Part shown: positions 1 to 64,000 of the stretch, one piece after another | Layout: every line of letters begins with the position of its first letter | Position numbering within the stretch: position 1 is the stretch's first letter | Assembly: GCA_011390205.1 (NCBI GenBank) | Contig: JAABSX010000017.1 | Location: 1-64,000, forward strand | DNA: 64,000 bases | Direction: 5' to 3' | From: Microscillaceae bacterium | GTDB lineage: Bacteria > Bacteroidota > Bacteroidia > Cytophagales > Microscillaceae | Notes under the pieces: generated by a model | What the model was told of the DNA's origin: nothing | Database searches by the model: none | The model's input: the letters and a program-made list of their open reading frames with translations, nothing else | Position numbers and translations under genes: made by a program

Positions 1-1467
1 ATAAGTTCGGGCTGAAAACTCCTCTGGTGAAATCATAGGCTCAAAGTGGATTCCGTCTAAATAAGCCAGTGAATCAGAAGAAGAGATGCGTGTTTTTTGA
101 ATATAGGTTTTATAGAACCCGTCAGGAGTCTGGTAGCTGTAGTTTCTCATCAAAAAATTTACATTCTCTGAGTAGAGTGGTCTGGATATTTGAAGTTTGT
201 CTAAGGCACGCCCAAGGGCAAGCTTGCAAAAGTCTAAATCTACATCTTCTGCTTGGTGATAGCCTATGGGTTTGGGGTCAAGGATGTTTTTTTTCTCCCA
301 AAACTGAAAAGAAAAATCATCTACTTTCAGCGAGTCCATTCGGATATAAATGGGTAAATTTCTTAACTGGGTTTTAAGTCTGGCAATTTTCTCAAACAGG
401 CCAGGTTTTCTATTTTTTTTGGACTGTGTGCTTTCGGATTCTTGGGTATATTCTGTCTCGAGGCGTGCCGTCTGTAGTTTGAGTGCATACAAGTCAAATT
501 CTGATTTGAAAAGCAGCCTATGATAGTCTAGCCCTTTTGCGTGGATGTGTTTTGCCTTAAACCGTATTCTCGGGTTTAGATTTTGGTAAGTTTCGAGGCG
601 TTCGATATTGGGAAGCACCCTGATATTTTTGACATCTAGGGTTGAGTCTTCAGTAACCATGTGCACTTGGTATGCCTTGATTTGATAATTTTTATCAGGC
701 GTGAGAGATGTATATTTTTTAATATCAAGGTTGAATTTTTCCCATTTCAGGCATTCTTCTGCTTTGAGCTGTGGGTCATTGATAAGCTCAAAGCCCCTCA
801 TATCAAAATCAATAGATTCTCCTTGATGAAAAATAAGCCCGATGGCTGTGTTAAGTTTGAAGTAAATCTTTGAGTTGCTCATTAAAAGCTGCCCTACTTT
901 GATTTTTTCTGAAAATCCCCCAAAAAAGTCTTGTAGCCGCCTTGCTATGGGTCTTTTAAGCATATCGTCATTGGGTGAGCGATAATTCTCTAACCTGATT
1001 TCTGGATTTTTGAGAGAGATTTGCCCAATCTCCAATGAGCCATTCACAAGAAATTTAAGCCATTTGACCTTCCTCGCCCTGAGTGTTTTTACTTGCAGAG
1101 AGAGATTGATATGTGATTTATCTCTTTTTTGGGCGATGATTTTTTTCCATTTTTCTTCATTTCTATACATACGGACATTTTCTGCCTGAATAGAAGCCTG
1201 CAAGAAACGTATTTTGAGCTTGCCGATGTCTAGCTGATAGACGCTGTCGGAGTTGATGGCTACACTTTCACAGATTTTGTATTTTAGATAGGGGTTGAGA
1301 TAAAAATACACCCAAAGATTCATCCCGACGATGAGCATACACACCGTAGCACCTACCCACCACAGTACCCTTCTAAGTCTTTTGACTTCTCGGGGTTTGG
1401 CCTGTATCCCTTCATCTTGTGAAGGATTCTGAGGCTCATGTGTAGGTTTCGGGTTATTTTTGGGCAT
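1..1467 (-). CDS. Large N-terminally membrane-anchored protein, AsmA-like architecture (3' part outside window)
   Basis: I do not recognise a named family. The reading frame starts with ATG at 1467 and stays open to base 1, giving the first 489 residues of a longer protein. After a basic, Pro/Asn-rich cytoplasmic head of about 33 residues comes one hydrophobic segment (roughly residues 35-57, WWVGATVCMLIVGMNLWVYF). Everything after it should be periplasmic. The rest is a long run of short strand-like stretches of the type xLxLxxLxxR and IRVLPNIERLE. This resembles the AsmA/TamB-like envelope proteins that carry lipids or assist outer-membrane assembly, but that assignment rests on architecture only. 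The neighbour at 2014 is on the same strand but separated by about 500 bp and a terminator-like hairpin, so this gene probably has its own promoter. Existence as a gene is fairly sure; function is open. Confidence 0.6.
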   Translation of the reverse strand, partial: MPKNNPKPTHEPQNPSQDEGIQAKPREVKRLRRVLWWVGATVCMLIVGMNLWVYFYLNPYLKYKICESVAINSDSVYQLDIGKLKIRFLQASIQAENVRMYRNEEKWKKIIAQKRDKSHINLSLQVKTLRARKVKWLKFLVNGSLEIGQISLKNPEIRLENYRSPNDDMLKRPIARRLQDFFGGFSEKIKVGQLLMSNSKIYFKLNTAIGLIFHQGESIDFDMRGFELINDPQLKAEECLKWEKFNLDIKKYTSLTPDKNYQIKAYQVHMVTEDSTLDVKNIRVLPNIERLETYQNLNPRIRFKAKHIHAKGLDYHRLLFKSEFDLYALKLQTARLETEYTQESESTQSKKNRKPGLFEKIARLKTQLRNLPIYIRMDSLKVDDFSFQFWEKKNILDPKPIGYHQAEDVDLDFCKLALGRALDKLQISRPLYSENVNFLMRNYSYQTPDGFYKTYIQKTRISSSDSLAYLDGIHFEPMISPEEFSARTY

Positions 1468-1978
1468 ATAAGTGCGTCATATTTTTATTGGTCTAAAATT
1501 ACAAAAACTTTTGTCAAGTTTGGTGCTGAGGCTAAAATAAGCTGTATCACTCCGTCAGACATCCAGATTTTATAACTCATTGTTTATCAATATTTTATAA
1601 CGCAGTCTGAAAGAAGTGAATGTAGGCTGCATCCTTGTTCTAAAACATAGATAAAACGCATTTTGAAGCGAATCATCGCTTGAGCTTAATCTTTTTTAAT
1701 GCTACAAAGATGACAAACCAACGGCTTCTTTTAAGTCTATTAAGACTGAAATCTTGCTAGAAAATACCAGCTATTTGATGTAAATCATTCACTCCCAAAA
1801 AGAGGGTGCAGAAACTGGGTCAAGCACTTGTTTCTTTAGGAATAAACTCTAAATATAGAAAGGCATGATAGAAAAGGCTGATTATCTAAGTTTGAAAAGA
1901 TGAAGTGGCTGTTTTGAGGAAGCAGATTATACAAAAAGAGTGGTAATGCTTCTGGCTTCTTGGGTTTGTATCCAAAAC
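1468..1978. other. Intergenic region, about 510 bp
   Basis: Between the start of the membrane-anchored protein and the hairpin downstream of the MBL-fold gene I see no convincing coding frame, repeat or RNA gene. It presumably holds the promoter of the leftward gene starting at 1467, but no clear TAnnTTTG box was found near it. Confidence 0.5.
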
Positions 1979-2005
1979 GCAGCACTTTTTGGGAGAAAGT
2001 GCTGC
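1979..2005 (-). terminator. Hairpin terminator of the MBL-fold gene
   Basis: A perfect 10-bp inverted repeat (GCAGCACTTT / AAAGTGCTGC) with a 7-base loop lies 9 bp beyond the stop codon of the leftward gene. A-rich and T-rich flanks on both sides allow termination in either direction. Confidence 0.7.
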
Positions 2006-2013
2006 ATTTTCTG

Positions 2014-2769
2014 CTATTTTTTTTCTTCTTTATACCAATCTCTCAGACGAACTTCTATAGCTTTATTTCCTTCTTCTACGGCACTTTTAAAGGCTTCTAC
2101 ATCACTCAATCCGCCACTTCCTCTAAAATGAAAAGGATAAACTACCTTAGGCCGAAACTCGAGCACAGCTGAAGCTGCTTGGCTGATCTCCATCGTGTAA
2201 GGCATATTCATACACACGAAGGCAATGTCTATTTTTTTGAGGGCCCTCATCTCTTGGATGTCTTCAGTATCTCCTGAGATATAAATTCTTTTGCCTCCTA
2301 TGCTGAGGATGTAGCCATTGCCTCGCCCTTTGGGGTGTCTGGAGTCTTCGGTTTCGGGGAGGTTATACATCGGGATGGCTTCTATTTTAATGCCCATCCA
2401 CTTGGTTTTTGCATTGTTTTTTAATGCGATGTTTTCTTTAAAATTAAGCTCGCTGAGCCCTTCCATGACTGCAGGCGGAGCGATGAGTGTCGCTTGAGAT
2501 TTGTCTAAATCATTCAGGGTAGCTTTGTTCATGTGGTCGCCGTGAATATCCGTAATCAGAATCAAATCAGGTTTGGCAAAGGCACTGTATTTTTCGATGC
2601 CTCCGTAAGGGTCTATGTAGATGGTTTTGCCTTGCCACTCAAGCACCATAGCGGCGTGCAAGACGGGATGAATCGTAATATCGCCTTTTTTGGTGATAAT
2701 TTGGTCTGATTGTGCTTGTAAAAAACTTACAGTGCAAAGCAGCAGCAACATTGTCAGTAAATATTTCAT
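2014..2769 (-). CDS. Exported metallo-beta-lactamase-fold hydrolase (UlaG-like)
   Basis: A 251-aa protein of the metallo-beta-lactamase superfamily, closest in layout to the UlaG/YtmB-type metal-dependent hydrolases. The substrate cannot be told. I use the second ATG (2769), because it places a clean signal peptide (MKYLL...FLQAQ, residues 1-20) at the N-terminus; an ATG at 2790 in the same frame would add seven residues. The mature protein begins like other UlaG-type enzymes (HAAMVLEW, then IDPYGG). It carries the metal motif TDIHGDH at residues 73-79, with Asp-Ile in front of HGDH instead of the usual Ser/Thr-His. A second metal ligand is likely in SGDTED and a third in PFHF. It stands alone and ends at a hairpin terminator. 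Export of such an enzyme suggests a periplasmic role. Confidence 0.8.
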   Translation of the reverse strand: MKYLLTMLLLLCTVSFLQAQSDQIITKKGDITIHPVLHAAMVLEWQGKTIYIDPYGGIEKYSAFAKPDLILITDIHGDHMNKATLNDLDKSQATLIAPPAVMEGLSELNFKENIALKNNAKTKWMGIKIEAIPMYNLPETEDSRHPKGRGNGYILSIGGKRIYISGDTEDIQEMRALKKIDIAFVCMNMPYTMEISQAASAVLEFRPKVVYPFHFRGSGGLSDVEAFKSAVEEGNKAIEVRLRDWYKEEKK

Positions 2770-2885
2770 AAGATTGTATTTTTTAGGCAAAACCAGATTC
2801 AGGGCAGACTGTTTTAAAAGGATGTTTAAACTTGAATTTTTGGATAAAATCTTAGAACATCTCTTTCAAGAAGTATTTTTAATGA

Positions 2886-3632
2886 CTAAAGACTTGAATT
2901 TTGCGGTACAAGCTGAGCGGGAGAGATGAGCGGCATTTGATTATATTCTTTACCTTCTAATAACCTTCCAGCTTTTTTCTTGTTTTTTCCACCCCACTGC
3001 TTGAAAAAGAAAGCAATATTTTGGCTTTCACATTGGTTTTTGAGGTCAATTGCCCAATCTTCTTGCATAGGTCTGATGTTGCCTTTACCACTCTCGCCGC
3101 CCACAATTACCCAATCAATATCTAATAAGTTAAGATTAGGAAGTGTTTCTAAAAGTGGCTCTAAAGACAAGAATTTGATACAGGTAGATGTTTTTTGTAA
3201 ATGATTGATTCTAAAAGTGGTTTTTTGATTTTCTACCGAAACGCCCATCCAGATATTTTCTGTCCAAGTGAGCAAAGCAGAAAGTTCTTCTAAGCGTTCG
3301 GCTCGCTTGGTAAGCACCTGAAAAGTGTGTTTAGGGTTGTTGTTCATTACTTTGAAAACCTTTTGAATAAACTCAAGCGGAATGTCCTCGTGAAATAAAT
3401 CACTCATAGAATTTACAAACACCATTCGTGGCTTTCGCCATTTGTAAGGTCTTTGAAGTTCGTCTTCGTGCAAGCGGACTTTAAACCCACCTTTGTATTT
3501 CTCCAAACCCATAGCTTGCAAGCGTTTTGACATTACTTCGGCATAACAAAACTTACAACCCGCCGAAATCTTGTCGCAGCCTGTAGTAGGATTCCAAGTG
3601 AGTTCTGTCCATTCTATTGATGATTTTGACAT
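2886..3632 (-). CDS. DUF5131 (phage Gp37/Gp68-like) three-cysteine protein
   Basis: A 248-aa protein of the DUF5131 family, often annotated as phage protein Gp37/Gp68. It opens with the family hallmark (SSIEWTELTWNPTTGC) and has three cysteines, C19, C26 and C29 (CX6CX2C, ending CKFCYAE). This looks like a radical-SAM-type iron-sulfur site, though activity in this family is not established to my knowledge. Further conserved blocks are VFVNSMSDLFHEDIP, the TKRAERL block and VIVGGESG. The C-terminus has the family ending GRLLEGKEYNQMP. Members often sit in mobile or defence-related neighbourhoods beside a TcmP partner; no TcmP is visible here. The 91-aa gene lies 5 bp upstream and is probably co-transcribed. 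A decayed second copy of this C-terminus lies at 3946-4011. Confidence 0.85.
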   Translation of the reverse strand: MSKSSIEWTELTWNPTTGCDKISAGCKFCYAEVMSKRLQAMGLEKYKGGFKVRLHEDELQRPYKWRKPRMVFVNSMSDLFHEDIPLEFIQKVFKVMNNNPKHTFQVLTKRAERLEELSALLTWTENIWMGVSVENQKTTFRINHLQKTSTCIKFLSLEPLLETLPNLNLLDIDWVIVGGESGKGNIRPMQEDWAIDLKNQCESQNIAFFFKQWGGKNKKKAGRLLEGKEYNQMPLISPAQLVPQNSSL

Positions 3633-3637
3633 AAAAT

Positions 3638-3913
3638 TTATAGCGAATGCGTAGAAATATTGATGTATTGGTTAAAATATTTGGTTTTGAGTAATTTCCA
3701 ATCCTTAAACAGGGCTTTCTGCTGCTCAAAAGCCTCTTTAACAGATAAAGAGGTAAAAACATAAATAAAAATCGTAAAATAGCCTTCTTCTACATCTTCT
3801 ATTAGTTCTGTTTCTGTTCTTGAATCAGGGAAAAAAGTTTCTATTCTATTGAATATTTCGGGGAAATACTGTAATAAATCGTGTTCTTGAGCGAAATCTA
3901 AGGTTTGAATCAT
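3638..3913 (-). CDS. Small unknown protein, 91 aa
   Basis: I do not recognise this protein. It is acidic in its first half and aromatic in the middle (EEGYFTIFIYVFTSL) with no signal peptide or membrane segment, so it is probably a small cytoplasmic alpha/beta protein. It lies immediately upstream of the DUF5131 gene on the same strand with a 5-bp gap, so the two are likely translated from one mRNA. It could be a partner of the three-cysteine protein in the place where TcmP is found elsewhere, but it is far too short to be TcmP itself. Base composition is AT-rich like the PIN/ImmA pair upstream. Confidence 0.6.
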   Translation of the reverse strand: MIQTLDFAQEHDLLQYFPEIFNRIETFFPDSRTETELIEDVEEGYFTIFIYVFTSLSVKEAFEQQKALFKDWKLLKTKYFNQYINISTHSL

Positions 3914-3945
3914 TTTTGTAATCGAATTTTGTTCGAGTGTGGTTT

Positions 3946-4011
3946 TTAATACCCTAGCACAAAAGGCATTTGACTATATTCCTTGTCTTTTAATAGTCTG
4001 TCATGTTTTTT
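3946..4011 (-). pseudogene. Remnant 3' end of a second DUF5131 gene
   Basis: Reading leftward from 4011 to the TAA at 3946-3948 gives a short peptide containing KHDRLLKDKEYSQMP. This matches the C-terminal signature of the intact DUF5131 protein (KKAGRLLEGKEYNQMP). At DNA level, about 47 bp from 3964 match 2931-2977 at roughly three bases in four. The matching frame is preceded by the stop codon of the PIN gene, and nothing of the upstream DUF5131 coding sequence remains. It therefore looks like a leftover tail after recombination or insertion. Confidence 0.7.
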
Positions 4012-4019
4012 ATATAGTG

Positions 4020-4523
4020 TTAAAAAGTTTCCCTCAATTCTCTAAACAGTTCTATTGTACTGATATATTTAATGTTGAACTGATTACATACTTCAGGAAT
4101 TTTGATTTTCCTTTTTATATTTGGTTCACTTTTTTCTTGAGTAATGATAGTCCAACCATTGCTCATTGCAAAAGCTACCAGCCATGGGTCTGCTAGATCA
4201 GCTTGAAGGAACTCATCAATAGCATTTTGTTGATATCCGTGTTGGTTTAAAGTAGCCCAATTTGAGATTTCAATATATTTCTCAAGCACAGATTCAGTGT
4301 TCATAAAAAAATTAGTGGGTAGATTTGATTCACACCAAGATTTAAGCTCGTCTTCGTGTGATGACTTATCATAAATTTCATTTTTGACCTTGTCTATGCT
4401 AACAATATCATTTCTATCAGATAGAATTTTAAGTTTTGCCCAAAAACTTGTAGCAACATCAAGAGGGTAAGTTGCACGGTGAGCTTGGATAAAAAAGTTT
4501 GAATCTACAATGAATTTGCTCAT
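4020..4523 (-). CDS. DUF4411 PIN-domain protein, probable toxin nuclease
   Basis: A 167-aa protein with the PIN-fold start KFIVDSNFFIQAHR (Asp7 as first metal ligand). The family pattern continues with the acidic residue in VKNEIYD, then LADPWLVAFAMSNGWTIITQEKS, where the Asp and the TQE segment supply the remaining acidic residues. PIN domains of the DUF4411 group are predicted Mg2+-dependent RNases. They are commonly encoded right after an XRE/ImmA-IrrE-type gene as toxin-antitoxin-like pairs. That order is seen here: the start codon overlaps the stop of the ImmA/IrrE gene by 4 bp (ATGA type), implying translational coupling. Active-site residues appear intact. Toxicity itself is inference. 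Confidence 0.85.
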   Translation of the reverse strand: MSKFIVDSNFFIQAHRATYPLDVATSFWAKLKILSDRNDIVSIDKVKNEIYDKSSHEDELKSWCESNLPTNFFMNTESVLEKYIEISNWATLNQHGYQQNAIDEFLQADLADPWLVAFAMSNGWTIITQEKSEPNIKRKIKIPEVCNQFNIKYISTIELFRELRETF

Positions 4524-5659
4524 AACTGATAAAGATATTCATTAATAAATCTGTTATAGGTGTTTCCTTTTAAGTTTGTCAAATTGTATGCATCTCTGTA
4601 TAAAAGATGATTTTGTTTGACTGCATTATTTACATAACTAGCAAATCTTAAGCTGATTCTCTTTTTGGCTGTAGCATAAAAATCCCCTCCTGAGCTTTGA
4701 TTTTCCTTTTTGTGTTTAAATTCAGCAATGTAATTATTATAGAACTTAAAGAAATCAGGTTTAGAAATTAGACCTAAGTCTAATGCTCTTCTAGCGACGA
4801 CAATAGGACTAACTTTAAAAACTTTACCTAAATATTTTATATCTGGTTTCTTATCCCATTTTTCTCTAAAAAATATCTCTGGGACTAAAAACTCAGCCGC
4901 AACTTTATCACATAGTATTTCTATTGGATTATTGGCAGGTAGCATTTGATTATTATCAAAGCCAGCAGTTTCTCCTAGCCAAATATGAGCTAGTTCGTGA
5001 ATTAAAGTAAACATCTGGGCAGCCTTGGCATCAGCAGCATTTATAAAAAGAAAAGGTGCTTTCTTATCCACTAGCACAAATCCCCTACATTCATCTACAG
5101 GTATTTTTCTTTTGGTATTGTTCCCAACTATCCCATTAAAATTGACAATTATGCCAGCTTCCTCGATTTGTAAAGTCAAATAATCTAGAGCCTGTTCCCA
5201 AGTGTCATGATTACTAGCCCAATTCATAGAAAGTTTTAATATTGTTCTGATATTATTTGCAATCTCTTTATAATTGGAATTGACATTATATTTACCAACA
5301 AAATCTAAATCAGGATATCCGCTTTCGTCTAAATAGTTGGTTAGCCAATCTTGTCTGTCTTGTATAATTTGTATAGTATGATACACATTTAAAGAAACTT
5401 GGTTTATCAAGCCTGTTCCAGTCCTAAAAAAGGGTATAGGTACAGATTCATTGGGTGGCTGATTCATAAACATATAGCCAAAAGGAACATGTACTTTATG
5501 AGTAAAACTTTCTAATTGCTTGATAGTAGGCTTTTTAATTCCATTAACCCATTCTAACACATCAGGATTTTGAGCATAAAAATCTTGTAGATTATTACCA
5601 GCCCTGATAATAGCCCACTCGATTATTTTAGCATTTATATTTTCAATCCTTGTTGCCAT
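4520..5659 (-). CDS. ImmA/IrrE-type metallopeptidase with N-terminal XRE-like region (antitoxin-like)
   Basis: A 379-aa protein of the COG2856 type. The N-terminal 65 residues look like a degenerate XRE helix-turn-helix (ENINAKIIEWAIIRAG, then IKKPTIKQLESFTHKVHVPFG). The middle carries the zinc peptidase motif HELAH at residues 221-225, followed by a downstream Glu in EILCDKVAAEFLVP. Family members cleave repressors or act as the regulatory half of PIN toxin pairs. The gene overlaps the DUF4411 PIN gene by 4 bp. The upstream region has repeated GTAA/TTAC words (5690-5726) that could be its own operator. Codon use is visibly AT-richer than in the flanking GH3 gene, which fits acquisition by transfer. 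Confidence 0.85.
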   Translation of the reverse strand: MATRIENINAKIIEWAIIRAGNNLQDFYAQNPDVLEWVNGIKKPTIKQLESFTHKVHVPFGYMFMNQPPNESVPIPFFRTGTGLINQVSLNVYHTIQIIQDRQDWLTNYLDESGYPDLDFVGKYNVNSNYKEIANNIRTILKLSMNWASNHDTWEQALDYLTLQIEEAGIIVNFNGIVGNNTKRKIPVDECRGFVLVDKKAPFLFINAADAKAAQMFTLIHELAHIWLGETAGFDNNQMLPANNPIEILCDKVAAEFLVPEIFFREKWDKKPDIKYLGKVFKVSPIVVARRALDLGLISKPDFFKFYNNYIAEFKHKKENQSSGGDFYATAKKRISLRFASYVNNAVKQNHLLYRDAYNLTNLKGNTYNRFINEYLYQL

Positions 5660-5689
5660 TGGCGAATAAAAAATTAATAATTCTGGATA

Positions 5690-5726
5690 ACTTACCTCCT
5701 AAGTAAACAAAAGTAAGTAAGAGTAA
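5690..5726 (-). promoter_or_regulatory. Candidate promoter/operator of the ImmA-PIN pair
   Basis: On the minus strand a TACTTTTG box (5715-5708) fits the Bacteroidota -7 element TAnnTTTG, about 50 bp before the ATG at 5659; no good -33 TTG was found. The same stretch has a cluster of AAGTAA/TTAC words, including an inverted ACTTAC (5690) and AGTAAG (5712). A small XRE-type autorepressor could bind there. Confidence 0.35.
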
Positions 5727-5857
5727 ATTATTTGTAAAACGAAATATAAAGAAAAATAAATATCTATGTCAAAATGTTTGGTTTATTGAGCTTCAATTAT
5801 TGACAACTAGATACACTTAGTATTTATTTTATAACTTAATTGCAGCTTGTTTTATCC

Positions 5858-5953
5858 TCACCCCAAAAACCCCAACCCATATACCTGCGGCAAGAGTTTG
5901 GTTTTCAGGAGGTTATGTTTGGCTTTGACATCAGTAATTTTAGATTTCGCCAT
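5858..5953 (-). other. Possible 31-codon gene or 5' remnant
   Basis: Sixty bp downstream of the GH3 stop codon, on the same strand, an ATG in a gene-like context opens a frame for MAKSKITDVKAKHNLLKTKL and eleven further residues. It then stops in a G-rich run. The lysine-rich start looks like the beginning of a real protein, not random sequence. The frame ends just where the DNA turns AT-rich (the island side). It may be the 5' stub of a host gene cut by arrival of the accessory patch, or a genuine very small gene. Nothing else is seen between 5727 and 6014. Confidence 0.25.
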
Positions 5954-6014
5954 AGTTTTGTTTGTTTTAGAGTGGTAAAAATACTTGGGGCTAAAAATTG
6001 CTATCAAGAATGGA

Positions 6015-8990
6015 TTAATTGGCTGCTATGACCGCCCGATACGCCTGATTCAAAATTTTTCTGCGGATATGCTCAATGATGAGTGCATCATTCTCGGCAG
6101 AGGGGTGCACACGGTTAGAGAGAAACACCATCACCAAGTCTTTTTGGGGGTCTGCCCAGACTACACAGCCTGTGAAGCCCGAATGCCCAAAAGATAACTC
6201 AGAGGCAAAATCAGGGATGTATGAATGGCCTGTAGGGGCTGCTCGGTCCCAGCCTAGTCCACGGCGATTTCCCTCAAACTGTGGCTGTGTGAATAGAAGG
6301 CTTGTCTCAGGTTTAAAAAACTGAATGCCTCCATACTGCCCTTTTTGGAGGTGCATTTGCATATATTTGGCAAGGTCTAAAGCCGTAGAGAATAACCCTG
6401 CATGCCCACCTACGCCTCCGAGCATAGCCGCTCCTTGGTCATGCACGGTGCCGTGTACGAGTTGGTTTCTAAAATAATTATCGGCTTCGGTAGGGCTTAT
6501 TTGCTCAATCGGGAAATAGTGCAAAGGCGTGAATACGCTGTGTGTCATGCCTATTTTTTGATAAAACTGCCTTCGGGTAAAATCTTCTAGAGGCTCGTCT
6601 AGTAGTTTTTCGGCGATTTGCTTTAAGATATAAAAACTCAAATCACTGTAGGCATAAGGATGCCCTTTTTTGCCCCTTCTTTTGTTATGAAGTGCTGATT
6701 GGACGGTTTTTTTCCAAAGCATCTCTTCTAATCCATTCCAGCCATACATATCTCTGGCTACTTCTAGCTGAAAATCTTCTTTTTTGACCTTTTGGTAATA
6801 CTTAGGCAAGGGGCTGTGCAGTGCCTCATTGACGGTTTCTTGCCAAAAAGGAATGTAGGGTGTCAGGCCTGCTTGGTGTGTGAGGATTTCTCTCAGGGTG
6901 ATATTTTCCTTATTGCCTCCTTTGAGTTCGGGGAGGTAATAGGAGGCTTTTTCGTCTAGGTCAATTTTTCCTTCATTGTAGAGGTGCATGATGGCGGGCA
7001 GTGTAGCAGCTATTTTGGTAACAGAAGCCACATCATAGAGATTTTCGTGCTGAATGCTGATGGCTTTTTCCTCATAGGTTTGTGTTCCATAAGATTTTTG
7101 CCAGACGATTTTTCCTTTTCTAGCAATGACGATTTGGGCACCAGGCATGGTTTTTTTAGAGATGGCATTCTCGATGATGCGGTCTATTTTCTGGAGAGAA
7201 TCTGCCGACATTCCTACTGCTTCGGGCATTTCAAAACCCAACCTGCCTTTGGCGGGGTAGGTAACACCAGTGAGGTAAGGGAGATTTTTAGAAACAGTTA
7301 CGGGCAATTTTCCTTCGGCAGCATTTGCACCAAAGAGCATCTGAGGCACAAGCCTTTGGGTGATGGCATTGTCTTCATAGGCACAGACGAGATGGGGCAT
7401 TTCTTCAAAATCTGCCAGGGCATAAGGGATTCCAAAAACGACCAGCACCACATGGGTTCTTTGGCTAAGTTGGCGGATAAAGTCTTTGGTCTGCCAAGTA
7501 AGTCCGTATTCTTTGCGTGCTTGTGTGCTGAGTTTGTGCAGCCCTATGATGACCATTTTCTTGTTGCTGAGTTTGTCTAGCATACTGCTGTAGGTATAAG
7601 GAGATGCCCCTGAAGCCACTTGAAAATGCTCAAAACCTGCATAGTTATCGAGCATCTCTTGAAATTTGTTTTTTTTCTCTGTATTGAGTGCTACAGAGGC
7701 AAAGTCAAGGGTATCTATTCGATAAAAAGGCAGCAAATCAAGTTCATTGCGGACTACAGTGAGTGATTTTTGGTGGAGTTTTTCTAGCAATACTTTAGCC
7801 TCTGTGCTGTGTAGGTCTTCATAAAGATTTTTTAGTTTGACGGGTTTGTATTCATTCAGTCCTGCAAAATATTTGGAACGCAAGATTTTTTTTACTTTGT
7901 GGTCTATCATTTCCCAGGTCAGTCTTTCACTTTTGAGGGCTGCTTGGATGCTTGCGAAAGCCTTCGGCACATCTGCTGGAAGCAGCAAAACATCATTGCC
8001 TGCCAAAAGTGCCAAGATACAAGCCTCACCTGCTGTATAAAAACTTGAAACGCCTTTCATCTCTAAGGCATCTGTAAAAATCAAGCCCTCGAAACCCATT
8101 TCTTCTTGGAGTAACTCGGTAACTATTTTTTTAGACAAAGTAGAGGGTCGCCCCGAATTGCCATCAAGTGAAGGAATATTGAGATGTGCCACCATTACAC
8201 TTTCAAGCCCTTGGTCTATCAGCCTCCGAAAAGGGTAAAGCTCTAGAGCTTCTAGCTCAGATTTACTTTTGAGGATACTCGGCATTGTAAAGTGCGAATC
8301 TTTGTCGGTATCTCCGTGCCCAGGGAAGTGCTTGGCACTGGCAATGATTTTTTGGGATTGAAGTCCTTTCATATAAGCAATCCCGAGTGAGGCGACTCTT
8401 TCCTTGTTTTCTCCAAAAGAGCGATTGTTGATGACAGGGTTTTTAGGATTGTTGTTAATATCTATCACAGGGGCAAAATTTACGTGAAGCCCTATTCTGT
8501 GGCACTGTTTGCCTATGGCCTTGCCCATCTCATAGACGAGGCTATCCTCCTGAATCGCTCCAAGAGTCATTTGGTAAGGAAAATTCATCGTGCTGTCTAG
8601 CCGCATCCCCAAGCCCCATTCACCATCTATCGAAATCATCAGTGGCACTTTTGAGCGGGCTTGGTATTGGTTGCTGAGCAGGGCTTGTTTGTGGGGTGTG
8701 CCTTGAAAAAAAATCAATCCACCTATTTTGTAAGTATCAATGAGCCGCATAAGTTCTTCTTCGTGGGCTTTTCCTAGGTTAGAGTGGGCCCTGAGGGCAA
8801 ACAACTGACCGATTTTTTCGGTTTCACTTAGTGTATTAAATACGCTATCTACCCAAGCTTCTTGCAAGGGGTCAGTGGGGCGTCTGGAGTCTTGAAGGCA
8901 AGCACTCATAAACAGTAAAATCAGCCCTATCCCCATAAAAGAGTAAAGGAAATAGCTAAAAATCGGAGGTTTTGAAAAGTTACTTAGCAT
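6015..8990 (-). CDS. Lipoprotein fusing GH3 beta-N-acetylhexosaminidase-like and serine beta-lactamase-like domains
   Basis: A 991-aa two-enzyme fusion. Residues 1-31 form a lipoprotein signal with lipobox ending MSAC (Cys31). Residues about 45-380 are a GH3 domain with the NagZ signature KHFPGHGDTDKDSH (220-233; its His/Asp dyad is the NagZ acid-base element) and a likely nucleophile Asp307 in FTDALEMKG. Residues about 400-580 match the GH3 C-terminal domain. Residues about 595-985 are a class C beta-lactamase/transpeptidase-like domain: SVTK (Ser656-Lys659), YSD (781-783, in place of YxN) and HSG (936-938, in place of KTG). Such fusions are common in Bacteroidota and are presumed to act in cell-wall (muropeptide) recycling in the periplasm or at the membrane. 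All key residues seem present, so both halves may be active. It is transcribed alone. Confidence 0.9.
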   Translation of the reverse strand: MLSNFSKPPIFSYFLYSFMGIGLILLFMSACLQDSRRPTDPLQEAWVDSVFNTLSETEKIGQLFALRAHSNLGKAHEEELMRLIDTYKIGGLIFFQGTPHKQALLSNQYQARSKVPLMISIDGEWGLGMRLDSTMNFPYQMTLGAIQEDSLVYEMGKAIGKQCHRIGLHVNFAPVIDINNNPKNPVINNRSFGENKERVASLGIAYMKGLQSQKIIASAKHFPGHGDTDKDSHFTMPSILKSKSELEALELYPFRRLIDQGLESVMVAHLNIPSLDGNSGRPSTLSKKIVTELLQEEMGFEGLIFTDALEMKGVSSFYTAGEACILALLAGNDVLLLPADVPKAFASIQAALKSERLTWEMIDHKVKKILRSKYFAGLNEYKPVKLKNLYEDLHSTEAKVLLEKLHQKSLTVVRNELDLLPFYRIDTLDFASVALNTEKKNKFQEMLDNYAGFEHFQVASGASPYTYSSMLDKLSNKKMVIIGLHKLSTQARKEYGLTWQTKDFIRQLSQRTHVVLVVFGIPYALADFEEMPHLVCAYEDNAITQRLVPQMLFGANAAEGKLPVTVSKNLPYLTGVTYPAKGRLGFEMPEAVGMSADSLQKIDRIIENAISKKTMPGAQIVIARKGKIVWQKSYGTQTYEEKAISIQHENLYDVASVTKIAATLPAIMHLYNEGKIDLDEKASYYLPELKGGNKENITLREILTHQAGLTPYIPFWQETVNEALHSPLPKYYQKVKKEDFQLEVARDMYGWNGLEEMLWKKTVQSALHNKRRGKKGHPYAYSDLSFYILKQIAEKLLDEPLEDFTRRQFYQKIGMTHSVFTPLHYFPIEQISPTEADNYFRNQLVHGTVHDQGAAMLGGVGGHAGLFSTALDLAKYMQMHLQKGQYGGIQFFKPETSLLFTQPQFEGNRRGLGWDRAAPTGHSYIPDFASELSFGHSGFTGCVVWADPQKDLVMVFLSNRVHPSAENDALIIEHIRRKILNQAYRAVIAAN

Positions 8991-9049
8991 TTTTGCTTTT
9001 TTTTGTGTAAAATAGTGGATAATTTCTGAGAAAATAAAATTTGATTGAT

Positions 9050-9469
9050 ATGCGATTTCTTTCTATTGTAAAAACACCCCGTCATCGCCGCTTTGGATAC
9101 GAGCCTGTATTTTATGATCCTGCCCAAGAAGACCTTGAGCAGCGTGTGCAAGATGCCGAGCGAAGAATCAAAGCCGAAAAAGAAGGGATTGATACTGATA
9201 ACATTGATTATGGCACACGTATTTCACAATCTTTTCGTAGGCAGCGTGGCAAAACCTCTATTTTTCAGGGGCTTGCTTCTAGTACAGCATTTATCAGGAT
9301 GTTGATTGCTTTTATGCTTGTAGGGCTGAGTTATGGCTTTCTGGAATATGGGGAGCAAATAGAAAAAATGAGCTTTACCAATGCCAGCCCCTTCTTGGTG
9401 CTTATACTTGGCTTTGGCTCTTTGTATATGATTGCCAGGTTTCAGTCTGGTAGAACTAGGAAGAGATAA
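9050..9469 (+). CDS. Small membrane protein of unknown function
   Basis: A 139-aa protein I cannot name. The first 80 residues are charged and probably cytoplasmic (YEPVFYDPAQEDLEQRVQ, Arg/Lys-rich after it), followed by two membrane segments near residues 85-105 and 115-132. It ends in a basic tail. I start it at the ATG at 9050 and not the in-frame TTG at 9041, because the ATG gives the better N-terminus. It is divergent from the GH3 fusion and upstream of mutL. Similar short charged-then-two-helix proteins occur upstream of mutL-rhomboid clusters in this phylum, but that is recollection of a pattern only. Confidence 0.65.
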   Translation: MRFLSIVKTPRHRRFGYEPVFYDPAQEDLEQRVQDAERRIKAEKEGIDTDNIDYGTRISQSFRRQRGKTSIFQGLASSTAFIRMLIAFMLVGLSYGFLEYGEQIEKMSFTNASPFLVLILGFGSLYMIARFQSGRTRKR

Positions 9470-9607
9470 AAAGCCCACTAACCTCCGAAGAGGGAGCATC
9501 CTTGTGCTGTAACGACCATTAACCAATGACCTGCGCACCAATGAAATGATTAATAACTAATTATTAAACTCAAAAAAACCCCTTTTTGGGGCTAAGTGGC
9601 TAAAAAA

Positions 9608-11491
9608 ATGGAAGATATCATACGTTTATTACCTGACTCAATAGCCAACCAAATCGCTGCTGGCGAGGTAGTACAACGCCCTGCCTCTATCGTCAAAGAG
9701 CTGCTCGAGAACTCTGTAGATGCCAAAGCTACCTCTGTTACGCTCATCGTCAAAGAGGCAGGCAAGATACTGGTGCAAGTCATAGATGATGGGATAGGCA
9801 TGTCAGAGACAGACGCACGCCTGAGTTTTGAGCGGCATGCTACTTCTAAAATCAAACAGGCAGAAGATTTATTCAATATCCTGACGATGGGCTTCAGAGG
9901 GGAAGCCCTTGCGTCTATTGCAGCCGTGGCTCAGGTAGAGCTCAGGACAAAAAGAAGAGAAGATAGCCTAGGCACTTACCTTTGCATAGAGGGGTCTCAA
10001 TTTAAAAATCAGGAAAGCACAGCAGGCACAGACGGGACTTCCATTGCGATTAAAAACGTGTTTTTTAATGTGCCTGCAAGGCGCAACTTCTTGAAATCTA
10101 ACCCTGTAGAGATGCGGCATATTTTGGATGAATTTAACAGAGTAGCCCTTGCCAATCCTGAGATAGAGTTTCAGTTGTTTCACAATGATTTGGAGATTCA
10201 CCACCTGCTTTCTGGCAAATTGAGCCAGCGAATCGTAGGGATTTTCGGAAAAAATTATAAAAAACAACTTGCCGCCTGCCAAGAAGAAACCCCGCTTGTG
10301 CGTATCCAGGGTTACATAGGCCGCCCCGAAAATGCCAAAAAAACACGTGGAGAACAGTTTTTCTTTGTCAATAAAAGATACATACGCCATGCATACCTGC
10401 ACCATGCCGTTATCAATGCCTATGAAAGTCTGATTCCGAAAGATTATCACCCTTTTTATGTGCTTTTTTTGGAGATAGACCCTGTGCATATTGATATTAA
10501 CATACACCCCACCAAGACAGAGGTGAAGTTTGATGACGAACGCAGTATCTATGCCATCGTGCAGGCAGCCATACGCAAAGCCCTGAGTGTGCATCATCTT
10601 AGCCCTACATTAGATTTTGAAACTGATGCCAACTTCTCGGGGCAAGCCTACGCCCAGACTGCCATCCAAGAGAATCCACTCCATCAAGGAACAAGCAACA
10701 AGCCCACACACAGAAATACATTCACAGGCGGCCAAGCCAGCGGCGGCAGCAAGCAAAGGGCTTCCGATTGGGAAAAACTCTACCAAGATTTACAAAACAA
10801 TACCCCTGAAAGTAATCTTAATTGGCAGAAAAGCAGAGAGGACGAACCCCTCACATTTGAGAGTGAAGTGAACCAAATGAGGCAAAATTCACTTTTTAAG
10901 TCAAAGGAAAGTGGACATACTGAGCGGCCCATATTCCAGCTGCACAAGCAGTTTATACTTAGCCCCGTAAAGTCAGGGCTGCTGCTCATTCATCAGGTCT
11001 TTGCCTATGAACGAATTTTGTATGATAAATACAGAAAACAACTCGAAACCCCCAAAAATATTACGCAACAACTCCTCTTTCCGATAGATGTAAAATTAAA
11101 TGCCTCAGATTTTCACTTGGTCTTGGAAATAGAATCTGAAATTCGTAACTTAGGGTTCGTTTTTGTTGTTATAGAAGAGCAGCATTTGCAGCTCAAAGGT
11201 GTGCCTGTAGGTACAAACCACGAAAGCCACGAACATCTATTGGAAGATTTTATAGAACAGTTTAAAAATTATCAATCTTCGCTTAGTATCTCAAGGGCTG
11301 AAATGATGGCGAGGGCTTTGGCAAAAAGGACAGCTTCAAGGATGAAAGTGCCACTCACAGGGCAAGAAATGAATCATTTAATAGACCAACTCTTTGCCTC
11401 TGATAACCCTAGTTATACTCCTGATGGCAAATCTGTTTTTAGAAGCCTAAGCCTCAAAGAACTAGGGAATTTATTGGCAACGCAAAATTAA
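9608..11491 (+). CDS. mutL: DNA mismatch repair protein MutL
   Basis: MutL (627 aa) couples MutS mismatch recognition to strand removal. The N-terminal GHKL ATPase is intact: LLPDSIANQIAAGEVVQRPA, ELLENSVDA, the DDGIGM motif, then GFRGEALASIA. The middle linker (about residues 340-430) is Gln/Ser-rich. The C-terminal dimerisation domain is present, but the endonuclease motif expected as DQHAxxE reads HQVFAYE (around 10991). The usual late motifs ACR/CPHGRP read AKR and TPDGKS, so the metal-dependent nicking site seems lost. I start it at the ATG at 9608; a GTG at 9596 would add four residues. It is followed at 20 bp by two rhomboid genes in the same direction, so probably one operon. Confidence 0.95.
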   Translation: MEDIIRLLPDSIANQIAAGEVVQRPASIVKELLENSVDAKATSVTLIVKEAGKILVQVIDDGIGMSETDARLSFERHATSKIKQAEDLFNILTMGFRGEALASIAAVAQVELRTKRREDSLGTYLCIEGSQFKNQESTAGTDGTSIAIKNVFFNVPARRNFLKSNPVEMRHILDEFNRVALANPEIEFQLFHNDLEIHHLLSGKLSQRIVGIFGKNYKKQLAACQEETPLVRIQGYIGRPENAKKTRGEQFFFVNKRYIRHAYLHHAVINAYESLIPKDYHPFYVLFLEIDPVHIDINIHPTKTEVKFDDERSIYAIVQAAIRKALSVHHLSPTLDFETDANFSGQAYAQTAIQENPLHQGTSNKPTHRNTFTGGQASGGSKQRASDWEKLYQDLQNNTPESNLNWQKSREDEPLTFESEVNQMRQNSLFKSKESGHTERPIFQLHKQFILSPVKSGLLLIHQVFAYERILYDKYRKQLETPKNITQQLLFPIDVKLNASDFHLVLEIESEIRNLGFVFVVIEEQHLQLKGVPVGTNHESHEHLLEDFIEQFKNYQSSLSISRAEMMARALAKRTASRMKVPLTGQEMNHLIDQLFASDNPSYTPDGKSVFRSLSLKELGNLLATQN

Positions 11492-11511
11492 GAAAAGACT
11501 AAACAAAAAAC

Positions 11512-12198
11512 ATGTATAACCAACTTACACCTGTTGTTCGTAACTTATTGATAATCAACGTTTTAATCTACGTATTGAATCTGTTGCTGGTAGAAGACCT
11601 AAACACAATGTTTGGCTTGCATTATATTTATTCTATACATTTTGCACCTTGGGAATTTTTAACCTACATGTTTTTGCATTCTATGAACCCGATGCACTTG
11701 TTTTCTAACATGCTTGCCCTGTTTTTCTTTGGGCCTTGGCTAGAGCGTGTTTTGGGTTCTCAGCGGTTTTTGGCGTTTTATGTCATCACAGGGATGGGTG
11801 CAGGGCTTTTACAGCAGGGGGCATTTTACTATCAAGATACACAGATAGAAATGCAGATAGAAATGGAAGCCGAAAATAAGAAACAAGCTGCGGAGCTTTA
11901 CAACCGCTACAACAGTGAGGTAGTCAATAATGTAGGCAGGGTAGTAGTAGGGGCATCAGGAGCAGTTTTTGGCGTTTTGATAGCATTTGCATTGATTTTC
12001 CCGAATGTCCAGATGCAATTTATATTTCTTCCAGTGGGCTTAAAAGCAAAATATTTAGTAACTATATTCATACTCTACGAGTTATATTCTGGAGTGTATT
12101 ATTCTGACAGCAGTCCTGTGGCACACTTCGCTCACCTTGGGGGGGCTTTGATTGGCTTTATTTTAATTAAATTTTGGGGAATAAAAAGAGAGCACTAA
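11512..12198 (+). CDS. Rhomboid-family intramembrane serine protease (first of a tandem pair)
   Basis: A 228-aa rhomboid with about six membrane segments. Visible signature parts are MHLFSNMLALFFFGPWLE (the His/Asn that helps the oxyanion), the catalytic Ser in GASGAVFG, and the catalytic His in HFAHLGGALIGF near the end. A charged loop of about 40 residues, rich in Glu/Gln/Lys (EMQIEMEAENKKQAAELY), is inserted between the third and fourth segments. It cleaves membrane-spanning substrates within the bilayer; the targets are unknown. It sits 20 bp after mutL and 12 bp before a second, divergent rhomboid. Confidence 0.9.
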   Translation: MYNQLTPVVRNLLIINVLIYVLNLLLVEDLNTMFGLHYIYSIHFAPWEFLTYMFLHSMNPMHLFSNMLALFFFGPWLERVLGSQRFLAFYVITGMGAGLLQQGAFYYQDTQIEMQIEMEAENKKQAAELYNRYNSEVVNNVGRVVVGASGAVFGVLIAFALIFPNVQMQFIFLPVGLKAKYLVTIFILYELYSGVYYSDSSPVAHFAHLGGALIGFILIKFWGIKREH

Positions 12199-12210
12199 CC
12201 ATACAACATT

Positions 12211-13125
12211 ATGAACGGATTATTTGACGACATTAAGAACGCTTTTAAGCGGCAAGACAACGCCCTGGTTCAGTTGATATTGATTAATATCATTGTCTTC
12301 TTGGGTACACTGATTTTAGCGACTACACTTACACTGGTAGGGCTAAAGCAGTTTTATACAAGCTATATCGAGATTCAGTTTGAGTTGCCTTCTTCTTTGA
12401 GCAATTTAATCTGGGTACCGCATACAGTGCTTACATATGCTTTTCAGCATGCTGATTTGTGGCACATTCTGTACAACATGTTGGTTTTATATTGGTTTGG
12501 GGTGGTTATCATAGATTACCTAGGAAGCAAGCGCATTGTAAGCATTTATATCTTGGGTGCTTTGGCAGGTGCTTTTGGCTTTTTGATTTTGTCTAATACA
12601 CTTTTGCCGAGCAATACCTATCTAATAGGAGCATCAGGAGCTGTATTTGCAGTGATGGTGGCAGCCGCTACGCTTGCACCCGACTATACATTTTATCTCT
12701 TGTTTTTTGGCCCGATTCGAATTAAATACATTGCACCCGTATTGGTGATTTTATCTTACATCGGCCTGAGTGGCAACAATGCAGGCGGACAAGCCGCACA
12801 TTTGGGAGGTGCTTTGATTGGCTATATTTACATCATCCAGCTCAAAAAAGGAAATGACATTGGTGCTTGGATTCATGATTTTGCAGACAGTATCAAGGGA
12901 TTGTTTAAGAAGGAAAGCAAGGTGAAAATGAGCCATTCTGGCCAAAAGAAAAGCAAAGTATATTCTAACAATGCCGCCAATGCTTACAATACCAATTCTA
13001 GCCCCAATGAAGTGCCCAATCAGGAAGAAGTAGATGCTATTTTAGACAAAATTACGGAGTCTGGCTACAATAGCCTGAGTAAAGAAGAGAAACAAAAACT
13101 GTTCAATGCAAGTAAGACCGATTAA
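12211..13125 (+). CDS. Rhomboid-family intramembrane serine protease (second of a tandem pair)
   Basis: A 304-aa rhomboid with all catalytic parts: DLWHILYNMLVLYWFG, the Ser in GASGAVFAV, and the His in QAAHLGGALIGY. The membrane core ends near residue 210. It is followed by a hydrophilic cytoplasmic tail of about 95 residues (Lys/Ser/Asn-rich, then an acidic NQEEVDAILDKITESG stretch ending SLSKEEKQKLF). That last part looks like a short helical tail module seen in many Bacteroidota rhomboids. The two rhomboids differ clearly in sequence and in where their extra segments lie, so they are not a recent duplication and may have different substrates. Confidence 0.9.
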   Translation: MNGLFDDIKNAFKRQDNALVQLILINIIVFLGTLILATTLTLVGLKQFYTSYIEIQFELPSSLSNLIWVPHTVLTYAFQHADLWHILYNMLVLYWFGVVIIDYLGSKRIVSIYILGALAGAFGFLILSNTLLPSNTYLIGASGAVFAVMVAAATLAPDYTFYLLFFGPIRIKYIAPVLVILSYIGLSGNNAGGQAAHLGGALIGYIYIIQLKKGNDIGAWIHDFADSIKGLFKKESKVKMSHSGQKKSKVYSNNAANAYNTNSSPNEVPNQEEVDAILDKITESGYNSLSKEEKQKLFNASKTD

Positions 13126-13260
13126 GTCCCTTGACCCTCGATAGGCATTTTGACAAGGAAAGTGAAAAATGATTAATAAGTAAAATATGCTAAATAAATC
13201 TAACAAACTTGCGGTTCACCCTTTGTAAAATAAAGACAATCACTCAAAAACACAACAATT

Positions 13261-13503
13261 ATGAACAATAACACAAAAATTTTTATAGGTTTTATGCTCG
13301 GCGTGGGCGCAGGTCTTATCGCTGGAGTTCTTTTAGCACCTGAGCGTGGAAATGACACCCGAAAAATGATAGGCGAGCGTGCAAGGGCTTGGAGCAAAGA
13401 AGCAGACATGGAGAAGCTTTCTGAGGCGACGAAAGATGCTTTTGACACAGTTAGCGAGTATATCAGCAGCATCCGCAAGGGTGATAAAAGTCTCTTTAAC
13501 TAA
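13261..13503 (+). CDS. YtxH-domain small membrane protein
   Basis: An 80-aa protein with the YtxH pattern: one N-terminal membrane helix rich in glycine (FIGFMLGVGAGLIAGVLLAP) followed by an amphipathic charged helix (RKMIGERARAWSKEADMEKL). Members are general-stress or envelope-associated proteins with no known enzymatic role. It stands alone between the rhomboid genes and the convergent aroB, with the shared hairpin at 13571-13613 downstream. Confidence 0.8.
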   Translation: MNNNTKIFIGFMLGVGAGLIAGVLLAPERGNDTRKMIGERARAWSKEADMEKLSEATKDAFDTVSEYISSIRKGDKSLFN

Positions 13504-13570
13504 AGAGTACGTTTGACAAAATTTCGAACATCAGGAGTCCCGTACTTCAAGTAAGTAAAAATAACAAAGA

Positions 13571-13615
13571 AAATCCATAGGACAGTATCTATAAATACTG
13601 CACTATGGACTTTTT
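13571..13615. terminator. Bidirectional terminator between ytxH-like gene and aroB
   Basis: An inverted repeat built from AAATCCATAG and CTATGGACTTTTT with inner arms CAGTAT/ATACTG and a short loop. A-rich on the left and T-rich on the right, it can serve both convergent genes. Confidence 0.7.
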
Positions 13616-13638
13616 GTTTGGATTCTTTTTTGATTATC

Positions 13639-14742
13639 CTAAGCCACATTATCGAGATAATACATTAAACTGGCTTTGATTTCTTCCTCCGTAATCTGTT
13701 GGTTAAAATTGGCCTTACCGATGTCTTCTAACAGACTTGCTTTGATTTTCCCAGCCTCATTTTTTTTATCTTGGCGAGCAAGTTGTATCATTTCTTTCAT
13801 TTCCTGTTCTTGAATAGGCACAAAAGGGTAAATACCTTGCAGATAATGCTTGATTTCATCTCTTTTTTGTGGGCTGATAAAGCCTTTTTGCTGTGCAATT
13901 TCACTTTCGCAAATCATTCCGATGGCAATGGCTTCACCGTGCAGGCATTTTCTGTGGGGTTTTGCCAATAAGTAGCTCTCGATGGCATGCCCTACGGTGT
14001 GCCCAAAGTTTAATATTTTTCTTAGCCCCTGTTCGGTAGGGTCTTGGCCCACAACTTGCTGTTTGATATGGACAGAATGTAAAATCAATCTACGCCAATC
14101 TTGTAAATTTTCTTGCTGCACGGCAAGGTCTTGCCACAAGGCAGGAGTCCAGTTTTGGAGCAAATCTTGCCACTGTAGGGCATCTGCAATGAGGCAATGC
14201 TTGATGACTTCTGCAAAGCCCGAGCGTAGCTCAGCCTTGGGCAAGGTCTGCAAAAACAAAGGCTCAATCACTACAGCTTGAGGCTCACAAAAGACCCCAA
14301 TATGATTTTTAAAACCCTGAAAATCAATGCCTAATTTGCCGCCTACACTGGCATCTACCTGAGATAAAAGTGTGGTAGGAATCTGAATAAAATCAATCCC
14401 ACGCTTGTAAGTTGCTGCACAAAAGCCTCCCATATCACCGATAACCCCCCCGCCAAGGTTGAGCAACACCGCCTTTCGGTCAGTTTCTGCCTCGGTGAGT
14501 TTGTGCCATATTTGCCCACAAGTGCTTAAGTTTTTATGCACTTCACCAGACAGAATCGTAATCTCTTGGTAGGGGAGAGAGAGGTAAGTATCAAGCAAAG
14601 GCAAACAATCTCTGTGGGTATTCTCATCTGTCAGAATCCATATTTGAGAGTACTTCCTTTCGTGCAGGAGTGCCGCAAGCTGTGCCAAGGCATTCTCAAT
14701 AAAAATATGTTGGGGGAGAGTAGATGTAATTGTATGCTCCAT
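13639..14742 (-). CDS. aroB: 3-dehydroquinate synthase
   Basis: AroB (367 aa) converts DAHP to 3-dehydroquinate, the second step of the shikimate pathway, using NAD+ and a divalent metal. The NAD-binding core is clear (NLGGGVIGDMGGFCAATYKRG), followed by the PTTLLSQVDASVGGK block, the metal/substrate residues in the FAEVIKH and ILNFGHTVGHAIE segments, and LHGEAIAIGM. Length is standard. It lies 27 bp downstream of scpB on the same strand, so the two are probably co-transcribed although unrelated in function. Confidence 0.97.
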   Translation of the reverse strand: MEHTITSTLPQHIFIENALAQLAALLHERKYSQIWILTDENTHRDCLPLLDTYLSLPYQEITILSGEVHKNLSTCGQIWHKLTEAETDRKAVLLNLGGGVIGDMGGFCAATYKRGIDFIQIPTTLLSQVDASVGGKLGIDFQGFKNHIGVFCEPQAVVIEPLFLQTLPKAELRSGFAEVIKHCLIADALQWQDLLQNWTPALWQDLAVQQENLQDWRRLILHSVHIKQQVVGQDPTEQGLRKILNFGHTVGHAIESYLLAKPHRKCLHGEAIAIGMICESEIAQQKGFISPQKRDEIKHYLQGIYPFVPIQEQEMKEMIQLARQDKKNEAGKIKASLLEDIGKANFNQQITEEEIKASLMYYLDNVA

Positions 14743-14769
14743 AATCTTAGTCAGAGAGTGGGTTTGGTG

Positions 14770-15390
14770 CTAAATTTCTTTGTTGTCAGAAAATTTTTCT
14801 GGTGCAATATCTAGGTCATTTGTATCTTCTTCTTCTTCTTGTGCAGTAAAGTCTTGCAACTGTGGTAAATCACCGAGGTCTTTCAGCCCAAAATGCTCCA
14901 TAAATTTTCGGTGTGTGCCATAAAGTATGGGTTTGCCAGGGCTATCTTCTTTGCCTTTTATCACAATGAGTTCTTTTTCTAAGAGTTTTTGCACGGCATA
15001 ATCAGAGGAAACTCCTCTGAGGCCCTCGATTTCTGTTTTGGTGATAGGCTGTCTGTAGGCGATGATGGCAAGCGTCTCGAGGGCTGCTTTAGTAAGTTTT
15101 TTATTTGATTTTTGTTTGAGGAGTAGATTGACCACCTCGTGGTAGCTAGGCTTGGTCAAAAACTGGTATCCTCCTGCTATTTCGGTTACTTGGAATGCGT
15201 ATTGGCTTGCTTTGTATTTTTCTTTAAGCTGGGCAATGCACTCCATAACATCTTCTTTGGGTATTTCGCTGTCCAGAAGCTCTTCTAAGCAAGCCTTTAT
15301 TTCACTCAGCGGAAGTGGCTCGAGGCTGCAGAATATAAGTGCTTCTATGCGTGTCTCTAAAAAATGAAGGGAAGTAGATAAGCTATCCAA
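14770..15390 (-). CDS. scpB: Chromosome segregation/condensation protein ScpB
   Basis: ScpB (206 aa) is the winged-helix kleisin-associated subunit of the SMC-ScpA-ScpB condensin. The family core is evident: an N-terminal winged helix (RIEALIFCSLEPLPLSEIKACLEE) and the second winged helix with LTKAALETLAIIAYRQPITKTEIEGLRG, then RKFMEHFGLKDLGDLPQL. The C-terminus is acidic (EEEEDTNDLD). ScpA and SMC are not in this window. It probably heads the scpB-aroB transcript. Confidence 0.95.
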   Translation of the reverse strand: MDSLSTSLHFLETRIEALIFCSLEPLPLSEIKACLEELLDSEIPKEDVMECIAQLKEKYKASQYAFQVTEIAGGYQFLTKPSYHEVVNLLLKQKSNKKLTKAALETLAIIAYRQPITKTEIEGLRGVSSDYAVQKLLEKELIVIKGKEDSPGKPILYGTHRKFMEHFGLKDLGDLPQLQDFTAQEEEEDTNDLDIAPEKFSDNKEI

Positions 15391-15495
15391 AATAAAACAG
15401 TGGTTAGATAAGTTTATTAATTTAGCAATATACCAGCCATCAGTGCATTATTATCTGAGAAATAATGCAGACCAAGTAAGTTTAAGTAGTTGTTT

Positions 15496-15566
15496 AAAAA
15501 AGGCCAAACCTGTGCTCAGAACTTGATGAATGTTTGATAATTCATTCATTAAATTTGGCCTTTTTT
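15496..15566 (-). terminator. Nested hairpin terminator of the DksA-like gene
   Basis: Outer 13-bp arms AAAAAAGGCCAAA (15496-15508) and TTTGGCCTTTTTT (15554-15566) are perfect complements. An inner ATGAATG/CATTCAT hairpin lies inside the 45-base loop. It begins 9 bp past the stop of the leftward DksA-like gene and ends it before scpB. Confidence 0.7.
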
Positions 15567-15574
15567 AGAGGGTT

Positions 15575-15958
15575 TTAGAGTCTATTTCGCTTTGCTTCTA
15601 TGGAGTGTCTGGTATGTGGCACGATTCGTAGCCGCTCTTTTGAAATCAGCTTGCCCGTATCTACACAGATTCCATACGTACCATTTTTGATTCGGACAAT
15701 GGCCATTTCGAGCTGTTGTATAAACTTTTGTAAGCGTGCCGCAAGTTGGTTCATATTTTCTTTTTCGGAGATGTCAGCACTGTCCTCCAGAAGTTTAGAG
15801 CCACCCGTAGTGCCATCTATTCCTTGGTCATTCCTTCTATTAAGACTAGACTTGATGTATGCCAGTTCACTTTTGGATTCTTCTAGTTTTTGGTTGATAA
15901 TTTTTTCAAACTCTTCCAATTCGCTGCTTGAGTATCTTTGTTTTTCCTCACTATTCAT
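15575..15958 (-). CDS. TraR/DksA-family protein
   Basis: A 127-aa DksA/TraR-type protein, expected to bind the RNA polymerase secondary channel. An N-terminal coiled-coil region (about residues 10-90, LEEFEKIINQKLEESKSELAYI) is followed by the C-terminal family block NGTYGICVDTGKLISKERLRIVPHT. Only one cysteine of the zinc-finger remains, as is usual for Bacteroidota members of this group, so it may fold without zinc. The gene has its own promoter (16023-16054) and its own terminator. Confidence 0.9.
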   Translation of the reverse strand: MNSEEKQRYSSSELEEFEKIINQKLEESKSELAYIKSSLNRRNDQGIDGTTGGSKLLEDSADISEKENMNQLAARLQKFIQQLEMAIVRIKNGTYGICVDTGKLISKERLRIVPHTRHSIEAKRNRL

Positions 15959-16270
15959 AAGCCGTGACTTTCAGTTAAATTTTTTTAAGTAAAATAGATT
16001 AAGATTGTGTTATAAATTTTTGCAAAAGTAATCATATTGCTTACAAGTATCAAAGATGTCTTAGAAATTGACAATAATAAACATAAGAAATTATAAATAA
16101 CTTATGCTTGTTTCCTTGTGAAGTGCATCTCACAACGTCCAACAAATCATCTTGCTTAAAATAGAAACATTTGACCTTAAATATATTTTCCTTTATGAAC
16201 GGTTTTTTTGCCGTAGGTGCTATTTTTTAACAGTAAATCTTCAAAAAAGTAAATAAATCTGGGCATTTTT
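15959..16270. other. Intergenic region, about 310 bp
   Basis: It contains the promoter of the DksA-like gene. The rest, up to the stop of the alpha/beta hydrolase at 16271, shows no supported gene; a short leftward frame there is low-complexity and overlaps the hydrolase end. Confidence 0.5.
16023..16054 (-). promoter_or_regulatory. Promoter of the DksA-like gene
   Basis: On the minus strand TTTG (16054-16051), a 20-bp spacer and TACTTTTG (16030-16023) match the Bacteroidota sigma consensus TTTG-N19/20-TAnnTTTG exactly. The predicted transcription start is about 60 bp before the ATG at 15958. Confidence 0.7.
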
Positions 16271-17203
16271 TTATTTTGATAAAAACACAAAAGTGCTTTG
16301 GGCTGTCGTTTCAGGGATTTCTTCCATAGGCACATGCCCTGCATTGTCAAAGACAATAAGTGTATCATTGGGCAGTAAGTCAGAAAAAATCTGGGCATTT
16401 TTGACAGGAATCCAATGGTCTTCTTTTCCCCAAATAATCAGTGTAGGGTTTTTGAGATTGCGGAGTGCTTGGTAGTCAGATTTGGACTCTATCTTGGCCC
16501 GCTCTATGAATGCCTGCCTATTTCCCTCTCTTCTGGTGAGCTCGTAGTACCTATCGATGAGTTCGGGGCTGATTTTACTGGGGTCTGCATAGACCTGCGT
16601 GAGGTTATTTTTGAAAAAGAATCTAGGTGTTACATATCGCACGATTTGATTAAGTACGGGGGTTTTGGCAAGCCTAAATACCCATGGGCGGGCTTTGTCT
16701 GTGGGGATTCCTCCTGCATCTATCAAGACGAGCTTATCCACCTTCTCAGGGTAGGCAAGGGCATATTCCCAAGCGATTTGCCCTCCTAGTGAGTTGCCAC
16801 CTAAGTGAAATTTATTCACATTAAGTTTTACAAGTAGTTTGTCTAAAAAAGACACATAATCCTTGATTTCGTACCTGTTTTGGGGGTCTGGCCCAGTAAG
16901 CCCGAAGGCTGGCAAATCCATGCGAAGGATTTGATATTTGTCTTTGAGCAGCTCAGTCCAGACATCCCAAGTATGCAATGAAGCCCCCGTACCGTGTAAA
17001 AGCACTAAAGTTTCTTTGCCTTTACCCTCCAAGCGGTAATGCACAGGCATGCCTTCTATCTCTACAAAAGCTGATACTCCATTGGCATAGCTTGCCTTAA
17101 GGGTGTCAAGTGAAATATCTGCCCTAAAATGCAGCCCCAGTGCTGCCACCAAAAGCAGCAGCACAGCCAAGAGCAGATTTCGGATAAGTGTAGTTATCTT
17201 CAT
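16271..17203 (-). CDS. Alpha/beta-hydrolase, membrane-anchored or exported
   Basis: A 310-aa alpha/beta-hydrolase. I start it at 17203 (MKITTLIRN), 4 bp after the stop of the preceding gene; a longer in-frame start would run into that gene. Residues 6-24 form an uncleaved anchor or signal segment (LLLAVLLLLVAALGL). The catalytic triad is visible: oxyanion region LLHGTG (69-73), nucleophile Ser138 in GGNSLGG, the Asp in IIWGKEDHWIP, and the His in DNAGHVPMEE. The substrate is unknown. It is the second gene of a likely two-gene unit with the MBL-fold protein at 17208. Confidence 0.88.
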   Translation of the reverse strand: MKITTLIRNLLLAVLLLLVAALGLHFRADISLDTLKASYANGVSAFVEIEGMPVHYRLEGKGKETLVLLHGTGASLHTWDVWTELLKDKYQILRMDLPAFGLTGPDPQNRYEIKDYVSFLDKLLVKLNVNKFHLGGNSLGGQIAWEYALAYPEKVDKLVLIDAGGIPTDKARPWVFRLAKTPVLNQIVRYVTPRFFFKNNLTQVYADPSKISPELIDRYYELTRREGNRQAFIERAKIESKSDYQALRNLKNPTLIIWGKEDHWIPVKNAQIFSDLLPNDTLIVFDNAGHVPMEEIPETTAQSTFVFLSK

Positions 17204-17207
17204 GGGC

Positions 17208-18095
17208 TTATTGATTTTTCTTTTGCCAATAACGCACCAGCCCTGCCACACTCATCCAAGCAGGGTTTGCGGCTTGGTATTGGGCTATTTCTACTGTAGT
17301 CATTTCCATTTCTCTGAGTTTTTCTACGCAGTATTCATCAAACTGCGGAGTCATTTCTTCTATACTTTCTCCTTTATTGAGATGCACTTTCACCCATTGG
17401 GCGAGGTCTTCTATATTTTCTTCTAATTGATTCAAGTGTCCCTCTATATCCGTCACTGCTCCGTAGTGTGTCAGATACATGGCTTTAGGTTTCAAATCAC
17501 GCAAAAGCTGTATAGATTCTTTCCATTGCTCAATATTGATATCAGGTGGTGGGAGGGGGGCTACTACAGGACCATTGCCGATTTGGACACCCGCCACATC
17601 TCCCGTAAAGATGACCTTGTCTATCTCCCAAGCAATGTGATGACTGGCATGCCCGGGGGTGTGATGTGCCGTAAAAGTAAGCCCATCTATCTCTACTTCT
17701 TCTTGGTGAGCAGCCGTAATCATTTGAGATTCAGGGATGGGGTGCATCTCCCCCCAAAGCTCGTCCATTTTATCTTGATAAATTCGTTTGGCTGATTCCA
17801 TTAGTTTGCTTGGGTCTGCCATGTGCCTTACTCCAAAAGGATGCAGGTAAATATTCGCTCCCTGTGCAGCCAATGCCCAAGCCGCCCCTGCATGGTCAAG
17901 GTGAATATGGGTCAGTAATACATTTTTTACATCTTCTATTTTAAACCCCTGCTCTTTGATGGCTTTTGTAAGCTGTGGCAGTGTAGAGTGAGGACCCGTT
18001 TCTATGAGTATCAAACCTGTGTTGCCTTCCAATAAATAAGAGGCAATCGTACAAGCATTGTCTTGGAATATGAGGTCAAGTGTTCTAATCATCAT
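17208..18095 (-). CDS. MBL-fold metallo-hydrolase (glyoxalase II-like)
   Basis: A 295-aa metallo-beta-lactamase-fold protein with the canonical zinc motif HIHLDH at residues 63-68, a downstream His in HHTPGHASHH, the bridging Asp in FTGDVAG, and the last His in LTHYGA. This arrangement is of the glyoxalase II/hydroxyacylglutathione type, though the real thioester or other substrate cannot be inferred. No signal peptide, so cytoplasmic. The alpha/beta-hydrolase gene follows 4 bp later; both are hydrolases and may act on the same compound. Confidence 0.88.
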   Translation of the reverse strand: MMIRTLDLIFQDNACTIASYLLEGNTGLILIETGPHSTLPQLTKAIKEQGFKIEDVKNVLLTHIHLDHAGAAWALAAQGANIYLHPFGVRHMADPSKLMESAKRIYQDKMDELWGEMHPIPESQMITAAHQEEVEIDGLTFTAHHTPGHASHHIAWEIDKVIFTGDVAGVQIGNGPVVAPLPPPDINIEQWKESIQLLRDLKPKAMYLTHYGAVTDIEGHLNQLEENIEDLAQWVKVHLNKGESIEEMTPQFDEYCVEKLREMEMTTVEIAQYQAANPAWMSVAGLVRYWQKKNQ

Positions 18096-18767
18096 TTATT
18101 GATTTAATATTGGGTGCTTTCCCAAAGAATTGATTTAATATATATTTGACAAAACTAAGAAATTTATTAAATTTATCTAGTTTTATGTCTTACAATCCAG
18201 CATAAACTGAGTCAAAAAGGAATTAAAATCCACCATGGGGAATTAAAAAAAGTCTTGCTTTCTAAAATTTGTTTTGGAAATGAATAATTCTAAAGAGTGT
18301 TTTATACCAAGAGGGATTTTATCTTTGTGGAAATATCGCCCTACAAAAGATAAAGGAGGTATGAGCGGGGATGCTCATTTAACCTCCAATATCCTTCAAC
18401 CAGCTATGTGAAACAAAATTAGGGGAAACTTTCTAAAAAACAAAAAATGCACAAAAAAAATACTAAATTTTTGCTCTAAATTGTGTTGATTTGCCCTGAC
18501 TCAAAAAAATCAAAACAAGGCGGACCCAATGCTAAAAGTAATGCTAAACTACAGAGATTTCATTCAAAGAAAGTTGTTTTATAGTTTGATAAAGCTTTTT
18601 GCCAAAAAAGTGCTACTTTACAGGCCTTAGAACCCATAAGATGTGCTCATAATATGCACAGAATTTGTAAGCCCTTAGCTTGAAGTATAAACTGAAAAGA
18701 CAAAAGCTGAAATCTCTTGAAGAGCCAGAAGTACAAGCTACTTCACATAGAAATTAAACTATCAAAG
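18096..18767. other. Long upstream region of the propeller-SpoIIE gene (about 670 bp)
   Basis: This non-coding stretch holds the promoter of the leftward MBL gene and the leader of the rightward SpoIIE gene. Apart from the hairpin pair at 18318-18387 and a weak TTAGCTTG box near 18674, I see no gene. It is unusually long for this tightly packed genome. Confidence 0.5.
18318..18387. ncRNA. Two adjacent hairpins, candidate structured RNA
   Basis: First hairpin: TTTATCTTT (18318-18326) pairs with AAAGATAAA (18346-18354), extended inward by GTGG/CCTAC-type pairs with one bulge. Second hairpin, directly adjoining: GGAGGT-ATGAGC (18355-18366) pairs with GCTCAT (18373-18378) and ACCTCC (18382-18387) around a GGGGAT loop. 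No coding frame explains them. They could be a leader element, a small RNA, or a terminator of an unseen transcript. Strand is unresolved. Confidence 0.3.
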
Positions 18768-21700
18768 ATGCTATACATCAAAAAAAACAAGTGTAAATTA
18801 ATTTATCAAAGAAAACAAGCACGGGCATGGGCTTTCGCTTCTAAACTCTGTGGGCTTCTCTTTTTGATGTATATGTATGCCCTTAGTGCTTCTGCACAGA
18901 TAAACGAGAAAATGTTTGTAGAAAATTATTCTCCACAACAATACAGAGCAGCCATACAAAACTGGGCAATCGTACAAGATTTGAGGGGTATTTTGTATAT
19001 CGCCAATGACCGAGGTGTCTTAGAATATGATGGGCAAAAGTGGATTTTGATACAGACTAGCAATCAATCTGCTGTCAGGTCTCTTTCTATGGACAAAGAA
19101 GGAAGGGTCTATGTAGGGGGCTCAGATGAGTTTGGGGTGCTTGTGCCCAATGAGAGGGGAGAAACCGAATATTTATCCCTCATCGAAAATATCCCTGATG
19201 AGCAAAAAAAATTTGGAGATGTATGGACCACCCAAGTTACTTCACAAGGGGTCTGCTTTCAGACAGATCAATACTTATTTCTGTATCATCCCGAACGAAA
19301 CATCTTCACGGTCATTCCTGCTTTTGAGGAGTCTTATTTTTTCTTGACATTCTGGATACAAGATAAACTCTATGTCTTTGACCAAGAGTACGGGCTTTAC
19401 CAGCTTGAGAGTGGTCTGCTAAAACTTGTCAGAGGAGGCAAACAACTCAAAGGAAAACGCATTTATGCCATGATTTCACACCAAGAAGATGCGTTTTTGC
19501 TAGGAACTTACCAGTCGGGCTTGTTGCGTTATAGCCCCAATGCTGAAAATCAAGACAGTCTTATCGTGCCTTTTAAGACGGAAGCAGACCGTTATATCAT
19601 AGAAAAACAACTCTACAGTGCCACAGAGCTTCCCTCAGGAGAGATAGCCCTCTGCACAAGGGCAGGAGGGGTGGTTATCATCAGCAAAGATGGAAAACTC
19701 CACGAAATCATAGACCAAGGTCAAGGAATTGCAGACAATAATGTGCATTATGCTTTTGTGAGCAGAGAGGGTATTTTATGGCTTGCCCTTGACAATGGTA
19801 TTAGCAAAGTGGATTACTTCTCACCCATTCGATTCTGGAATGAAACACACGGGCTCAGAGGCACTATCAAAGATGTGTGTTTTTTTAACAAAACACTGTA
19901 TGTAGCAACTTCATTGGGCGTTTTTTATAGAAAAAACCATCAGTTTTATCCTATTCAAGGCATCAGCACACAGGCGTGGAGTCTGCTTGATTTCAAACCT
20001 AAGGAAGGGAAAAATTTCCTATTGGTAGGCAGTAACCAAGGTGTATTTAAAATAGAAGGCGATGTGGCTTTTCCTGTATATCTTACCAAACGTACTGCGG
20101 CCCTCAAGCTATATGAATCTCCAAGCCAACAAGGGATACTCTATGTGGGGCTGAAAGGAGGATTGGCACGCATGCGCCATGGGAAGAATGGCTGGATAGA
20201 CATAGAACAAATATCTCCCATCAAATCTGAAATCTATAGCATTGCAGAAGAAAAACCAGGGGTTTTGTGGCTCGGAACTTTTATAGAAGGAGTCATCAGG
20301 GCAGAGCTAAACCCCAATTATGCCTTGGCAAAGCTCAAAAATTTCGGATTGGCAGAAGGCTTGCCCTCTTTGAGAGGCTGCCAAGTCTATCGTATTCAAG
20401 ATAAAATCTATGTAGGCACAGCCAAAGGGCTTTATGCTTTCTCTTCTTCTAAACAAATGCTCAAACCTACACAAGATTTTAGTAAAAATCTAGCCTTTGA
20501 AAACTATGGCATTCACAGCCTTGTGGTAGATGCACAGCAGAATGTATGGGTAGCCGATACCGATAACCAATCACAATACATAGGTGTGGCACGCAGGCAG
20601 GGCAATCAGAGATACCAATGGGAAGACCATCTCCTGAGAAGTTTGCCAGAGTTTAATGAAATTATACTGCACGTAGATTCTACCCTGCAAACTTGGATAG
20701 GAGGCTCTGAGGGTCTTTTTAGATACAAAGCACAAGATACCCTGCATTTTAAATCTGATTTTAAAGTGCTTATCCGCAAGATTACATTGAAAGAAGACTC
20801 TCTTATCTTTGGAGGAAGTTTTTATGATAAATTAGACAGAATCCCCGTTGCCAGTCAGGCACAGACCAAAAGCATCAAACATATTTTTGAATATGCAGAC
20901 AACAATTCTATCGAGTTTTATGTGTCAGCTCCTTTTTTCCGTAAAAGCGATGCCACAGAATACCGCTATCGCTTAGAAGAAAGAAACCCTACATGGGTAG
21001 AATGGCTGCTGACAGGCACAAAAACACCCCAATGGAGTGTCTGGACAAAAGAAACCAAACGCCAATATACCAATCTCAGAGAGGGCACATATGTGTTCTA
21101 TGCTCAAGCCCGAAATATAGAAGGGCTTAGCAGTGAGGTCATTGCGTTTAGGTTTGAAATCTCACCACCTTGGTACAGAAGCTTACTGGCTTACATTGCT
21201 TACATCATCTTGGGCTTGCTCGCCGTAGGGGGAGGGGTGCGGTTCTATACTATGCGTTTGCGAAGACAAAAAAGGCAGCTAGAGCAGGTAATACTGGCAC
21301 GCACCTTAGAGATTAGCCAAAAAAATGAAGTACTCTCTAATCAACAAGCCGAGATTTTACAGCAAGCCGAAGACCTCCGCCAAGCCAATGTCGCTATCTT
21401 AGAGCAGAGTCAGGAGCTAGTACACCAAAACCAAGAAATAACCTCAAGCATCAATTATGCCCGCCGAATACAAGAATCTATGCTTCCACAAATGGCAGAG
21501 ATTCAGAGAGCATTTCCTGAGTCATTCATTATTTATGAGCCAAGAGACATCGTAAGCGGAGATTTTTATTGGTTTGTAGAGACACCCCTAGAGCCACGCT
21601 ACACCAAAGAACCAAACCTATCGGGTACGCCTTCTATATTCAGAGGTTTTGCAAAAGGTAAAAAAATCATCGCCGCCGTAGATTGTACGGGGCACGGGGT

Positions 21701-22274
21701 GCCAGGGGCTTTTATGTCTATGTTAGGAGATGCATATCTGTCCCAAATTATCAACTCCGAAGGCATTACACAGCCCCAGCTTATCTTGAAAGAACTAGAC
21801 AACTATGTAAAAAGTGGGCTAAAGCAAAAAGAAACTGCCAATTTAGACGGAATGGATATGACCATCTGTGTGATAGATCCTAACCTCCATACGCTTTCTT
21901 TTGCGGGGGCTAAAAATCCGCTGATTTATATACAAGATGGTGAGCTGCACCATATCAGAGGGGATAAAGTCGGAATCGGAGGATTCGTATTTGATGATAG
22001 GGAAGAAAAAGAGTTTACGAGGCACGTCATCTCACTAGACAAGCCCACATGGTTTTATCTTTTTTCAGACGGATATCAAGATCAGTTTGGAGGAGAAAGA
22101 GGAAAGAAGTTTATGATAAAACACCTTAAAGAACTTCTGCTAGAGCATCACCAAAAACCGATGCAAGAGCAGTCTCTTCTGCTAAAAGAAGCCATTGTGG
22201 AGTGGATGCGGGGCTATCAACAAGTAGATGATATTTTGATATTTGGGGCTTATCTTGACCCTGATAATCTTTAA
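18768..22274 (+). CDS. Two-component-propeller / triple-tyrosine sensor with SpoIIE (PPM) phosphatase output
   Basis: A protein of 1168 aa from the ATG at 18768; an in-frame TTG at 18717 would add 17 residues before the signal peptide. Order of parts: a signal segment (ASKLCGLLFLMYMYALSASAQ); about 700 residues of beta-propeller repeats with Reg_prop-like phrases (GILWLALDNGISKVD, GVLWLGTF, QNVWVADT); a Y_Y_Y-type domain (YRYRLEERNP, LREGTYVFYAQARN); one membrane helix (LLAYIAYIILGLLAVGGGV); a Gln-rich signalling coiled coil; and a SpoIIE serine/threonine phosphatase domain. The last shows the metal-site Asps in EPRDIVSGDFYW, AAVDCTGHGVPGAF and LFSDGYQDQFGG. It should sense something outside and dephosphorylate a cytoplasmic phosphoprotein; the SiaC-like proteins in this window are plausible targets. 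Confidence 0.9.
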   Translation: MLYIKKNKCKLIYQRKQARAWAFASKLCGLLFLMYMYALSASAQINEKMFVENYSPQQYRAAIQNWAIVQDLRGILYIANDRGVLEYDGQKWILIQTSNQSAVRSLSMDKEGRVYVGGSDEFGVLVPNERGETEYLSLIENIPDEQKKFGDVWTTQVTSQGVCFQTDQYLFLYHPERNIFTVIPAFEESYFFLTFWIQDKLYVFDQEYGLYQLESGLLKLVRGGKQLKGKRIYAMISHQEDAFLLGTYQSGLLRYSPNAENQDSLIVPFKTEADRYIIEKQLYSATELPSGEIALCTRAGGVVIISKDGKLHEIIDQGQGIADNNVHYAFVSREGILWLALDNGISKVDYFSPIRFWNETHGLRGTIKDVCFFNKTLYVATSLGVFYRKNHQFYPIQGISTQAWSLLDFKPKEGKNFLLVGSNQGVFKIEGDVAFPVYLTKRTAALKLYESPSQQGILYVGLKGGLARMRHGKNGWIDIEQISPIKSEIYSIAEEKPGVLWLGTFIEGVIRAELNPNYALAKLKNFGLAEGLPSLRGCQVYRIQDKIYVGTAKGLYAFSSSKQMLKPTQDFSKNLAFENYGIHSLVVDAQQNVWVADTDNQSQYIGVARRQGNQRYQWEDHLLRSLPEFNEIILHVDSTLQTWIGGSEGLFRYKAQDTLHFKSDFKVLIRKITLKEDSLIFGGSFYDKLDRIPVASQAQTKSIKHIFEYADNNSIEFYVSAPFFRKSDATEYRYRLEERNPTWVEWLLTGTKTPQWSVWTKETKRQYTNLREGTYVFYAQARNIEGLSSEVIAFRFEISPPWYRSLLAYIAYIILGLLAVGGGVRFYTMRLRRQKRQLEQVILARTLEISQKNEVLSNQQAEILQQAEDLRQANVAILEQSQELVHQNQEITSSINYARRIQESMLPQMAEIQRAFPESFIIYEPRDIVSGDFYWFVETPLEPRYTKEPNLSGTPSIFRGFAKGKKIIAAVDCTGHGVPGAFMSMLGDAYLSQIINSEGITQPQLILKELDNYVKSGLKQKETANLDGMDMTICVIDPNLHTLSFAGAKNPLIYIQDGELHHIRGDKVGIGGFVFDDREEKEFTRHVISLDKPTWFYLFSDGYQDQFGGERGKKFMIKHLKELLLEHHQKPMQEQSLLLKEAIVEWMRGYQQVDDILIFGAYLDPDNL

Positions 22275-22307
22275 AACAAGTCTGTTGTCTTGGCATTCTA
22301 AATTTTG

Positions 22308-22345
22308 TTTGGGCAAGGTGCTTTCTAGGAAAGGCCTTGCCCAAA
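22308..22345. terminator. Terminator between SpoIIE gene and convergent MBL gene
   Basis: An 11-bp perfect inverted repeat, TTTGGGCAAGG / CCTTGCCCAAA, with a 16-base loop, midway between two convergent stop codons. T-rich and A-rich flanks suggest use from both sides. Confidence 0.65.
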
Positions 22346-22375
22346 TTGTTGCTTGTGCCTATCATTTTTTACAAG

Positions 22376-23371
22376 CTATTGTTTTGCTAGGCAAGAGGCT
22401 TGGTTTTCCTGAAAATGCCAGATTCCTTGGGTATTTTCCTCTTCTAAAATAGCATTTTCTGAAATCAGCACATCCAAATAGCCCAAGGTCATCGCAAAGG
22501 CTGCAAACTGAAATACAGGGGTGGTTTCTTTGTAAAGTTTTTCGGAGATGGTAAATAAATCATGGTATCCCTCTCGCACCAATGCCAGACATTCCTCCTT
22601 GCGCTGGTGTATTCTGTTTACTTGCTGAGTAATCAAGGGCTGAGGCTGTGTGAAGATTTCTCCGTGTCCAGGAAATACCTTATCTACTGGCAATGCAGCT
22701 ATTTTTTGGTAGCTTTCTAGCATCATCGGAAGCCCTCTGACACGTTCTGTGCCCTCCAAAGCCCGTTCTATCACTGCCACAGGCGTAATATACATAAGCA
22801 TATCAGCAGAGATAAGCCACTCATAATCAGGCTGATAAAAACAAGTCTGGGTGATGGCATGCCCTGGTGTATGTATTACCTCCCAATCTGCTCCCCCTAG
22901 TTTTAGGGTATCTCCGATTCCAAAAGTTTTGATTCTATCGGCGGGCACTGAGTCCCAGAAGTGAGGCATTACGTTCATTCCTTGCAAGATTCGCCTTGTA
23001 ACCTCTTGGGGGCTTCCTCCCTTTTGCCATACTTCATTGATAAATTGGGAGCGGCTGTCCCACTGTGTCTGCATGTCTAAAGCCCAAGGATAGACGAGCT
23101 CAGACACCCAGATTTCGGCATTGGTTTCTCTGGCGATTCTTCCAGACATCCCGATATGGTCCACGTGGGCATGCGTGATAAAAACTTTCTTGATATCAGT
23201 GATGTGCAGCCCGTGCTGGGCTAGTTCAGCTTCTAGGGCTTTCCAGACCTTGTCTGATTTTTCACCGCAATCTACCAAAATGGGTTCGGGTTCTAAGAAA
23301 AGATAAGCATTGACCGTGTTCATCGCAAACTCCGTGGGCAATACCAATCGAATGGGTTCTTGGGACATCAT
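22376..23371 (-). CDS. MBL-fold metallo-hydrolase
   Basis: A 331-aa cytoplasmic metallo-beta-lactamase-fold protein with the zinc motif HAHVDH at residues 67-72, the His in VIHTPGHAITQ, the Asp in LISADML, and the last His in PGHGEIF. After the catalytic core it has the C-terminal helical region (QQVNRIHQRKEECLALVREG) typical of LACTB2-like or glyoxalase-II-like proteins. These can be thioesterases or nucleases; I cannot decide. It stands alone. Confidence 0.85.
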   Translation of the reverse strand: MMSQEPIRLVLPTEFAMNTVNAYLFLEPEPILVDCGEKSDKVWKALEAELAQHGLHITDIKKVFITHAHVDHIGMSGRIARETNAEIWVSELVYPWALDMQTQWDSRSQFINEVWQKGGSPQEVTRRILQGMNVMPHFWDSVPADRIKTFGIGDTLKLGGADWEVIHTPGHAITQTCFYQPDYEWLISADMLMYITPVAVIERALEGTERVRGLPMMLESYQKIAALPVDKVFPGHGEIFTQPQPLITQQVNRIHQRKEECLALVREGYHDLFTISEKLYKETTPVFQFAAFAMTLGYLDVLISENAILEEENTQGIWHFQENQASCLAKQ

Positions 23372-23667
23372 AAAAATGGTTTAAATATTTTTTAATTCAT
23401 AATTTTATTTACCAAACTGCTTTGCTGTGGCAGATTTGGTGAGGGTTCAAATTTAGTGTTTTTAAGAGGTTTTCTTGGGTGGGAGTCGGAAAATATCTGA
23501 AGAGAGGTACTTATGTCAGTTTTTAGGGATGTAAGACTTGGTGAGGGTGGAGTATTTTTCCTAATTGTTGTCGATTTTATTGGGTGATTTTGAAGAAATT
23601 AAAGTATTTTGCAAGATTGGCTGCTTTCTCGCAGACAAGCATTGGCTTTCAGTTTTTATTATAGCAT

Positions 23668-24804
23668 ATGAGTGATAAACCCTTACAAATCCCTGTTCAT
23701 ATCAATCTGACATTGACCTTGTTTGGATTGGTACTATTTTTTTACGTTTTGGTGATTGGCGAAGCTATCTTAATCCCGCTTGCCTTTTCTTTTGTACTTT
23801 CTATTTTTTTGTATCCGCTTTGCAAGTGGTTTGAGCGGTATTTGCCTCGTTGGTTGTCTATTCTGGTTTGTCTGCTACTGGTGATTTTGGTTTTTACGGT
23901 GCTGATTTCTATGATTTATGGAAATCTGCTCACCTTCTCTGATGATTTTCCTCAGATGAAAGAAAGAACCCTAGAGCTGATTAATTCTACCCAGGCAGCC
24001 TTTGAGCAGCAGTTTCATATCACCCAAGAGAATCAACTGGCTTGGCTTAATCGTAACCTGAGCGATTTCGTGCAAGCAGGAACAGGCGTTTTGAACGGCA
24101 TAGTAAACTCCACGAGTACTTTTGTTACTTATATTTTGCTTGTGCCAATTTATACTTTTTTTATGCTCTCGTATCGGGATATTTTCAAAGAATTTATCAA
24201 GCGAGTCATTGAGGATGAGGCACTTGAAGAAAAAGTAATACTCATTGAAGAGCAGATTGTTACGGTGATTCAGAGTTATATCACGGGTTTGGTTACGGTG
24301 ATTTTGATTGTAACTGTGCTCAACGTGATGGGGCTGTGGGTGATTGGTATTCAGCATGCGATGTTTTTTGGTGGTTTGGCAGCCTTGCTGACCATTATTC
24401 CCTACATTGGTGTTTTTTTGGGTTCACTCTTGCCGATTTTGTATGCTTTGGTGATGACAGACAGTATTTTTTATCCTGTGGCTGTGTTGGTTTGGTTTCA
24501 GATAGTGCAAGGTTTAGAAGGCAATTTTATCACGCCCAACATTGTAGGCTCGCAAGTAAGTCTGAATCCGTTGGTAGCGATTTTAGCCCTGCTTGTGGGT
24601 GCTTTGGTTTGGGGCGTGCCAGGTATGATTTTGTTTACACCACTTACCGCCATGCTCAAAGTCATACTAGACAATGTGCCCGCACTTGCTCCTTACGGTT
24701 ACTTATTGAGTGAGGGAGATAAAAAACCAAAACTTGCCTCAGACAAAAAGAAAGGCTGGTTTTTTTGGAAGCGTAAATCGGATTCAGCCATAGAGGGTGA
24801 CTAA
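23668..24804 (+). CDS. AI-2E family (PerM/UPF0118) transporter
   Basis: A 378-aa polytopic inner-membrane protein with the AI-2E/PerM layout. There are paired N-terminal helices (LTLTLFGLVLFFYVLVIGEAILIPL), a periplasmic or cytoplasmic helical middle domain (residues about 95-145), and then several helices with IPYIGVFLGSLLPI and the family motif GNFITPNIVGSQVSLNPLVA. Some members export small signals or sodium; substrate is unknown here. A basic tail follows the last helix. It stands alone upstream of lhgO. Confidence 0.88.
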   Translation: MSDKPLQIPVHINLTLTLFGLVLFFYVLVIGEAILIPLAFSFVLSIFLYPLCKWFERYLPRWLSILVCLLLVILVFTVLISMIYGNLLTFSDDFPQMKERTLELINSTQAAFEQQFHITQENQLAWLNRNLSDFVQAGTGVLNGIVNSTSTFVTYILLVPIYTFFMLSYRDIFKEFIKRVIEDEALEEKVILIEEQIVTVIQSYITGLVTVILIVTVLNVMGLWVIGIQHAMFFGGLAALLTIIPYIGVFLGSLLPILYALVMTDSIFYPVAVLVWFQIVQGLEGNFITPNIVGSQVSLNPLVAILALLVGALVWGVPGMILFTPLTAMLKVILDNVPALAPYGYLLSEGDKKPKLASDKKKGWFFWKRKSDSAIEGD

Positions 24805-24920
24805 TTTAAGACCTCTTAGTTCTGTAGAGGCAAATTCACCAGCCAAAACAAAAATACATCACTGTTTATTCCTAGCCAAAGTTTATTTTTGTATTTTATT
24901 TATGTAGAAATCACTGACTC

Positions 24921-26117
24921 ATGCAAAATTACGATTATATCATCATTGGTGGGGGCATTGTAGGGCTTGCCACAGCACTCAGCCTACAGCAGCAGAAGCC
25001 CAACGCAAAGATTGCCCTCATAGAAAAAGAAACCACACTAGCCAAACATCAAACAGGGCATAATAGCGGTGTGATTCACTCAGGCATTTACTACAAACCG
25101 GGAAGCCTCAAAGCCATCAACTGCCTCAAAGGATACGAAATGCTCATTGATTTTTGTCAAAAACAAGACATTCCCTACGAGCTTTGCGGCAAGGTAATCG
25201 TGGCTACTGATTCATCCGAAATCACAGCCCTGAAGAATATATTTGACAGAGGTGAAGCCAATGAATTGGAAGGGCTAAAATGGCTCAGACAAGAAGAAAT
25301 CAAAGAATATGAGCCTCACGTCAGAGGGATAGCAGGCGTATTTGTGCCACAGACAGGCATTGTGGATTACAAGCAGGTATCTCTCAAATATGCCCAACTC
25401 TTCAAGGAAGCAGGAGGGGAAATTATCCTCGGTGAGCGTGTCTTAGATATTCATTCTGAAAATAATGCCTCGCTCGTCATCACCACTCGCAGGGCTTACG
25501 GCACAAGGCTGGTCATCAACTGTGCAGGGCTATACTCTGACAAAGTGGCTCAAATGACCCAAGACAAGGTAGATGTGAAGATTATTCCTTTCAGAGGGGA
25601 GTATTATGAGCTCAATGAAAACAAGCAACACTTGGTCAAAAATCTAATTTACCCAGTGCCCAATCCTAATTTTCCTTTCCTAGGAGTGCATTTTACAAGG
25701 ATGATTCATGGAGGAATAGAAGCAGGGCCTAATGCTGTATTTGCTTTTAGAAGAGAGGGCTACCGCAAGACTGATGTAAATTTTGCAGAACTATCAGAGG
25801 CACTGCGTTGGCCTGGATTCCAAAAAGTAGCGATGCAATACTGGCAAATAGGCTTGGGTGAGATGTATCGCTCTTTCTCAAAAGCTGCCTTTGCCAAAGC
25901 CCTTCAAAAACTCGTGCCAGAAGTGCAAATGGACGACCTCAAGCCCGTAGAAGCAGGAGTGCGGGCTCAAGCCTGTGATAGAGAGGGCGGCCTGTTAGAT
26001 GATTTTAAAATCTTAGAAGAGCGTCAGTTTATTCACGTACTGAATGCTCCCTCGCCAGCGGCTACTTCCTCGCTCGCCATAGGGCAGACCGTGGCAGAGA
26101 TGGCTGCAAGAAGATAG
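24921..26117 (+). CDS. lhgO: L-2-hydroxyglutarate oxidase/dehydrogenase
   Basis: A 398-aa FAD-dependent enzyme of the DAO superfamily that oxidises L-2-hydroxyglutarate to 2-oxoglutarate and feeds electrons to the quinone pool. The N-terminal dinucleotide fold is textbook (IIIGGGIVGLATALSL, residues 7-22). The family motifs follow: HNSGVIHSGIYYKPGSLKA, PFRGEYYEL and VHFTRMIHGGIEAGPNAV, and the C-terminal GVRAQACDREGGLLDDF and NAPSPAATSSLAIG. A TATTTTTG -7-like box lies at 24884, about 30 bp before the start. It stands alone and ends at a shared terminator. Confidence 0.93.
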   Translation: MQNYDYIIIGGGIVGLATALSLQQQKPNAKIALIEKETTLAKHQTGHNSGVIHSGIYYKPGSLKAINCLKGYEMLIDFCQKQDIPYELCGKVIVATDSSEITALKNIFDRGEANELEGLKWLRQEEIKEYEPHVRGIAGVFVPQTGIVDYKQVSLKYAQLFKEAGGEIILGERVLDIHSENNASLVITTRRAYGTRLVINCAGLYSDKVAQMTQDKVDVKIIPFRGEYYELNENKQHLVKNLIYPVPNPNFPFLGVHFTRMIHGGIEAGPNAVFAFRREGYRKTDVNFAELSEALRWPGFQKVAMQYWQIGLGEMYRSFSKAAFAKALQKLVPEVQMDDLKPVEAGVRAQACDREGGLLDDFKILEERQFIHVLNAPSPAATSSLAIGQTVAEMAARR

Positions 26118-26126
26118 TATGAAAAC

Positions 26127-26158
26127 AAAAAGGAGGCAAATTACTGCCTCCTTTTTTT
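26127..26158. terminator. Bidirectional terminator between lhgO and the VWA gene
   Basis: Perfect arms AAAAAGGAGGCA and TGCCTCCTTTTT around a six-base loop, with A- and T-tracts on the two sides, placed between convergent stops. Confidence 0.85.
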
Positions 26159-26163
26159 GAGTT

Positions 26164-26838
26164 TTAGAAGCTAATCTGCTGATTGCCAGCCGATTTGCTG
26201 ATAGACTGGCTGATAAAATTAATCATCTTCCGAATCTCAGCCCCCGAAGTGCCTACCTTGGCAATGTGCTGTATGCCCATTGATTTTTGGGCATCTTCAA
26301 AACCTTTGGCATGCCCTACCCCGAAGAGGATGGTAGTAAAAGAGAAGGCATTTTGCTCTTGAGTCAAAATTCCTTCTAGTTTGTCTTTGACTTGCTTGGC
26401 ATTCACTTTTGAGCTATTGTCCATGCCGTCTGTAATCACAAAAAGCAAAGTTTTCGCCATCACACCAGAGGCTTCTAAGTTATTGCGGTAATCTATCGCC
26501 ATATCTAGCCCTTGGTAGGTAGCTTGGTAGAGGGCGGTGCCTGAGCCTGTAGGCCTGAAATCCATTTTAGGGATTTGTTTGATGGGCTGAAAACCTGTTT
26601 TGACCCGTACCTTGTCATCAAATTCTATGATAGAGACCATAAGTTGCTCCGCTACGTGAGATTTTTGCATCGTCTCTGTAAAATCATTGAAAGCATGGTT
26701 TAAATCCTTCACATAAGTAGTGATAGAAGGGGAGACATCTACCGCAAATACTGCATTGATGGTCTCATCTACTTGAATCTCATCAGGGTTAAAATTATTA
26801 AAAGTAAGGTTAAAATCTACTGCATCAAAGTCGCTCAT
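26164..26838 (-). CDS. VWA-domain protein
   Basis: A 224-aa protein made of a single von Willebrand A domain. The MIDAS metal site is complete: DVSPS (Asp34, Ser36, Ser38), the Thr/Ser in PTGSGTALYQATYQG, and the Asp in ITDGMDNSS. It is cytoplasmic, with no signal or membrane helix. VWA proteins of this kind act as metal-dependent binding scaffolds; no partner ATPase is next to it. It lies 45 bp downstream of the isochorismatase-like gene on the same strand, so the pair may be one operon. Confidence 0.85.
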   Translation of the reverse strand: MSDFDAVDFNLTFNNFNPDEIQVDETINAVFAVDVSPSITTYVKDLNHAFNDFTETMQKSHVAEQLMVSIIEFDDKVRVKTGFQPIKQIPKMDFRPTGSGTALYQATYQGLDMAIDYRNNLEASGVMAKTLLFVITDGMDNSSKVNAKQVKDKLEGILTQEQNAFSFTTILFGVGHAKGFEDAQKSMGIQHIAKVGTSGAEIRKMINFISQSISKSAGNQQISF

Positions 26839-26883
26839 AATTTTATATTTTTTGAGTGAATTATTATTTTTTGTTTGAGAAGC

Positions 26884-27675
26884 TTAGTTAAATTGTAAAT
26901 CTTGAGAACTCACAAAGCGAATCCCTCTCTGACGAGCCTCCGCATAGATAGGGTCTGCTAGATGCCCCATATTTGGTACATCAGACATACAATCTTCTAT
27001 GATGACCATTTTGCTTGCCAGCCCAGGGGCATAATCAAGAGCCTGTTTGATGCTAGTAGCCACACAGTGAGATTTTGCTTCACCAGCGATATAGACATTC
27101 TGAAAATTTTCTAAGGTCTTGATAAGGCTTTGATTGAGCTGAGTCTCGGGGCGGTCGGCCACAGGGATTTGAGCCATAAATATCCCGAAGTGCTCAGTCA
27201 TAGGGTAAGTCCCTTTGGTAACGGCTTGGTAGTACTTGCCCGTGCGAGTCCAGTCTATGAGGGCCTCCATGAGCTGGTCATCTAGGGCATTTCCTTTAGA
27301 GCCAATGAGGCAGTGCTCAGGCCAGATTAAGTGCGGAAATTGTCCTTGGGCTTCTAGGTCAATGAGGTATTTTCGGGCTTTGTCGGGGTAGAATCGGGGA
27401 GTCCATTTTCCTTCATTGACCTCTTTGAGTGTGATTTGGGTAAAGGGTGCAGGAAATTTTCCATTTTTGTCTTGCCAGAAAGAGGGGTGAGAGATATCAT
27501 TGACGGGGTGGGAGTCAAGTGTTACGCAGATATGGTCTATCTTGTCTAGATTATTTTTGATGATTTTAGAGAGCTTTGCCATGTCTTTTTCTGCCCCAGG
27601 CACATACAAAGCCCCGTTTGGGTTACAGAAATCATACTGAGCATCAATGATGAGTAAGGCGTGTTGATTTTTCAT
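26884..27675 (-). CDS. Nicotinamidase-like cysteine hydrolase (isochorismatase fold)
   Basis: A 263-aa isochorismatase-fold hydrolase with the nicotinamidase triad in place: Asp11 (IIDAQYDFC), Lys154 (AVTKGTYP) and Cys204 (EAKSHCVATS). Metal-binding candidates are Asp54 and His56 in LDSHP, and the WPEHCLIGSKGNALD segment resembles that of PncA. Nicotinamidases convert nicotinamide to nicotinate in NAD+ salvage. It is longer than ordinary PncA (about 210 aa) because of extra segments around residues 65-115, so another amide substrate is possible. It is the first gene of a probable two-gene unit with the VWA protein. Confidence 0.85.
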   Translation of the reverse strand: MKNQHALLIIDAQYDFCNPNGALYVPGAEKDMAKLSKIIKNNLDKIDHICVTLDSHPVNDISHPSFWQDKNGKFPAPFTQITLKEVNEGKWTPRFYPDKARKYLIDLEAQGQFPHLIWPEHCLIGSKGNALDDQLMEALIDWTRTGKYYQAVTKGTYPMTEHFGIFMAQIPVADRPETQLNQSLIKTLENFQNVYIAGEAKSHCVATSIKQALDYAPGLASKMVIIEDCMSDVPNMGHLADPIYAEARQRGIRFVSSQDLQFN

Positions 27676-27859
27676 AGATTAGATTATCATTTTAGTATAA
27701 AAATTTCAGAAGTGCTGCTTGAAAGGCTTACAAATAATTATACGAATTTGCCTAAAAAAGATTAGGAAAAGTGAGTGTTCCTGTAAGAAAATTCTGCAAG
27801 TAAATTTAGATTATAGGCTTAAAGTTTTTAGTTTTTTATTATACTCGAATAGTTTTGAT

Positions 27860-27867
27860 TAACTTTG
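27860..27867 (+). promoter_or_regulatory. Candidate -7 box for the tlpA-phoP-phoR-rluA operon
   Basis: TAACTTTG matches TAnnTTTG and lies 40 bp before the first start codon; no TTG is seen at the right -33 distance, so this is a partial match. Confidence 0.4.
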
Positions 27868-27906
27868 AAGTAGAAAATAAAATCCAACACGGGTTAGAAA
27901 ATATTT

Positions 27907-28443
27907 ATGGATTATATTAAAATCTTATCAATAAATAGTTGTATTATTTTGATACTTTTGGTGGCTTGTCAGCCTCAAAAAAACTCCGAAGAATCACATC
28001 GTAAGCCCAAAATTGAGATAGGCTCTGCGGCTCCTTCTTTTACACTGCCAGACACCCAGGGAGAGCCATTCAACTGGAATCAACTACAAGGAAAGTATGT
28101 TTTGTTAGATTTTTGGGCATCTTGGTGCCAGCCTTGCCGCCAAGAGAGTCCTGCGCTTGTGCGGGCTTATCAGCAGTTCAAAGATAAAAACTTCACCATT
28201 TACAGTGTATCACTAGACCATAATAAAGAAGCTTGGCAAAAAGCCATTGCGTATGACCAACTTGAGTGGACATACCACACCTCAGATTTAAAGGGCTGGG
28301 ACAATGCCGCCGCACTCAAATACGGTATCAGTTCTATTCCTATGAATTTTTTGATAGACCCACAGGGCAAAATCATAGCAAAGAACCTAAGAGGGCAAAT
28401 GCTCCTGAATACATTAGACCAATTCCTTAATTCCCAAAAATAA
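27907..28443 (+). CDS. TlpA-family thioredoxin-like lipoprotein
   Basis: A 178-aa lipoprotein: signal segment with lipobox LLVAC (Cys21), then a TlpA/ResA thioredoxin domain. The redox pair is Cys74/Cys77 in FWASWCQPCRQESP, the cis-Pro is in SIPMNFLID, and the usual TlpA start GSAAPSFTLPDTQG is present. It works in the periplasm, reducing disulfides for example in cytochrome maturation. It is the first gene of a tight operon; the response regulator begins 6 bp after its stop, hinting that the two-component pair may respond to envelope redox or phosphate state. Confidence 0.9.
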   Translation: MDYIKILSINSCIILILLVACQPQKNSEESHRKPKIEIGSAAPSFTLPDTQGEPFNWNQLQGKYVLLDFWASWCQPCRQESPALVRAYQQFKDKNFTIYSVSLDHNKEAWQKAIAYDQLEWTYHTSDLKGWDNAAALKYGISSIPMNFLIDPQGKIIAKNLRGQMLLNTLDQFLNSQK

Positions 28444-28449
28444 ATAGAT

Positions 28450-29136
28450 ATGAGTACCCAATCAAACCAAAAGATTTTGGTAGTGGATGACGAACCCGAT
28501 ATTTTAGAATTACTTGAGTATAACCTTGTCAAAGCTGGATACAGCGTAACTGTAGCAGAAGACGGCGAGGAAGCCGTCAAAAAAGCAAAAAAACTGATTC
28601 CAGATTTAATCTTGATGGACATCATGATGCCCAAAGTAGATGGGGTGGAGGCAAGCCGAATGATTCGGGAAATCCCCGAATTGGCAGAAACTTACATCAT
28701 ATTCTTGACGGCAAGGGTAGAGGAGTATTCAGAGGTAGCAGCTTTTAATGTAGGAGCAGATGATTATATCATCAAACCCATCAAACCTAGAGCCTTGATG
28801 AGCCGCATTGCAGCACTTTTTAGAAGAGAAAGGAAAAAACAGCCTTCACAAGACCAACTCAATATCGGAGATTTGGTCATAGACAAGGTCAGTTACACTG
28901 TCATAAGAGGAGAAGAAGTGATTAACCTGCCCAAAAAAGAATTTGAACTTTTGTTCTTTTTGGCAAGCCACCCCAATGTGGTCTATAGCAGAGAAGATTT
29001 ACTACAGAACATCTGGGGCACTGATGTCTATGTGCTTGCACGCACTGTAGATGTGCATATCCGAAAAGTGCGTGAAAAAATAGGAGATGGCTATATCAAG
29101 ACTGTCAAAGGGGTAGGCTATAAACTAGATGTATAA
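28450..29136 (+). CDS. OmpR/PhoB-family response regulator
   Basis: A 228-aa response regulator. The receiver domain has the acidic pocket VVDDEPD, phosphoacceptor Asp57 (LILMDIMMPK), the conserved Thr (FLTA) and Lys (IIKPIKP). The C-terminal winged helix (about residues 130-228) shows the OmpR-type recognition region LLQNIWGTDVYVLARTVDVH and ends VKGVGYKLDV. It is closest to PhoB/PhoP-type regulators that sit with the PhoR-like kinase encoded 28 bp downstream. Without a phosphate gene nearby I do not assign the symbol. Confidence 0.95.
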   Translation: MSTQSNQKILVVDDEPDILELLEYNLVKAGYSVTVAEDGEEAVKKAKKLIPDLILMDIMMPKVDGVEASRMIREIPELAETYIIFLTARVEEYSEVAAFNVGADDYIIKPIKPRALMSRIAALFRRERKKQPSQDQLNIGDLVIDKVSYTVIRGEEVINLPKKEFELLFFLASHPNVVYSREDLLQNIWGTDVYVLARTVDVHIRKVREKIGDGYIKTVKGVGYKLDV

Positions 29137-29164
29137 GAATTTAGACCCATAAAATAGACTCATT

Positions 29165-30253
29165 ATGTATTTTAGTTCGCGGATTGTTGCTTTTGTGTTA
29201 GGGCTTTCAATAGCTGGGGTTACTACGGCTTTCTTGTCTTTGCTGCCTTCGGTGAGTTATCTTGTTCTTTTTGTTGCCTTTTCGCTTTCTTTTTCGTCTT
29301 CTTTTTTGTTGATTTATTTTACTGTGGAGTACCTCATCTTAGGAGAACTCAATGAAGCCTATGCTATGCTGGAGAAGCTCAAGAAAAAAGAATTTAAAAT
29401 CATGAAGCGCAGCAATGGGCATGCCCTTAGTCCTATCAAAAAATTAAACTACGAGATTTATTCTTATGCCTCCAAAAAACAAAAAGAAATTAACCACCTC
29501 AAAAAATTGGCTATTTACCGAAGGGAGTTTTTGGCCGATGTATCTCATGAGCTAAAAACCCCCATTTTTGCCGCACAAGGCTTCATACATACGCTTATAG
29601 AGGGGGCTATAGATGATGAGGATGTACGCTATAAATTTCTTTACAAAGCTGCCAAAAGTCTAGACGGATTGCAGAATCTGGTAGAAGACCTTTTCACTCT
29701 CTCCAAAATGGAGGCGGGCATCGTGAAGATGGAACTCAAAGCCTTTAACTTGTATGAGATTGCCCAAGAAACCTTTGAGCAGCTAGAAGAAAAAGCACAT
29801 AAAAAAAGTATTTATCTAAAATTTGATGAGCAAGCAATCAAAAATGCACTTGTATGGGCTGACCGCCCCAGAATCAAACAGGTGCTTATCAACTTGGTAG
29901 AGAATGCCATCAAATACGGCAATGAAAAAGGAAATGTAATTCTCTATATTCACGAACTAGAAAACCACATAGAACTCAGCATAGAAGATGACGGCCCAGG
30001 CATCTCTGAAGAGCACCTTAACCGCATCTTTGAGAGATTTTATAGGATAGAAAAAAGCAGGGCCAAGACCAAAGGCGGCTCAGGGCTAGGGCTTGCCATC
30101 GTGAAGCACATCATAGAAGCACACCAATCTAAGGTAGAAGTAACCAGCAAGATGAAAAAAGGAACTACCTTTACATTCAGGTTAGAAAAACCACCCAAGA
30201 AGCCCTTTAACCATTCACAGGGCATGATACAATCTATACCACTTATCTCTTAG
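29165..30253 (+). CDS. PhoR-like sensor histidine kinase
   Basis: A 362-aa membrane kinase: two N-terminal membrane helices (about residues 7-28 and 32-54) with almost no periplasmic loop, no HAMP or PAS domain, then HisKA with His128 in FLADVSHELKTPIF. The ATPase domain is complete: N box QVLINLVENAIKYG, EDDGPGI, FYRIEKSR, and GGSGLGLAIVKHI. The lack of an extracellular sensor suggests it senses the membrane or a partner protein. It is coupled to the response regulator just upstream. Confidence 0.93.
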   Translation: MYFSSRIVAFVLGLSIAGVTTAFLSLLPSVSYLVLFVAFSLSFSSSFLLIYFTVEYLILGELNEAYAMLEKLKKKEFKIMKRSNGHALSPIKKLNYEIYSYASKKQKEINHLKKLAIYRREFLADVSHELKTPIFAAQGFIHTLIEGAIDDEDVRYKFLYKAAKSLDGLQNLVEDLFTLSKMEAGIVKMELKAFNLYEIAQETFEQLEEKAHKKSIYLKFDEQAIKNALVWADRPRIKQVLINLVENAIKYGNEKGNVILYIHELENHIELSIEDDGPGISEEHLNRIFERFYRIEKSRAKTKGGSGLGLAIVKHIIEAHQSKVEVTSKMKKGTTFTFRLEKPPKKPFNHSQGMIQSIPLIS

Positions 30254-30269
30254 AAGAATAAACATACGA

Positions 30270-30992
30270 ATGAAAAAAATAAACTTTGAAGAACTCATTG
30301 TATTCGAGAATGAAGATTACATCATCATCAACAAGCCCCCTTTTGTCTCTACACTGGATGACCGTGCCAAAGCCGAAAAACAAAATGTCATAGGGCTGGC
30401 AAAACAGTACGTCGCCACGGCTCAGGTAGCCCATAGAATAGACCGAGAAACCTCTGGAGCTCTTGCCATTGCCAAAAATCCAGAGGCTTACAGACACCTT
30501 GCCATACAGTTTCAGGAGAGAGAAGTCGGCAAGATTTACCATGCCATTGTAGATGGTATCCATAAATTTGAAAACCTGACCCTAGACAAGCCCCTCAAAT
30601 CTTCTAACACAGGCATGGTCAGAATAGATACACAAGACGGAAAAGAGGCTTTGACTACTTTTCAGACATTGCAGGTCTTCCAAAAGCACAGCCTCATACA
30701 GTGCCAGCCTACCACAGGGCGGATGCACCAAATAAGGGTACACCTTGCCTACCTCAAAGCACCCATTATCGGAGATGAGCAATATGGAGGAAAGCCCCTG
30801 ATGATTTCGGAGATTAAGAAAAAATTTAAGCTAAAAAAATATACCGAAGAAAAACCGCTCATGGTCAGATTTGCACTCCATGCCCAAAAACTTAGCTTCA
30901 AACTCTTAGACGGTAGCCCCGCAGAAGTAGAAGCTCCTTACCCAAAAGACATCAAGGCAGCCTTGAATCAGCTAGAAAAACACAATACCTGA
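30270..30992 (+). CDS. RluA-family RNA pseudouridine synthase
   Basis: A 240-aa pseudouridine synthase with the RluA catalytic motif HRIDRETSGALAIAKN (catalytic Asp in RIDRE) and the family segments VGKIYHAIVDG and QPTTGRMHQIRVHLA. There is no S4 domain, though the N-terminus (IVFENEDYIIINKPPFVSTLDD) matches the catalytic core start. The target is a uridine in rRNA or tRNA, not identifiable here. It ends a four-gene run with the thioredoxin and two-component genes. Confidence 0.92.
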   Translation: MKKINFEELIVFENEDYIIINKPPFVSTLDDRAKAEKQNVIGLAKQYVATAQVAHRIDRETSGALAIAKNPEAYRHLAIQFQEREVGKIYHAIVDGIHKFENLTLDKPLKSSNTGMVRIDTQDGKEALTTFQTLQVFQKHSLIQCQPTTGRMHQIRVHLAYLKAPIIGDEQYGGKPLMISEIKKKFKLKKYTEEKPLMVRFALHAQKLSFKLLDGSPAEVEAPYPKDIKAALNQLEKHNT

Positions 30993-31030
30993 AATATCAA
31001 AGAGTTTTTTAGAAAAAAAATCAATACAGG

Positions 31031-31061
31031 TTGCATAAAAACGAATAAAACCTTAGCTTTG
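31031..31061 (+). promoter_or_regulatory. Promoter of the rplM-rpsI-rpsB operon
   Basis: TTG (31031-31033), a 20-bp spacer and TAGCTTTG (31054-31061) form a full Bacteroidota-type promoter, about 45 bp before the rplM start codon. Confidence 0.75.
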
Positions 31062-31105
31062 CACTCATTTTAAAGGAAAGCGGTGAATTTAAAAACCATA
31101 CTGAA

Positions 31106-31558
31106 GTGGATACATTAAGTTATAAAACAATTTCGGCTAATAAGAATACTGTTGATAAGAAGTGGGTATTGGTCGATGCAGAAGGATTAGTGCTAGGAAG
31201 ATTGGCTAGCCAGATTGCGAAAGTAATCATGGGTAAAAACAAAACAAATTTTACCCCTCACGTAGATTGCGGAGACAATGTTATTGTCATCAACTCCGAC
31301 AAAGTCCGCCTTACAGGCAAAAAATGGACTGACAAGACCTATGTGAGACACACAGGCTATCCAGGAGGGCAAAGATTTACGAGCCCACGTGAGATAGTCA
31401 CAAGTAAGTCTTCAACTATCCTGATAGAAAAGGCAGTAAAAGGGATGCTTCCCAAAAATCGATTAGGTAATAAAATCTTTCATAATTTATTCGTCTATGA
31501 AGGAACAGAACACCCACACGAAGCACAGCAACCCGAAAAAATTGAATTCAAATTATAA
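31106..31558 (+). CDS. rplM: 50S ribosomal protein L13
   Basis: L13 (150 aa) of the large subunit, an early assembly protein. The family core is plain: [67 protein letters not shown]. The start codon is GTG at 31106, giving [13 protein letters not shown], the usual Bacteroidota N-terminus. It is first in the rplM-rpsI-rpsB transcript. Confidence 0.98.
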
Positions 31559-31583
31559 TCCAAACTAAAGAAATAGACGGCAA

Positions 31584-31982
31584 ATGAGTGAAGTGAAAGA
31601 CGTAATTAATACGATTGGTCGCCGGAAAACCTCGGTAGCCCGTATTTATATGAAGCCGGGAAATGGAGAAATTAAGGTCAACAAACGTGATTTTAAAGAA
31701 TATTTTCCTACCGAAGTCCTACAAACCAAAATCCAGCAACCCCTCACCCTCATAGAGGCAGTAGGGACTTTTGACATCCAGGTCAATGTAGCAGGTGGTG
31801 GCTTTACAGGGCAAGCAGAAGCAGTAAGAATGGCTATTTCAAGGGCTTTGTGCGAATACAATGCTGAAAACCGCCCACCTCTCAAAAAAGAGGGATTCCT
31901 TACAAGAGATTCTCGTATGGTAGAACGTAAGAAGTACGGTCGTCGCAAGGCTCGTCGTCGCTTCCAGTTTAGTAAACGATAA
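31584..31982 (+). CDS. rpsI: 30S ribosomal protein S9
   Basis: S9 (132 aa), whose C-terminal tail contacts P-site tRNA. Motifs: TIGRRKTSVARIYMKPGNG, VAGGGFTGQAEAVRMAISRAL, and the tail DSRMVERKKYGRRKARRRFQFSKR-type basic end finishing in SKR. It follows rplM by 25 bp, the usual pairing. Confidence 0.98.
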   Translation: MSEVKDVINTIGRRKTSVARIYMKPGNGEIKVNKRDFKEYFPTEVLQTKIQQPLTLIEAVGTFDIQVNVAGGGFTGQAEAVRMAISRALCEYNAENRPPLKKEGFLTRDSRMVERKKYGRRKARRRFQFSKR

Positions 31983-32001
31983 TAGATTTTTCGAAAATAT
32001 T

Positions 32002-32796
32002 ATGATACAAGTAGAATATAAAGACCTCCTAGATGCAGGTGTGCATTTTGGCCACTTGACCCGCAAGTGGGACCCTAAAATGGCTCCCTATATCTTCATG
32101 GAAAAAAATGGTATCCATATCATCGATATCAATAAAACTTTGGTGTGCCTACAAGAAGCTTCGAATGCCATTAAAAGCATCGTTCGCTCTGGAAAAAGAG
32201 TGATGTTCGTAGCCACTAAAAAGCAAGCGCAAGACATCGTACAGGAGCACGCAAAAGACCTCAAAATGCCCTTCGTTACTGAAAGATGGCTAGGTGGAAT
32301 GCTTACCAACTTCGCTACTGTACGTAAGTCCTTGAAGAAAATGTCTTCTATCGAGAAAATGATGAAGGAGGATAGCTTCAAGAATCTTGCAAAACGTGAG
32401 AGACTCACCGTTACTCGTGAACGTGATAAATTAGAAAAATTACTAGGAGGCATCGCTGACTTAGGTAAACTTCCCTCAGCACTTTTTGTGGTGGACATCA
32501 AGCGTGAACACATCGCAGTAGCAGAAGCAAAAAAACTCGGGATTCCCATTATCGGTATCGTAGATACAAACTCTAATCCGAATCAAATTGATTTCCCTAT
32601 CCCTGCCAATGATGATGCATATAAGTCTATTAGCCTTATTCTAAAAGTAATCGCATCGGCAGTAGAAGAAGGTCTTGCAGAACGCAAACGTGAAAAAGAC
32701 GACCAAAAAATGCAAGAAGAAGAAAATGCCAAACGCAAAGTAGATGCTGCCAAAGACGAAGAAAAAGAAATTATAGAAGAAAAAGACGAAGAGTAA
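32002..32796 (+). CDS. rpsB: 30S ribosomal protein S2
   Basis: S2 (264 aa). The N-terminal LLDAGVHFGHLTRKWDPKM, FVATKKQAQ, ERWLGGMLTNF and IPIIGIVDTNSNP motifs are all present. The last 40 residues form a strongly charged Lys/Glu tail (KREKDDQKMQEEEN onward), longer than in E. coli and common in this phylum. It ends at a hairpin; tsf follows after 180 bp. Confidence 0.98.
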   Translation: MIQVEYKDLLDAGVHFGHLTRKWDPKMAPYIFMEKNGIHIIDINKTLVCLQEASNAIKSIVRSGKRVMFVATKKQAQDIVQEHAKDLKMPFVTERWLGGMLTNFATVRKSLKKMSSIEKMMKEDSFKNLAKRERLTVTRERDKLEKLLGGIADLGKLPSALFVVDIKREHIAVAEAKKLGIPIIGIVDTNSNPNQIDFPIPANDDAYKSISLILKVIASAVEEGLAERKREKDDQKMQEEENAKRKVDAAKDEEKEIIEEKDEE

Positions 32797-32817
32797 TCTT
32801 CACAAAATATCTCCTTG

Positions 32818-32854
32818 AAATTGGACATTCAATCACTGAATGTTCAATTTTTTT
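32818..32854 (+). terminator. Terminator after rpsB
   Basis: Arms AAATTGGACATTCA and TGAATGTTCAATTT, nearly perfect (one G-U type pair), with a short loop and a run of T. It lies 21 bp after the rpsB stop and partly separates it from tsf. Confidence 0.75.
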
Positions 32855-32931
32855 ATAAGGGATTTCTACTATAATTCCTAAACCTTTTTTAGAAAAATAG
32901 CTTATCTAATCTAGGTACATAGGCTCAAAAA

Positions 32932-32939
32932 TACTTTTG
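32932..32939 (+). promoter_or_regulatory. Candidate -7 box for tsf
   Basis: TACTTTTG matches TAnnTTTG and lies 38 bp before the tsf ATG; the -33 element is not clear. It would give tsf its own transcript beyond the rpsB terminator. Confidence 0.4.
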
Positions 32940-32977
32940 AACTCTTGACAATTTAACAAACCCAAATTTAAAAAAAA

Positions 32978-33808
32978 ATGTCAATCTCTGCCAAAGACGT
33001 AAACCAACTGCGCAAAATGACAGGTGCAGGTATGATGGATTGTAAAAAAGCCCTAGAAGAAGCCAACGGAAACTTCGAAGAGGCAATTACCATCTTACGC
33101 AAAAAAGGTCAAAAAATCTCCGCAAAACGCGCTGACCGTGAAACCACAGAAGGTGTAGTAAATGTATTCACCAATGAAGCAGGCACAGAGGCTGTCCTTA
33201 TCGCACTTAACTGCGAAACTGATTTCGTAGCTAAAAATGATGAGTTTGTGCAGCTCGCCAATACCGTATTAGAGGCTGCCATCAAAAATAAACCTGCCGA
33301 TACAGAAGCCCTCCTCGCACAAGATGTAGCGGGAAGACCACTCAATGACTATATCACTGACTTCATGGGTAAAATCGGAGAGAAAATCGAAATCTCTTCT
33401 TACGAGACCATGAGTGCCGAACACGTAGTAACTTACTTACACTCTAACAAAAAGTTAGGCGTATTGCTAGGAATGAACGGAATAGGTGCAAATGATGTCA
33501 GTGATTTAGGAAAAGACATCGCCATGCAAATCGCAGCCATGAAGCCTGTAGCACTTGATGAGAATGATGTGCCACAAGAAGTGAAAGACCGTGAAATAGA
33601 AATAGGCAAGGAACAAGCCCTTCAAGAAGGAAAGCCTGCCAACATCTTGGAGAAAATTGCAGAAGGAAAACTCAAAAAATTCTACAAAGACAATACACTC
33701 TTACACCAAGATTTTGTGAAAGATAACTCTAAGAGTATCGCCCAACTACTGAAAGAGGTAAGTGCAGACCTAAACATCAAAGGTTTCAAGCGCATAGAGA
33801 TTGCATAA
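32978..33808 (+). CDS. tsf: Elongation factor Ts
   Basis: EF-Ts (276 aa), the nucleotide exchange factor of EF-Tu. The N-terminal UBA-like region and signature VNQLRKMTGAGMMDCKKALEEA are clear, followed by KRADRETTEGVV, CETDFVAKNDEF and the C-terminal DFVKDNSKSIAQLLKE. It stands behind rpsB in the usual order but has its own promoter candidate and a strong terminator. Confidence 0.98.
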   Translation: MSISAKDVNQLRKMTGAGMMDCKKALEEANGNFEEAITILRKKGQKISAKRADRETTEGVVNVFTNEAGTEAVLIALNCETDFVAKNDEFVQLANTVLEAAIKNKPADTEALLAQDVAGRPLNDYITDFMGKIGEKIEISSYETMSAEHVVTYLHSNKKLGVLLGMNGIGANDVSDLGKDIAMQIAAMKPVALDENDVPQEVKDREIEIGKEQALQEGKPANILEKIAEGKLKKFYKDNTLLHQDFVKDNSKSIAQLLKEVSADLNIKGFKRIEIA

Positions 33809-33832
33809 CATAAAATACATGCAATCACCATT

Positions 33833-33871
33833 ATCAAAAAAGGGATACACAGTGTGTAGCCCTTTTTTGAT
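33833..33871 (+). terminator. Terminator after tsf
   Basis: ATCAAAAAAGGG-xTACACA pairs with its complement ending CCCTTTTTTGAT, an almost perfect 18-bp stem with a minimal loop and a T-run, 24 bp past the stop. Confidence 0.85.
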
Positions 33872-33971
33872 TTAAAAACAGCACTCAACGCAATACGCCA
33901 AAACTAATATCATGAGCAAAGTGGGTTTTTTAAAGCTTTTTAGTATTTTTGAATACCAAATAAGCTAAAAT

Positions 33972-34832
33972 ATGATACTTATCGCTGACAGTGGCTCTAC
34001 CAAAACAGAATGGGCTTTGCTAAATACTCAAAACGCCAAAATTTTGGGGCAAAGCCCAGGTATCAATCCCTATCAGCAGGCACAAGCTGAGATTGAAGAG
34101 GTGCTCAGACAAACACTTAGGCTAGAAGAAAAAGACAACATAGAATATCTATACTTTTACGGAACAGGCTGCGCGCTCCTACCCAATCAAATGCTGGTCA
34201 AGAAAGCACTGCAAGCTGTGTTTCAGCATGCCAAAATAGAAGTAAGCCACGACCTGTTGGGCACTGTGCGGAGTATGTGCGGACACGAGGCGGGCATTGC
34301 AGCCATCCTAGGCACAGGGGCAAATGCCTGCCGATACAATGGAAAAGAAATCACCAGCCCCGAAAGCAGCTTAGGCTATGTCCTCGGAGATGAAGGAAGT
34401 GGAGCATATCTAGGTAAAAAACTTGTAACAGCTTTTTTGCGGGCGGAGATGCCCCAAGATTTACAAACACTTTTTTCCGAAAAATTTAATCTAAATAGAG
34501 CAACTGTCTTAGAGGCGGTTTATCAGAAGCCTTACCCCAACCGATATTTGGCTTCTTTTTCACCTTTCCTGAGAGAGCAAATAGAGCAGCCCTACATTAT
34601 ACAATTACTTAAAGAGGCATTTACGGCTTTCATTGAGAAATGTATCCTGACCTTGCCCGGCTTTCAGCTCAGTTTGCCTTTGTTTTTTACGGGTTCTATC
34701 GCTTGGCATTATCAAAAAATATTGCACGAAGTAGCCCACGATAAAAATTTAATCATCAAAGAAATCGTTCAAAATCCTATGGAAGGACTAATCCAATACC
34801 ATCAAAAATTATTAACTCAAAATCATGCCTAG
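33972..34832 (+). CDS. BadF/BadG-type sugar kinase (N-acetylglucosamine kinase-like)
   Basis: A 286-aa actin-fold ATPase with the phosphate-1 motif ADSGSTKTEWALL, the second site HEAGIAAILGTGANACRY and GYVLGDEGSGAYLGK. This set is that of the BadF/BcrA/NAGK group; in Bacteroidota the short form is generally taken to phosphorylate N-acetylglucosamine or a related amino sugar during cell-wall recycling. A TATTTTTG -7-like box lies at 33944-33951. Its last 8 bp overlap the start of the exported deformylase, so the two are translationally linked. Confidence 0.85.
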   Translation: MILIADSGSTKTEWALLNTQNAKILGQSPGINPYQQAQAEIEEVLRQTLRLEEKDNIEYLYFYGTGCALLPNQMLVKKALQAVFQHAKIEVSHDLLGTVRSMCGHEAGIAAILGTGANACRYNGKEITSPESSLGYVLGDEGSGAYLGKKLVTAFLRAEMPQDLQTLFSEKFNLNRATVLEAVYQKPYPNRYLASFSPFLREQIEQPYIIQLLKEAFTAFIEKCILTLPGFQLSLPLFFTGSIAWHYQKILHEVAHDKNLIIKEIVQNPMEGLIQYHQKLLTQNHA

Positions 34833-35472
34833 AATTCTTTATCTTATCATTGCATCTGTTGTTCTGTCCTTCAATGCTCAAGCACAGACAAACTACAAAG
34901 CTTTTAGCCCTGCTGAGGTCAATATGATTGCAGACGCTGACTCTAGCAAGCCCATGCGTGTGCTACAAATTACCAATTATGTAGATTCGGTATTTCTGAG
35001 AATGCCTTCTCTAGAAGTAAAGCCTGATGCCAGTGATACCATTTTGCTGGGTTTTATCAACAGACTTTATAAGACAGTCAGAGACCCCAATTCTTTGGGA
35101 GTAGGCATTGCTGCTCCACAAGTAGGAATCCCGAGAAGAATTATATGGGTGCAGCGCTTTGACAAGGAGGCCGATCAGATGCCTTTTGAGGTGTATCTGA
35201 ATCCTAAAATTGTCCAATACAGTGATTCCACCAAACTGACCATGGAGGGCTGTTTGTCTATTCCTGATTTTAGCTCAGAGGTCAAGCGTCCTTGCTCCAT
35301 TGTGATAGAATATGATGGCTTAGATGGCTTGCAGCACCGAGAAACCATTGAAGGCTTTACTTCTGTGATTTTTCAGCACGAAATAGATCATCTTGATGGT
35401 ATTTTATACCTTGACCATCTTAAAAAAGAGGTCTATGACCAGCGAAAGAAAGACCAAAGAAGTAACAGATGA
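34825..35472 (+). CDS. Peptide deformylase with an N-terminal signal peptide
   Basis: A 215-aa protein with all three peptide deformylase motifs intact: GVGIAAPQ (92-99), EGCLS (141-145, metal ligand Cys143) and QHEIDH (184-189, two metal ligands and the catalytic Glu). Normal deformylases are cytosolic and lack any leader. This one begins MPRILYLIIASVVLSFNAQAQ, a good signal peptide with an AQA cleavage site, so it is predicted to act in the periplasm. It also has about 50 residues between the signal and the usual enzyme start. Whether the substrate is still N-formyl peptides is unknown. It overlaps the sugar kinase gene by 8 bp. I withhold the symbol def because the housekeeping enzyme is probably elsewhere. 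Confidence 0.85.
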   Translation: MPRILYLIIASVVLSFNAQAQTNYKAFSPAEVNMIADADSSKPMRVLQITNYVDSVFLRMPSLEVKPDASDTILLGFINRLYKTVRDPNSLGVGIAAPQVGIPRRIIWVQRFDKEADQMPFEVYLNPKIVQYSDSTKLTMEGCLSIPDFSSEVKRPCSIVIEYDGLDGLQHRETIEGFTSVIFQHEIDHLDGILYLDHLKKEVYDQRKKDQRSNR

Positions 35473-35645
35473 CCTCATCTTTGATTTTCGTGAAGATACA
35501 AAACGAGAAATGGGAGTTTGTCTTAAATGATTCGTAATTGTTTAAGTAAGGCATTTTGCAACGCCATAGGTATAAAAATTTTGTAGAAAAATAAATAGAA
35601 GTCTGTAGCCCTACTTGCTTGCATTGCGAGTGGTGGCAGTTGTAC

Positions 35646-36734
35646 TTACTTCTGTATTGTTTTTTTTTCAATCCATCCACAGAGATAGGGCTTGATTAGG
35701 GGTTCTTCTACCAATGTACCACTTTCATCAAAATAGATCGAGTCCATGCCATGCTTTAAGCTATTGGCAATGATCTTACTATCTGGTTTGAAGGCGACAA
35801 GCAGCCAATTATCCTCTTTGCCCAAAATAAACCCCTCACTATTCGCACCTATTTCTGCCACTATATTTCCTCTCAAAGTATGTGTCAGCGTATCAATGTA
35901 GTATTCATTCCCTTCTTCATCTCTTGGTTTAGGGCTGTCATCTATTTTTGGGCTGATTCGTAGTGCGGCTTTTCTTGTTAGCTTGAAAGGACTAGGGCGT
36001 AAAAGAGAAGGAGGGATAAATGTTTCACGTGCATAATATTGCTTGGCGGCAGTGATACAATGCTTGTTTTTAAATGAATATACAAGCGTCTGTAGTATCT
36101 CACATTCTGTCATTTCAATCGGCAAAAGCATGTAACGCAATACAAGCTGCTTTTTTTGGGGCTGTATGACCACAAATTCTCCTAGATTGTTAAGAATCTC
36201 TTTAAACTTACCATCTTGATAGGCATAAATGATATAACCTGGTGAAGGCCCAAAGAAAATACGAGGAAATAAAAGCATGTCTGCCCGTCCGTCTTTCTCA
36301 AAATCTAAAATGCGTATGACATGGTTTTCTTCTCCTAATATCTCTGGAATGACCTCTTGACGCTCTATTTGACGCTTTTGAAACTCAAGTAAATCTTTTT
36401 GATAGGCTGCGTGGCTGCTGTCCATACTGCTTATTTGGAGATCTATTCTCTGAAAAAGGCTTTCTTTTTCTTTTTGGCTGAGTGTATATCCAAGGGCATT
36501 TACCAATAGTACATAATCTGTAAATACAATTTCTCCTTTGATAAATGATCGCAGCAGTGCTCGTTTTTGCGTATCATCGCCCTCAAAGGCATAGGCATCT
36601 AGGCTTTGATTTATTTTGGATTCTCGGGCAGGGTCATATACATATTTTTCAAAAGCAAATGGCGTAGATGTCTGTGCAAAGCCTTCAAAAAAAACTGTAA
36701 GTACAAAAAAGACAGTAATAAATGTAGGTTTCAT
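35646..36734 (-). CDS. Exported protein of unknown function
   Basis: I do not recognise it. A 362-aa protein with a signal peptide (FITVFFVLTVFFEGFAQT, cleavage near residue 20). The first half is helical and charged. The middle has a phrase typical of FG-GAP/EF-hand-like calcium loops (ILDFEKDGRADMLLF), as in proteins that report a numeric field. The last third (GNIVAEIGANSEGFILGKEDNWLLVAF) resembles a bacterial SH3-like module. It follows the WecB/TagA/CpsF-type gene at 14 bp on the same strand, so it may act with polysaccharide synthesis or simply share its transcript. Confidence 0.75.
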   Translation of the reverse strand: MKPTFITVFFVLTVFFEGFAQTSTPFAFEKYVYDPARESKINQSLDAYAFEGDDTQKRALLRSFIKGEIVFTDYVLLVNALGYTLSQKEKESLFQRIDLQISSMDSSHAAYQKDLLEFQKRQIERQEVIPEILGEENHVIRILDFEKDGRADMLLFPRIFFGPSPGYIIYAYQDGKFKEILNNLGEFVVIQPQKKQLVLRYMLLPIEMTECEILQTLVYSFKNKHCITAAKQYYARETFIPPSLLRPSPFKLTRKAALRISPKIDDSPKPRDEEGNEYYIDTLTHTLRGNIVAEIGANSEGFILGKEDNWLLVAFKPDSKIIANSLKHGMDSIYFDESGTLVEEPLIKPYLCGWIEKKTIQK

Positions 36735-36748
36735 AAAATAAATAAGTG

Positions 36749-37558
36749 TTATTTGACTGTGTTTTTGACCTCGGTGAATGTGGAAGGCTGCGGGATATTT
36801 TTTTTATCCAAACCCATTATTTTTTTAAGCAATCTGGAGAAAACAAGCCACAAAAAGAGCGTATTGGTAGTGAAGTATCGTTTCCAGAGGCGTTTGGGCT
36901 CTTGTATCAGCCTGTAAGCCCACTCAAGGGAGTAATCACGCACCCATTTTGGAAGGCGTTTTTCTAAACCTGTAAAGGTCAAAAAAGCTTGGCCAACCCC
37001 TAACATACAGGCATTGACCTTGCCATAATGGCTTGCCATCCATTTTTCTTGCTTGGGGCAGCCCAGTGCTACAAATACCAAATCTGGCTTAGTCACATTG
37101 ATCATTTCCACGATTTCTTGGTCTTCTTCTTCACTGAGTTTTCTAAAAGGGGGGGAGTACGTACCTGCAATGCGTACATTGGGGTAATCTTGTTTGATTT
37201 TCTCACAGATTTTTTCTAGCACATCTTCCGTAGAGCCATAAAAATAAACAGCAGATGACTCTTGGTTTGCTCGTTCTATCAAGGCAGGCAAGACATCCAT
37301 GCCTGCGGCTCGGCACTGCTCAAAGCCCTCAAAAAGACGCATGTATAATGAAACAGGGCGGCCGTCAGGGGAGGCAATATCTGCTTGATTTAAGATTTCT
37401 TGAAATTCTGCATCTTTGTAGGCTTCTATCACCATGTGTACGTTGGCAAAGCATACATAAGAAGATTTCTTGTGTTTTGTCAGAAAAAAGATACCATCTA
37501 TGAAGTCTTGAAAAGTACCAGTCGAAATCCAAGAGTTAATTACCTTCCTTTTTTCCAT
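36749..37558 (-). CDS. WecB/TagA/CpsF-family glycosyltransferase
   Basis: A 269-aa glycosyltransferase of the WecG/TagA/CpsF family, which transfers an aminosugar such as ManNAc or ManNAcA onto a lipid-linked precursor at the inner face of the membrane. Motifs: YVCFANVHMVIEAYKD, IASPDGRPVSLYMRLF (catalytic Asp/Arg region), VYFYGSTEDVLEKI, LVFVALGCPKQEKWM and VGQAFLTFTG. With the sugar transferase upstream at 37796 it forms a polysaccharide (capsule, exopolysaccharide or O-chain) synthesis pair, separated by 240 bp. Confidence 0.93.
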   Translation of the reverse strand: MEKRKVINSWISTGTFQDFIDGIFFLTKHKKSSYVCFANVHMVIEAYKDAEFQEILNQADIASPDGRPVSLYMRLFEGFEQCRAAGMDVLPALIERANQESSAVYFYGSTEDVLEKICEKIKQDYPNVRIAGTYSPPFRKLSEEEDQEIVEMINVTKPDLVFVALGCPKQEKWMASHYGKVNACMLGVGQAFLTFTGLEKRLPKWVRDYSLEWAYRLIQEPKRLWKRYFTTNTLFLWLVFSRLLKKIMGLDKKNIPQPSTFTEVKNTVK

Positions 37559-37795
37559 ACATCTTTATTTTTTTTAATAGTTTGAGATTTATTGTTTTTT
37601 AGTGCTTTTATAGATTTTTAGCAAAATCCTTACTAGATTCTTACTACAGAAAAGTCTTTGCCACACTGAGATACCCAAAACATACTCAGCAAAGCACAGC
37701 CTGTGTTTTGGCAGACAAAGAATCTATTTTTCTGATGCCTAGGATGCCAGATAAGTGTGTCATTTTTGGAAACAATCTATCTCAAAAAGAGATAA

Positions 37796-38911
37796 TTAAT
37801 AAGCCATTTCTTCGCCCTTGAAGATATTCCAGACTGTCAATAAAATAATTTTAAGGTCTAGCCAGAAGCTCCACTGCTGCATGTAAGTCAGGTCCAATGC
37901 CACTCTTTTTTGCATCAGTTCATCACTTTGTGTTTCTCCTCTAAATCCTTTTACTTGTGCCAAACCTGTGATGCCAGGAGTGATAAAATGCCGTACACTG
38001 TATTCATCAAGGACTTGTTCATAATACTCGAGCTGTTTGACCATGTTGGGGCGAGGGCCTACTACAGACATGTGTCCCAGCAATACATTGATAAACTGAG
38101 GAAGCTCATCTAGAGATGTTTTTCTTAAAAATGCACCTACTTTAGTGATGCGCATATCGTTTTTGGAGGCCTGTTTTTCGCTTTCATTGTTAGAACGCAT
38201 AGACCTAAATTTGAGGCAGGGAAAAAGGCGGTTATGTTTGCCAGGCCTTTGCTGCACAAAGAAAACATCCCCCTTAGACTCTAGCCTGATGGCAATTGCT
38301 ATCAGTGGAAATACAAAAGGCACTAAAAAAATCAGTGCAAGCAGCGAAAAAGCGACATCAAAACTGCGCTTGAGCATTTGGTTTGCTTGTGAGGCAAGTG
38401 GCTCAGTTCTGAGTGGGATGATAGGCACAGTATCATAGTAATAGGCTGTGGGTTTTTCTTCATTTGGAGAGTGGCCAGCTACTCTGAAATAGATGAAATT
38501 GTGGTCTGCAAATTTTGCTAGATGCTGAGTAAAGGCAGTGTTTTCGGGCAGTGTGCAGTAGATTTCATTGATGCCCTCGCCAAGACAAAGAGCTTTAAAC
38601 GCCTCAATATCTGCCTCTAAAGAGGGGCTTGATATTTCGGTATGATACGCCAAGATACTTTGAACGGACTGTCCGTTTGTCTTTTGCTGCTGAAAAAAAT
38701 GCTCCAAACGCAAGGCTGTTTCGTTTTTTCCTAAAATAGCGATTCTTTTTTGGGAGCTAGGGCTGAGGCTAGTTACTACCTTTTCGAATAATCTCTGAGA
38801 ATAAAATGAGAGCGAATCAGAAGTGCTGCTTGCCTCCGAGTGGGTAGTGAGTGTAGAATGTGCATTTTTTTCCCTACCCAAGAAAAAAAGATTTTTTACC
38901 TGCTGTTTCAT
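37796..38911 (-). CDS. Initiating sugar transferase (polyprenyl-phosphate glycosylphosphotransferase)
   Basis: A 371-aa enzyme of the bacterial sugar transferase (WcaJ/WbaP) family, which attaches the first sugar phosphate to undecaprenyl phosphate. The catalytic C-terminal half is complete: LKRSFDVAFSLLALIFLVPFVF (membrane hairpin), CLKFRSMR, FLRKTSLDELPQFINVLLG and MSVVGPRPNMV, ending EWL-like IILLTVWNIFKG. The N-terminal half lacks the four membrane helices of WbaP-type enzymes but keeps a Rossmann-like stretch (KRIAILGKNETALRLEHFF). It should work with the WecB/TagA-type transferase next door. Confidence 0.92.
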   Translation of the reverse strand: MKQQVKNLFFLGREKNAHSTLTTHSEASSTSDSLSFYSQRLFEKVVTSLSPSSQKRIAILGKNETALRLEHFFQQQKTNGQSVQSILAYHTEISSPSLEADIEAFKALCLGEGINEIYCTLPENTAFTQHLAKFADHNFIYFRVAGHSPNEEKPTAYYYDTVPIIPLRTEPLASQANQMLKRSFDVAFSLLALIFLVPFVFPLIAIAIRLESKGDVFFVQQRPGKHNRLFPCLKFRSMRSNNESEKQASKNDMRITKVGAFLRKTSLDELPQFINVLLGHMSVVGPRPNMVKQLEYYEQVLDEYSVRHFITPGITGLAQVKGFRGETQSDELMQKRVALDLTYMQQWSFWLDLKIILLTVWNIFKGEEMAY

Positions 38912-39257
38912 AGTTTATGTTTGGTGTCAATAGATTGAGTGTGTAGAGTAAAATAGCTACACACTATCAGTAAGAATGAATATTTGTTCGAAACTCAGGT
39001 GAAGAATGATTTTTTTTGGTATTTTTTAGGTGATAGATAAATGTAATAAATTTTAAGCAATAAAAAAAATAGAGCATAAAATACATAAAACTTACTCTTT
39101 ACTTACTACAGTCATATCAATCTATCAAACGTATCTAATCCTTTGTTTAGTATAAATATGTAGCTCTTTGCAAGATAAAAAACAATAGATTTTGTGCTTT
39201 TGGGGGGATTGACTAATTTTACACTTGATTTACAATTTTCTATAACAAAAATCACCC
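38912..39257. other. Intergenic region, about 345 bp
   Basis: A very AT-rich divergent region between the sugar transferase and lysS. A TTTTG (39198) with TACACTTG 17 bp later (39220-39227) is a possible but imperfect lysS promoter. No gene or repeat is evident. Confidence 0.45.
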
Positions 39258-41006
39258 ATGCAACTAAGTGAGCAAGAGCAAATTAGAAGGGAAAAACTGC
39301 AAACCCTGCGCAAACTCGGGATAGAACCTTATCCCGCTGATTTGTATCCTATCAATGCCTATACGGCTGATATTCAGCAAGACTGTGCTGAGCTAGAGCC
39401 CAAACAGTCTGTAGAAACTGGTAAATATTCAGAAGTAAACCTAGCAGGACGCTTGATGAGCTTGCGTGTACAAGGAAAGGCTTCTTTTGCAGATATTCAA
39501 GATAGCAAAGGGCGAATCCAATTATATATCAATCGTGATGAGGTATGCCCCCAAGAAGACAAGACGCTTTACAATGAGGTATTTAAAAAATTATTAGACA
39601 TCGGTGATTTTATAGGAGTCAAGGGTTTTGTGTTTCGTACAGGAATGGGCGAGCTCACCTTGCATGTCAAAGAGTTTATACTCCTGAGCAAATCTCTTAA
39701 GCCTTTGCCCTTGCCTAAGACTGACAAAGATGGCAATATTTACGATGCTTTTACAGACCCTGAGCAACGATACAGACAGCGTTATGTAGATTTGGTGGTG
39801 AACCCACACGTCAAAGATGCTTTTGTAAAGCGTACCAAACTCATGAACACCATGAGAGAATACCTCAACGAAAAAGGATACCTCGAGGTAGAAACACCTA
39901 TATTGCAGCCTTTGTATGGGGGTGCAGCAGCCCGCCCTTTTAAAACACATCACAATACGCTGGATATGACCTTGTATCTACGCATCGCCAATGAGCTTTA
40001 CCTCAAAAGACTCATCGTAGGTGGTTTTGAGGGGGTGTATGAGTTTTCAAAAGATTTTAGAAATGAAGGCATGAGCCGTTTTCATAATCCAGAGTTTACC
40101 CAAATAGAACTTTATGTAGCCTACAAAGACTATGAATGGATGATGAACTTGGTAGAGGAAATGGTAGAAAAAATAGCCATTAATCTACACGGCACTACAG
40201 AGGTAAAAGTAGGAGAGCATATCATTAACTTCCAAAGACCATGGAAGCGGTTTACGATGTTTGAAGCCATTGAGCATTTTACTCAGATAGATATTTCGGA
40301 GATGGATGAAGCCCAACTTCGTGAAACCTGCCAAAAGCTCAATGTCAAAATAGATGAGTCTATGGGAAAAGGCAAACTGATAGATGAAATCTTTGGAGAA
40401 CATTGTGAAGCCAAACTTATCCAACCTACTTTTATCACAGATTACCCTGTAGAGATGTCGCCGCTTGCCAAAAAACACCGAAGCAAAGAAGGCTTAGTAG
40501 AGCGTTTTGAAGCCATTTGCAATGGCAAAGAGATTTGTAATTCTTTCTCCGAACTCAATGACCCTATAGACCAAAGAGAACGCTTCCAAGAGCAGCTCGA
40601 GCTAGGCAAGCGTGGAGATGACGAAGCAATGGTGCTAGATGAAGATTTTTTGCGTGCCTTGGAATACGGAATGCCTCCTACGGCTGGTCTAGGCATCGGG
40701 ATTGACCGTTTGTCTATGATTATGACCAATCAGCCTTCTATCCAAGATGTGCTTTTCTTCCCTCAGATGCGTCCAGAGAAAAAACCTACATTGGCACAAG
40801 AAGCCGATTACGTCAAAATAGGAGTCCGTGCAGAGTTAGTGCCTATCTTGCAAAAGCTGGGCTATGCAACGATTGAAGCCTTACAGAGTGAAGAAAACAT
40901 CAACAAACTCTTCAATGATGTCTGCGGAACCCGCAAAAAAATGAAACTCAATGATGTCAAAAATCCTACAAAAGAAGAAGTAGAAGCTTGGCTTTCTAAT
41001 GACTAG
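39258..41006 (+). CDS. lysS: Lysyl-tRNA synthetase (class II)
   Basis: LysS (582 aa) charges tRNA-Lys. The OB-fold anticodon domain ([21 protein letters not shown]) is followed by the class II core with motif 1 ([26 protein letters not shown]), motif 2 ([24 protein letters not shown]) and motif 3 ([22 protein letters not shown]). A C-terminal extension of about 70 residues beyond the enzyme core ([28 protein letters not shown] onward) is the usual Bacteroidota one. It is transcribed alone and ends at a strong hairpin. Confidence 0.98.
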
Positions 41007-41024
41007 TGTATTGAGAACTTAAAA

Positions 41025-41074
41025 TATGAACAAAGCCCACGATAACCATTGAGTTGTTGTGGACTTTGTTCATA
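41025..41074. terminator. Bidirectional terminator between lysS and the MBL gene
   Basis: Sixteen-base arms TATGAACAAAGCCCAC and GTGGACTTTGTTCATA, complementary except one base, with an 18-base loop, between convergent stops. Confidence 0.8.
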
Positions 41075-41095
41075 CATAGGGAGGTAACAAACTAA

Positions 41096-41776
41096 TTAGA
41101 AATTACGGGTCTCACCCACTTCCATCAGAATCAGTTCTTTGCCTACTGTCGCAAAAGCTTCTTTGGCTTTTTGGTGCTCAATCTCTATGTAAGGGAATGT
41201 ATCATAGTGCACCCCCAAGATTTTATCACATTGGATAAATTCAGCCGCAATGATGGCATCTTCATAGCCCATAGTAAAGTTATCACCTATGGGCAAAATA
41301 GCAAAATCTAGCTTTGCAAAGCGAGGGATAAGCTGCATGTCTAGTGTCAGGGCAGTATCTCCTGCAAAATAAAAAGTAGCTTCTTCTGAATAAACAATAA
41401 ATCCGCCAGGATTGCCTCCATAAGTGCCATCTGGCAATACGCTTGAGTGAATGGCATTGACATATTTTACCTGTCCAAAATCAAAGCTGGCTTTACCCCC
41501 ATGGTTCATAGGGTGTCCTTTGGAGTGCCCTTGCCCTCCGAACCAGCTGACTATCTCGTAGTTAGAGATAATCATGGCATCGGAGTTTTTGGCAATGGGC
41601 ATGGCATCTGCCATGTGGTCTTGGTGTCCGTGGCTGAGCAAGATGTAATCTGCCCGAATATCCTCTACCTTGATATTTTTTGCTTTTTCATTGGGAGAGA
41701 TAAAAGGGTCAAAAAGTAAGTTTTTACCGCCTACTTTGGCAGCAAAAGTAGAATGTCCGTAATAAGTGAGTTCCAT
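41096..41776 (-). CDS. UPF0173-type metal-dependent hydrolase
   Basis: A 226-aa cytoplasmic metallo-beta-lactamase-fold protein of the UPF0173/UlaG-like type. It has the early YYGHSTFAAK motif, the metal motif SHGHQDH at residues 48-54, His in MNHGGKASF, Asp in YFAGDTALT, and the last His in GVHYDTFP. Length is standard for the family; the substrate is not known. It stands alone. Confidence 0.9.
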   Translation of the reverse strand: MELTYYGHSTFAAKVGGKNLLFDPFISPNEKAKNIKVEDIRADYILLSHGHQDHMADAMPIAKNSDAMIISNYEIVSWFGGQGHSKGHPMNHGGKASFDFGQVKYVNAIHSSVLPDGTYGGNPGGFIVYSEEATFYFAGDTALTLDMQLIPRFAKLDFAILPIGDNFTMGYEDAIIAAEFIQCDKILGVHYDTFPYIEIEHQKAKEAFATVGKELILMEVGETRNF

Positions 41777-42013
41777 TTGTGAAGTAATTTAGAGTTTAGT
41801 AAAAAAAATAAGCCAACAAATCTACCTGAATAGTTTTTATATTTCTAAGGTGTATTTAATCAATATATACAACAGTCAAAATAGATTTTCGTTATAGTTG
41901 AACACCTTTTCATAGGTAATAAAAGGGTGGATTTCTGTGGTTTTCTACCCTTAACAACATACACACACCAAAGGATTTATAAATCAAAACCATCATTTTA
42001 TTATCATTAGATT

Positions 42014-42415
42014 ATGAATACAATGCATGCCGATGCTTCTCGTAGAACTCCTGCCATGGCTTTTGATGCAGGAAAGGGCATTTTTGAGGTCAAAGGGCGC
42101 TCTATTCCCGAAAATGCCTTCAAATTTTATCAGCCTTATCTTGAATGGGTACGGCAGTATTTAGCCCAAGAGCCCCAGCAGATTACTCGGCTCTGTGTCA
42201 GCTTAGAGTATTGTAACTCCAGTTCTAGGCGTTTTTTGTTAGATATTTTTAAAATGCTCGACGCAAGTGTGTCTCCTAAACACAAGGTGTTTATTGAGTG
42301 GCATTATGCTGATAATGACGAAGACCTCATGGAGCTAGGGCAAGAACTTGCGAGCCTACTAGCAAATACATATACTGAGCTTATCTCTTATCAGCGTGAC
42401 CAGCCTATTTTTTAG
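42014..42415 (+). CDS. SiaC-like (DUF1987) regulatory phosphoprotein
   Basis: A 133-aa DUF1987/SiaC protein. In Pseudomonas the SiaC protein is phosphorylated by the SiaB kinase and dephosphorylated by the SiaA SpoIIE phosphatase. The family core is clear: FEVKGRSIPENAFKFYQPYLEWV, then LEYCNSSSRRFLLDIF. There the residue matching the phospho-acceptor Thr would be a Ser, going by the other copy at 59939 (FNTSSSRRF). Then EWHYADNDEDLMELG. It has no kinase beside it. Its stop overlaps the stop of the convergent helicase gene by 3 bp. Confidence 0.88.
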   Translation: MNTMHADASRRTPAMAFDAGKGIFEVKGRSIPENAFKFYQPYLEWVRQYLAQEPQQITRLCVSLEYCNSSSRRFLLDIFKMLDASVSPKHKVFIEWHYADNDEDLMELGQELASLLANTYTELISYQRDQPIF

Positions 42416-44364
42416 AGGCTAAGATACTCCCAAGCACTTTTATACGCATCTATTTGCTCTACATAGCTCAAAAATCTTTGATAAAAAGCAGACTGCCCTA
42501 GTGTGGCACTGTCTCCCACTACGATGAGTTTTTTGCGGGCTCTGGTGAGTGCTACATTCATCCGTCTTTCATCACTTAAAAACCCTATTTGTCCTTTTTC
42601 ATTGCTTCTAACCATAGACAAGTACATCATATCTCTTTCTTGCCCCTGAAAACCATCTACAGTATGAATGCTCAAAGAAGGGATTTCGTGCAGTAGTGCA
42701 GGATATTCCTCCTGAATCTTATCTTGGAGATATTCTACTTGTGCTTGATAAGGAGATACAATTCCTACCGAAAGGCTTGTCTGGAGCAGGTCAGGGGCAG
42801 TCTGTCGGATATGTTCTATCAAAAGTTGCAGATGTTTGAGGAGAAGGTCAGCCTCTTGGGGGTTGTAGCGGCTCTTGTTTTCTTCATTTGTTTTTTCTTC
42901 AAAACTACATCCAGCCGTATCTATAAACTCCACGGGGCTTGCCAAGACGGTATCATCGGGGTGTGCTGCAAGGTGATGCAGGCGTACAGAATCATCTGCG
43001 ATGAGTTGCCCTTGATAAAAATAAATATTAGAGAAGCCCATGATTTTTTCGTGCATTCGGTATTGCGTGCGTAATAGTGTAGAAGATTTGGGCTGGGATG
43101 CCATTGTTTTTTCAAATAAAGTATGAGAAAGTCCCTCTTTTGCAGCCTCATAAGATTTTACGGTAGGAGGCAGCTGCTGATGGTCTCCAGCAAAGATGAC
43201 CCGCCCAGATTTGATGATGGGTATCCAAGTGGCAGGCTCTAAGGCTTGGGCGGCTTCATCTACGAATACCGTGGAGAAAGGTCGGTATCTGATGTATTTA
43301 TTGACTGCACCTACCAGAGTGGCCGTAATGACCTGCGCTTGTTGGAGAATGTCATCCACGATGTATTTTTCTAATGATCGCGCCTCGTCTTTCATTCGGG
43401 TGGCTTCGGTATAGAGTAAGCGGCGTTGTTCACGCTCTTCGTGCCCAAAGACCCGCTTGTATTTGCTGGCCATTTTGTGAAATTCTTCGGAGTCTTTTCT
43501 AAGTTTTTTGAGGTATTTGAAGTCAGGGTGCTGTGCTATTTGCCCTTCTAGACTGATTACCCCTAGTTCTTCTTGAAATCTGGCAGGATTTCCGATTCTG
43601 AGTACATTGATTCCTTTTTCTAAGAGCTTGAAAGTCAGTAAATCTACGGCAGTATTGCTTGGGGCGGTTACGAGCACTTGTTTTTCATCTTGGAGAGTTA
43701 GTTTGATGGCTTCTACGAGGGTAGTGGTTTTGCCTGTGCCTGGAGGCCCATGCACAAGGGCTACATCTTTTGCCGCCAAGATATTGAGCAATGCTTGGTT
43801 TTGAGATTCATTGAGTGCAGCACGAGGGATGCCGTATTTTTCGGGCTTGGTGATGGGGCTAAAAGTAGCCTCCTGTTTGCCCAGCAGTATATCTCTCAGT
43901 TGTGCGAGTCTATCTCCTTGAGCGTTCATAACTTTTTGGAGGGCTTCGTCCATTTCTTTAAAGCTGACCGTATCAAAGAGAATATCTATGCCGAGGTTGT
44001 CATATTCAACCCAGTCGGGCAGTTCATCTACATTGAGTGCTATTCTCATATTATTTTTCCAGACTCCTGCGATGACTCCCGAAACGGCGGGTATTTTTTG
44101 ATGTTTTTCGGTTTGGTGAAACAAAGAAACAGAATCTCCTACCTGAAAGCTATGGTTTTGATTAAGGTGAGAAATCCTTTCGAGAGAGAGGTAAAAACTT
44201 TCTCCTGCACCTATTTCTTTGCCGTTAATCTTTATTGGATACCAAGTAAGTCCTTTTTCACGCCTTTGTTTGAGGGGTGTGAGGAGCATTTGGTTTTTAT
44301 ATTGTTGGAGTCCTTCTTGTTTTTCTAGTTCTAAAAGCTGACGAAGTTTTTTGAATGTGTCCAT
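42412..44364 (-). CDS. Upf1-like superfamily 1 helicase (IGHMBP2/SMUBP-2 type)
   Basis: A 650-aa DNA/RNA helicase. Residues 1-180 form the beta-barrel 1B-like region. Walker A is GPPGTGKTTTLVEA (near residue 205), Walker B VFVDEAAQALEPATW, motif III GDHQQLPPTV, then RTQYRMH (IV), GIVSPYQAQ, SIHTVDGFQGQERD (V) and NVALTRARKKLIVVGD (VI). It is close to eukaryotic IGHMBP2 and bacterial relatives of unknown duty. No signal or membrane segment. Transcribed alone. Confidence 0.93.
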   Translation of the reverse strand: MDTFKKLRQLLELEKQEGLQQYKNQMLLTPLKQRREKGLTWYPIKINGKEIGAGESFYLSLERISHLNQNHSFQVGDSVSLFHQTEKHQKIPAVSGVIAGVWKNNMRIALNVDELPDWVEYDNLGIDILFDTVSFKEMDEALQKVMNAQGDRLAQLRDILLGKQEATFSPITKPEKYGIPRAALNESQNQALLNILAAKDVALVHGPPGTGKTTTLVEAIKLTLQDEKQVLVTAPSNTAVDLLTFKLLEKGINVLRIGNPARFQEELGVISLEGQIAQHPDFKYLKKLRKDSEEFHKMASKYKRVFGHEEREQRRLLYTEATRMKDEARSLEKYIVDDILQQAQVITATLVGAVNKYIRYRPFSTVFVDEAAQALEPATWIPIIKSGRVIFAGDHQQLPPTVKSYEAAKEGLSHTLFEKTMASQPKSSTLLRTQYRMHEKIMGFSNIYFYQGQLIADDSVRLHHLAAHPDDTVLASPVEFIDTAGCSFEEKTNEENKSRYNPQEADLLLKHLQLLIEHIRQTAPDLLQTSLSVGIVSPYQAQVEYLQDKIQEEYPALLHEIPSLSIHTVDGFQGQERDMMYLSMVRSNEKGQIGFLSDERRMNVALTRARKKLIVVGDSATLGQSAFYQRFLSYVEQIDAYKSAWEYLSL

Positions 44365-44638
44365 TGATTTTGGGTTTATTGAGATTTACAAAATTAAAAC
44401 AAAGCTTCCAAAATTGGTAATTTAGAAGTTATTTATATATATTGGCTACGAAAACATTTGCTTTTAGGGTGATTTTTAAGAATTACACAAAAGTCTAGCT
44501 ATCAGTTACTTACAAATGATACGAGATTTTATTTTGAAGATATTCATACAAAGAGATGTCATTTACTTTTTTGTATATTTTTTGTGATAGTATTGTTAAT
44601 TGACTTGGTACGTTGTCAGATACATAGAGCATCATGGT

Positions 44639-46363
44639 ATGATACCTTTTACTTTTTTTACATTTTTATTTGCACATGCTGCTGCATATGTAAAATATCT
44701 TTTTTCTCTTGGAAACCAAGAGACCAGAAGCTCTAGGGAGGTTTTTCACGTATTAAGTACCAATTACATAGCATTGTTTATCATTTCCATCAGCATTTTT
44801 GGGTATCTGAATGGTGGTGTGATGGCTTTTCGCTATCTTCTTTTGATTGGGATGCTTTCTCTAGTTTTGTGGCTTAATAAGCAAGGGTGTCTAAGGTGGA
44901 GCAGGCATTTACTCTTGCTGAGTATACTTTCTTTGATATTTGTGTATCCTATCATAGTCGGTAAAATAAGCATTTCTCATTTTTTGTGGTATCCTTATGG
45001 TCTGATACTGCTTTCTTTGATTCCGTTTGTGATTTTTGATTGGAAGAAAGACCTATTAGATTTATTTTTTTGGATAGGCTTACTTTTCTTTGCCGTCCTG
45101 TTTATAGATATTTGGATGCTTCAAAGCATCGATACTGATATTGAGCGATCTCTTGAGCCTATTTTAGATATTAAAAATAAAATCACACAAGTCATTATTT
45201 GGTTTGGGATGAACTCAATCGTGTTTGTATTGAGGCAAGTCATGAATCAAAAGGAGAAGCGGCTTTATCAATTAAATGAAGAAATTAACCGTAAGATGGA
45301 ACTGGTGCTGTCTCAGAGTGAGAGGATAGTCCACCAAAATGAAGAGCTTATCCAAGGTCAGGAGCAAATCTCTGATCAGAGAGATGTCATAGCTGCCCAA
45401 AAAGAAGAAATGGAGTTTAGAAATGATCAGCTTGCTAAGTTTAACAAAGCCCTACTCAGATTCAACAAAGACCAAGTCATACAATTAGGCGACTGGGATA
45501 AAGCGCTAAAATACATAACAAAACAAGCTTCGGAGCTCGGAAATGTGTCTAGAGTAGGGATATGGAAGTTTGAGGATGATTTAAAATCTCTGGCTTGCCT
45601 TATCGTGTATCAGGCAGATAAACAGGAGTTTTTTCAAGAAAACACACTGTATGAGGCAGTTGCTCCGAGGTATTTTCAAGAAGTTCGAAACGAAAATATC
45701 ATCGTAGCAGATGATGCCATTCATCACCCTACACTACAAGATTTTAGAGAATCTTATCTCATCCCCTGTCAGATAAAATCTATGCTAGATGTGCCTTTCT
45801 TTTTGGAAGGGAAGCTATCAGGGGTGGTTTGTCTAGAGCAGCAGCATGAGGCAGTACACTGGTCTAACGAAATGATTAATTTTGCGCAATCTATTGCAGA
45901 TATTATTACCATTACCTACAAAGCAAATCTTTTACGCCTTGAGCGGCAGAAGATAGTAGAACAAAGCCTCGCAATCGAGCTACAAAACGAAGTGCTAAAA
46001 GACAAACAAGCAGAGATAGAAGAAATCAATGCAGATTTAGAGCAGCGGGTATCCTCCAGAACTAGAGATTTAGAATTACAGAATGGAAAGCTAGCCGAGT
46101 ATGCCTTCATTAATGCACATCTTCTCAGAGGTCCCCTGTGCAGGGTAAAAGGCTTGGCAAGCCTACTAGGAATGGATGAAATGCAATCGGAGTTGAGAGA
46201 ATTACTCAAAAAAATGCAAGACTCTGTGAACGAATTGGATGAGGTCGTCTTGCGAATCAATCAGACCCTCGAAGAGGAAGATAACCTAGACGAGGCAGAC
46301 CTAGTACGATTACGTGATAAAATCAGAAAAAAAGTGGGCATTAGAGAGGATTACAATTCATAA
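44639..46363 (+). CDS. Membrane GAF protein ending in a HisKA-like phosphoacceptor helix, no ATPase domain
   Basis: A 574-aa protein from the ATG at 44639 (an in-frame TTG at 44600 adds 13 residues and a second candidate start). N-terminal half: six or so membrane segments (about residues 38-170). Then a Gln/Glu-rich coiled coil, a GAF domain (residues 270-430, WKFEDDLKS to CLEQQH), a second coiled coil, and a HisKA dimerisation helix with the acceptor His in YAFINAHLLRGPLCRVKGLASLL. It stops 80 residues later. The HATPase half of a histidine kinase is absent, and no ATPase frame follows. It may be phosphorylated by another kinase, regulate dimerisation, or be a natural truncation. The gene overlaps the convergent lipoprotein by 6 bp. 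Confidence 0.85.
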   Translation: MIPFTFFTFLFAHAAAYVKYLFSLGNQETRSSREVFHVLSTNYIALFIISISIFGYLNGGVMAFRYLLLIGMLSLVLWLNKQGCLRWSRHLLLLSILSLIFVYPIIVGKISISHFLWYPYGLILLSLIPFVIFDWKKDLLDLFFWIGLLFFAVLFIDIWMLQSIDTDIERSLEPILDIKNKITQVIIWFGMNSIVFVLRQVMNQKEKRLYQLNEEINRKMELVLSQSERIVHQNEELIQGQEQISDQRDVIAAQKEEMEFRNDQLAKFNKALLRFNKDQVIQLGDWDKALKYITKQASELGNVSRVGIWKFEDDLKSLACLIVYQADKQEFFQENTLYEAVAPRYFQEVRNENIIVADDAIHHPTLQDFRESYLIPCQIKSMLDVPFFLEGKLSGVVCLEQQHEAVHWSNEMINFAQSIADIITITYKANLLRLERQKIVEQSLAIELQNEVLKDKQAEIEEINADLEQRVSSRTRDLELQNGKLAEYAFINAHLLRGPLCRVKGLASLLGMDEMQSELRELLKKMQDSVNELDEVVLRINQTLEEEDNLDEADLVRLRDKIRKKVGIREDYNS

Positions 46364-47104
46364 ATCAGGAATCAGGATTTCTATAATTCTTAGCGTGCCT
46401 TTGTCATTGAGGTTAATAGCCGCAAATACAAGCCAATCTGTATTAGGAACCCCCATCATAAATTTAAAAATAGCTTCATTTTTTTCTTCATCAAATCTTA
46501 CAAATTCGGGATGCTTGATGATGGATTTTTCTAAAAAATCTGCATCTACTTTACCCTTAAACATTTGCTTTTGGACTGATTTAGCCCCGACCAACTTACC
46601 GTTTTTTCTCATGGCAATGTTGGTGATGTAGTTATGAGAGATAAGATAGCTTTTGGCATTCGTTCCACCATAATCATACATTTCTTGGGCGATGAGGCTA
46701 TCATTGAGGCTTTGTGTAAGGTAGTTTATCTCAAATGTTCCTGATTTTGCCAAGATGAGTGTGTCATCTTGGATGATAGAAAAATCTGGTGCTGCAAACT
46801 CCACTTTTATTCCTTCGGGGATAGATTTTAGTAGTTTTTGCTGTGGGCTGAGTGTAGTGAGGGGTTGTGTAAGTTTTTTTTCTGTGGGTTTGTCTTCCTT
46901 GCTAGAGTCTTTTTTAGTAAATTGAGCGGTCTTGCTGCTGTCTTGTTTTCCTTTGATTTGATTGGTCTGACGGTAGTTTACCGTATCATTCTGGCTATAA
47001 GAAGAATCTTTTTTTATTACTTCTTCCTCTGTTTTTTCATCATCAGAAGTACATGCAGTGAGTGTAGTAAAGAGTATGAAAAGCAAAATTGTAACTTTTT
47101 TCAT
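46358..47104 (-). CDS. Lipoprotein of unknown function
   Basis: A 248-aa lipoprotein: signal with lipobox TLTAC (Cys18), then about 75 residues of low-complexity Lys/Asp/Ser/Glu linker, then a folded domain (residues 95-248) I cannot name. That domain alternates hydrophobic strands and polar turns (VEFAAPDFSIIQDDTLIL, ILIPDL at the end). It is convergent with the GAF protein and shares its last bases. The long charged linker suggests it reaches from the membrane to a partner in the periplasm. Confidence 0.75.
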   Translation of the reverse strand: MKKVTILLFILFTTLTACTSDDEKTEEEVIKKDSSYSQNDTVNYRQTNQIKGKQDSSKTAQFTKKDSSKEDKPTEKKLTQPLTTLSPQQKLLKSIPEGIKVEFAAPDFSIIQDDTLILAKSGTFEINYLTQSLNDSLIAQEMYDYGGTNAKSYLISHNYITNIAMRKNGKLVGAKSVQKQMFKGKVDADFLEKSIIKHPEFVRFDEEKNEAIFKFMMGVPNTDWLVFAAINLNDKGTLRIIEILIPDL

Positions 47105-47636
47105 GAAGGAATAAGTATATGTTGTTTTGGTGTTATTTTAAGTTTACGTTATAAACAGATAAAAGGTAGATAGGTTTGTGTCATTAAGGAAGATAAAGCT
47201 ACTCTCTTCGCAAATCCTAAAAATGTACATAGCCCGGTAGTGTCTCTTATTTTCTGTTTTTAAATCTTTTTATCATATAGTTTTTACGTAAATTTTAGAT
47301 AAAAGGTATCTCTATTTTTTGAAAAGTCTTGTTTTTGTGATGTGCTGCGTTGGTGTTACGTAAAAAGTTGCTTAGTACCAAATATTATTTTGATTTGGAA
47401 CTGCGTTTTTCAAGCTATAGGGTATTGTGTGATTGGTAGTTAATGTTTTAGAAATGACACACGGCTAGTCGGTATCTAAATGGCTTATCGAAGTGTAAAC
47501 AAGGTTTAGAATGAATCACCATTTCTAAAATACCCAACTAGGAAGCAAAGGCTATGCATAGCAAGGAGAATTATAAATGTACGTGTAAAATAAATAAAAA
47601 TATAAAATAAAGAAAAGAAAAGAAAAATAATATATG
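47105..47636. other. Intergenic region upstream of the copper cluster
   Basis: About 530 bp. The stretch near 47581-47636 is a purine-rich AAAAGA-type run. I see no gene, repeat or transposon end. It separates the convergent lipoprotein gene from the copper operon and likely contains its control region. Confidence 0.45.
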
Positions 47637-47644
47637 TATATTTG
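47637..47644 (+). promoter_or_regulatory. Candidate -7 box of the copper cluster
   Basis: TATATTTG fits TAnnTTTG, 15 bp before the first ATG of the cluster; no -33 TTG was found. The very short predicted leader makes this tentative. Confidence 0.35.
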
Positions 47645-47658
47645 TTTTTTACAGATAT

Positions 47659-48027
47659 ATGCATAAAACTATCCACATATTGTTTTTTATCTTATTAGGT
47701 CTCCTATGGATACCCACAGAAAAAACGTATGCTTGTGATAAAGCAGAAGATGTAAAAACAATACAATGTTGTAAATCAAAACAACAAAACAAATCTAAAG
47801 GCTGCTGCGACAAGGATGCCTGTTTAAAGCACGACATATCTTGCCAAGGTGAGTGTGAAAATACTTCCTGCCACTGTGCTACCCCGAGTTCTTTCGCTTT
47901 TGTATTGCCTGACTTTATCGAATCTTTGCCCAATCTCCTACTTGTAGATGATTTGAAGTGTGCCATTATTTATGTGTTTTACTCTTCAGACTTCTTTTCT
48001 ATCTGGACTCCCCCAAAAATAGCTTGA
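47659..48027 (+). CDS. Small exported cysteine-rich protein of the copper cluster
   Basis: A 122-aa protein with a signal peptide (residues 1-24) followed by thirteen or so cysteines in the next 65 residues: CC pairs in IQCCKSK and KGCCDKDAC, then CQGEC and CHC. After that comes a hydrophobic stretch and an ending with WTPPK. The layout recalls the small HYC/CC/PP-type proteins found at metal-resistance loci of Bacteroidota, though the match is only partial. It is presumably a periplasmic metal binder or sensor. It is the first gene of the copper cluster, 90 bp before the DUF3347 lipoprotein. Confidence 0.8.
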   Translation: MHKTIHILFFILLGLLWIPTEKTYACDKAEDVKTIQCCKSKQQNKSKGCCDKDACLKHDISCQGECENTSCHCATPSSFAFVLPDFIESLPNLLLVDDLKCAIIYVFYSSDFFSIWTPPKIA

Positions 48028-48117
48028 TTTCATATCTTGACAGCCACAGATCTGTCTTGTCAAAAGCAAAAAAAATGCTTTTTAGACGCTTATTTTCTTA
48101 ATCCTAAATAAAATAAA

Positions 48118-48645
48118 ATGAAATCAATCTCAATATTGATGGCAATTTTCGTATTGCTATCTATCTCCTCATGTACTACACAGAACCAAGAACGCACAGA
48201 CAGCAAACAGCTCAGAAACAGTATTGAGGCTGTCTCAGGGCATTATTTTACCCTAAAAGATGCTTTAGTTGCCTCTGATGCAGCATCTGCCTCCTCCCAC
48301 GCAGAGGCACTCGTACAGGCCATCAATGCAGTAAAAATGGATGAGCTTTCAGCAGAAACGCATACAGTCTGGATGCAAGTAATGAATGACTTGAAGTCTG
48401 ATGCCGAATATATCAAAGAAACCAAGGAGCTCGTACCGCAGCGAGATCGATTTGATACATTGTCTGATAAAATGTATCAACTACTCAAGGTTTCAAAACA
48501 AGAAACTCCCATTTATTACCAACATTGCCCAATGGCAAACGATGGCAAGGGGGCAAATTGGCTCAGCAAAGAAAATGTAGTAAAGAATCCTTATTATGGC
48601 TCTGAGATGCTTTCTTGTGGCAAAACGGTTGAAATGATTGAATAA
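48118..48645 (+). CDS. DUF3347 lipoprotein (copper cluster)
   Basis: A 175-aa lipoprotein (lipobox ISSC, Cys19) consisting of one DUF3347 domain. The helical body (YFTLKDALVASDAASASSH) is followed by the conserved metal-type motif HCPMANDGKGANWLSKE and NPYYGSEMLSCG, with Cys and Met residues suited to Cu(I). The same domain forms the C-terminus of the CusB-like adaptor at 56882 (YCPMADRDKGANWL), so the two likely handle the same metal. Family function is not established to my knowledge. It is the second gene of the cluster. Confidence 0.9.
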   Translation: MKSISILMAIFVLLSISSCTTQNQERTDSKQLRNSIEAVSGHYFTLKDALVASDAASASSHAEALVQAINAVKMDELSAETHTVWMQVMNDLKSDAEYIKETKELVPQRDRFDTLSDKMYQLLKVSKQETPIYYQHCPMANDGKGANWLSKENVVKNPYYGSEMLSCGKTVEMIE

Positions 48646-48720
48646 TTCAATAAGTTAATTATGCAACTCATTCATGAAATTGTGTAACATTTAATTAAGA
48701 TTTTTTATTGAACCTTGCTT

Positions 48721-48738
48721 TGTTGAAATTCTTCAACA
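48721..48738. promoter_or_regulatory. Small inverted repeat upstream of the Met/His-repeat gene
   Basis: TGTTGAA and TTCAACA, 7-bp perfect arms around a 4-base spacer, 17 bp before the start codon; a possible operator or 5' hairpin. Confidence 0.3.
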
Positions 48739-48754
48739 ATTAAAATATTTAAAA

Positions 48755-49213
48755 ATGAAAAAAATAATCTTTTTAGCACTTTTAATGGCTTTCATATTGG
48801 TCTCTTGTAAACAAAAATCCAATAATCACTCAAATCATATGAACAATGACGAGATGGTGATGAGTGATGACAGTACAATGATGTCCAATCATTCTCATGA
48901 TATGAATAATGATGGGATGATGATGGGTAATCATAGCACAATGATGCCCAGTCATTCTCATAACACGAACGATGGCAAGATGATGATGGATAATGATAGT
49001 ACAATGATGTCTAATCATTCTCATAATACAAACGATGGTACTATGATGATGAATGATGACAGTACAATGATGCATGACAAAACCGACACAATGGAAAATC
49101 ATGCAAAAATGTATGCTTGTCCGATGCATTCAGAAATCACGGGTAAAAAAAATGAAGAATGTTCTAAATGTGGGATGAAGCTAACCAAACTTGTGCCTGA
49201 AAAAAGGAAATAA
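48755..49213 (+). CDS. Met/His-repeat lipoprotein with a heavy-metal-binding domain
   Basis: A 152-aa lipoprotein (lipobox LVSC, Cys18). Residues 38-100 are three 21-residue repeats rich in Met, His, Asp and Asn (pattern DDSTMMSNHSH...MMM) plus a partial fourth, an obvious soft-metal sponge. The last 35 residues are the short CPMH...CGM domain (ACPMHSEITG to KCGMKL), also present twice in CopA and once in CusB. It probably buffers Cu(I) or Ag(I) in the periplasm. Regions before (TGTTGAA/TTCAACA) and after (30-bp palindrome) may control it. Confidence 0.88.
   Translation: MKKIIFLALLMAFILVSCKQKSNNHSNHMNNDEMVMSDDSTMMSNHSHDMNNDGMMMGNHSTMMPSHSHNTNDGKMMMDNDSTMMSNHSHNTNDGTMMMNDDSTMMHDKTDTMENHAKMYACPMHSEITGKKNEECSKCGMKLTKLVPEKRK
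48866..49075 (+). repeat. 63-bp tandem repeat, three copies plus part of a fourth
   Basis: Units begin at 48866, 48929 and 48992, with a partial at 49055, all in frame inside the lipoprotein gene. They differ by scattered substitutions, so they are not freshly duplicated. Copy number may vary between strains. Confidence 0.8.
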
Positions 49214-49239
49214 TCAAATAATTTGAATTATTCAATTAA

Positions 49240-49269
49240 GCAACCCTAATAAAATTTTATTAGGGTTGC
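49240..49269. terminator. 30-bp perfect palindrome between the repeat lipoprotein and copA
   Basis: GCAACCCTAATAAAA is followed without spacer by its exact complement, then TTTGC. As RNA it forms a strong stem ending in a T-poor tail. It can be the terminator of the lipoprotein gene or an operator/attenuator for copA, whose ATG is 27 bp on. Confidence 0.6.
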
Positions 49270-49296
49270 TTTGCTATATTTTAAAAAAAAAATCAA

Positions 49297-51798
49297 ATGA
49301 AACATACATATCATATAGACGGAATGACCTGCAAGGGCTGTCAAAATCACGTAGAGGAAACACTGTCAAAAGTAGAAGGCATTTCAAAAGCTACGGTAGA
49401 TTTAGAAAAAGCTCAAGCCACCATTGAAATGGAAAAACACATTTCATTGGGAACTTTGCAAGAAGTCTTAAAAAATGATGGCGGAAATTACAGCATTCAT
49501 GAACAAGGCGAGCATCAACATAAGTCAGAAGCTAAAAAGGAAGTAAACCCCAAAGCAAAAGGCACTGGTACATTCTATTGTCCAATGCACTGCGAAGGCG
49601 AAAAAACATACAACAAAGCAGGCGATTGCCCTGTCTGTGGGATGGATTTGGTAGAAGAACAAAGCCTATCAGCAAGCCATTCAGCACAGTGGACTTGCCC
49701 TATGCACCCCGAAGTGGTAAAAGAAGAAGCAGGTGCTTGCCCTCTTTGCGGAATGGATTTGGTGCCGCTTGAGCCCGACCTTTCAGCAGAAGAAAAAACA
49801 TATAAAAAACTATTGAAAAAGTTTTGGATAGCTTCGGTATTTACTTTGCCCATCTTCTTAATTGCTATGAGCGAGATGATTCCCAACAATCCACTTTATA
49901 AAATAGTAGAACAAAAACATTGGAATTGGATTCAATTGGTTTTGTCTATTCCAGTGGTATTTTATGCCACTTGGATGTTTTTTGAGCGTGCCTATAAAAG
50001 CATTATTACTTGGAATCTCAACATGTTTACACTCATTGGTATCGGGGCGGGTGTAGCTTGGGTATTCAGTGTCGTGGGGATGCTTTTTCCAGAGGTCTTT
50101 CCAGCACAATTCAAAACGGATTCGGGAGCAGTCTATGTTTATTTTGAGGCTGCAACAGTTATATTGACTTTGGTGCTTTTAGGACAACTACTAGAAGCCC
50201 GTGCCCATAGCAAAACCAATTCAGCAGTAAAAGAACTCCTAAAACTAGCTCCCAATAAAGCCTACAAAATAGTGGATGGTGAAGAAGTAGAAGTCAGCAT
50301 TGATAAAATTGAATTAGGTGATATTTTGAAAGTAAAACCAGGCGATAAAATTCCTGTGGACGGCGTTATTTCCGAAGGAGAAACCACCATTGACGAATCT
50401 ATGATTACGGGCGAGCCCATTCCTGTCAATAAAACTACAAGCGATAAAGTAACAAGCGGCACTATCAATGGCAACCAATCTTTTTTGATGAAAGCAGAAA
50501 AAGTAGGCAGTGACACTTTGCTTTCTCAAATCATTCACATGGTAAATAATGCCAGCAGAAGCCGTGCCCCTATCCAAAACTTAGCAGATAAAGTTTCGGG
50601 CTACTTTGTGCCTGTTGTTATCTTGGCTTCTCTCATCACTTTTGTAGTATGGGCTATTTGGGGGCCAGCGCCTACCTATGTTTATGCTTTCGTAAATGCC
50701 ATTGCTGTTTTAATCATTGCCTGCCCCTGTGCATTGGGCTTGGCTACGCCTATGTCTGTGATGGTGGGTGTGGGAAAAGGTGCTCAAAATGGCGTATTGA
50801 TAAAGAATGCCGAAGCATTGGAGAAATTAAACAAGGTAAATACGCTAATCATTGACAAAACAGGAACGATTACCGAAGGAAAACCCACAGTAGAAAAAGC
50901 AGCTTCTTTTCAGGAGCAGTATGATGAAAAAATGCTGTTGAGATACATCATCTCTGTAAACAGCAACAGCGAGCATCCTCTAGCAGAAGCGACTGTGAAG
51001 TATGGCAAAGAACAAAATGTGGATGCCGTGAAATCAGAAAACTTTACGGCCGTTACGGGCAAAGGCGTAGAAGCCACGATTGAAGGTGAAAAAATAGCTT
51101 TGGGAAATCCAAAAATGATGGAACACGCAAATGCAGAAATTACTTCTGCAATGCAAGAAGAAGCAAAAAAATATCAAAAACAAGGAAAGACGGTATCTTA
51201 CCTGTCTGTAGATAAAAAAGTGATTGGCTATGTCGTCATTGGAGATAAAATCAAAGCCACAAGTGCCAAAGCCATTGAAGAACTACAAAAGCAAGGAATT
51301 GATGTAATCATGCTTACAGGTGATAATCAGGATACAGCACAAGCTGTAGCTACAGAGCTCAATTTGGCTGATTTTCAGGCTGGTATGCTTCCCGAAGATA
51401 AGCTGAAAGAAGTGGAGAAGTTGCAAAAACAAGGAAAGGTAGTAGCCATGGCAGGAGACGGTATAAATGATGCCCCAGCTTTAGCAAAAAGTGATGTAGG
51501 AATAGCCATGGGCACAGGCACTGATGTAGCCATAGAAAGCGCCATGATTACCTTGGTAAAAGGGGATTTGCAAGGCATTGTGAAAGCCCAAAAATTAAGT
51601 CAAGCAGTAATGAGCAATATTAAGCAAAATCTGTTCTTTGCATTTATTTACAATGCGCTGGGCATTCCTATAGCAGCAGGCGTATTGTTCCCTTTCTTTG
51701 GAATCTTACTCTCGCCCATGATTGCAGCCTTGGCAATGAGCTTTAGCTCCGTATCAGTGATTGGCAATGCTTTGAGATTAAGAACGGTTAAAATTTAA
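49297..51798 (+). CDS. copA: Copper-translocating P1B-type ATPase
   Basis: CopA (833 aa) pumps Cu(I)/Ag(I) from cytoplasm to periplasm. N-terminus: an HMA domain with CKGC (residues 12-15), then a His/Lys linker and two short CPMH...CGMDL metal domains (about 93-118 and 133-155). The core ATPase has TGEP, the metal-translocating CPC (476-478) in IACPCALGLATP, the phosphorylated Asp520 in DKTGTITEGKP, the HP pair (560-561) and GDGINDAPALAKSDVGIAMG. Eight membrane segments are placed as in CopA. It is 4 bp before cusA, so the pump and efflux genes are one transcript. Confidence 0.96.
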   Translation: MKHTYHIDGMTCKGCQNHVEETLSKVEGISKATVDLEKAQATIEMEKHISLGTLQEVLKNDGGNYSIHEQGEHQHKSEAKKEVNPKAKGTGTFYCPMHCEGEKTYNKAGDCPVCGMDLVEEQSLSASHSAQWTCPMHPEVVKEEAGACPLCGMDLVPLEPDLSAEEKTYKKLLKKFWIASVFTLPIFLIAMSEMIPNNPLYKIVEQKHWNWIQLVLSIPVVFYATWMFFERAYKSIITWNLNMFTLIGIGAGVAWVFSVVGMLFPEVFPAQFKTDSGAVYVYFEAATVILTLVLLGQLLEARAHSKTNSAVKELLKLAPNKAYKIVDGEEVEVSIDKIELGDILKVKPGDKIPVDGVISEGETTIDESMITGEPIPVNKTTSDKVTSGTINGNQSFLMKAEKVGSDTLLSQIIHMVNNASRSRAPIQNLADKVSGYFVPVVILASLITFVVWAIWGPAPTYVYAFVNAIAVLIIACPCALGLATPMSVMVGVGKGAQNGVLIKNAEALEKLNKVNTLIIDKTGTITEGKPTVEKAASFQEQYDEKMLLRYIISVNSNSEHPLAEATVKYGKEQNVDAVKSENFTAVTGKGVEATIEGEKIALGNPKMMEHANAEITSAMQEEAKKYQKQGKTVSYLSVDKKVIGYVVIGDKIKATSAKAIEELQKQGIDVIMLTGDNQDTAQAVATELNLADFQAGMLPEDKLKEVEKLQKQGKVVAMAGDGINDAPALAKSDVGIAMGTGTDVAIESAMITLVKGDLQGIVKAQKLSQAVMSNIKQNLFFAFIYNALGIPIAAGVLFPFFGILLSPMIAALAMSFSSVSVIGNALRLRTVKI

Positions 51799-51802
51799 AG
51801 AG

Positions 51803-54800
51803 ATGCTCAACAGAATTATTAAATATTTTCTTGACAATAAGCTAATCACTTTATTGCTCATTATCTTATTGGTGGTTTGGGGGCTGGTTACTGCACCTTT
51901 TGGATGGAAAATAGGCGCATTGCCCTCTGACCCCGTGGCAGTAGATGCCATCCCTGATATTGGAGAAAACCAACAAATCGTTTTTACACAATGGATGGGA
52001 AGGTCGCCTCAAGACATTGAAGACCAAATTAGCTACCCACTTACGACTTCTTTGCTGGGGATTCCTGGCGTGAAATCTATCAGAAGTTCGTCCGTTTTCG
52101 GATTTAGTAGCATATTCATTATCTTCAATGAAGACATAGACTTCTACTGGTCTCGCTCAAGGATTTTAGAAAAACTAAATTCTTTGCCCTCAGGTCTGCT
52201 CCCCGAAGGCGTACAACCTGCCCTCGGTCCTGATGCCACTGCCCTCGGGCAAGTCTATTGGTACACACTAGAAGGGAGAGACAAGAACGGAAACCCTACG
52301 GGTGGCTGGGACTTGCACGAGGTACGCACCATTCAGGATTTTTATGTAAAATATGGTCTGAATGCTACAGAAGGCGTATCGGAGGTCGCCTCTGTGGGGG
52401 GATATGTGCAAGAGTATCAGATAGATGTAAACCCTGATGCCTTGAGAGCTTATGATATCCCCCTGCACAAAGTAATGTTGGCAATAAAAAAATCTAACAG
52501 AGATGTAGGGGCTAAAACCATTGAAATCAACAAAGCAGAATACCTAGTGAGAGGCTTAGGGTATATCAAATCAATAGAAGACATAGAGAAAGCAGTAGTA
52601 GATGTAAACGACAATGTACCCATCAGAGTAAAAGACATTGCAGTGGTAAGCTTAGGCCCCGCCACAAGAAGAGGGCTTTTAGACAAAGATGGGGCAGAAG
52701 TGGTAGGTGGTGTCGTAGTAGCCCGCTATGGCTCAAACCCCTTGCAGGTGATTAACCATATAAAAGACAAAATCAAAGAAATCGCTCCTGGATTGCCCAA
52801 AAAAACACTTGCCAACGGTGTAGAAAGTCAATTGACCATTGTGCCTTTTTATGACAGAACACAGCTCATCAATGAAACACTAGGAACACTAGAAGAAGCA
52901 CTTTCATTAGAATTACTGATTACGATACTGGTCGTGATTGTGATGGTTTTAAATCTGAGGGCTTCTATTTTAATATCTAGTCTGTTGCCCATTGCTGTGC
53001 TAATGGTTTTTATTGCTATGCGTTATTTTGGTGTAGATGCCAATATTGTGGCCTTATCGGGCATAGCCATTGCCATCGGGACGATGATTGATTTAGGAAT
53101 TGTGCTTTCTGAGAATGTCATTAAACACATAGATGAAGCCCCTCCTGGTCAAAAACTCATTGATACGATTTATAACGGAACAGCAGAGGTGAGCTCAGCG
53201 ATTGTAACTGCGGTCTCCACCACGATTGTCAGTTTTGTGCCTGTTTTTGCAATGGAAGCTGCCGAGGGCAAGCTTTTTAGACCTTTGGCATTCACCAAGA
53301 CCTTTGCCCTGCTGGCTTCCCTTGTTGTGGCACTCATTATTTTGCCTACTTTGGCACACTGGATTTTTGGCTTTCGCATTAAAAACAAAAAAGTCAAGAT
53401 ACTCGGCAACAGCCTCTTAGGCATTGCTGGGGTGTTGTCTTTGATTTTTGGTTTTATTTGGGCTGGATGCACCTTACTTGCTTTTGCTGTCTTTGGTATT
53501 TTACAAGAAGTCAAAGGCAAAGAAGCAGGGGCAGAAAAACCATCAAAGACATACATTGTCAGATTCATACAGCGCATCATCAAATCATCCACACTGATAA
53601 TTGCTGTAGTATCAGTTGTTTGTTTATTGGCAAATTACTGGATGCCCCTCGGAGCAGGAAAATCTCTTTTCTTGAATTTTATCTTTGTTGCAGGCATGAT
53701 TACTGTGATTTTATCTTCCTTTTATGTATTAGAAACATACTATGTAAAAATCCTGACTTGGTGTCTTGCCAACAAGGTGAAATTTTTAATCCTTCCTCTA
53801 TCCATTATTTTTCTAGGGGCATCTGTTTGGCTAGGCTTTCACAATGTATTTGGTGTGGTGGCTACTGGACTTGCTAAAGTTGGCTTGAACATCCGCAGTA
53901 CTGCGGTCTGGTCTGGGCTTTCTCAGGCATTTCCTGGAATGGGCAAAGAGTTTATGCCAGCACTGAATGAAGGCAGCTATTTGCTGATGCCTACCTCTAT
54001 GCCCCATGCTGGTGTAGAGCAAAACAAGATGGTCGTACAGCAACTGGACATGCTTTTGGCAAATATCCCCGAAGTAGCACTGGCAGTAGGTAAAATGGGG
54101 CGTGTAGAGTCTGCACTTGACCCCGCACCCATTTCGATGTATGAGGTCATTATCAATTACAAGCCTGAGTACCTTGTCAGTAAAAAAGGACATCGTGAAC
54201 GATTCAAAGTGGATAAAACAGGCGATTTTATCTTGGCATCGGGTGATACAGTTTCTAATGAACAGGCTTTGCTACAAGGGCTAACAGAAGAAAGCCTCAT
54301 TGTAGATGAAAACGGAAGTTATTTCCGAAATTGGAGAGCCCATATTCTTTCTTCAGATGATATCTGGAATGAGATTGTGAAAGTTACCAAAATCCCTGGA
54401 GTTACGTCTGCCCCAAAGCTCCAGCCCATCGAGACACGATTGGTCATGCTCCAGACAGGGATGCGTGCACCAATGGGCATCAAAGTATATGGGCCAGATT
54501 TAAAAACCATAGAAAAATTCGGATTCGAGCTAGAAGGAATACTCAAAGAAGTACCTTCTGTAAAATCAGAGGCTGTTTTTGCTGATAGAATTGTGGGCAA
54601 GCCTTACCTGCACCTTCATATCGATAGGGATGCCATCTCAAGATATGGCCTAAACATAGAGGACATTCAGCAGACCATAGAGACGGCGATTGGCGGCATG
54701 CAAATCACCTCTACTGTAGAAGGCAGAGAGCGATTTCCAGTGAGAGTACGATACCCCAGAGAGCTGCGTGATGACCCCGAAAAACTAAAAAAAATATTGA

Positions 54801-55648
54801 TACCCACTCCTACAGGGGTGCAAGTGCCTCTAGCAGCACTATTAGACATAGAATATGTGAGAGGCCCTCAGATGATTAGAAGTGAAAATACCTTTCTGGT
54901 AGGCTATGTCCTGTTTGATAAAAAAGATGGGCAGGCAGAGGTAGATGTCGTAGAAGAAGCACAAAGATTTATCCAAAATAAAATAGACAAAGGTGATTTG
55001 CTTGTGCCATCAGGGATTAGCTACAGATTTTCGGGGAGCTATGAAAATCAGCTAAGGGCCGAAAAGCGTTTGGCCATCATTGTGCCTTTAGTCCTTGCCA
55101 TTATATTTCTTATTCTATATCTCCAGTTTCAGTCTGTAAGCACAGCATTGATGATTTTCTCGGGGATTGCTATGGCATTTAGTGGGGCTTTCCTGATGCT
55201 TTGGCTTTATGGGCAAGACTGGTTTTTTAATTTTAATATGTTAGGTGTAAACATGAGGTTACTTTTTCAGATGCAGACCATTAACCTCAGTGTGGCAGTC
55301 TGGGTGGGCTTCATCGCCTTGTTCGGAATCGCTACGGATGATGGCGTATTGATGGGGACATACCTTGACCAAAGTTTTAAGAAAAACAAAACAAACACAC
55401 TCGAAGGCATCAGAGAAGCCGTGCTGATAGCAGGTCAGAGAAGGATAAAGCCCGCCATTATGACCTCTGCCACTACCATTATTGCCTTGCTGCCCGTGCT
55501 GAGCTCTACAGGGCGTGGTGCAGACATTATGATTCCTATGGCTATTCCCGCTTTTGGTGGGATGATAGTCGCCTCTATTACTTATTTTATTGTGCCAGTG
55601 CTTTATTGCTGGAGAGAAGAACGAAAACTTAGAAAAGAAAAGAAATGA
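51803..55648 (+). CDS. cusA: CusA-type heavy-metal RND efflux pump
   Basis: A 1281-aa RND permease that moves metal across the outer membrane together with TolC-type and adaptor proteins, driven by protons. Typical parts: N-terminal FLDNKLITLLLIILLVVWG, ISYPLTTSLLGIPGVKSIRS, the membrane block IVALSGIAIAIGTMIDLGIVLSEN and the C-terminal GIATDDGVLMGTYLDQSF. It is about 230 residues longer than the E. coli protein. The extra length is mainly around residues 525-700, where additional hydrophobic stretches separate the halves, and in a polar loop near residues 795-840. It overlaps the next gene by 4 bp. Confidence 0.94.
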   Translation: MLNRIIKYFLDNKLITLLLIILLVVWGLVTAPFGWKIGALPSDPVAVDAIPDIGENQQIVFTQWMGRSPQDIEDQISYPLTTSLLGIPGVKSIRSSSVFGFSSIFIIFNEDIDFYWSRSRILEKLNSLPSGLLPEGVQPALGPDATALGQVYWYTLEGRDKNGNPTGGWDLHEVRTIQDFYVKYGLNATEGVSEVASVGGYVQEYQIDVNPDALRAYDIPLHKVMLAIKKSNRDVGAKTIEINKAEYLVRGLGYIKSIEDIEKAVVDVNDNVPIRVKDIAVVSLGPATRRGLLDKDGAEVVGGVVVARYGSNPLQVINHIKDKIKEIAPGLPKKTLANGVESQLTIVPFYDRTQLINETLGTLEEALSLELLITILVVIVMVLNLRASILISSLLPIAVLMVFIAMRYFGVDANIVALSGIAIAIGTMIDLGIVLSENVIKHIDEAPPGQKLIDTIYNGTAEVSSAIVTAVSTTIVSFVPVFAMEAAEGKLFRPLAFTKTFALLASLVVALIILPTLAHWIFGFRIKNKKVKILGNSLLGIAGVLSLIFGFIWAGCTLLAFAVFGILQEVKGKEAGAEKPSKTYIVRFIQRIIKSSTLIIAVVSVVCLLANYWMPLGAGKSLFLNFIFVAGMITVILSSFYVLETYYVKILTWCLANKVKFLILPLSIIFLGASVWLGFHNVFGVVATGLAKVGLNIRSTAVWSGLSQAFPGMGKEFMPALNEGSYLLMPTSMPHAGVEQNKMVVQQLDMLLANIPEVALAVGKMGRVESALDPAPISMYEVIINYKPEYLVSKKGHRERFKVDKTGDFILASGDTVSNEQALLQGLTEESLIVDENGSYFRNWRAHILSSDDIWNEIVKVTKIPGVTSAPKLQPIETRLVMLQTGMRAPMGIKVYGPDLKTIEKFGFELEGILKEVPSVKSEAVFADRIVGKPYLHLHIDRDAISRYGLNIEDIQQTIETAIGGMQITSTVEGRERFPVRVRYPRELRDDPEKLKKILIPTPTGVQVPLAALLDIEYVRGPQMIRSENTFLVGYVLFDKKDGQAEVDVVEEAQRFIQNKIDKGDLLVPSGISYRFSGSYENQLRAEKRLAIIVPLVLAIIFLILYLQFQSVSTALMIFSGIAMAFSGAFLMLWLYGQDWFFNFNMLGVNMRLLFQMQTINLSVAVWVGFIALFGIATDDGVLMGTYLDQSFKKNKTNTLEGIREAVLIAGQRRIKPAIMTSATTIIALLPVLSSTGRGADIMIPMAIPAFGGMIVASITYFIVPVLYCWREERKLRKEKK

Positions 55649-56877
55649 GATACAAGAGATACATTACACTGCTTTTTTTGATGGGGCTTGCGGTGCTGGT
55701 AAATGGCCAATCACTGGAAGAATATCTAAAAATGGCTGCCGAAAACAATCCTCATCTCCAAGCAAAGTATGCAGAGTTTGAGGCTGCACTGCAGAGAGTG
55801 GCACAGGCAAGTGCATTGCCTGACCCTACGTTGTCTTTGGGCTACTTTATCAGTCCAGTAGAAACCCGAGTAGGCCCACAACGGACAAGAATTAGCTTGT
55901 CTCAAATGTTCCCTTGGTTCGGGACACTCAAAACAGCAGGAAATGTATCTCAGCTACAAGCCCAAGCAAAATACCAAGAGTTTTTAGAGGCTAAAAATGA
56001 ACTCTTTATGCAAGTAAAGTCGGCGTGGTATCCCTTGTATGAGCTAAACCGTAAAGTAGCCTTACAACAAAAAAACAATACCATCTTAAAAACCTATAAA
56101 GCGCTTGCCATCACTTCTTTCAGAAATGGCAAAGGCACAATGGTAGATGTCTTAAGGGTAGATATTATGACGGACAACAACGATACCGATGTAAAACTAC
56201 TCCAAGACCAACTAAAACCCTTGCAAGTTTATTTCAATCAATTACTGAATCGTGTGGATACACTCCCTGTCTTAGTGGCTGACACACTGTCATTGACTGT
56301 AATTCCTGAAAATTATCGAAAAGACAGCCTTCTGATAAATCACCCCATTTTGCAAGCCTATGATTTAAAATATCAATCTGCCCAACAAGCCGAATTGTTG
56401 GCCAAAAAACAGGCTTTGCCAAAGTTTGGAGTTGGGCTTGATTATGCACTTGTAGCACAAGGCAATAATACATTTAGCGACAATGGCAAAGATATATGGA
56501 TGCCTATGCTCAGCATGAGTATTCCGATTTTTAGAAAAAAATACGATGCTTCCCTCAAAGAAGCACAATACAACCAAGAAGCCATCAAAGCATACAAAAA
56601 AGCATTTACAAATCAGCTGATTTCGGCTTATGAAATGGCTTGGTACGAAGCACAAAAATCAAGGGAACTACTGGAACTCTATGACCGACAAATCAAAAAA
56701 ACTGAGCAAATTATCACCCTTTTAATAACTGCTTACAGCAATTCAGGAAAAGACTTTGAGGAAGTACTCAGAATGCAACAAGAATTGCTCAAATACCAAA
56801 TGGCAGAAGCCACAGCCATCAAGGCTTATCACACGGCACTCGCCAAAATTGATTACTTGACAACAAAATCTGAATAA
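55645..56877 (+). CDS. TolC-family outer-membrane efflux protein
   Basis: A 410-aa TolC/CusC-type protein, the outer-membrane duct of the metal pump. It begins with a signal peptide (RYITLLFLMGLAVLVNGQ), then the coiled-coil hairpins: first SLEEYLKMAAENNPHLQAKYAEFEAA, and the repeat half NHPILQAYDLKYQSAQQAELL. The family phrase ASALPDPTLSLGYF is present. It overlaps cusA by 4 bp and is 4 bp before the adaptor gene, so stoichiometric expression is likely. Confidence 0.92.
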   Translation: MRYKRYITLLFLMGLAVLVNGQSLEEYLKMAAENNPHLQAKYAEFEAALQRVAQASALPDPTLSLGYFISPVETRVGPQRTRISLSQMFPWFGTLKTAGNVSQLQAQAKYQEFLEAKNELFMQVKSAWYPLYELNRKVALQQKNNTILKTYKALAITSFRNGKGTMVDVLRVDIMTDNNDTDVKLLQDQLKPLQVYFNQLLNRVDTLPVLVADTLSLTVIPENYRKDSLLINHPILQAYDLKYQSAQQAELLAKKQALPKFGVGLDYALVAQGNNTFSDNGKDIWMPMLSMSIPIFRKKYDASLKEAQYNQEAIKAYKKAFTNQLISAYEMAWYEAQKSRELLELYDRQIKKTEQIITLLITAYSNSGKDFEEVLRMQQELLKYQMAEATAIKAYHTALAKIDYLTTKSE

Positions 56878-56881
56878 AATA

Positions 56882-58675
56882 ATGGGAAATCTCAATAAGA
56901 AAACAATCTACATAGCCCTTCTTACACTTGTCTTGGGCTTTGCACTGGGCTGGTTATTTTTTGCTCAGACAGGAAAAAACACTTCTGAAACACAAGAAAA
57001 CCAACAATCAGCCCGTCAAACTTGGACCTGCTCTATGCACCCACAAATAAGGCAAGATGAGCCAGGGCAATGCCCCCTGTGTGGGATGGAGCTAATCCCT
57101 CTAGCAAATGACACTGACCAAGAAAACCCAATGGAAATCAGAATGTCACCTACTGCAATGCAGCTGGCAAGTATCCAAACAACCATTGCCCAAAGACAAA
57201 AGCCCCTCAAAGAAGTAAGGATGAATGGAAAGGTAAAAGCAAACGAAACCAAAATATTTTCACAGTCATCTCACATCCCTGGTAGGGTAGAAAGACTCAT
57301 GGTCAATTTTACGGGAGAGTCCGTTCAGCAAGGGCAGGTCTTGGCATATGTCTATTCTCCAGAGTTACTCACAGCACAAGAAGAGCTTTTCGAAGCCCAC
57401 AAAATCAAAGAAGAACAGCCTAGACTGTATCAAGCTGCCAAAGAAAAACTGAAAAACTGGAAACTCACCGAAGGGCAAATCAAGCAAATCCTTGAAAAAG
57501 GAAAAATACAAGAACAATTTCCGATTCTAGCAGATTTTTCGGGCATTGTTCTTCACAAAAAAATAAAATTAGGTGATTACATACAGAAGGGGCAGTCTAT
57601 TTACGAGATTGCAAACTTGAATACAGTTTGGATACTTTTTGATGTATATGAAAGTGATATTCCGTGGGTAAAACTAGGTGATAAGGTAACATTCAGCGTA
57701 CAGTCTTTGCCAAGTGAAATTTTTACTGGAAAAATAGCCTTTATTGACCCCATCATTGACCCCAAAACTAGAGTGGCTTCAGCAAGGGTAGAGTTGAATA
57801 ACTTAGGCACACGTCTAAAGCCCGAAATGTTTACTCAAGGTGTAATTGCACATCCTATCCAGCATCAAAAAGAAGCCATTGTGCTGCCCAAATCCGCCGT
57901 TATGTGGACAGGCGAACGCTCAGTGGTATATGTCAAAAATGCAAACGCCAAAGAGGTAAGTTTTATGATGCGTGAAATCACACTTGGAGCAGCACTCGGA
58001 GATAGTTATATTATCAATGAAGGTATTGAAGAAGGAGAAGAAATAGCAATCAATGGCACATTCAGTATAGACGCTGCTGCACAACTGGCAGGAAAACCAA
58101 GTATGATGAGTCCCGAAGGCGGAATAGCCATGACGGGGCATAACCATGGTGATGGTGCTCAAAACAAACCCCAAGAAAAAAAGACACAAACAAGCAATCA
58201 AAGCACACAAAAAAAAGACATCCCCACCAGTAAAAGTACGAAAGAAGTATTAAAACCACTTCTGAATACTTATTTGGCACTCAAAGATGCTTTAGTGGCA
58301 GATGATTTTGAAAAAGCACTTTCGGAAACAAAACAAACATTGCTTATTTTGGGTAAGGTAGATGGACGTATGTTTACGGGAGAAGCGCAAAATGTCTGGA
58401 CAAAACACAGCGGTACTCTTGAAAAAGAGCTCATAAATGCCTCAAAAGCCAAAGATATTGAGATATTGAGAAAATCATTCAAAGCCATTTCAGAGCAGAT
58501 AGTTGTGATTTTTAAAAATTTTGGAAGCCCAGAAGAGCCTTTGTTTGTGGACTACTGCCCGATGGCAGACAGAGATAAAGGGGCAAACTGGCTCAGCAAA
58601 GAAAAAGAAATTAGAAACCCTTACTTCGGGAAAGCCATGCTAAAATGTGGGGAAAACACTGCCACGATTAAGTAA
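56882..58675 (+). CDS. cusB: CusB-type periplasmic adaptor with N-terminal metal domain and C-terminal DUF3347
   Basis: A 597-aa membrane-fusion protein linking CusA to the TolC-type duct. After a membrane anchor (IALLTLVLGFALGWLFF) comes a CPMH-like domain (WTCSMHPQ to LCGMELIPL, residues 48-74). Then the adaptor body with the lipoyl halves (SHIPGRVERLMVNFTGESVQQGQVLAYVYSPELL, ADFSGIVLHKKIKLGDYIQKGQSI) and a beta-barrel. A His/Lys/Gln linker leads to DUF3347 (about 450-597, YCPMADRDKGANWLSKE). The two terminal metal domains are additions to the plain CusB plan and should receive metal from the periplasm. Confidence 0.93.
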   Translation: MGNLNKKTIYIALLTLVLGFALGWLFFAQTGKNTSETQENQQSARQTWTCSMHPQIRQDEPGQCPLCGMELIPLANDTDQENPMEIRMSPTAMQLASIQTTIAQRQKPLKEVRMNGKVKANETKIFSQSSHIPGRVERLMVNFTGESVQQGQVLAYVYSPELLTAQEELFEAHKIKEEQPRLYQAAKEKLKNWKLTEGQIKQILEKGKIQEQFPILADFSGIVLHKKIKLGDYIQKGQSIYEIANLNTVWILFDVYESDIPWVKLGDKVTFSVQSLPSEIFTGKIAFIDPIIDPKTRVASARVELNNLGTRLKPEMFTQGVIAHPIQHQKEAIVLPKSAVMWTGERSVVYVKNANAKEVSFMMREITLGAALGDSYIINEGIEEGEEIAINGTFSIDAAAQLAGKPSMMSPEGGIAMTGHNHGDGAQNKPQEKKTQTSNQSTQKKDIPTSKSTKEVLKPLLNTYLALKDALVADDFEKALSETKQTLLILGKVDGRMFTGEAQNVWTKHSGTLEKELINASKAKDIEILRKSFKAISEQIVVIFKNFGSPEEPLFVDYCPMADRDKGANWLSKEKEIRNPYFGKAMLKCGENTATIK

Positions 58676-58917
58676 ATCAAACAAGCACAGCCCTTGTGTA
58701 TCATCACTGGGTAAGGAGTATATTTTGTGTCTGAGGGCATCTATTTTTAAATGATTCATAAAGTGATTATCTTTACTATCGGGCATTTTTTCTGAAATAT
58801 ACCCAGAGAAGTTCTCAATGGAGCATACCTGCCCAAAGGGCTTCTATCAGTAAGTGAAAATATAAACATTTTACCCATATTTTTATCATTTATCATTTAT
58901 CATTATTGCAAAAAAGC

Positions 58918-59838
58918 ATGGAGACAGACAAAATTATTTTTAGTACGCAGAAGTACAGTTATTTGCGGGATAAATTACTTCCACTCGGTAACTATCATTT
59001 AGGAGAGGTAGAGGTGAAGTATTTTCCTGATGGAGAGCGTTATCAGCGCATCCTGACAGACATCAGAGGCAGAGATTTGGTACTTATCGGGGGGACAGTC
59101 TCTGACCAAGATACACTGGAAATGTATGACCTTGCCTGTGCCATGGAAAAACACGGTGCACACTCACTTACATTGATTGTACCTTATTTTGGCTACTCTA
59201 CTATGGAGCGTTCGGTCAAAAGAGGGGAGGTAATCACTGCAAAAACAAGGGCCCGCTTGTTTTCTTTTATTCCTCATACGGCACGAGGAAACCGCATCAT
59301 GCTTTTTGACCTGCATAGTGAAGGGCTGCCACACTATTTTGAAGGAAGCCTCAGACCCGTGCATGTCTATTGTAAGCCATTAATTATAGAGCAAGCCCGA
59401 AAACTAGGAGGAGATGATTTTATTTTGGCATGCACAGATGCAGGGCGAGCCAAGTGGGTGGAGTCGCTTGCCAATGATATGGGGGTACAGGCAGCGTTCG
59501 TGTTTAAAAAACGCCTGAGCGGGGAGCATACCCAGATTACGGGCATCAATGCAGATGTAAAAGACCAAACAGTGATTATCTATGACGATATGGTCAGAAC
59601 GGGAGGTTCATTGATACAGGCAGCCAAGGCTTACTTAGATGCAGGTGCAAAGCAAATCTATGCCATCACTAGCCATGGGCTATTCAGCAATCAAGGACTA
59701 GAAAAAATACAAAAAAGTGGCTACTTTAAAGGATTGGTAAGCACAGACACACATTACTTGGCAGAGCAGCAGGGGGGAGGTTTTCTGAGCATTCAGTCTA
59801 TAGCTCCTCTCATACACCAAGAGCTACAGTATCTGTAG
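58918..59838 (+). CDS. Ribose-phosphate pyrophosphokinase, divergent (class II-like)
   Basis: A 306-aa PRPP synthetase: ribose-5-phosphate + ATP to PRPP. I start at the ATG at 58918 (an in-frame TTG at 58906 adds four residues). It keeps the PRPP-binding loop VIIYDDMVRTGGSL, the LFDLHSEG segment and CTDAGRAKW. The ATP-loop region of class I enzymes (YFGYARQDRK-type) reads YFGYSTMERSVKRGEVITAKTRARL, which is more like plant class II enzymes that do not need phosphate. I therefore call the family but not the symbol prs, as a canonical copy is likely elsewhere. It ends at a hairpin. Confidence 0.85.
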   Translation: METDKIIFSTQKYSYLRDKLLPLGNYHLGEVEVKYFPDGERYQRILTDIRGRDLVLIGGTVSDQDTLEMYDLACAMEKHGAHSLTLIVPYFGYSTMERSVKRGEVITAKTRARLFSFIPHTARGNRIMLFDLHSEGLPHYFEGSLRPVHVYCKPLIIEQARKLGGDDFILACTDAGRAKWVESLANDMGVQAAFVFKKRLSGEHTQITGINADVKDQTVIIYDDMVRTGGSLIQAAKAYLDAGAKQIYAITSHGLFSNQGLEKIQKSGYFKGLVSTDTHYLAEQQGGGFLSIQSIAPLIHQELQYL

Positions 59839-59868
59839 CCGAGGCATATGTTAGGTGCAAACATAGCA

Positions 59869-59906
59869 AGACTGGAGATGGCATCAGGTATGCCTATTTC
59901 CAGTCT
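59869..59906. terminator. Terminator between the PRPP synthetase and siaC genes
   Basis: AGACTGGA and TCCAGTCT form an outer stem with inner GGCAT/ATGCC pairing, between two convergent stop codons. Confidence 0.6.
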
Positions 59907-59938
59907 GCTTCAGGTGTCTGTTTTATGTGGGGGTGGTT

Positions 59939-60325
59939 TTAGTAGGGGAGTAGATTAAAATCTAGGCGTACATCCTCTGCATATTCTTCTCCACTTTCGA
60001 GCATATCAAGGTCATTTTTTTCATAATGCCAGTTGATGCAAACATCCCCCTTTTTATTGTAGTGATAATCTTCTAAGAGATTCATAATCTCCAAAAATCT
60101 ACGGGAAGAACTTGTATTAAAATAGCTCATTCTGAAATTAAGCTCTATTTTCTTACCTTCTTCGGCAGTATATCTTGTGAGCCAATCAAAAATCGGCTCA
60201 AAAAACTCAAGTGTATATTCGTGGTAAGACTCACCAGAGATATTTAATACACCTGTTTCCGCATTAAAATCTACCTCAGGGATATAGTCTGAGCTTTCAA
60301 TATAAAAATTTTCTATTTTGTCCAT
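59939..60325 (-). CDS. SiaC-like (DUF1987) regulatory phosphoprotein, second copy
   Basis: A 128-aa DUF1987 protein with the full core: LNISGESYHEYTLEFFEPIFDWL, the phospho-acceptor region FNTSSSRRFLEIMNLLED (the Thr corresponds to the modified residue of Pseudomonas SiaC) and NWHYEKNDLDMLESG. It follows the SiaB-like kinase gene by 26 bp on the same strand, so they are co-transcribed, in the classical kinase-target order. It is more canonical than the copy at 42014. Confidence 0.92.
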   Translation of the reverse strand: MDKIENFYIESSDYIPEVDFNAETGVLNISGESYHEYTLEFFEPIFDWLTRYTAEEGKKIELNFRMSYFNTSSSRRFLEIMNLLEDYHYNKKGDVCINWHYEKNDLDMLESGEEYAEDVRLDFNLLPY

Positions 60326-60351
60326 AAAATTAACCGATTTTTCGATTTGAA

Positions 60352-60903
60352 CTAATCTTCTAGTTTGCTTACTTTAATAGATAGTGCGAAAAAAGAGTAC
60401 TCATCATCAATTTTCACTACTTGATATTCTAGGGGGTTACCTGAGCGGCGTGCCATGTCAATCAATCCAATATTGGCGCCTACTCCGCCCGTAGGTCTTC
60501 TTCTTTGTTTTATGTAGTATTCTCTCAATTCCTCGGGGTTTAATGTGTTGATGTACTCACATCTTTCTGAAAGCCCCTCTATTTTATAGGCTTCAATTAA
60601 ATTTCCTGAGGACAGTGTCAGGTGTTCGGCTTGGTTTTGAATCAAAATCACCCCTACTCCTGCAGTACGCCCTTTTACTGCAGAATACTCTTTCTGAGCA
60701 GAATGATGATAGATATTCTGTGCGAGCTCCACAAAAATCGCAAATGTTTTTTTGCTGATGGTATGTGACTCGAGCTTGCTTCGGAGGCTGATGCCCACGT
60801 CTGTCAGAATATCCTGAGAGATTGTCCCCTTAAAGGTAAGGATAATCTCTTGATTATTCATGTCATTGAAATAATTGAAAAGTGTTAATCTTTCTTCGCT
60901 CAT
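60352..60903 (-). CDS. SiaB-like protein kinase
   Basis: A 183-aa GHKL-fold kinase of the SiaB family (DUF6272). N box FVELAQNIYHHSAQK (Glu59, Asn63) and the glycine-rich lid GGVGANIGLIDMARRS (138-153) are present; the fold ends at LSIKVSKLED. In Pseudomonas, SiaB phosphorylates SiaC, and a SpoIIE phosphatase reverses this to set c-di-GMP output through SiaD. A SiaC gene lies 26 bp downstream. No SiaA or SiaD is next to it; the propeller-SpoIIE protein at 18768 is the only phosphatase of this type in the window. Confidence 0.9.
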   Translation of the reverse strand: MSEERLTLFNYFNDMNNQEIILTFKGTISQDILTDVGISLRSKLESHTISKKTFAIFVELAQNIYHHSAQKEYSAVKGRTAGVGVILIQNQAEHLTLSSGNLIEAYKIEGLSERCEYINTLNPEELREYYIKQRRRPTGGVGANIGLIDMARRSGNPLEYQVVKIDDEYSFFALSIKVSKLED

Positions 60904-61119
60904 ATTTTGCCGAAATTTGATATTCCACCGGCCTAATGTTATTTTTTGGTTTCATTAAAACTGGCTTTTATACGGAATAAAGATGCAATTTAAAAAAAAA
61001 TGTATTTTTCTTACTATGTTTTGTGAGTAAATTTAGTAATATTTCTATGTTTTTTGTTTTGATTCCAAAAATTAAGAGATACTTACCCCCCAGTTTGTTT
61101 TGTATAAGTCTATTATCTA

Positions 61120-62091
61120 TCAGTCAAATTGCAAATATGGTGCTAATTTGGAGATAAAGCCCTCATTTAGTATTTTGATTTTCATCAGGTCTTTCGGTTC
61201 TTTAAAATCTCCGTGCTGTGTGCGATATTGCACGATTACATCTGCCTGTTTTTTACTAATGTAAGGATGTTCACCAAGCTCTTTGCTACTGGCTTGATTG
61301 ATGTTTAACTTTTTAATATCAGCGCTTGCTGTCAGAGAGGCATATTTGAGTAGTTCGTCTGCTGTTTCGGGGCTAATCCCATAGACTTCTCTCACCTGTT
61401 GTATATCTATAAAGCCTCCGAGTTTTTCTCTAAACTCTATGATTCTTTGCGAAAGTACAGGGCCTATGCCTTTGACCTGTCGCAGCATGCTTGTATCGGC
61501 TTGGTTAAGGTCAAAGGCTTGTGTTACTTTTTTCGTATATTTTTTTACTGGCTCTGTATCTTGTTCATCATCATTAGCATAGTTTTTTTTCTCAGTATTT
61601 TTATCTTTCCATTGTTTTTTGGCTCGCTCGGGAAAGGTCATGTAAGGCTCGATTTGTGTAAAAAAATCGGGTTCCATTCCATAAATTTTTTTGAGCTGCT
61701 CTGCACGATAGAATTTCACGCCCTTGCTGCGGTATTTTAAAAAATTGTTTGTGAGATACTCCGAGAAGCCCAAACGTTTGAGTTCTGTTTCACTGACAGT
61801 ATTGGGGTCAAAGGCGAAAAGTTCTTTGGCTTTGCTTTTTTCTCTTGGTGGGTATGATTTACGTGCATAGTTTTGGGAAGTCTGCTGTACTTCGGGCAGG
61901 CTTGCCAAGAGACTGTCTAGTTGTATCTGGTCTTGTGAAGATATTTTGGGAGGGGAGGTAAACAAAGGATAAAACCAAGGTGCTATGACCATCAGCAACA
62001 GCAAAAAACTCAGCACAAAAAATCCATTGATTTCCTTTTTAGAAAATCCAAAATAATCTCTGAGCCAATATTTTAGGTCAAATTTTATCAT
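61120..62091 (-). CDS. Helix-hairpin-helix (ComEA-like) membrane-anchored protein
   Basis: A 323-aa protein. After a short cytoplasmic part comes one membrane helix (FFVLSFLLLLMVIAPWFYPLF), then about 260 residues containing three helix-hairpin-helix units: FDPNTVSETELKRLGFSEYL, FDLNQADTSMLRQVKGIGPVLSQRI and LNINQASSKELGEHPYISKKQADVI. The units are typical of ComEA, the DNA receptor for uptake, but here there are three, with linkers. A periplasmic DNA-binding role is likely. It is transcribed alone. Confidence 0.9.
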   Translation of the reverse strand: MIKFDLKYWLRDYFGFSKKEINGFFVLSFLLLLMVIAPWFYPLFTSPPKISSQDQIQLDSLLASLPEVQQTSQNYARKSYPPREKSKAKELFAFDPNTVSETELKRLGFSEYLTNNFLKYRSKGVKFYRAEQLKKIYGMEPDFFTQIEPYMTFPERAKKQWKDKNTEKKNYANDDEQDTEPVKKYTKKVTQAFDLNQADTSMLRQVKGIGPVLSQRIIEFREKLGGFIDIQQVREVYGISPETADELLKYASLTASADIKKLNINQASSKELGEHPYISKKQADVIVQYRTQHGDFKEPKDLMKIKILNEGFISKLAPYLQFD

Positions 62092-62190
62092 TTGCTGATT
62101 TTTAAATCTTAAACACGGGTATAAAGATAATAGTTTTTTATGTGTTTAGACAAGGGTATTGCCTATTTATTTTCTTAGTCATACAGCCCA

Positions 62191-62952
62191 CTACCTGATA
62201 TAGCTTCCTGCATTGATGCTAATCGTTGTGCCTGTAGCATGGTCTGCCAGCCCACTGACGAGCAGGGTTACCATCGGTGCTATGTCTTGGGGCTGTGTGA
62301 GTGTAGGCAGCACAATGTCGTGCAGGGCGTGGGCTTCTCCGTATTTAGCTATAAAATCCTGTGCCATGTCTGTCTGTGTAAATCCTGGTGCAATTACGAA
62401 AGAGGTAATGCCTTGCTTGCCATAAGCCCGTGCCATAGAGTGGCTAAAAGCCACCAGCCCTGCTTTGGAGGCTGCATACGCCATGTATTCAGGGGTATCT
62501 CCTCTGAAAGCCGCTCTAGAAGAGATGTGAATGAGCTTACCTGCTATCTGCTGTGAGATAAAATGCTGTGCAGCTTTTCTGGAAAGAGCGGCAGCCGATG
62601 TAAGGTTTACCTGCATGGTCTTGGCCCAGTCATCAAGCCAAGCCTCTTCATTTTGATCTATAGGTGATTCTAGGGCGATTCCTGCATTGTTGATGAGTGC
62701 GTGCAGCTTTTTTGTTTTCTGAAGGGCTTTGTCCCAGATTTGGCTTACTTCTTCGGGTTTTGATAAATCAGCCTTTAGCCCAAAGGCTTGTTGAGGGTAG
62801 CGCTGTTCTAGGTTTTGGATAGATTCTGAGGAGCGGTGATGATGCAAAACTACACTTGCCCCTGAGGCGAGAAGCTGCTCTGCGATGCCAAGCCCTATTC
62901 CACGGCTTGCACCCGTCAGTAAGATATTTTTATCTTTGAGATTTATGTGCAT
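62191..62952 (-). CDS. Short-chain dehydrogenase/reductase
   Basis: A 253-aa classical SDR with NAD(P)-binding TGASRGIGLGIAEQL, the structural NNAG (LINNAGIA), and catalytic Ser in HISSRAAFRG followed by YAASK (Tyr-Lys pair). It is FabG-like in length and plan, but the substrate is not identifiable. It follows the large membrane protein gene by 15 bp on the same strand, so probably shares its transcript. Confidence 0.9.
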   Translation of the reverse strand: MHINLKDKNILLTGASRGIGLGIAEQLLASGASVVLHHHRSSESIQNLEQRYPQQAFGLKADLSKPEEVSQIWDKALQKTKKLHALINNAGIALESPIDQNEEAWLDDWAKTMQVNLTSAAALSRKAAQHFISQQIAGKLIHISSRAAFRGDTPEYMAYAASKAGLVAFSHSMARAYGKQGITSFVIAPGFTQTDMAQDFIAKYGEAHALHDIVLPTLTQPQDIAPMVTLLVSGLADHATGTTISINAGSYIR

Positions 62953-62967
62953 AGTTTGATGTATATT

Positions 62968-64000
62968 TTAATAGCTTCCTTGATATTTTCTGGTAGCCCA
63001 TTCTATGCTTATGAGCCCTAGAAGTAAGAAGAAGAGCCATTTAAGGTTGATAATCTCCTGCAAATCTTCGGTGCTATGGATAAGATTGGGGCGGCGTGAG
63101 TCTAGCAGTATTTTGCCGAGTGCTGTTACTTGGTTGGCAGTGAAGAACTGTCCTCCTGTTTTTTGGGCCAATTGTCTCAGTAGGTTAAAATCTGCGGTAT
63201 TATTGAGGGCTTCTAGCTGTAAATCTTTGATGGTAAACTGCCCTTTAGCGTTTTCTGTGCGTCCTTGTACTTGTGCTGTGGCAGCATAGCTATAGACTCC
63301 TTTGGGCAATCCACTGATTTCGAATCTTGTATTTCCTTCGGCAGAAGTAAAGGTATAGGTGCTGGTTTTGCCTGTGGCATCGGTGAGGCTGAGGTTGATT
63401 TTAGTATCATAGACTCGTTCATAGATTTCGTTATAGACTTCGGACTCGAAGACTACTTTCTCAAAATCAAAAAATTCAGTATTGACAGGATAGACCCTTA
63501 GGCGGCGTTTGTCTTCTTTGGTAGAGAGGTATTGTACTATTTTATTGACCAAATCATCAAAAGCCTCGTGGCTGTTGGCGAGGGCATATTCTTCTAATCT
63601 CCATTTCCAAAGTCCTTCACCTAGTAGCACGGCTTCTTTTCCTTTAGTATTTTCATTGAGCAGCAAAAGAGGTTTGTCTGTGCCTATATTGCCTACTCGC
63701 TGTTGTAGCAATACTTGGGCGCCATTGCTGACTCTGTATTCTCCAAAGGGGACAGTCAGAGGGGGGAGTTTTTCTAGTTTGGCTATATTATCAGCTTCAA
63801 AAGTAAACTTATTAAAAGTAGGATTAAATACGGGTGTAACCTCATCTGTTCTGCCCATTCTCCCGATTACTTTGGCGGCTTCATTGGCTCTGTTAAAGCC
63901 ATTCAAATCGCTTTGAGCCCCTAGGATGTACCATTTTGGGGTGTCTTTAAATTTGGCAATCAGTTCGTTTCCTTTCCCCAAAATACTAGGGATTTGATGA
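62968..64000 (-). CDS. C-terminal part of a large membrane protein (VWA/BatA-like set)
   Basis: The reading frame is open to the window edge (H-Q-I-P-S-I-L before the first visible TTG), so only the last 344 residues are seen. They hold a long periplasmic-type region with beta-rich phrases (LTDATGKTSTYTFTSAEGNTRFEISGLPKGVYSY, an immunoglobulin-like fold) and one final membrane helix (INLKWLFFLLLGLISIEWATRKYQGS). This end resembles the large Bacteroidota membrane proteins with an N-terminal hydrophobic pair and a VWA-like middle. That would have to be checked beyond the window. Confidence in the gene is high; the family is tentative. Confidence 0.7.
   Translation of the reverse strand, partial: HQIPSILGKGNELIAKFKDTPKWYILGAQSDLNGFNRANEAAKVIGRMGRTDEVTPVFNPTFNKFTFEADNIAKLEKLPPLTVPFGEYRVSNGAQVLLQQRVGNIGTDKPLLLLNENTKGKEAVLLGEGLWKWRLEEYALANSHEAFDDLVNKIVQYLSTKEDKRRLRVYPVNTEFFDFEKVVFESEVYNEIYERVYDTKINLSLTDATGKTSTYTFTSAEGNTRFEISGLPKGVYSYAATAQVQGRTENAKGQFTIKDLQLEALNNTADFNLLRQLAQKTGGQFFTANQVTALGKILLDSRRPNLIHSTEDLQEIINLKWLFFLLLGLISIEWATRKYQGSY

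Follow-up and report, generated by a model that had tools for sequence, protein, structure and literature searches.

A family of peptide deformylases (PDFs) that are predicted to leave the cytosol was identified, mostly in Bacteroidota, from a gene in a 64,000-nucleotide stretch of contig JAABSX010000017.1 of a Microscillaceae bacterium (the window). These proteins retain the deformylase catalytic residues behind a signal peptide or a lipobox, and we propose that they uncap formyl-methionine N-termini in the periplasm for exported aminopeptidases, a reading to which we give a probability of about one half. PDF, an antibiotic target, is regarded as an enzyme of the cytosol (or of organelles) that associates with the ribosome; if the proposal is true, the existence of an exported clade whose catalysis is intact would extend deformylation to the envelope.

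The window gene encodes a PDF with a predicted signal peptide

The gene (Table 1) is the last of a run encoding L13, S9, S2, EF-Ts and a sugar kinase, and no peptidase gene adjoins it. Its product matches Pfam Pep_deformylase (PF01327) over residues 47-202 with 131 bits (cut-off 22.8), passes TIGR00079 (111.7 bits, cut-off 103.95) and lies slightly below the cut-off of NF001159 (122 against 125 bits). The earlier note had described a PDF with all three metal and catalytic motifs intact, and the motifs, read directly, together with the Pfam score confirm this description. The AlphaFold2 model (pLDDT 92.7, pTM 0.84) was compared with known structures using Foldseek: all 50 matches listed are PDFs, with E-values down to 1e-14, the best listed being 4dr8, 6jes, 3uwb and 1lme. 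Further along the window, on the minus strand (35646-36734), a 362-aa protein without Pfam or NCBIfam match has a signal-like N-terminus ending in FAQ.

Table 1. Features of the PDF gene and of the genes upstream in the window.
Feature	Coordinates	Strand	Basis
Genes for L13, S9, S2 and EF-Ts, upstream	31106..33808	+	Pfam; ORFs
BadF-type (MurNAc/GlcNAc-kinase-like) sugar kinase	33972..34832	+	PF01869; overlaps PDF ORF by 8 bp
PDF, predicted exported, 215 aa, ATG start	34825..35472	+	ORF; PF01327; TIGR00079; AlphaFold2; Foldseek
Predicted signal peptide (residues 1-20) with an SPI cut proposed between AQA and Q21	34825..34884	+	Read by eye; lipoprotein/SPI signals of relatives at same place
Family-specific conserved segment F27-M44, upstream of usual PDF start	34903..34956	+	Near-invariant F27, I35; fixes start codon
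Motif I, GVGIAAPQ, residues 92-99	35098..35121	+	Sequence; G, G, A, A, Q columns identical in 83/83 members
Motif II, EGCLS, residues 141-145, metal-ligand Cys143	35245..35259	+	Cys in 83/83; Asp in related subclade
Motif III, QHEIDH, residues 184-189	35374..35391	+	83/83 members
C-terminal tail, 26 residues after HExDH	35392..35469	+	Helix at 195-213 in model

Read by eye, the N-terminus, MPRILYLIIASVVLSFNAQA followed by QTN, looks like a signal peptide, and the glutamine that comes first after AQA agrees with the Q-rule, the glutamine after the signal peptidase I (SPI) cut described for Bacteroidetes in PMC5837995. A scripted rule also classed the protein as SPI, with the cut placed elsewhere. 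Since this rule fires on 149 of 596 neighbour ORFs as well, it is too weak alone, and the case for export of the window PDF thus rests on its relatives. These share the segment from F27 to M44 (FSPAEVNMIADADSSKPM), in which F27 and I35 are nearly invariant (26 diverse members compared). The sole ATG, GTG or TTG upstream of F27 and I35 in the open frame is that at 34825, the next ATGs being at residues 34 and 44. Every later ATG would leave out conserved sequence. Translation therefore starts at the ATG in front of the signal, and the hydrophobic N-terminus is part of the protein; starts at residue 34 or 44 were ruled out by the conserved residues upstream of both. The signal peptide that the earlier note had predicted is thus borne out by eye, by the signals of the relatives and by the start codon, and the reservation that the real start might lie downstream of the signal region does not apply. 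At the level of sequence, the window PDF is confirmed as a predicted exported protein.

A housekeeping PDF is encoded in the same genomes

A second PDF, on contig 69 of the window genome, scores 177 bits against 132 for the window PDF, and the two are 30% identical over 152 columns. This better-scoring housekeeping enzyme rules out the window PDF as the sole cytosolic PDF; a search for such an enzyme had been called for earlier, its absence being the finding that would have spoken against export. All of the 30 member genomes tested, which were hand-picked, also encode a further PDF (at least two PDFs each). A ribosome-bound housekeeping PDF is expected to be cytosolic and to have no export signal, whereas the window PDF carries one by eye and in its relatives.

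Relatives of the window PDF carry export signals

We assembled 83 members, namely the best 80 of 581 encoding stretches from a scan of genome contigs, two loci from related genomes and the window. Because it holds the best 80 of 581, this set leans towards the query, and draws of 392 and 396 genomes are less biased. Outside the 83 stands an ortholog in the window's own family (L006, G009:C9) with an interrupted reading frame and a signal-like N-terminus ending in GAQ, the interruption reflecting either assembly error or decay. For comparison, 56 of 57 housekeeping loci were used, L141 being dropped when the script did not find its motif.

A lipobox (SPII) rule assigned 80 of the 83 members to the lipoproteins, and the SPI rule was satisfied by the window PDF, L086 and, doubtfully, L109. 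When starts were restricted to ATG, the counts were 76 SPII, three SPI and four without signal. In controls the SPII rule fired on none of the 56 housekeeping PDFs and on 47 of 596 neighbour ORFs; one housekeeping PDF scored as SPI and one had another hydrophobic N-terminus. The two wider draws comprise 22 distinct members, in 19 of which a stricter rule that required Q for SPI detected a signal (5 SPII and 14 SPI with Q). Among the three missed, L143 has the same N-terminus as L089, itself scored SPII by the lipobox rule, and L210 is signal-like by eye; L147, a member of the exported-type clade, has no visible signal and may represent a return to the cytosol. Lipoproteins therefore predominate among the close relatives of the query, and SPI forms in the wider draws.

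An acidic signal after the cysteine marks surface-exported Bacteroidetes lipoproteins, as described in PMC5080379. The family does not carry it: Asp or Glu at +2 to +5 was found in 2 of 80 lipoprotein members, a tally in which a few cysteines may be the wrong one (L059, for example). Cysteine depletion, expected in an oxidising compartment, was looked for and the opposite was seen, with a mean of 0.77 extra cysteines in exported members against 0.30 in housekeeping PDFs.

Exported PDFs form one clade of patchy occurrence

A quick maximum-likelihood tree separated 43 exported rows from 29 others with an SH-aLRT support of 99, and a second one separated 61 exported rows from 8 others with a support of 100; both contain long branches, which in the second include those of L195-L197 and of the housekeeping rows. 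In these trees the exported PDFs are one clade apart from the housekeeping PDFs. Most members come from Bacteroidota records, and L089 and L101 from MAGs labelled Ignavibacteria and Neomarinimicrobiota. The exported type occurs in 12 of 392 and 13 of 396 genomes of the two wider draws, the latter class-wide (three shared, 22 distinct genomes), in 2 of 15 genomes of the window's own family and, as a match, in 31 of 80 genomes of the family f25 (32 at threshold, one of them within the housekeeping score range). Such patchy occurrence indicates that the function is dispensable. A mobile-element origin was set aside: on none of the plasmid and phage records (5 and 18 matched) was 80% of the protein covered.

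The catalytic site is retained, with a change of metal ligand in one lineage

At the E. coli columns, all 83 members share the G, G, A, A and Q of motif I, Glu, Cys, Leu and Ser of motif II, and QHExDH; the Gly of motif II is replaced by Ala in one. Hydrophobic residues occupy three columns that we take to be the Met pocket of the E. coli enzyme (Phe in 82, Val in 74 and Ile in 83 of 83). The exported proteins are predicted to have deformylase activity. In 32 of 83 members a further cysteine precedes EGCLS, with one residue in between (C-x-E-G-C); a disulfide or redox role is conceivable for it.

In E. coli PDF, the tail after HExDH includes the ribosome-binding helix. This tail has a median of 19 residues in the 83 members against 42 in the 56 housekeeping PDFs (those of L099 and L087 are short through contig ends); the window tail, helical in the model, is close to the shortest housekeeping tail, of 27 residues.

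In f25, motif II reads EGDLS instead of EGCLS in 20 of 30 loci read, and Cys is kept in 10, three of them as DGCLS. The Asp-for-Cys proteins (L148-L154, L179 and L181-L194) all belong to this one family and to one clade. In the tree the 19 Asp rows make up exactly one clade (support 87), which suggests that the swap arose once. When H2O2 attacks ordinary PDF, the iron and its Cys ligand are oxidised jointly (as described in PMC10751367), so a protein with Asp at this position might be better suited to an oxidising compartment, and the swap could be an adaptation to it; a general redox adaptation is disfavoured, since the exported members are richer, not poorer, in other cysteines. With this natural swap, sensitivity to metal and to oxygen can readily be compared.

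Neighbouring genes and fusions

The link to a BadF-type kinase noted earlier is real and local. The kinase scores 38 bits with PF01869 (cut-off 31.5), resembles in sequence solved chains named MurNAc or GlcNAc kinase, and shares 8 bp with the PDF gene when its stop codon is counted. Among the PDF loci it belongs to no shared neighbour cluster, and tblastn of the kinase across the loci examined gave matches only in copies of the window's own place. An operonic function with a sugar kinase was thus ruled out as a general feature.

At 33 of 83 loci the PDF gene comes after genes of the same strand that encode a protein of 168 aa lacking a Pfam match (presumably mreD, by position), PBP2 and RodA, and the gaps range from -7 to 195 bp; Pfam was run on one representative per neighbour cluster. 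These loci come from named Flavobacteriaceae (31) or from records without a family name (2). Three other loci share an upstream neighbour, which is an Amidase_2 protein by Pfam in L179. Outside Flavobacteriaceae, a scan of 47 chosen neighbours found no family in more than four. The DUF885 neighbour of L049 was set aside as a peptidase because the HExxH motif is absent.

One genome, G774, encodes a signal peptide, an exported PDF and a Peptidase_M1 domain in a single chain of 830 aa (L212, 2223-4712), with 121.8 bits for PF01327 and 51.8 bits for PF01433 (cut-off 27.7). Among the 13 genomes of its family, G774 alone has the fusion. Proteins closely related to the M1 part occur as separate chains in five others, two of which carry the PDF elsewhere, and at least three of these separate proteins (L228, L230 and L231) have signal-like N-termini. 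In G426, DUF1684 and PDF lie behind a signal peptide in a chain of 411 aa (L146:1426-2658, minus strand). We also looked for an exported methionine aminopeptidase as a partner and found none among the four M24 members of the window genome; L201 (G000:C53) of this genome has a signal-like N-terminus and a weak M24 match (46.9 bits) and is not MAP-like.

Discussion

The earlier statement, by which an exported protein would meet no formylated chains, was too strong. According to PMC5454389 and PMC9099147, ordinary PDF acts at the ribosome, SRP blocks deformylation of the membrane proteins it binds, and the N-termini of N-out proteins end up out of reach of the cytosolic enzyme, so that formyl-Met can persist on proteins of the inner membrane, particularly on those of N-out topology; what the group does there is stated in these papers to be unknown. 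The periplasm can thus contain chains with a formyl block, and some might conceivably come from outside. In P. gingivalis, PMC8048996 reports that acylated N-termini resist the periplasmic dipeptidyl peptidases and need a special exopeptidase, which gives an uncapping enzyme a plausible use. These two points together lead us to favour uncapping ahead of exported aminopeptidases. A PDF-fold metalloenzyme would cross the inner membrane, being released into the periplasm by SPI in the window organism and held as a lipoprotein in most sampled relatives; there it would hydrolyse the formyl group of N-formyl-Met N-termini, and exported aminopeptidases would then degrade or trim chains otherwise left blocked. 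We infer export in vivo, deformylase activity, a formyl-peptide substrate and cooperation with aminopeptidases; intact catalytic residues, conserved signals, a separate clade, the coexisting housekeeping PDF and one M1 fusion are what the sequences themselves provide. Against such a role stand the single case of the fusion, the window gene's lack of a peptidase neighbour, the patchy occurrence, the lack of a signal in L147 and the absence of cysteine depletion.

The main rival is maturation of membrane proteins, in which the exported PDF would act on N-out proteins as such; we regard it as possible, though distinctly less probable. It draws on the same escape from the cytosolic enzyme through SRP and N-out topology (PMC5454389, PMC9099147), and a lipid anchor (80 of 83 predicted lipoproteins) mostly free of the acidic surface-export signal of PMC5080379 fits it, whereas the M1 fusion favours uncapping for aminopeptidases. 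Patchy occurrence speaks against it, as do the predominance of soluble SPI forms in the wider draws (14 with Q, which was required, against 5 SPII of 22) and the lack of a signal-bearing methionine aminopeptidase among the M24 members of the window genome. The position after PBP2 and rodA, the Amidase_2 neighbour and the kinase resembling MurNAc/GlcNAc kinases would suit an amidase of PDF fold that acts on something else in the envelope, for example in peptidoglycan turnover. We consider this improbable, as the rodA link is confined to Flavobacteriaceae (but for the two unnamed records) and can be inherited gene order, no neighbour family dominates elsewhere, and all deformylase catalytic columns are retained. 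Many genomes have accessory PDFs, and in Vibrio such an enzyme makes the cells less susceptible to actinonin (PMC12690207); that the present proteins protect against such PDF inhibitors, the signal region being uncleaved or incidental, nevertheless seems very improbable, for the signals are conserved across the family, an exported enzyme cannot replace the cytosolic PDF, and the tails are mostly short, even if that of the window comes near the housekeeping range.

Beyond the uncapping role that we prefer, we suggest, as a speculation that may well prove wrong, an extracytoplasmic route of N-terminal processing in Bacteroidota that mirrors the PDF-MAP pair of the cytosol: a PDF in the periplasm, lipid-anchored in most cases, would uncap formyl-Met ends, including those of N-out inner-membrane proteins, exported aminopeptidases would trim them, and one lineage would have swapped the oxidation-prone Cys ligand for Asp for extracytosolic life. 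Exported PDFs with intact catalysis would make it directly testable whether the formyl groups retained on bacterial membrane proteins (PMC5454389) matter or are ever removed.

No description of exported, periplasmic or lipoprotein PDFs was found among the matches listed from open-licence papers, a search in which subscription work may be missed, and the main text of a 2025 survey of accessory PDFs (PMC12690207) mentions neither Bacteroidota, Flavobacteria nor lipoprotein; the family appears to be undescribed. With type 1 bacterial PDFs (PF01327; TIGR00079) it shares the fold, the three motifs and the metal ligands, and it differs in its export signal, the F27-M44 segment, a shorter tail in most members, its separate clade and its occurrence beside a housekeeping PDF. 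Vibrio Def2 and other accessory PDFs are likewise second PDF genes in their genomes, but PMC12690207 places them in the cytosol and connects them with actinonin, unlike the exported family. The glutaminyl cyclase of Bacteroidetes, as described in PMC5837995, also modifies N-termini and occurs in both forms, in most Bacteroidetes as a lipoprotein and in some as an SPI protein; its chemistry is unrelated to that of PDF, and the likeness is one of working in this one respect. The acylpeptidyl-oligopeptidase of Porphyromonas (PMC8048996) likewise deals with blocked N-termini in the periplasm; it is a serine peptidase, its products are acylated di- and tripeptides, and as far as its description goes it is not homologous to PDF.
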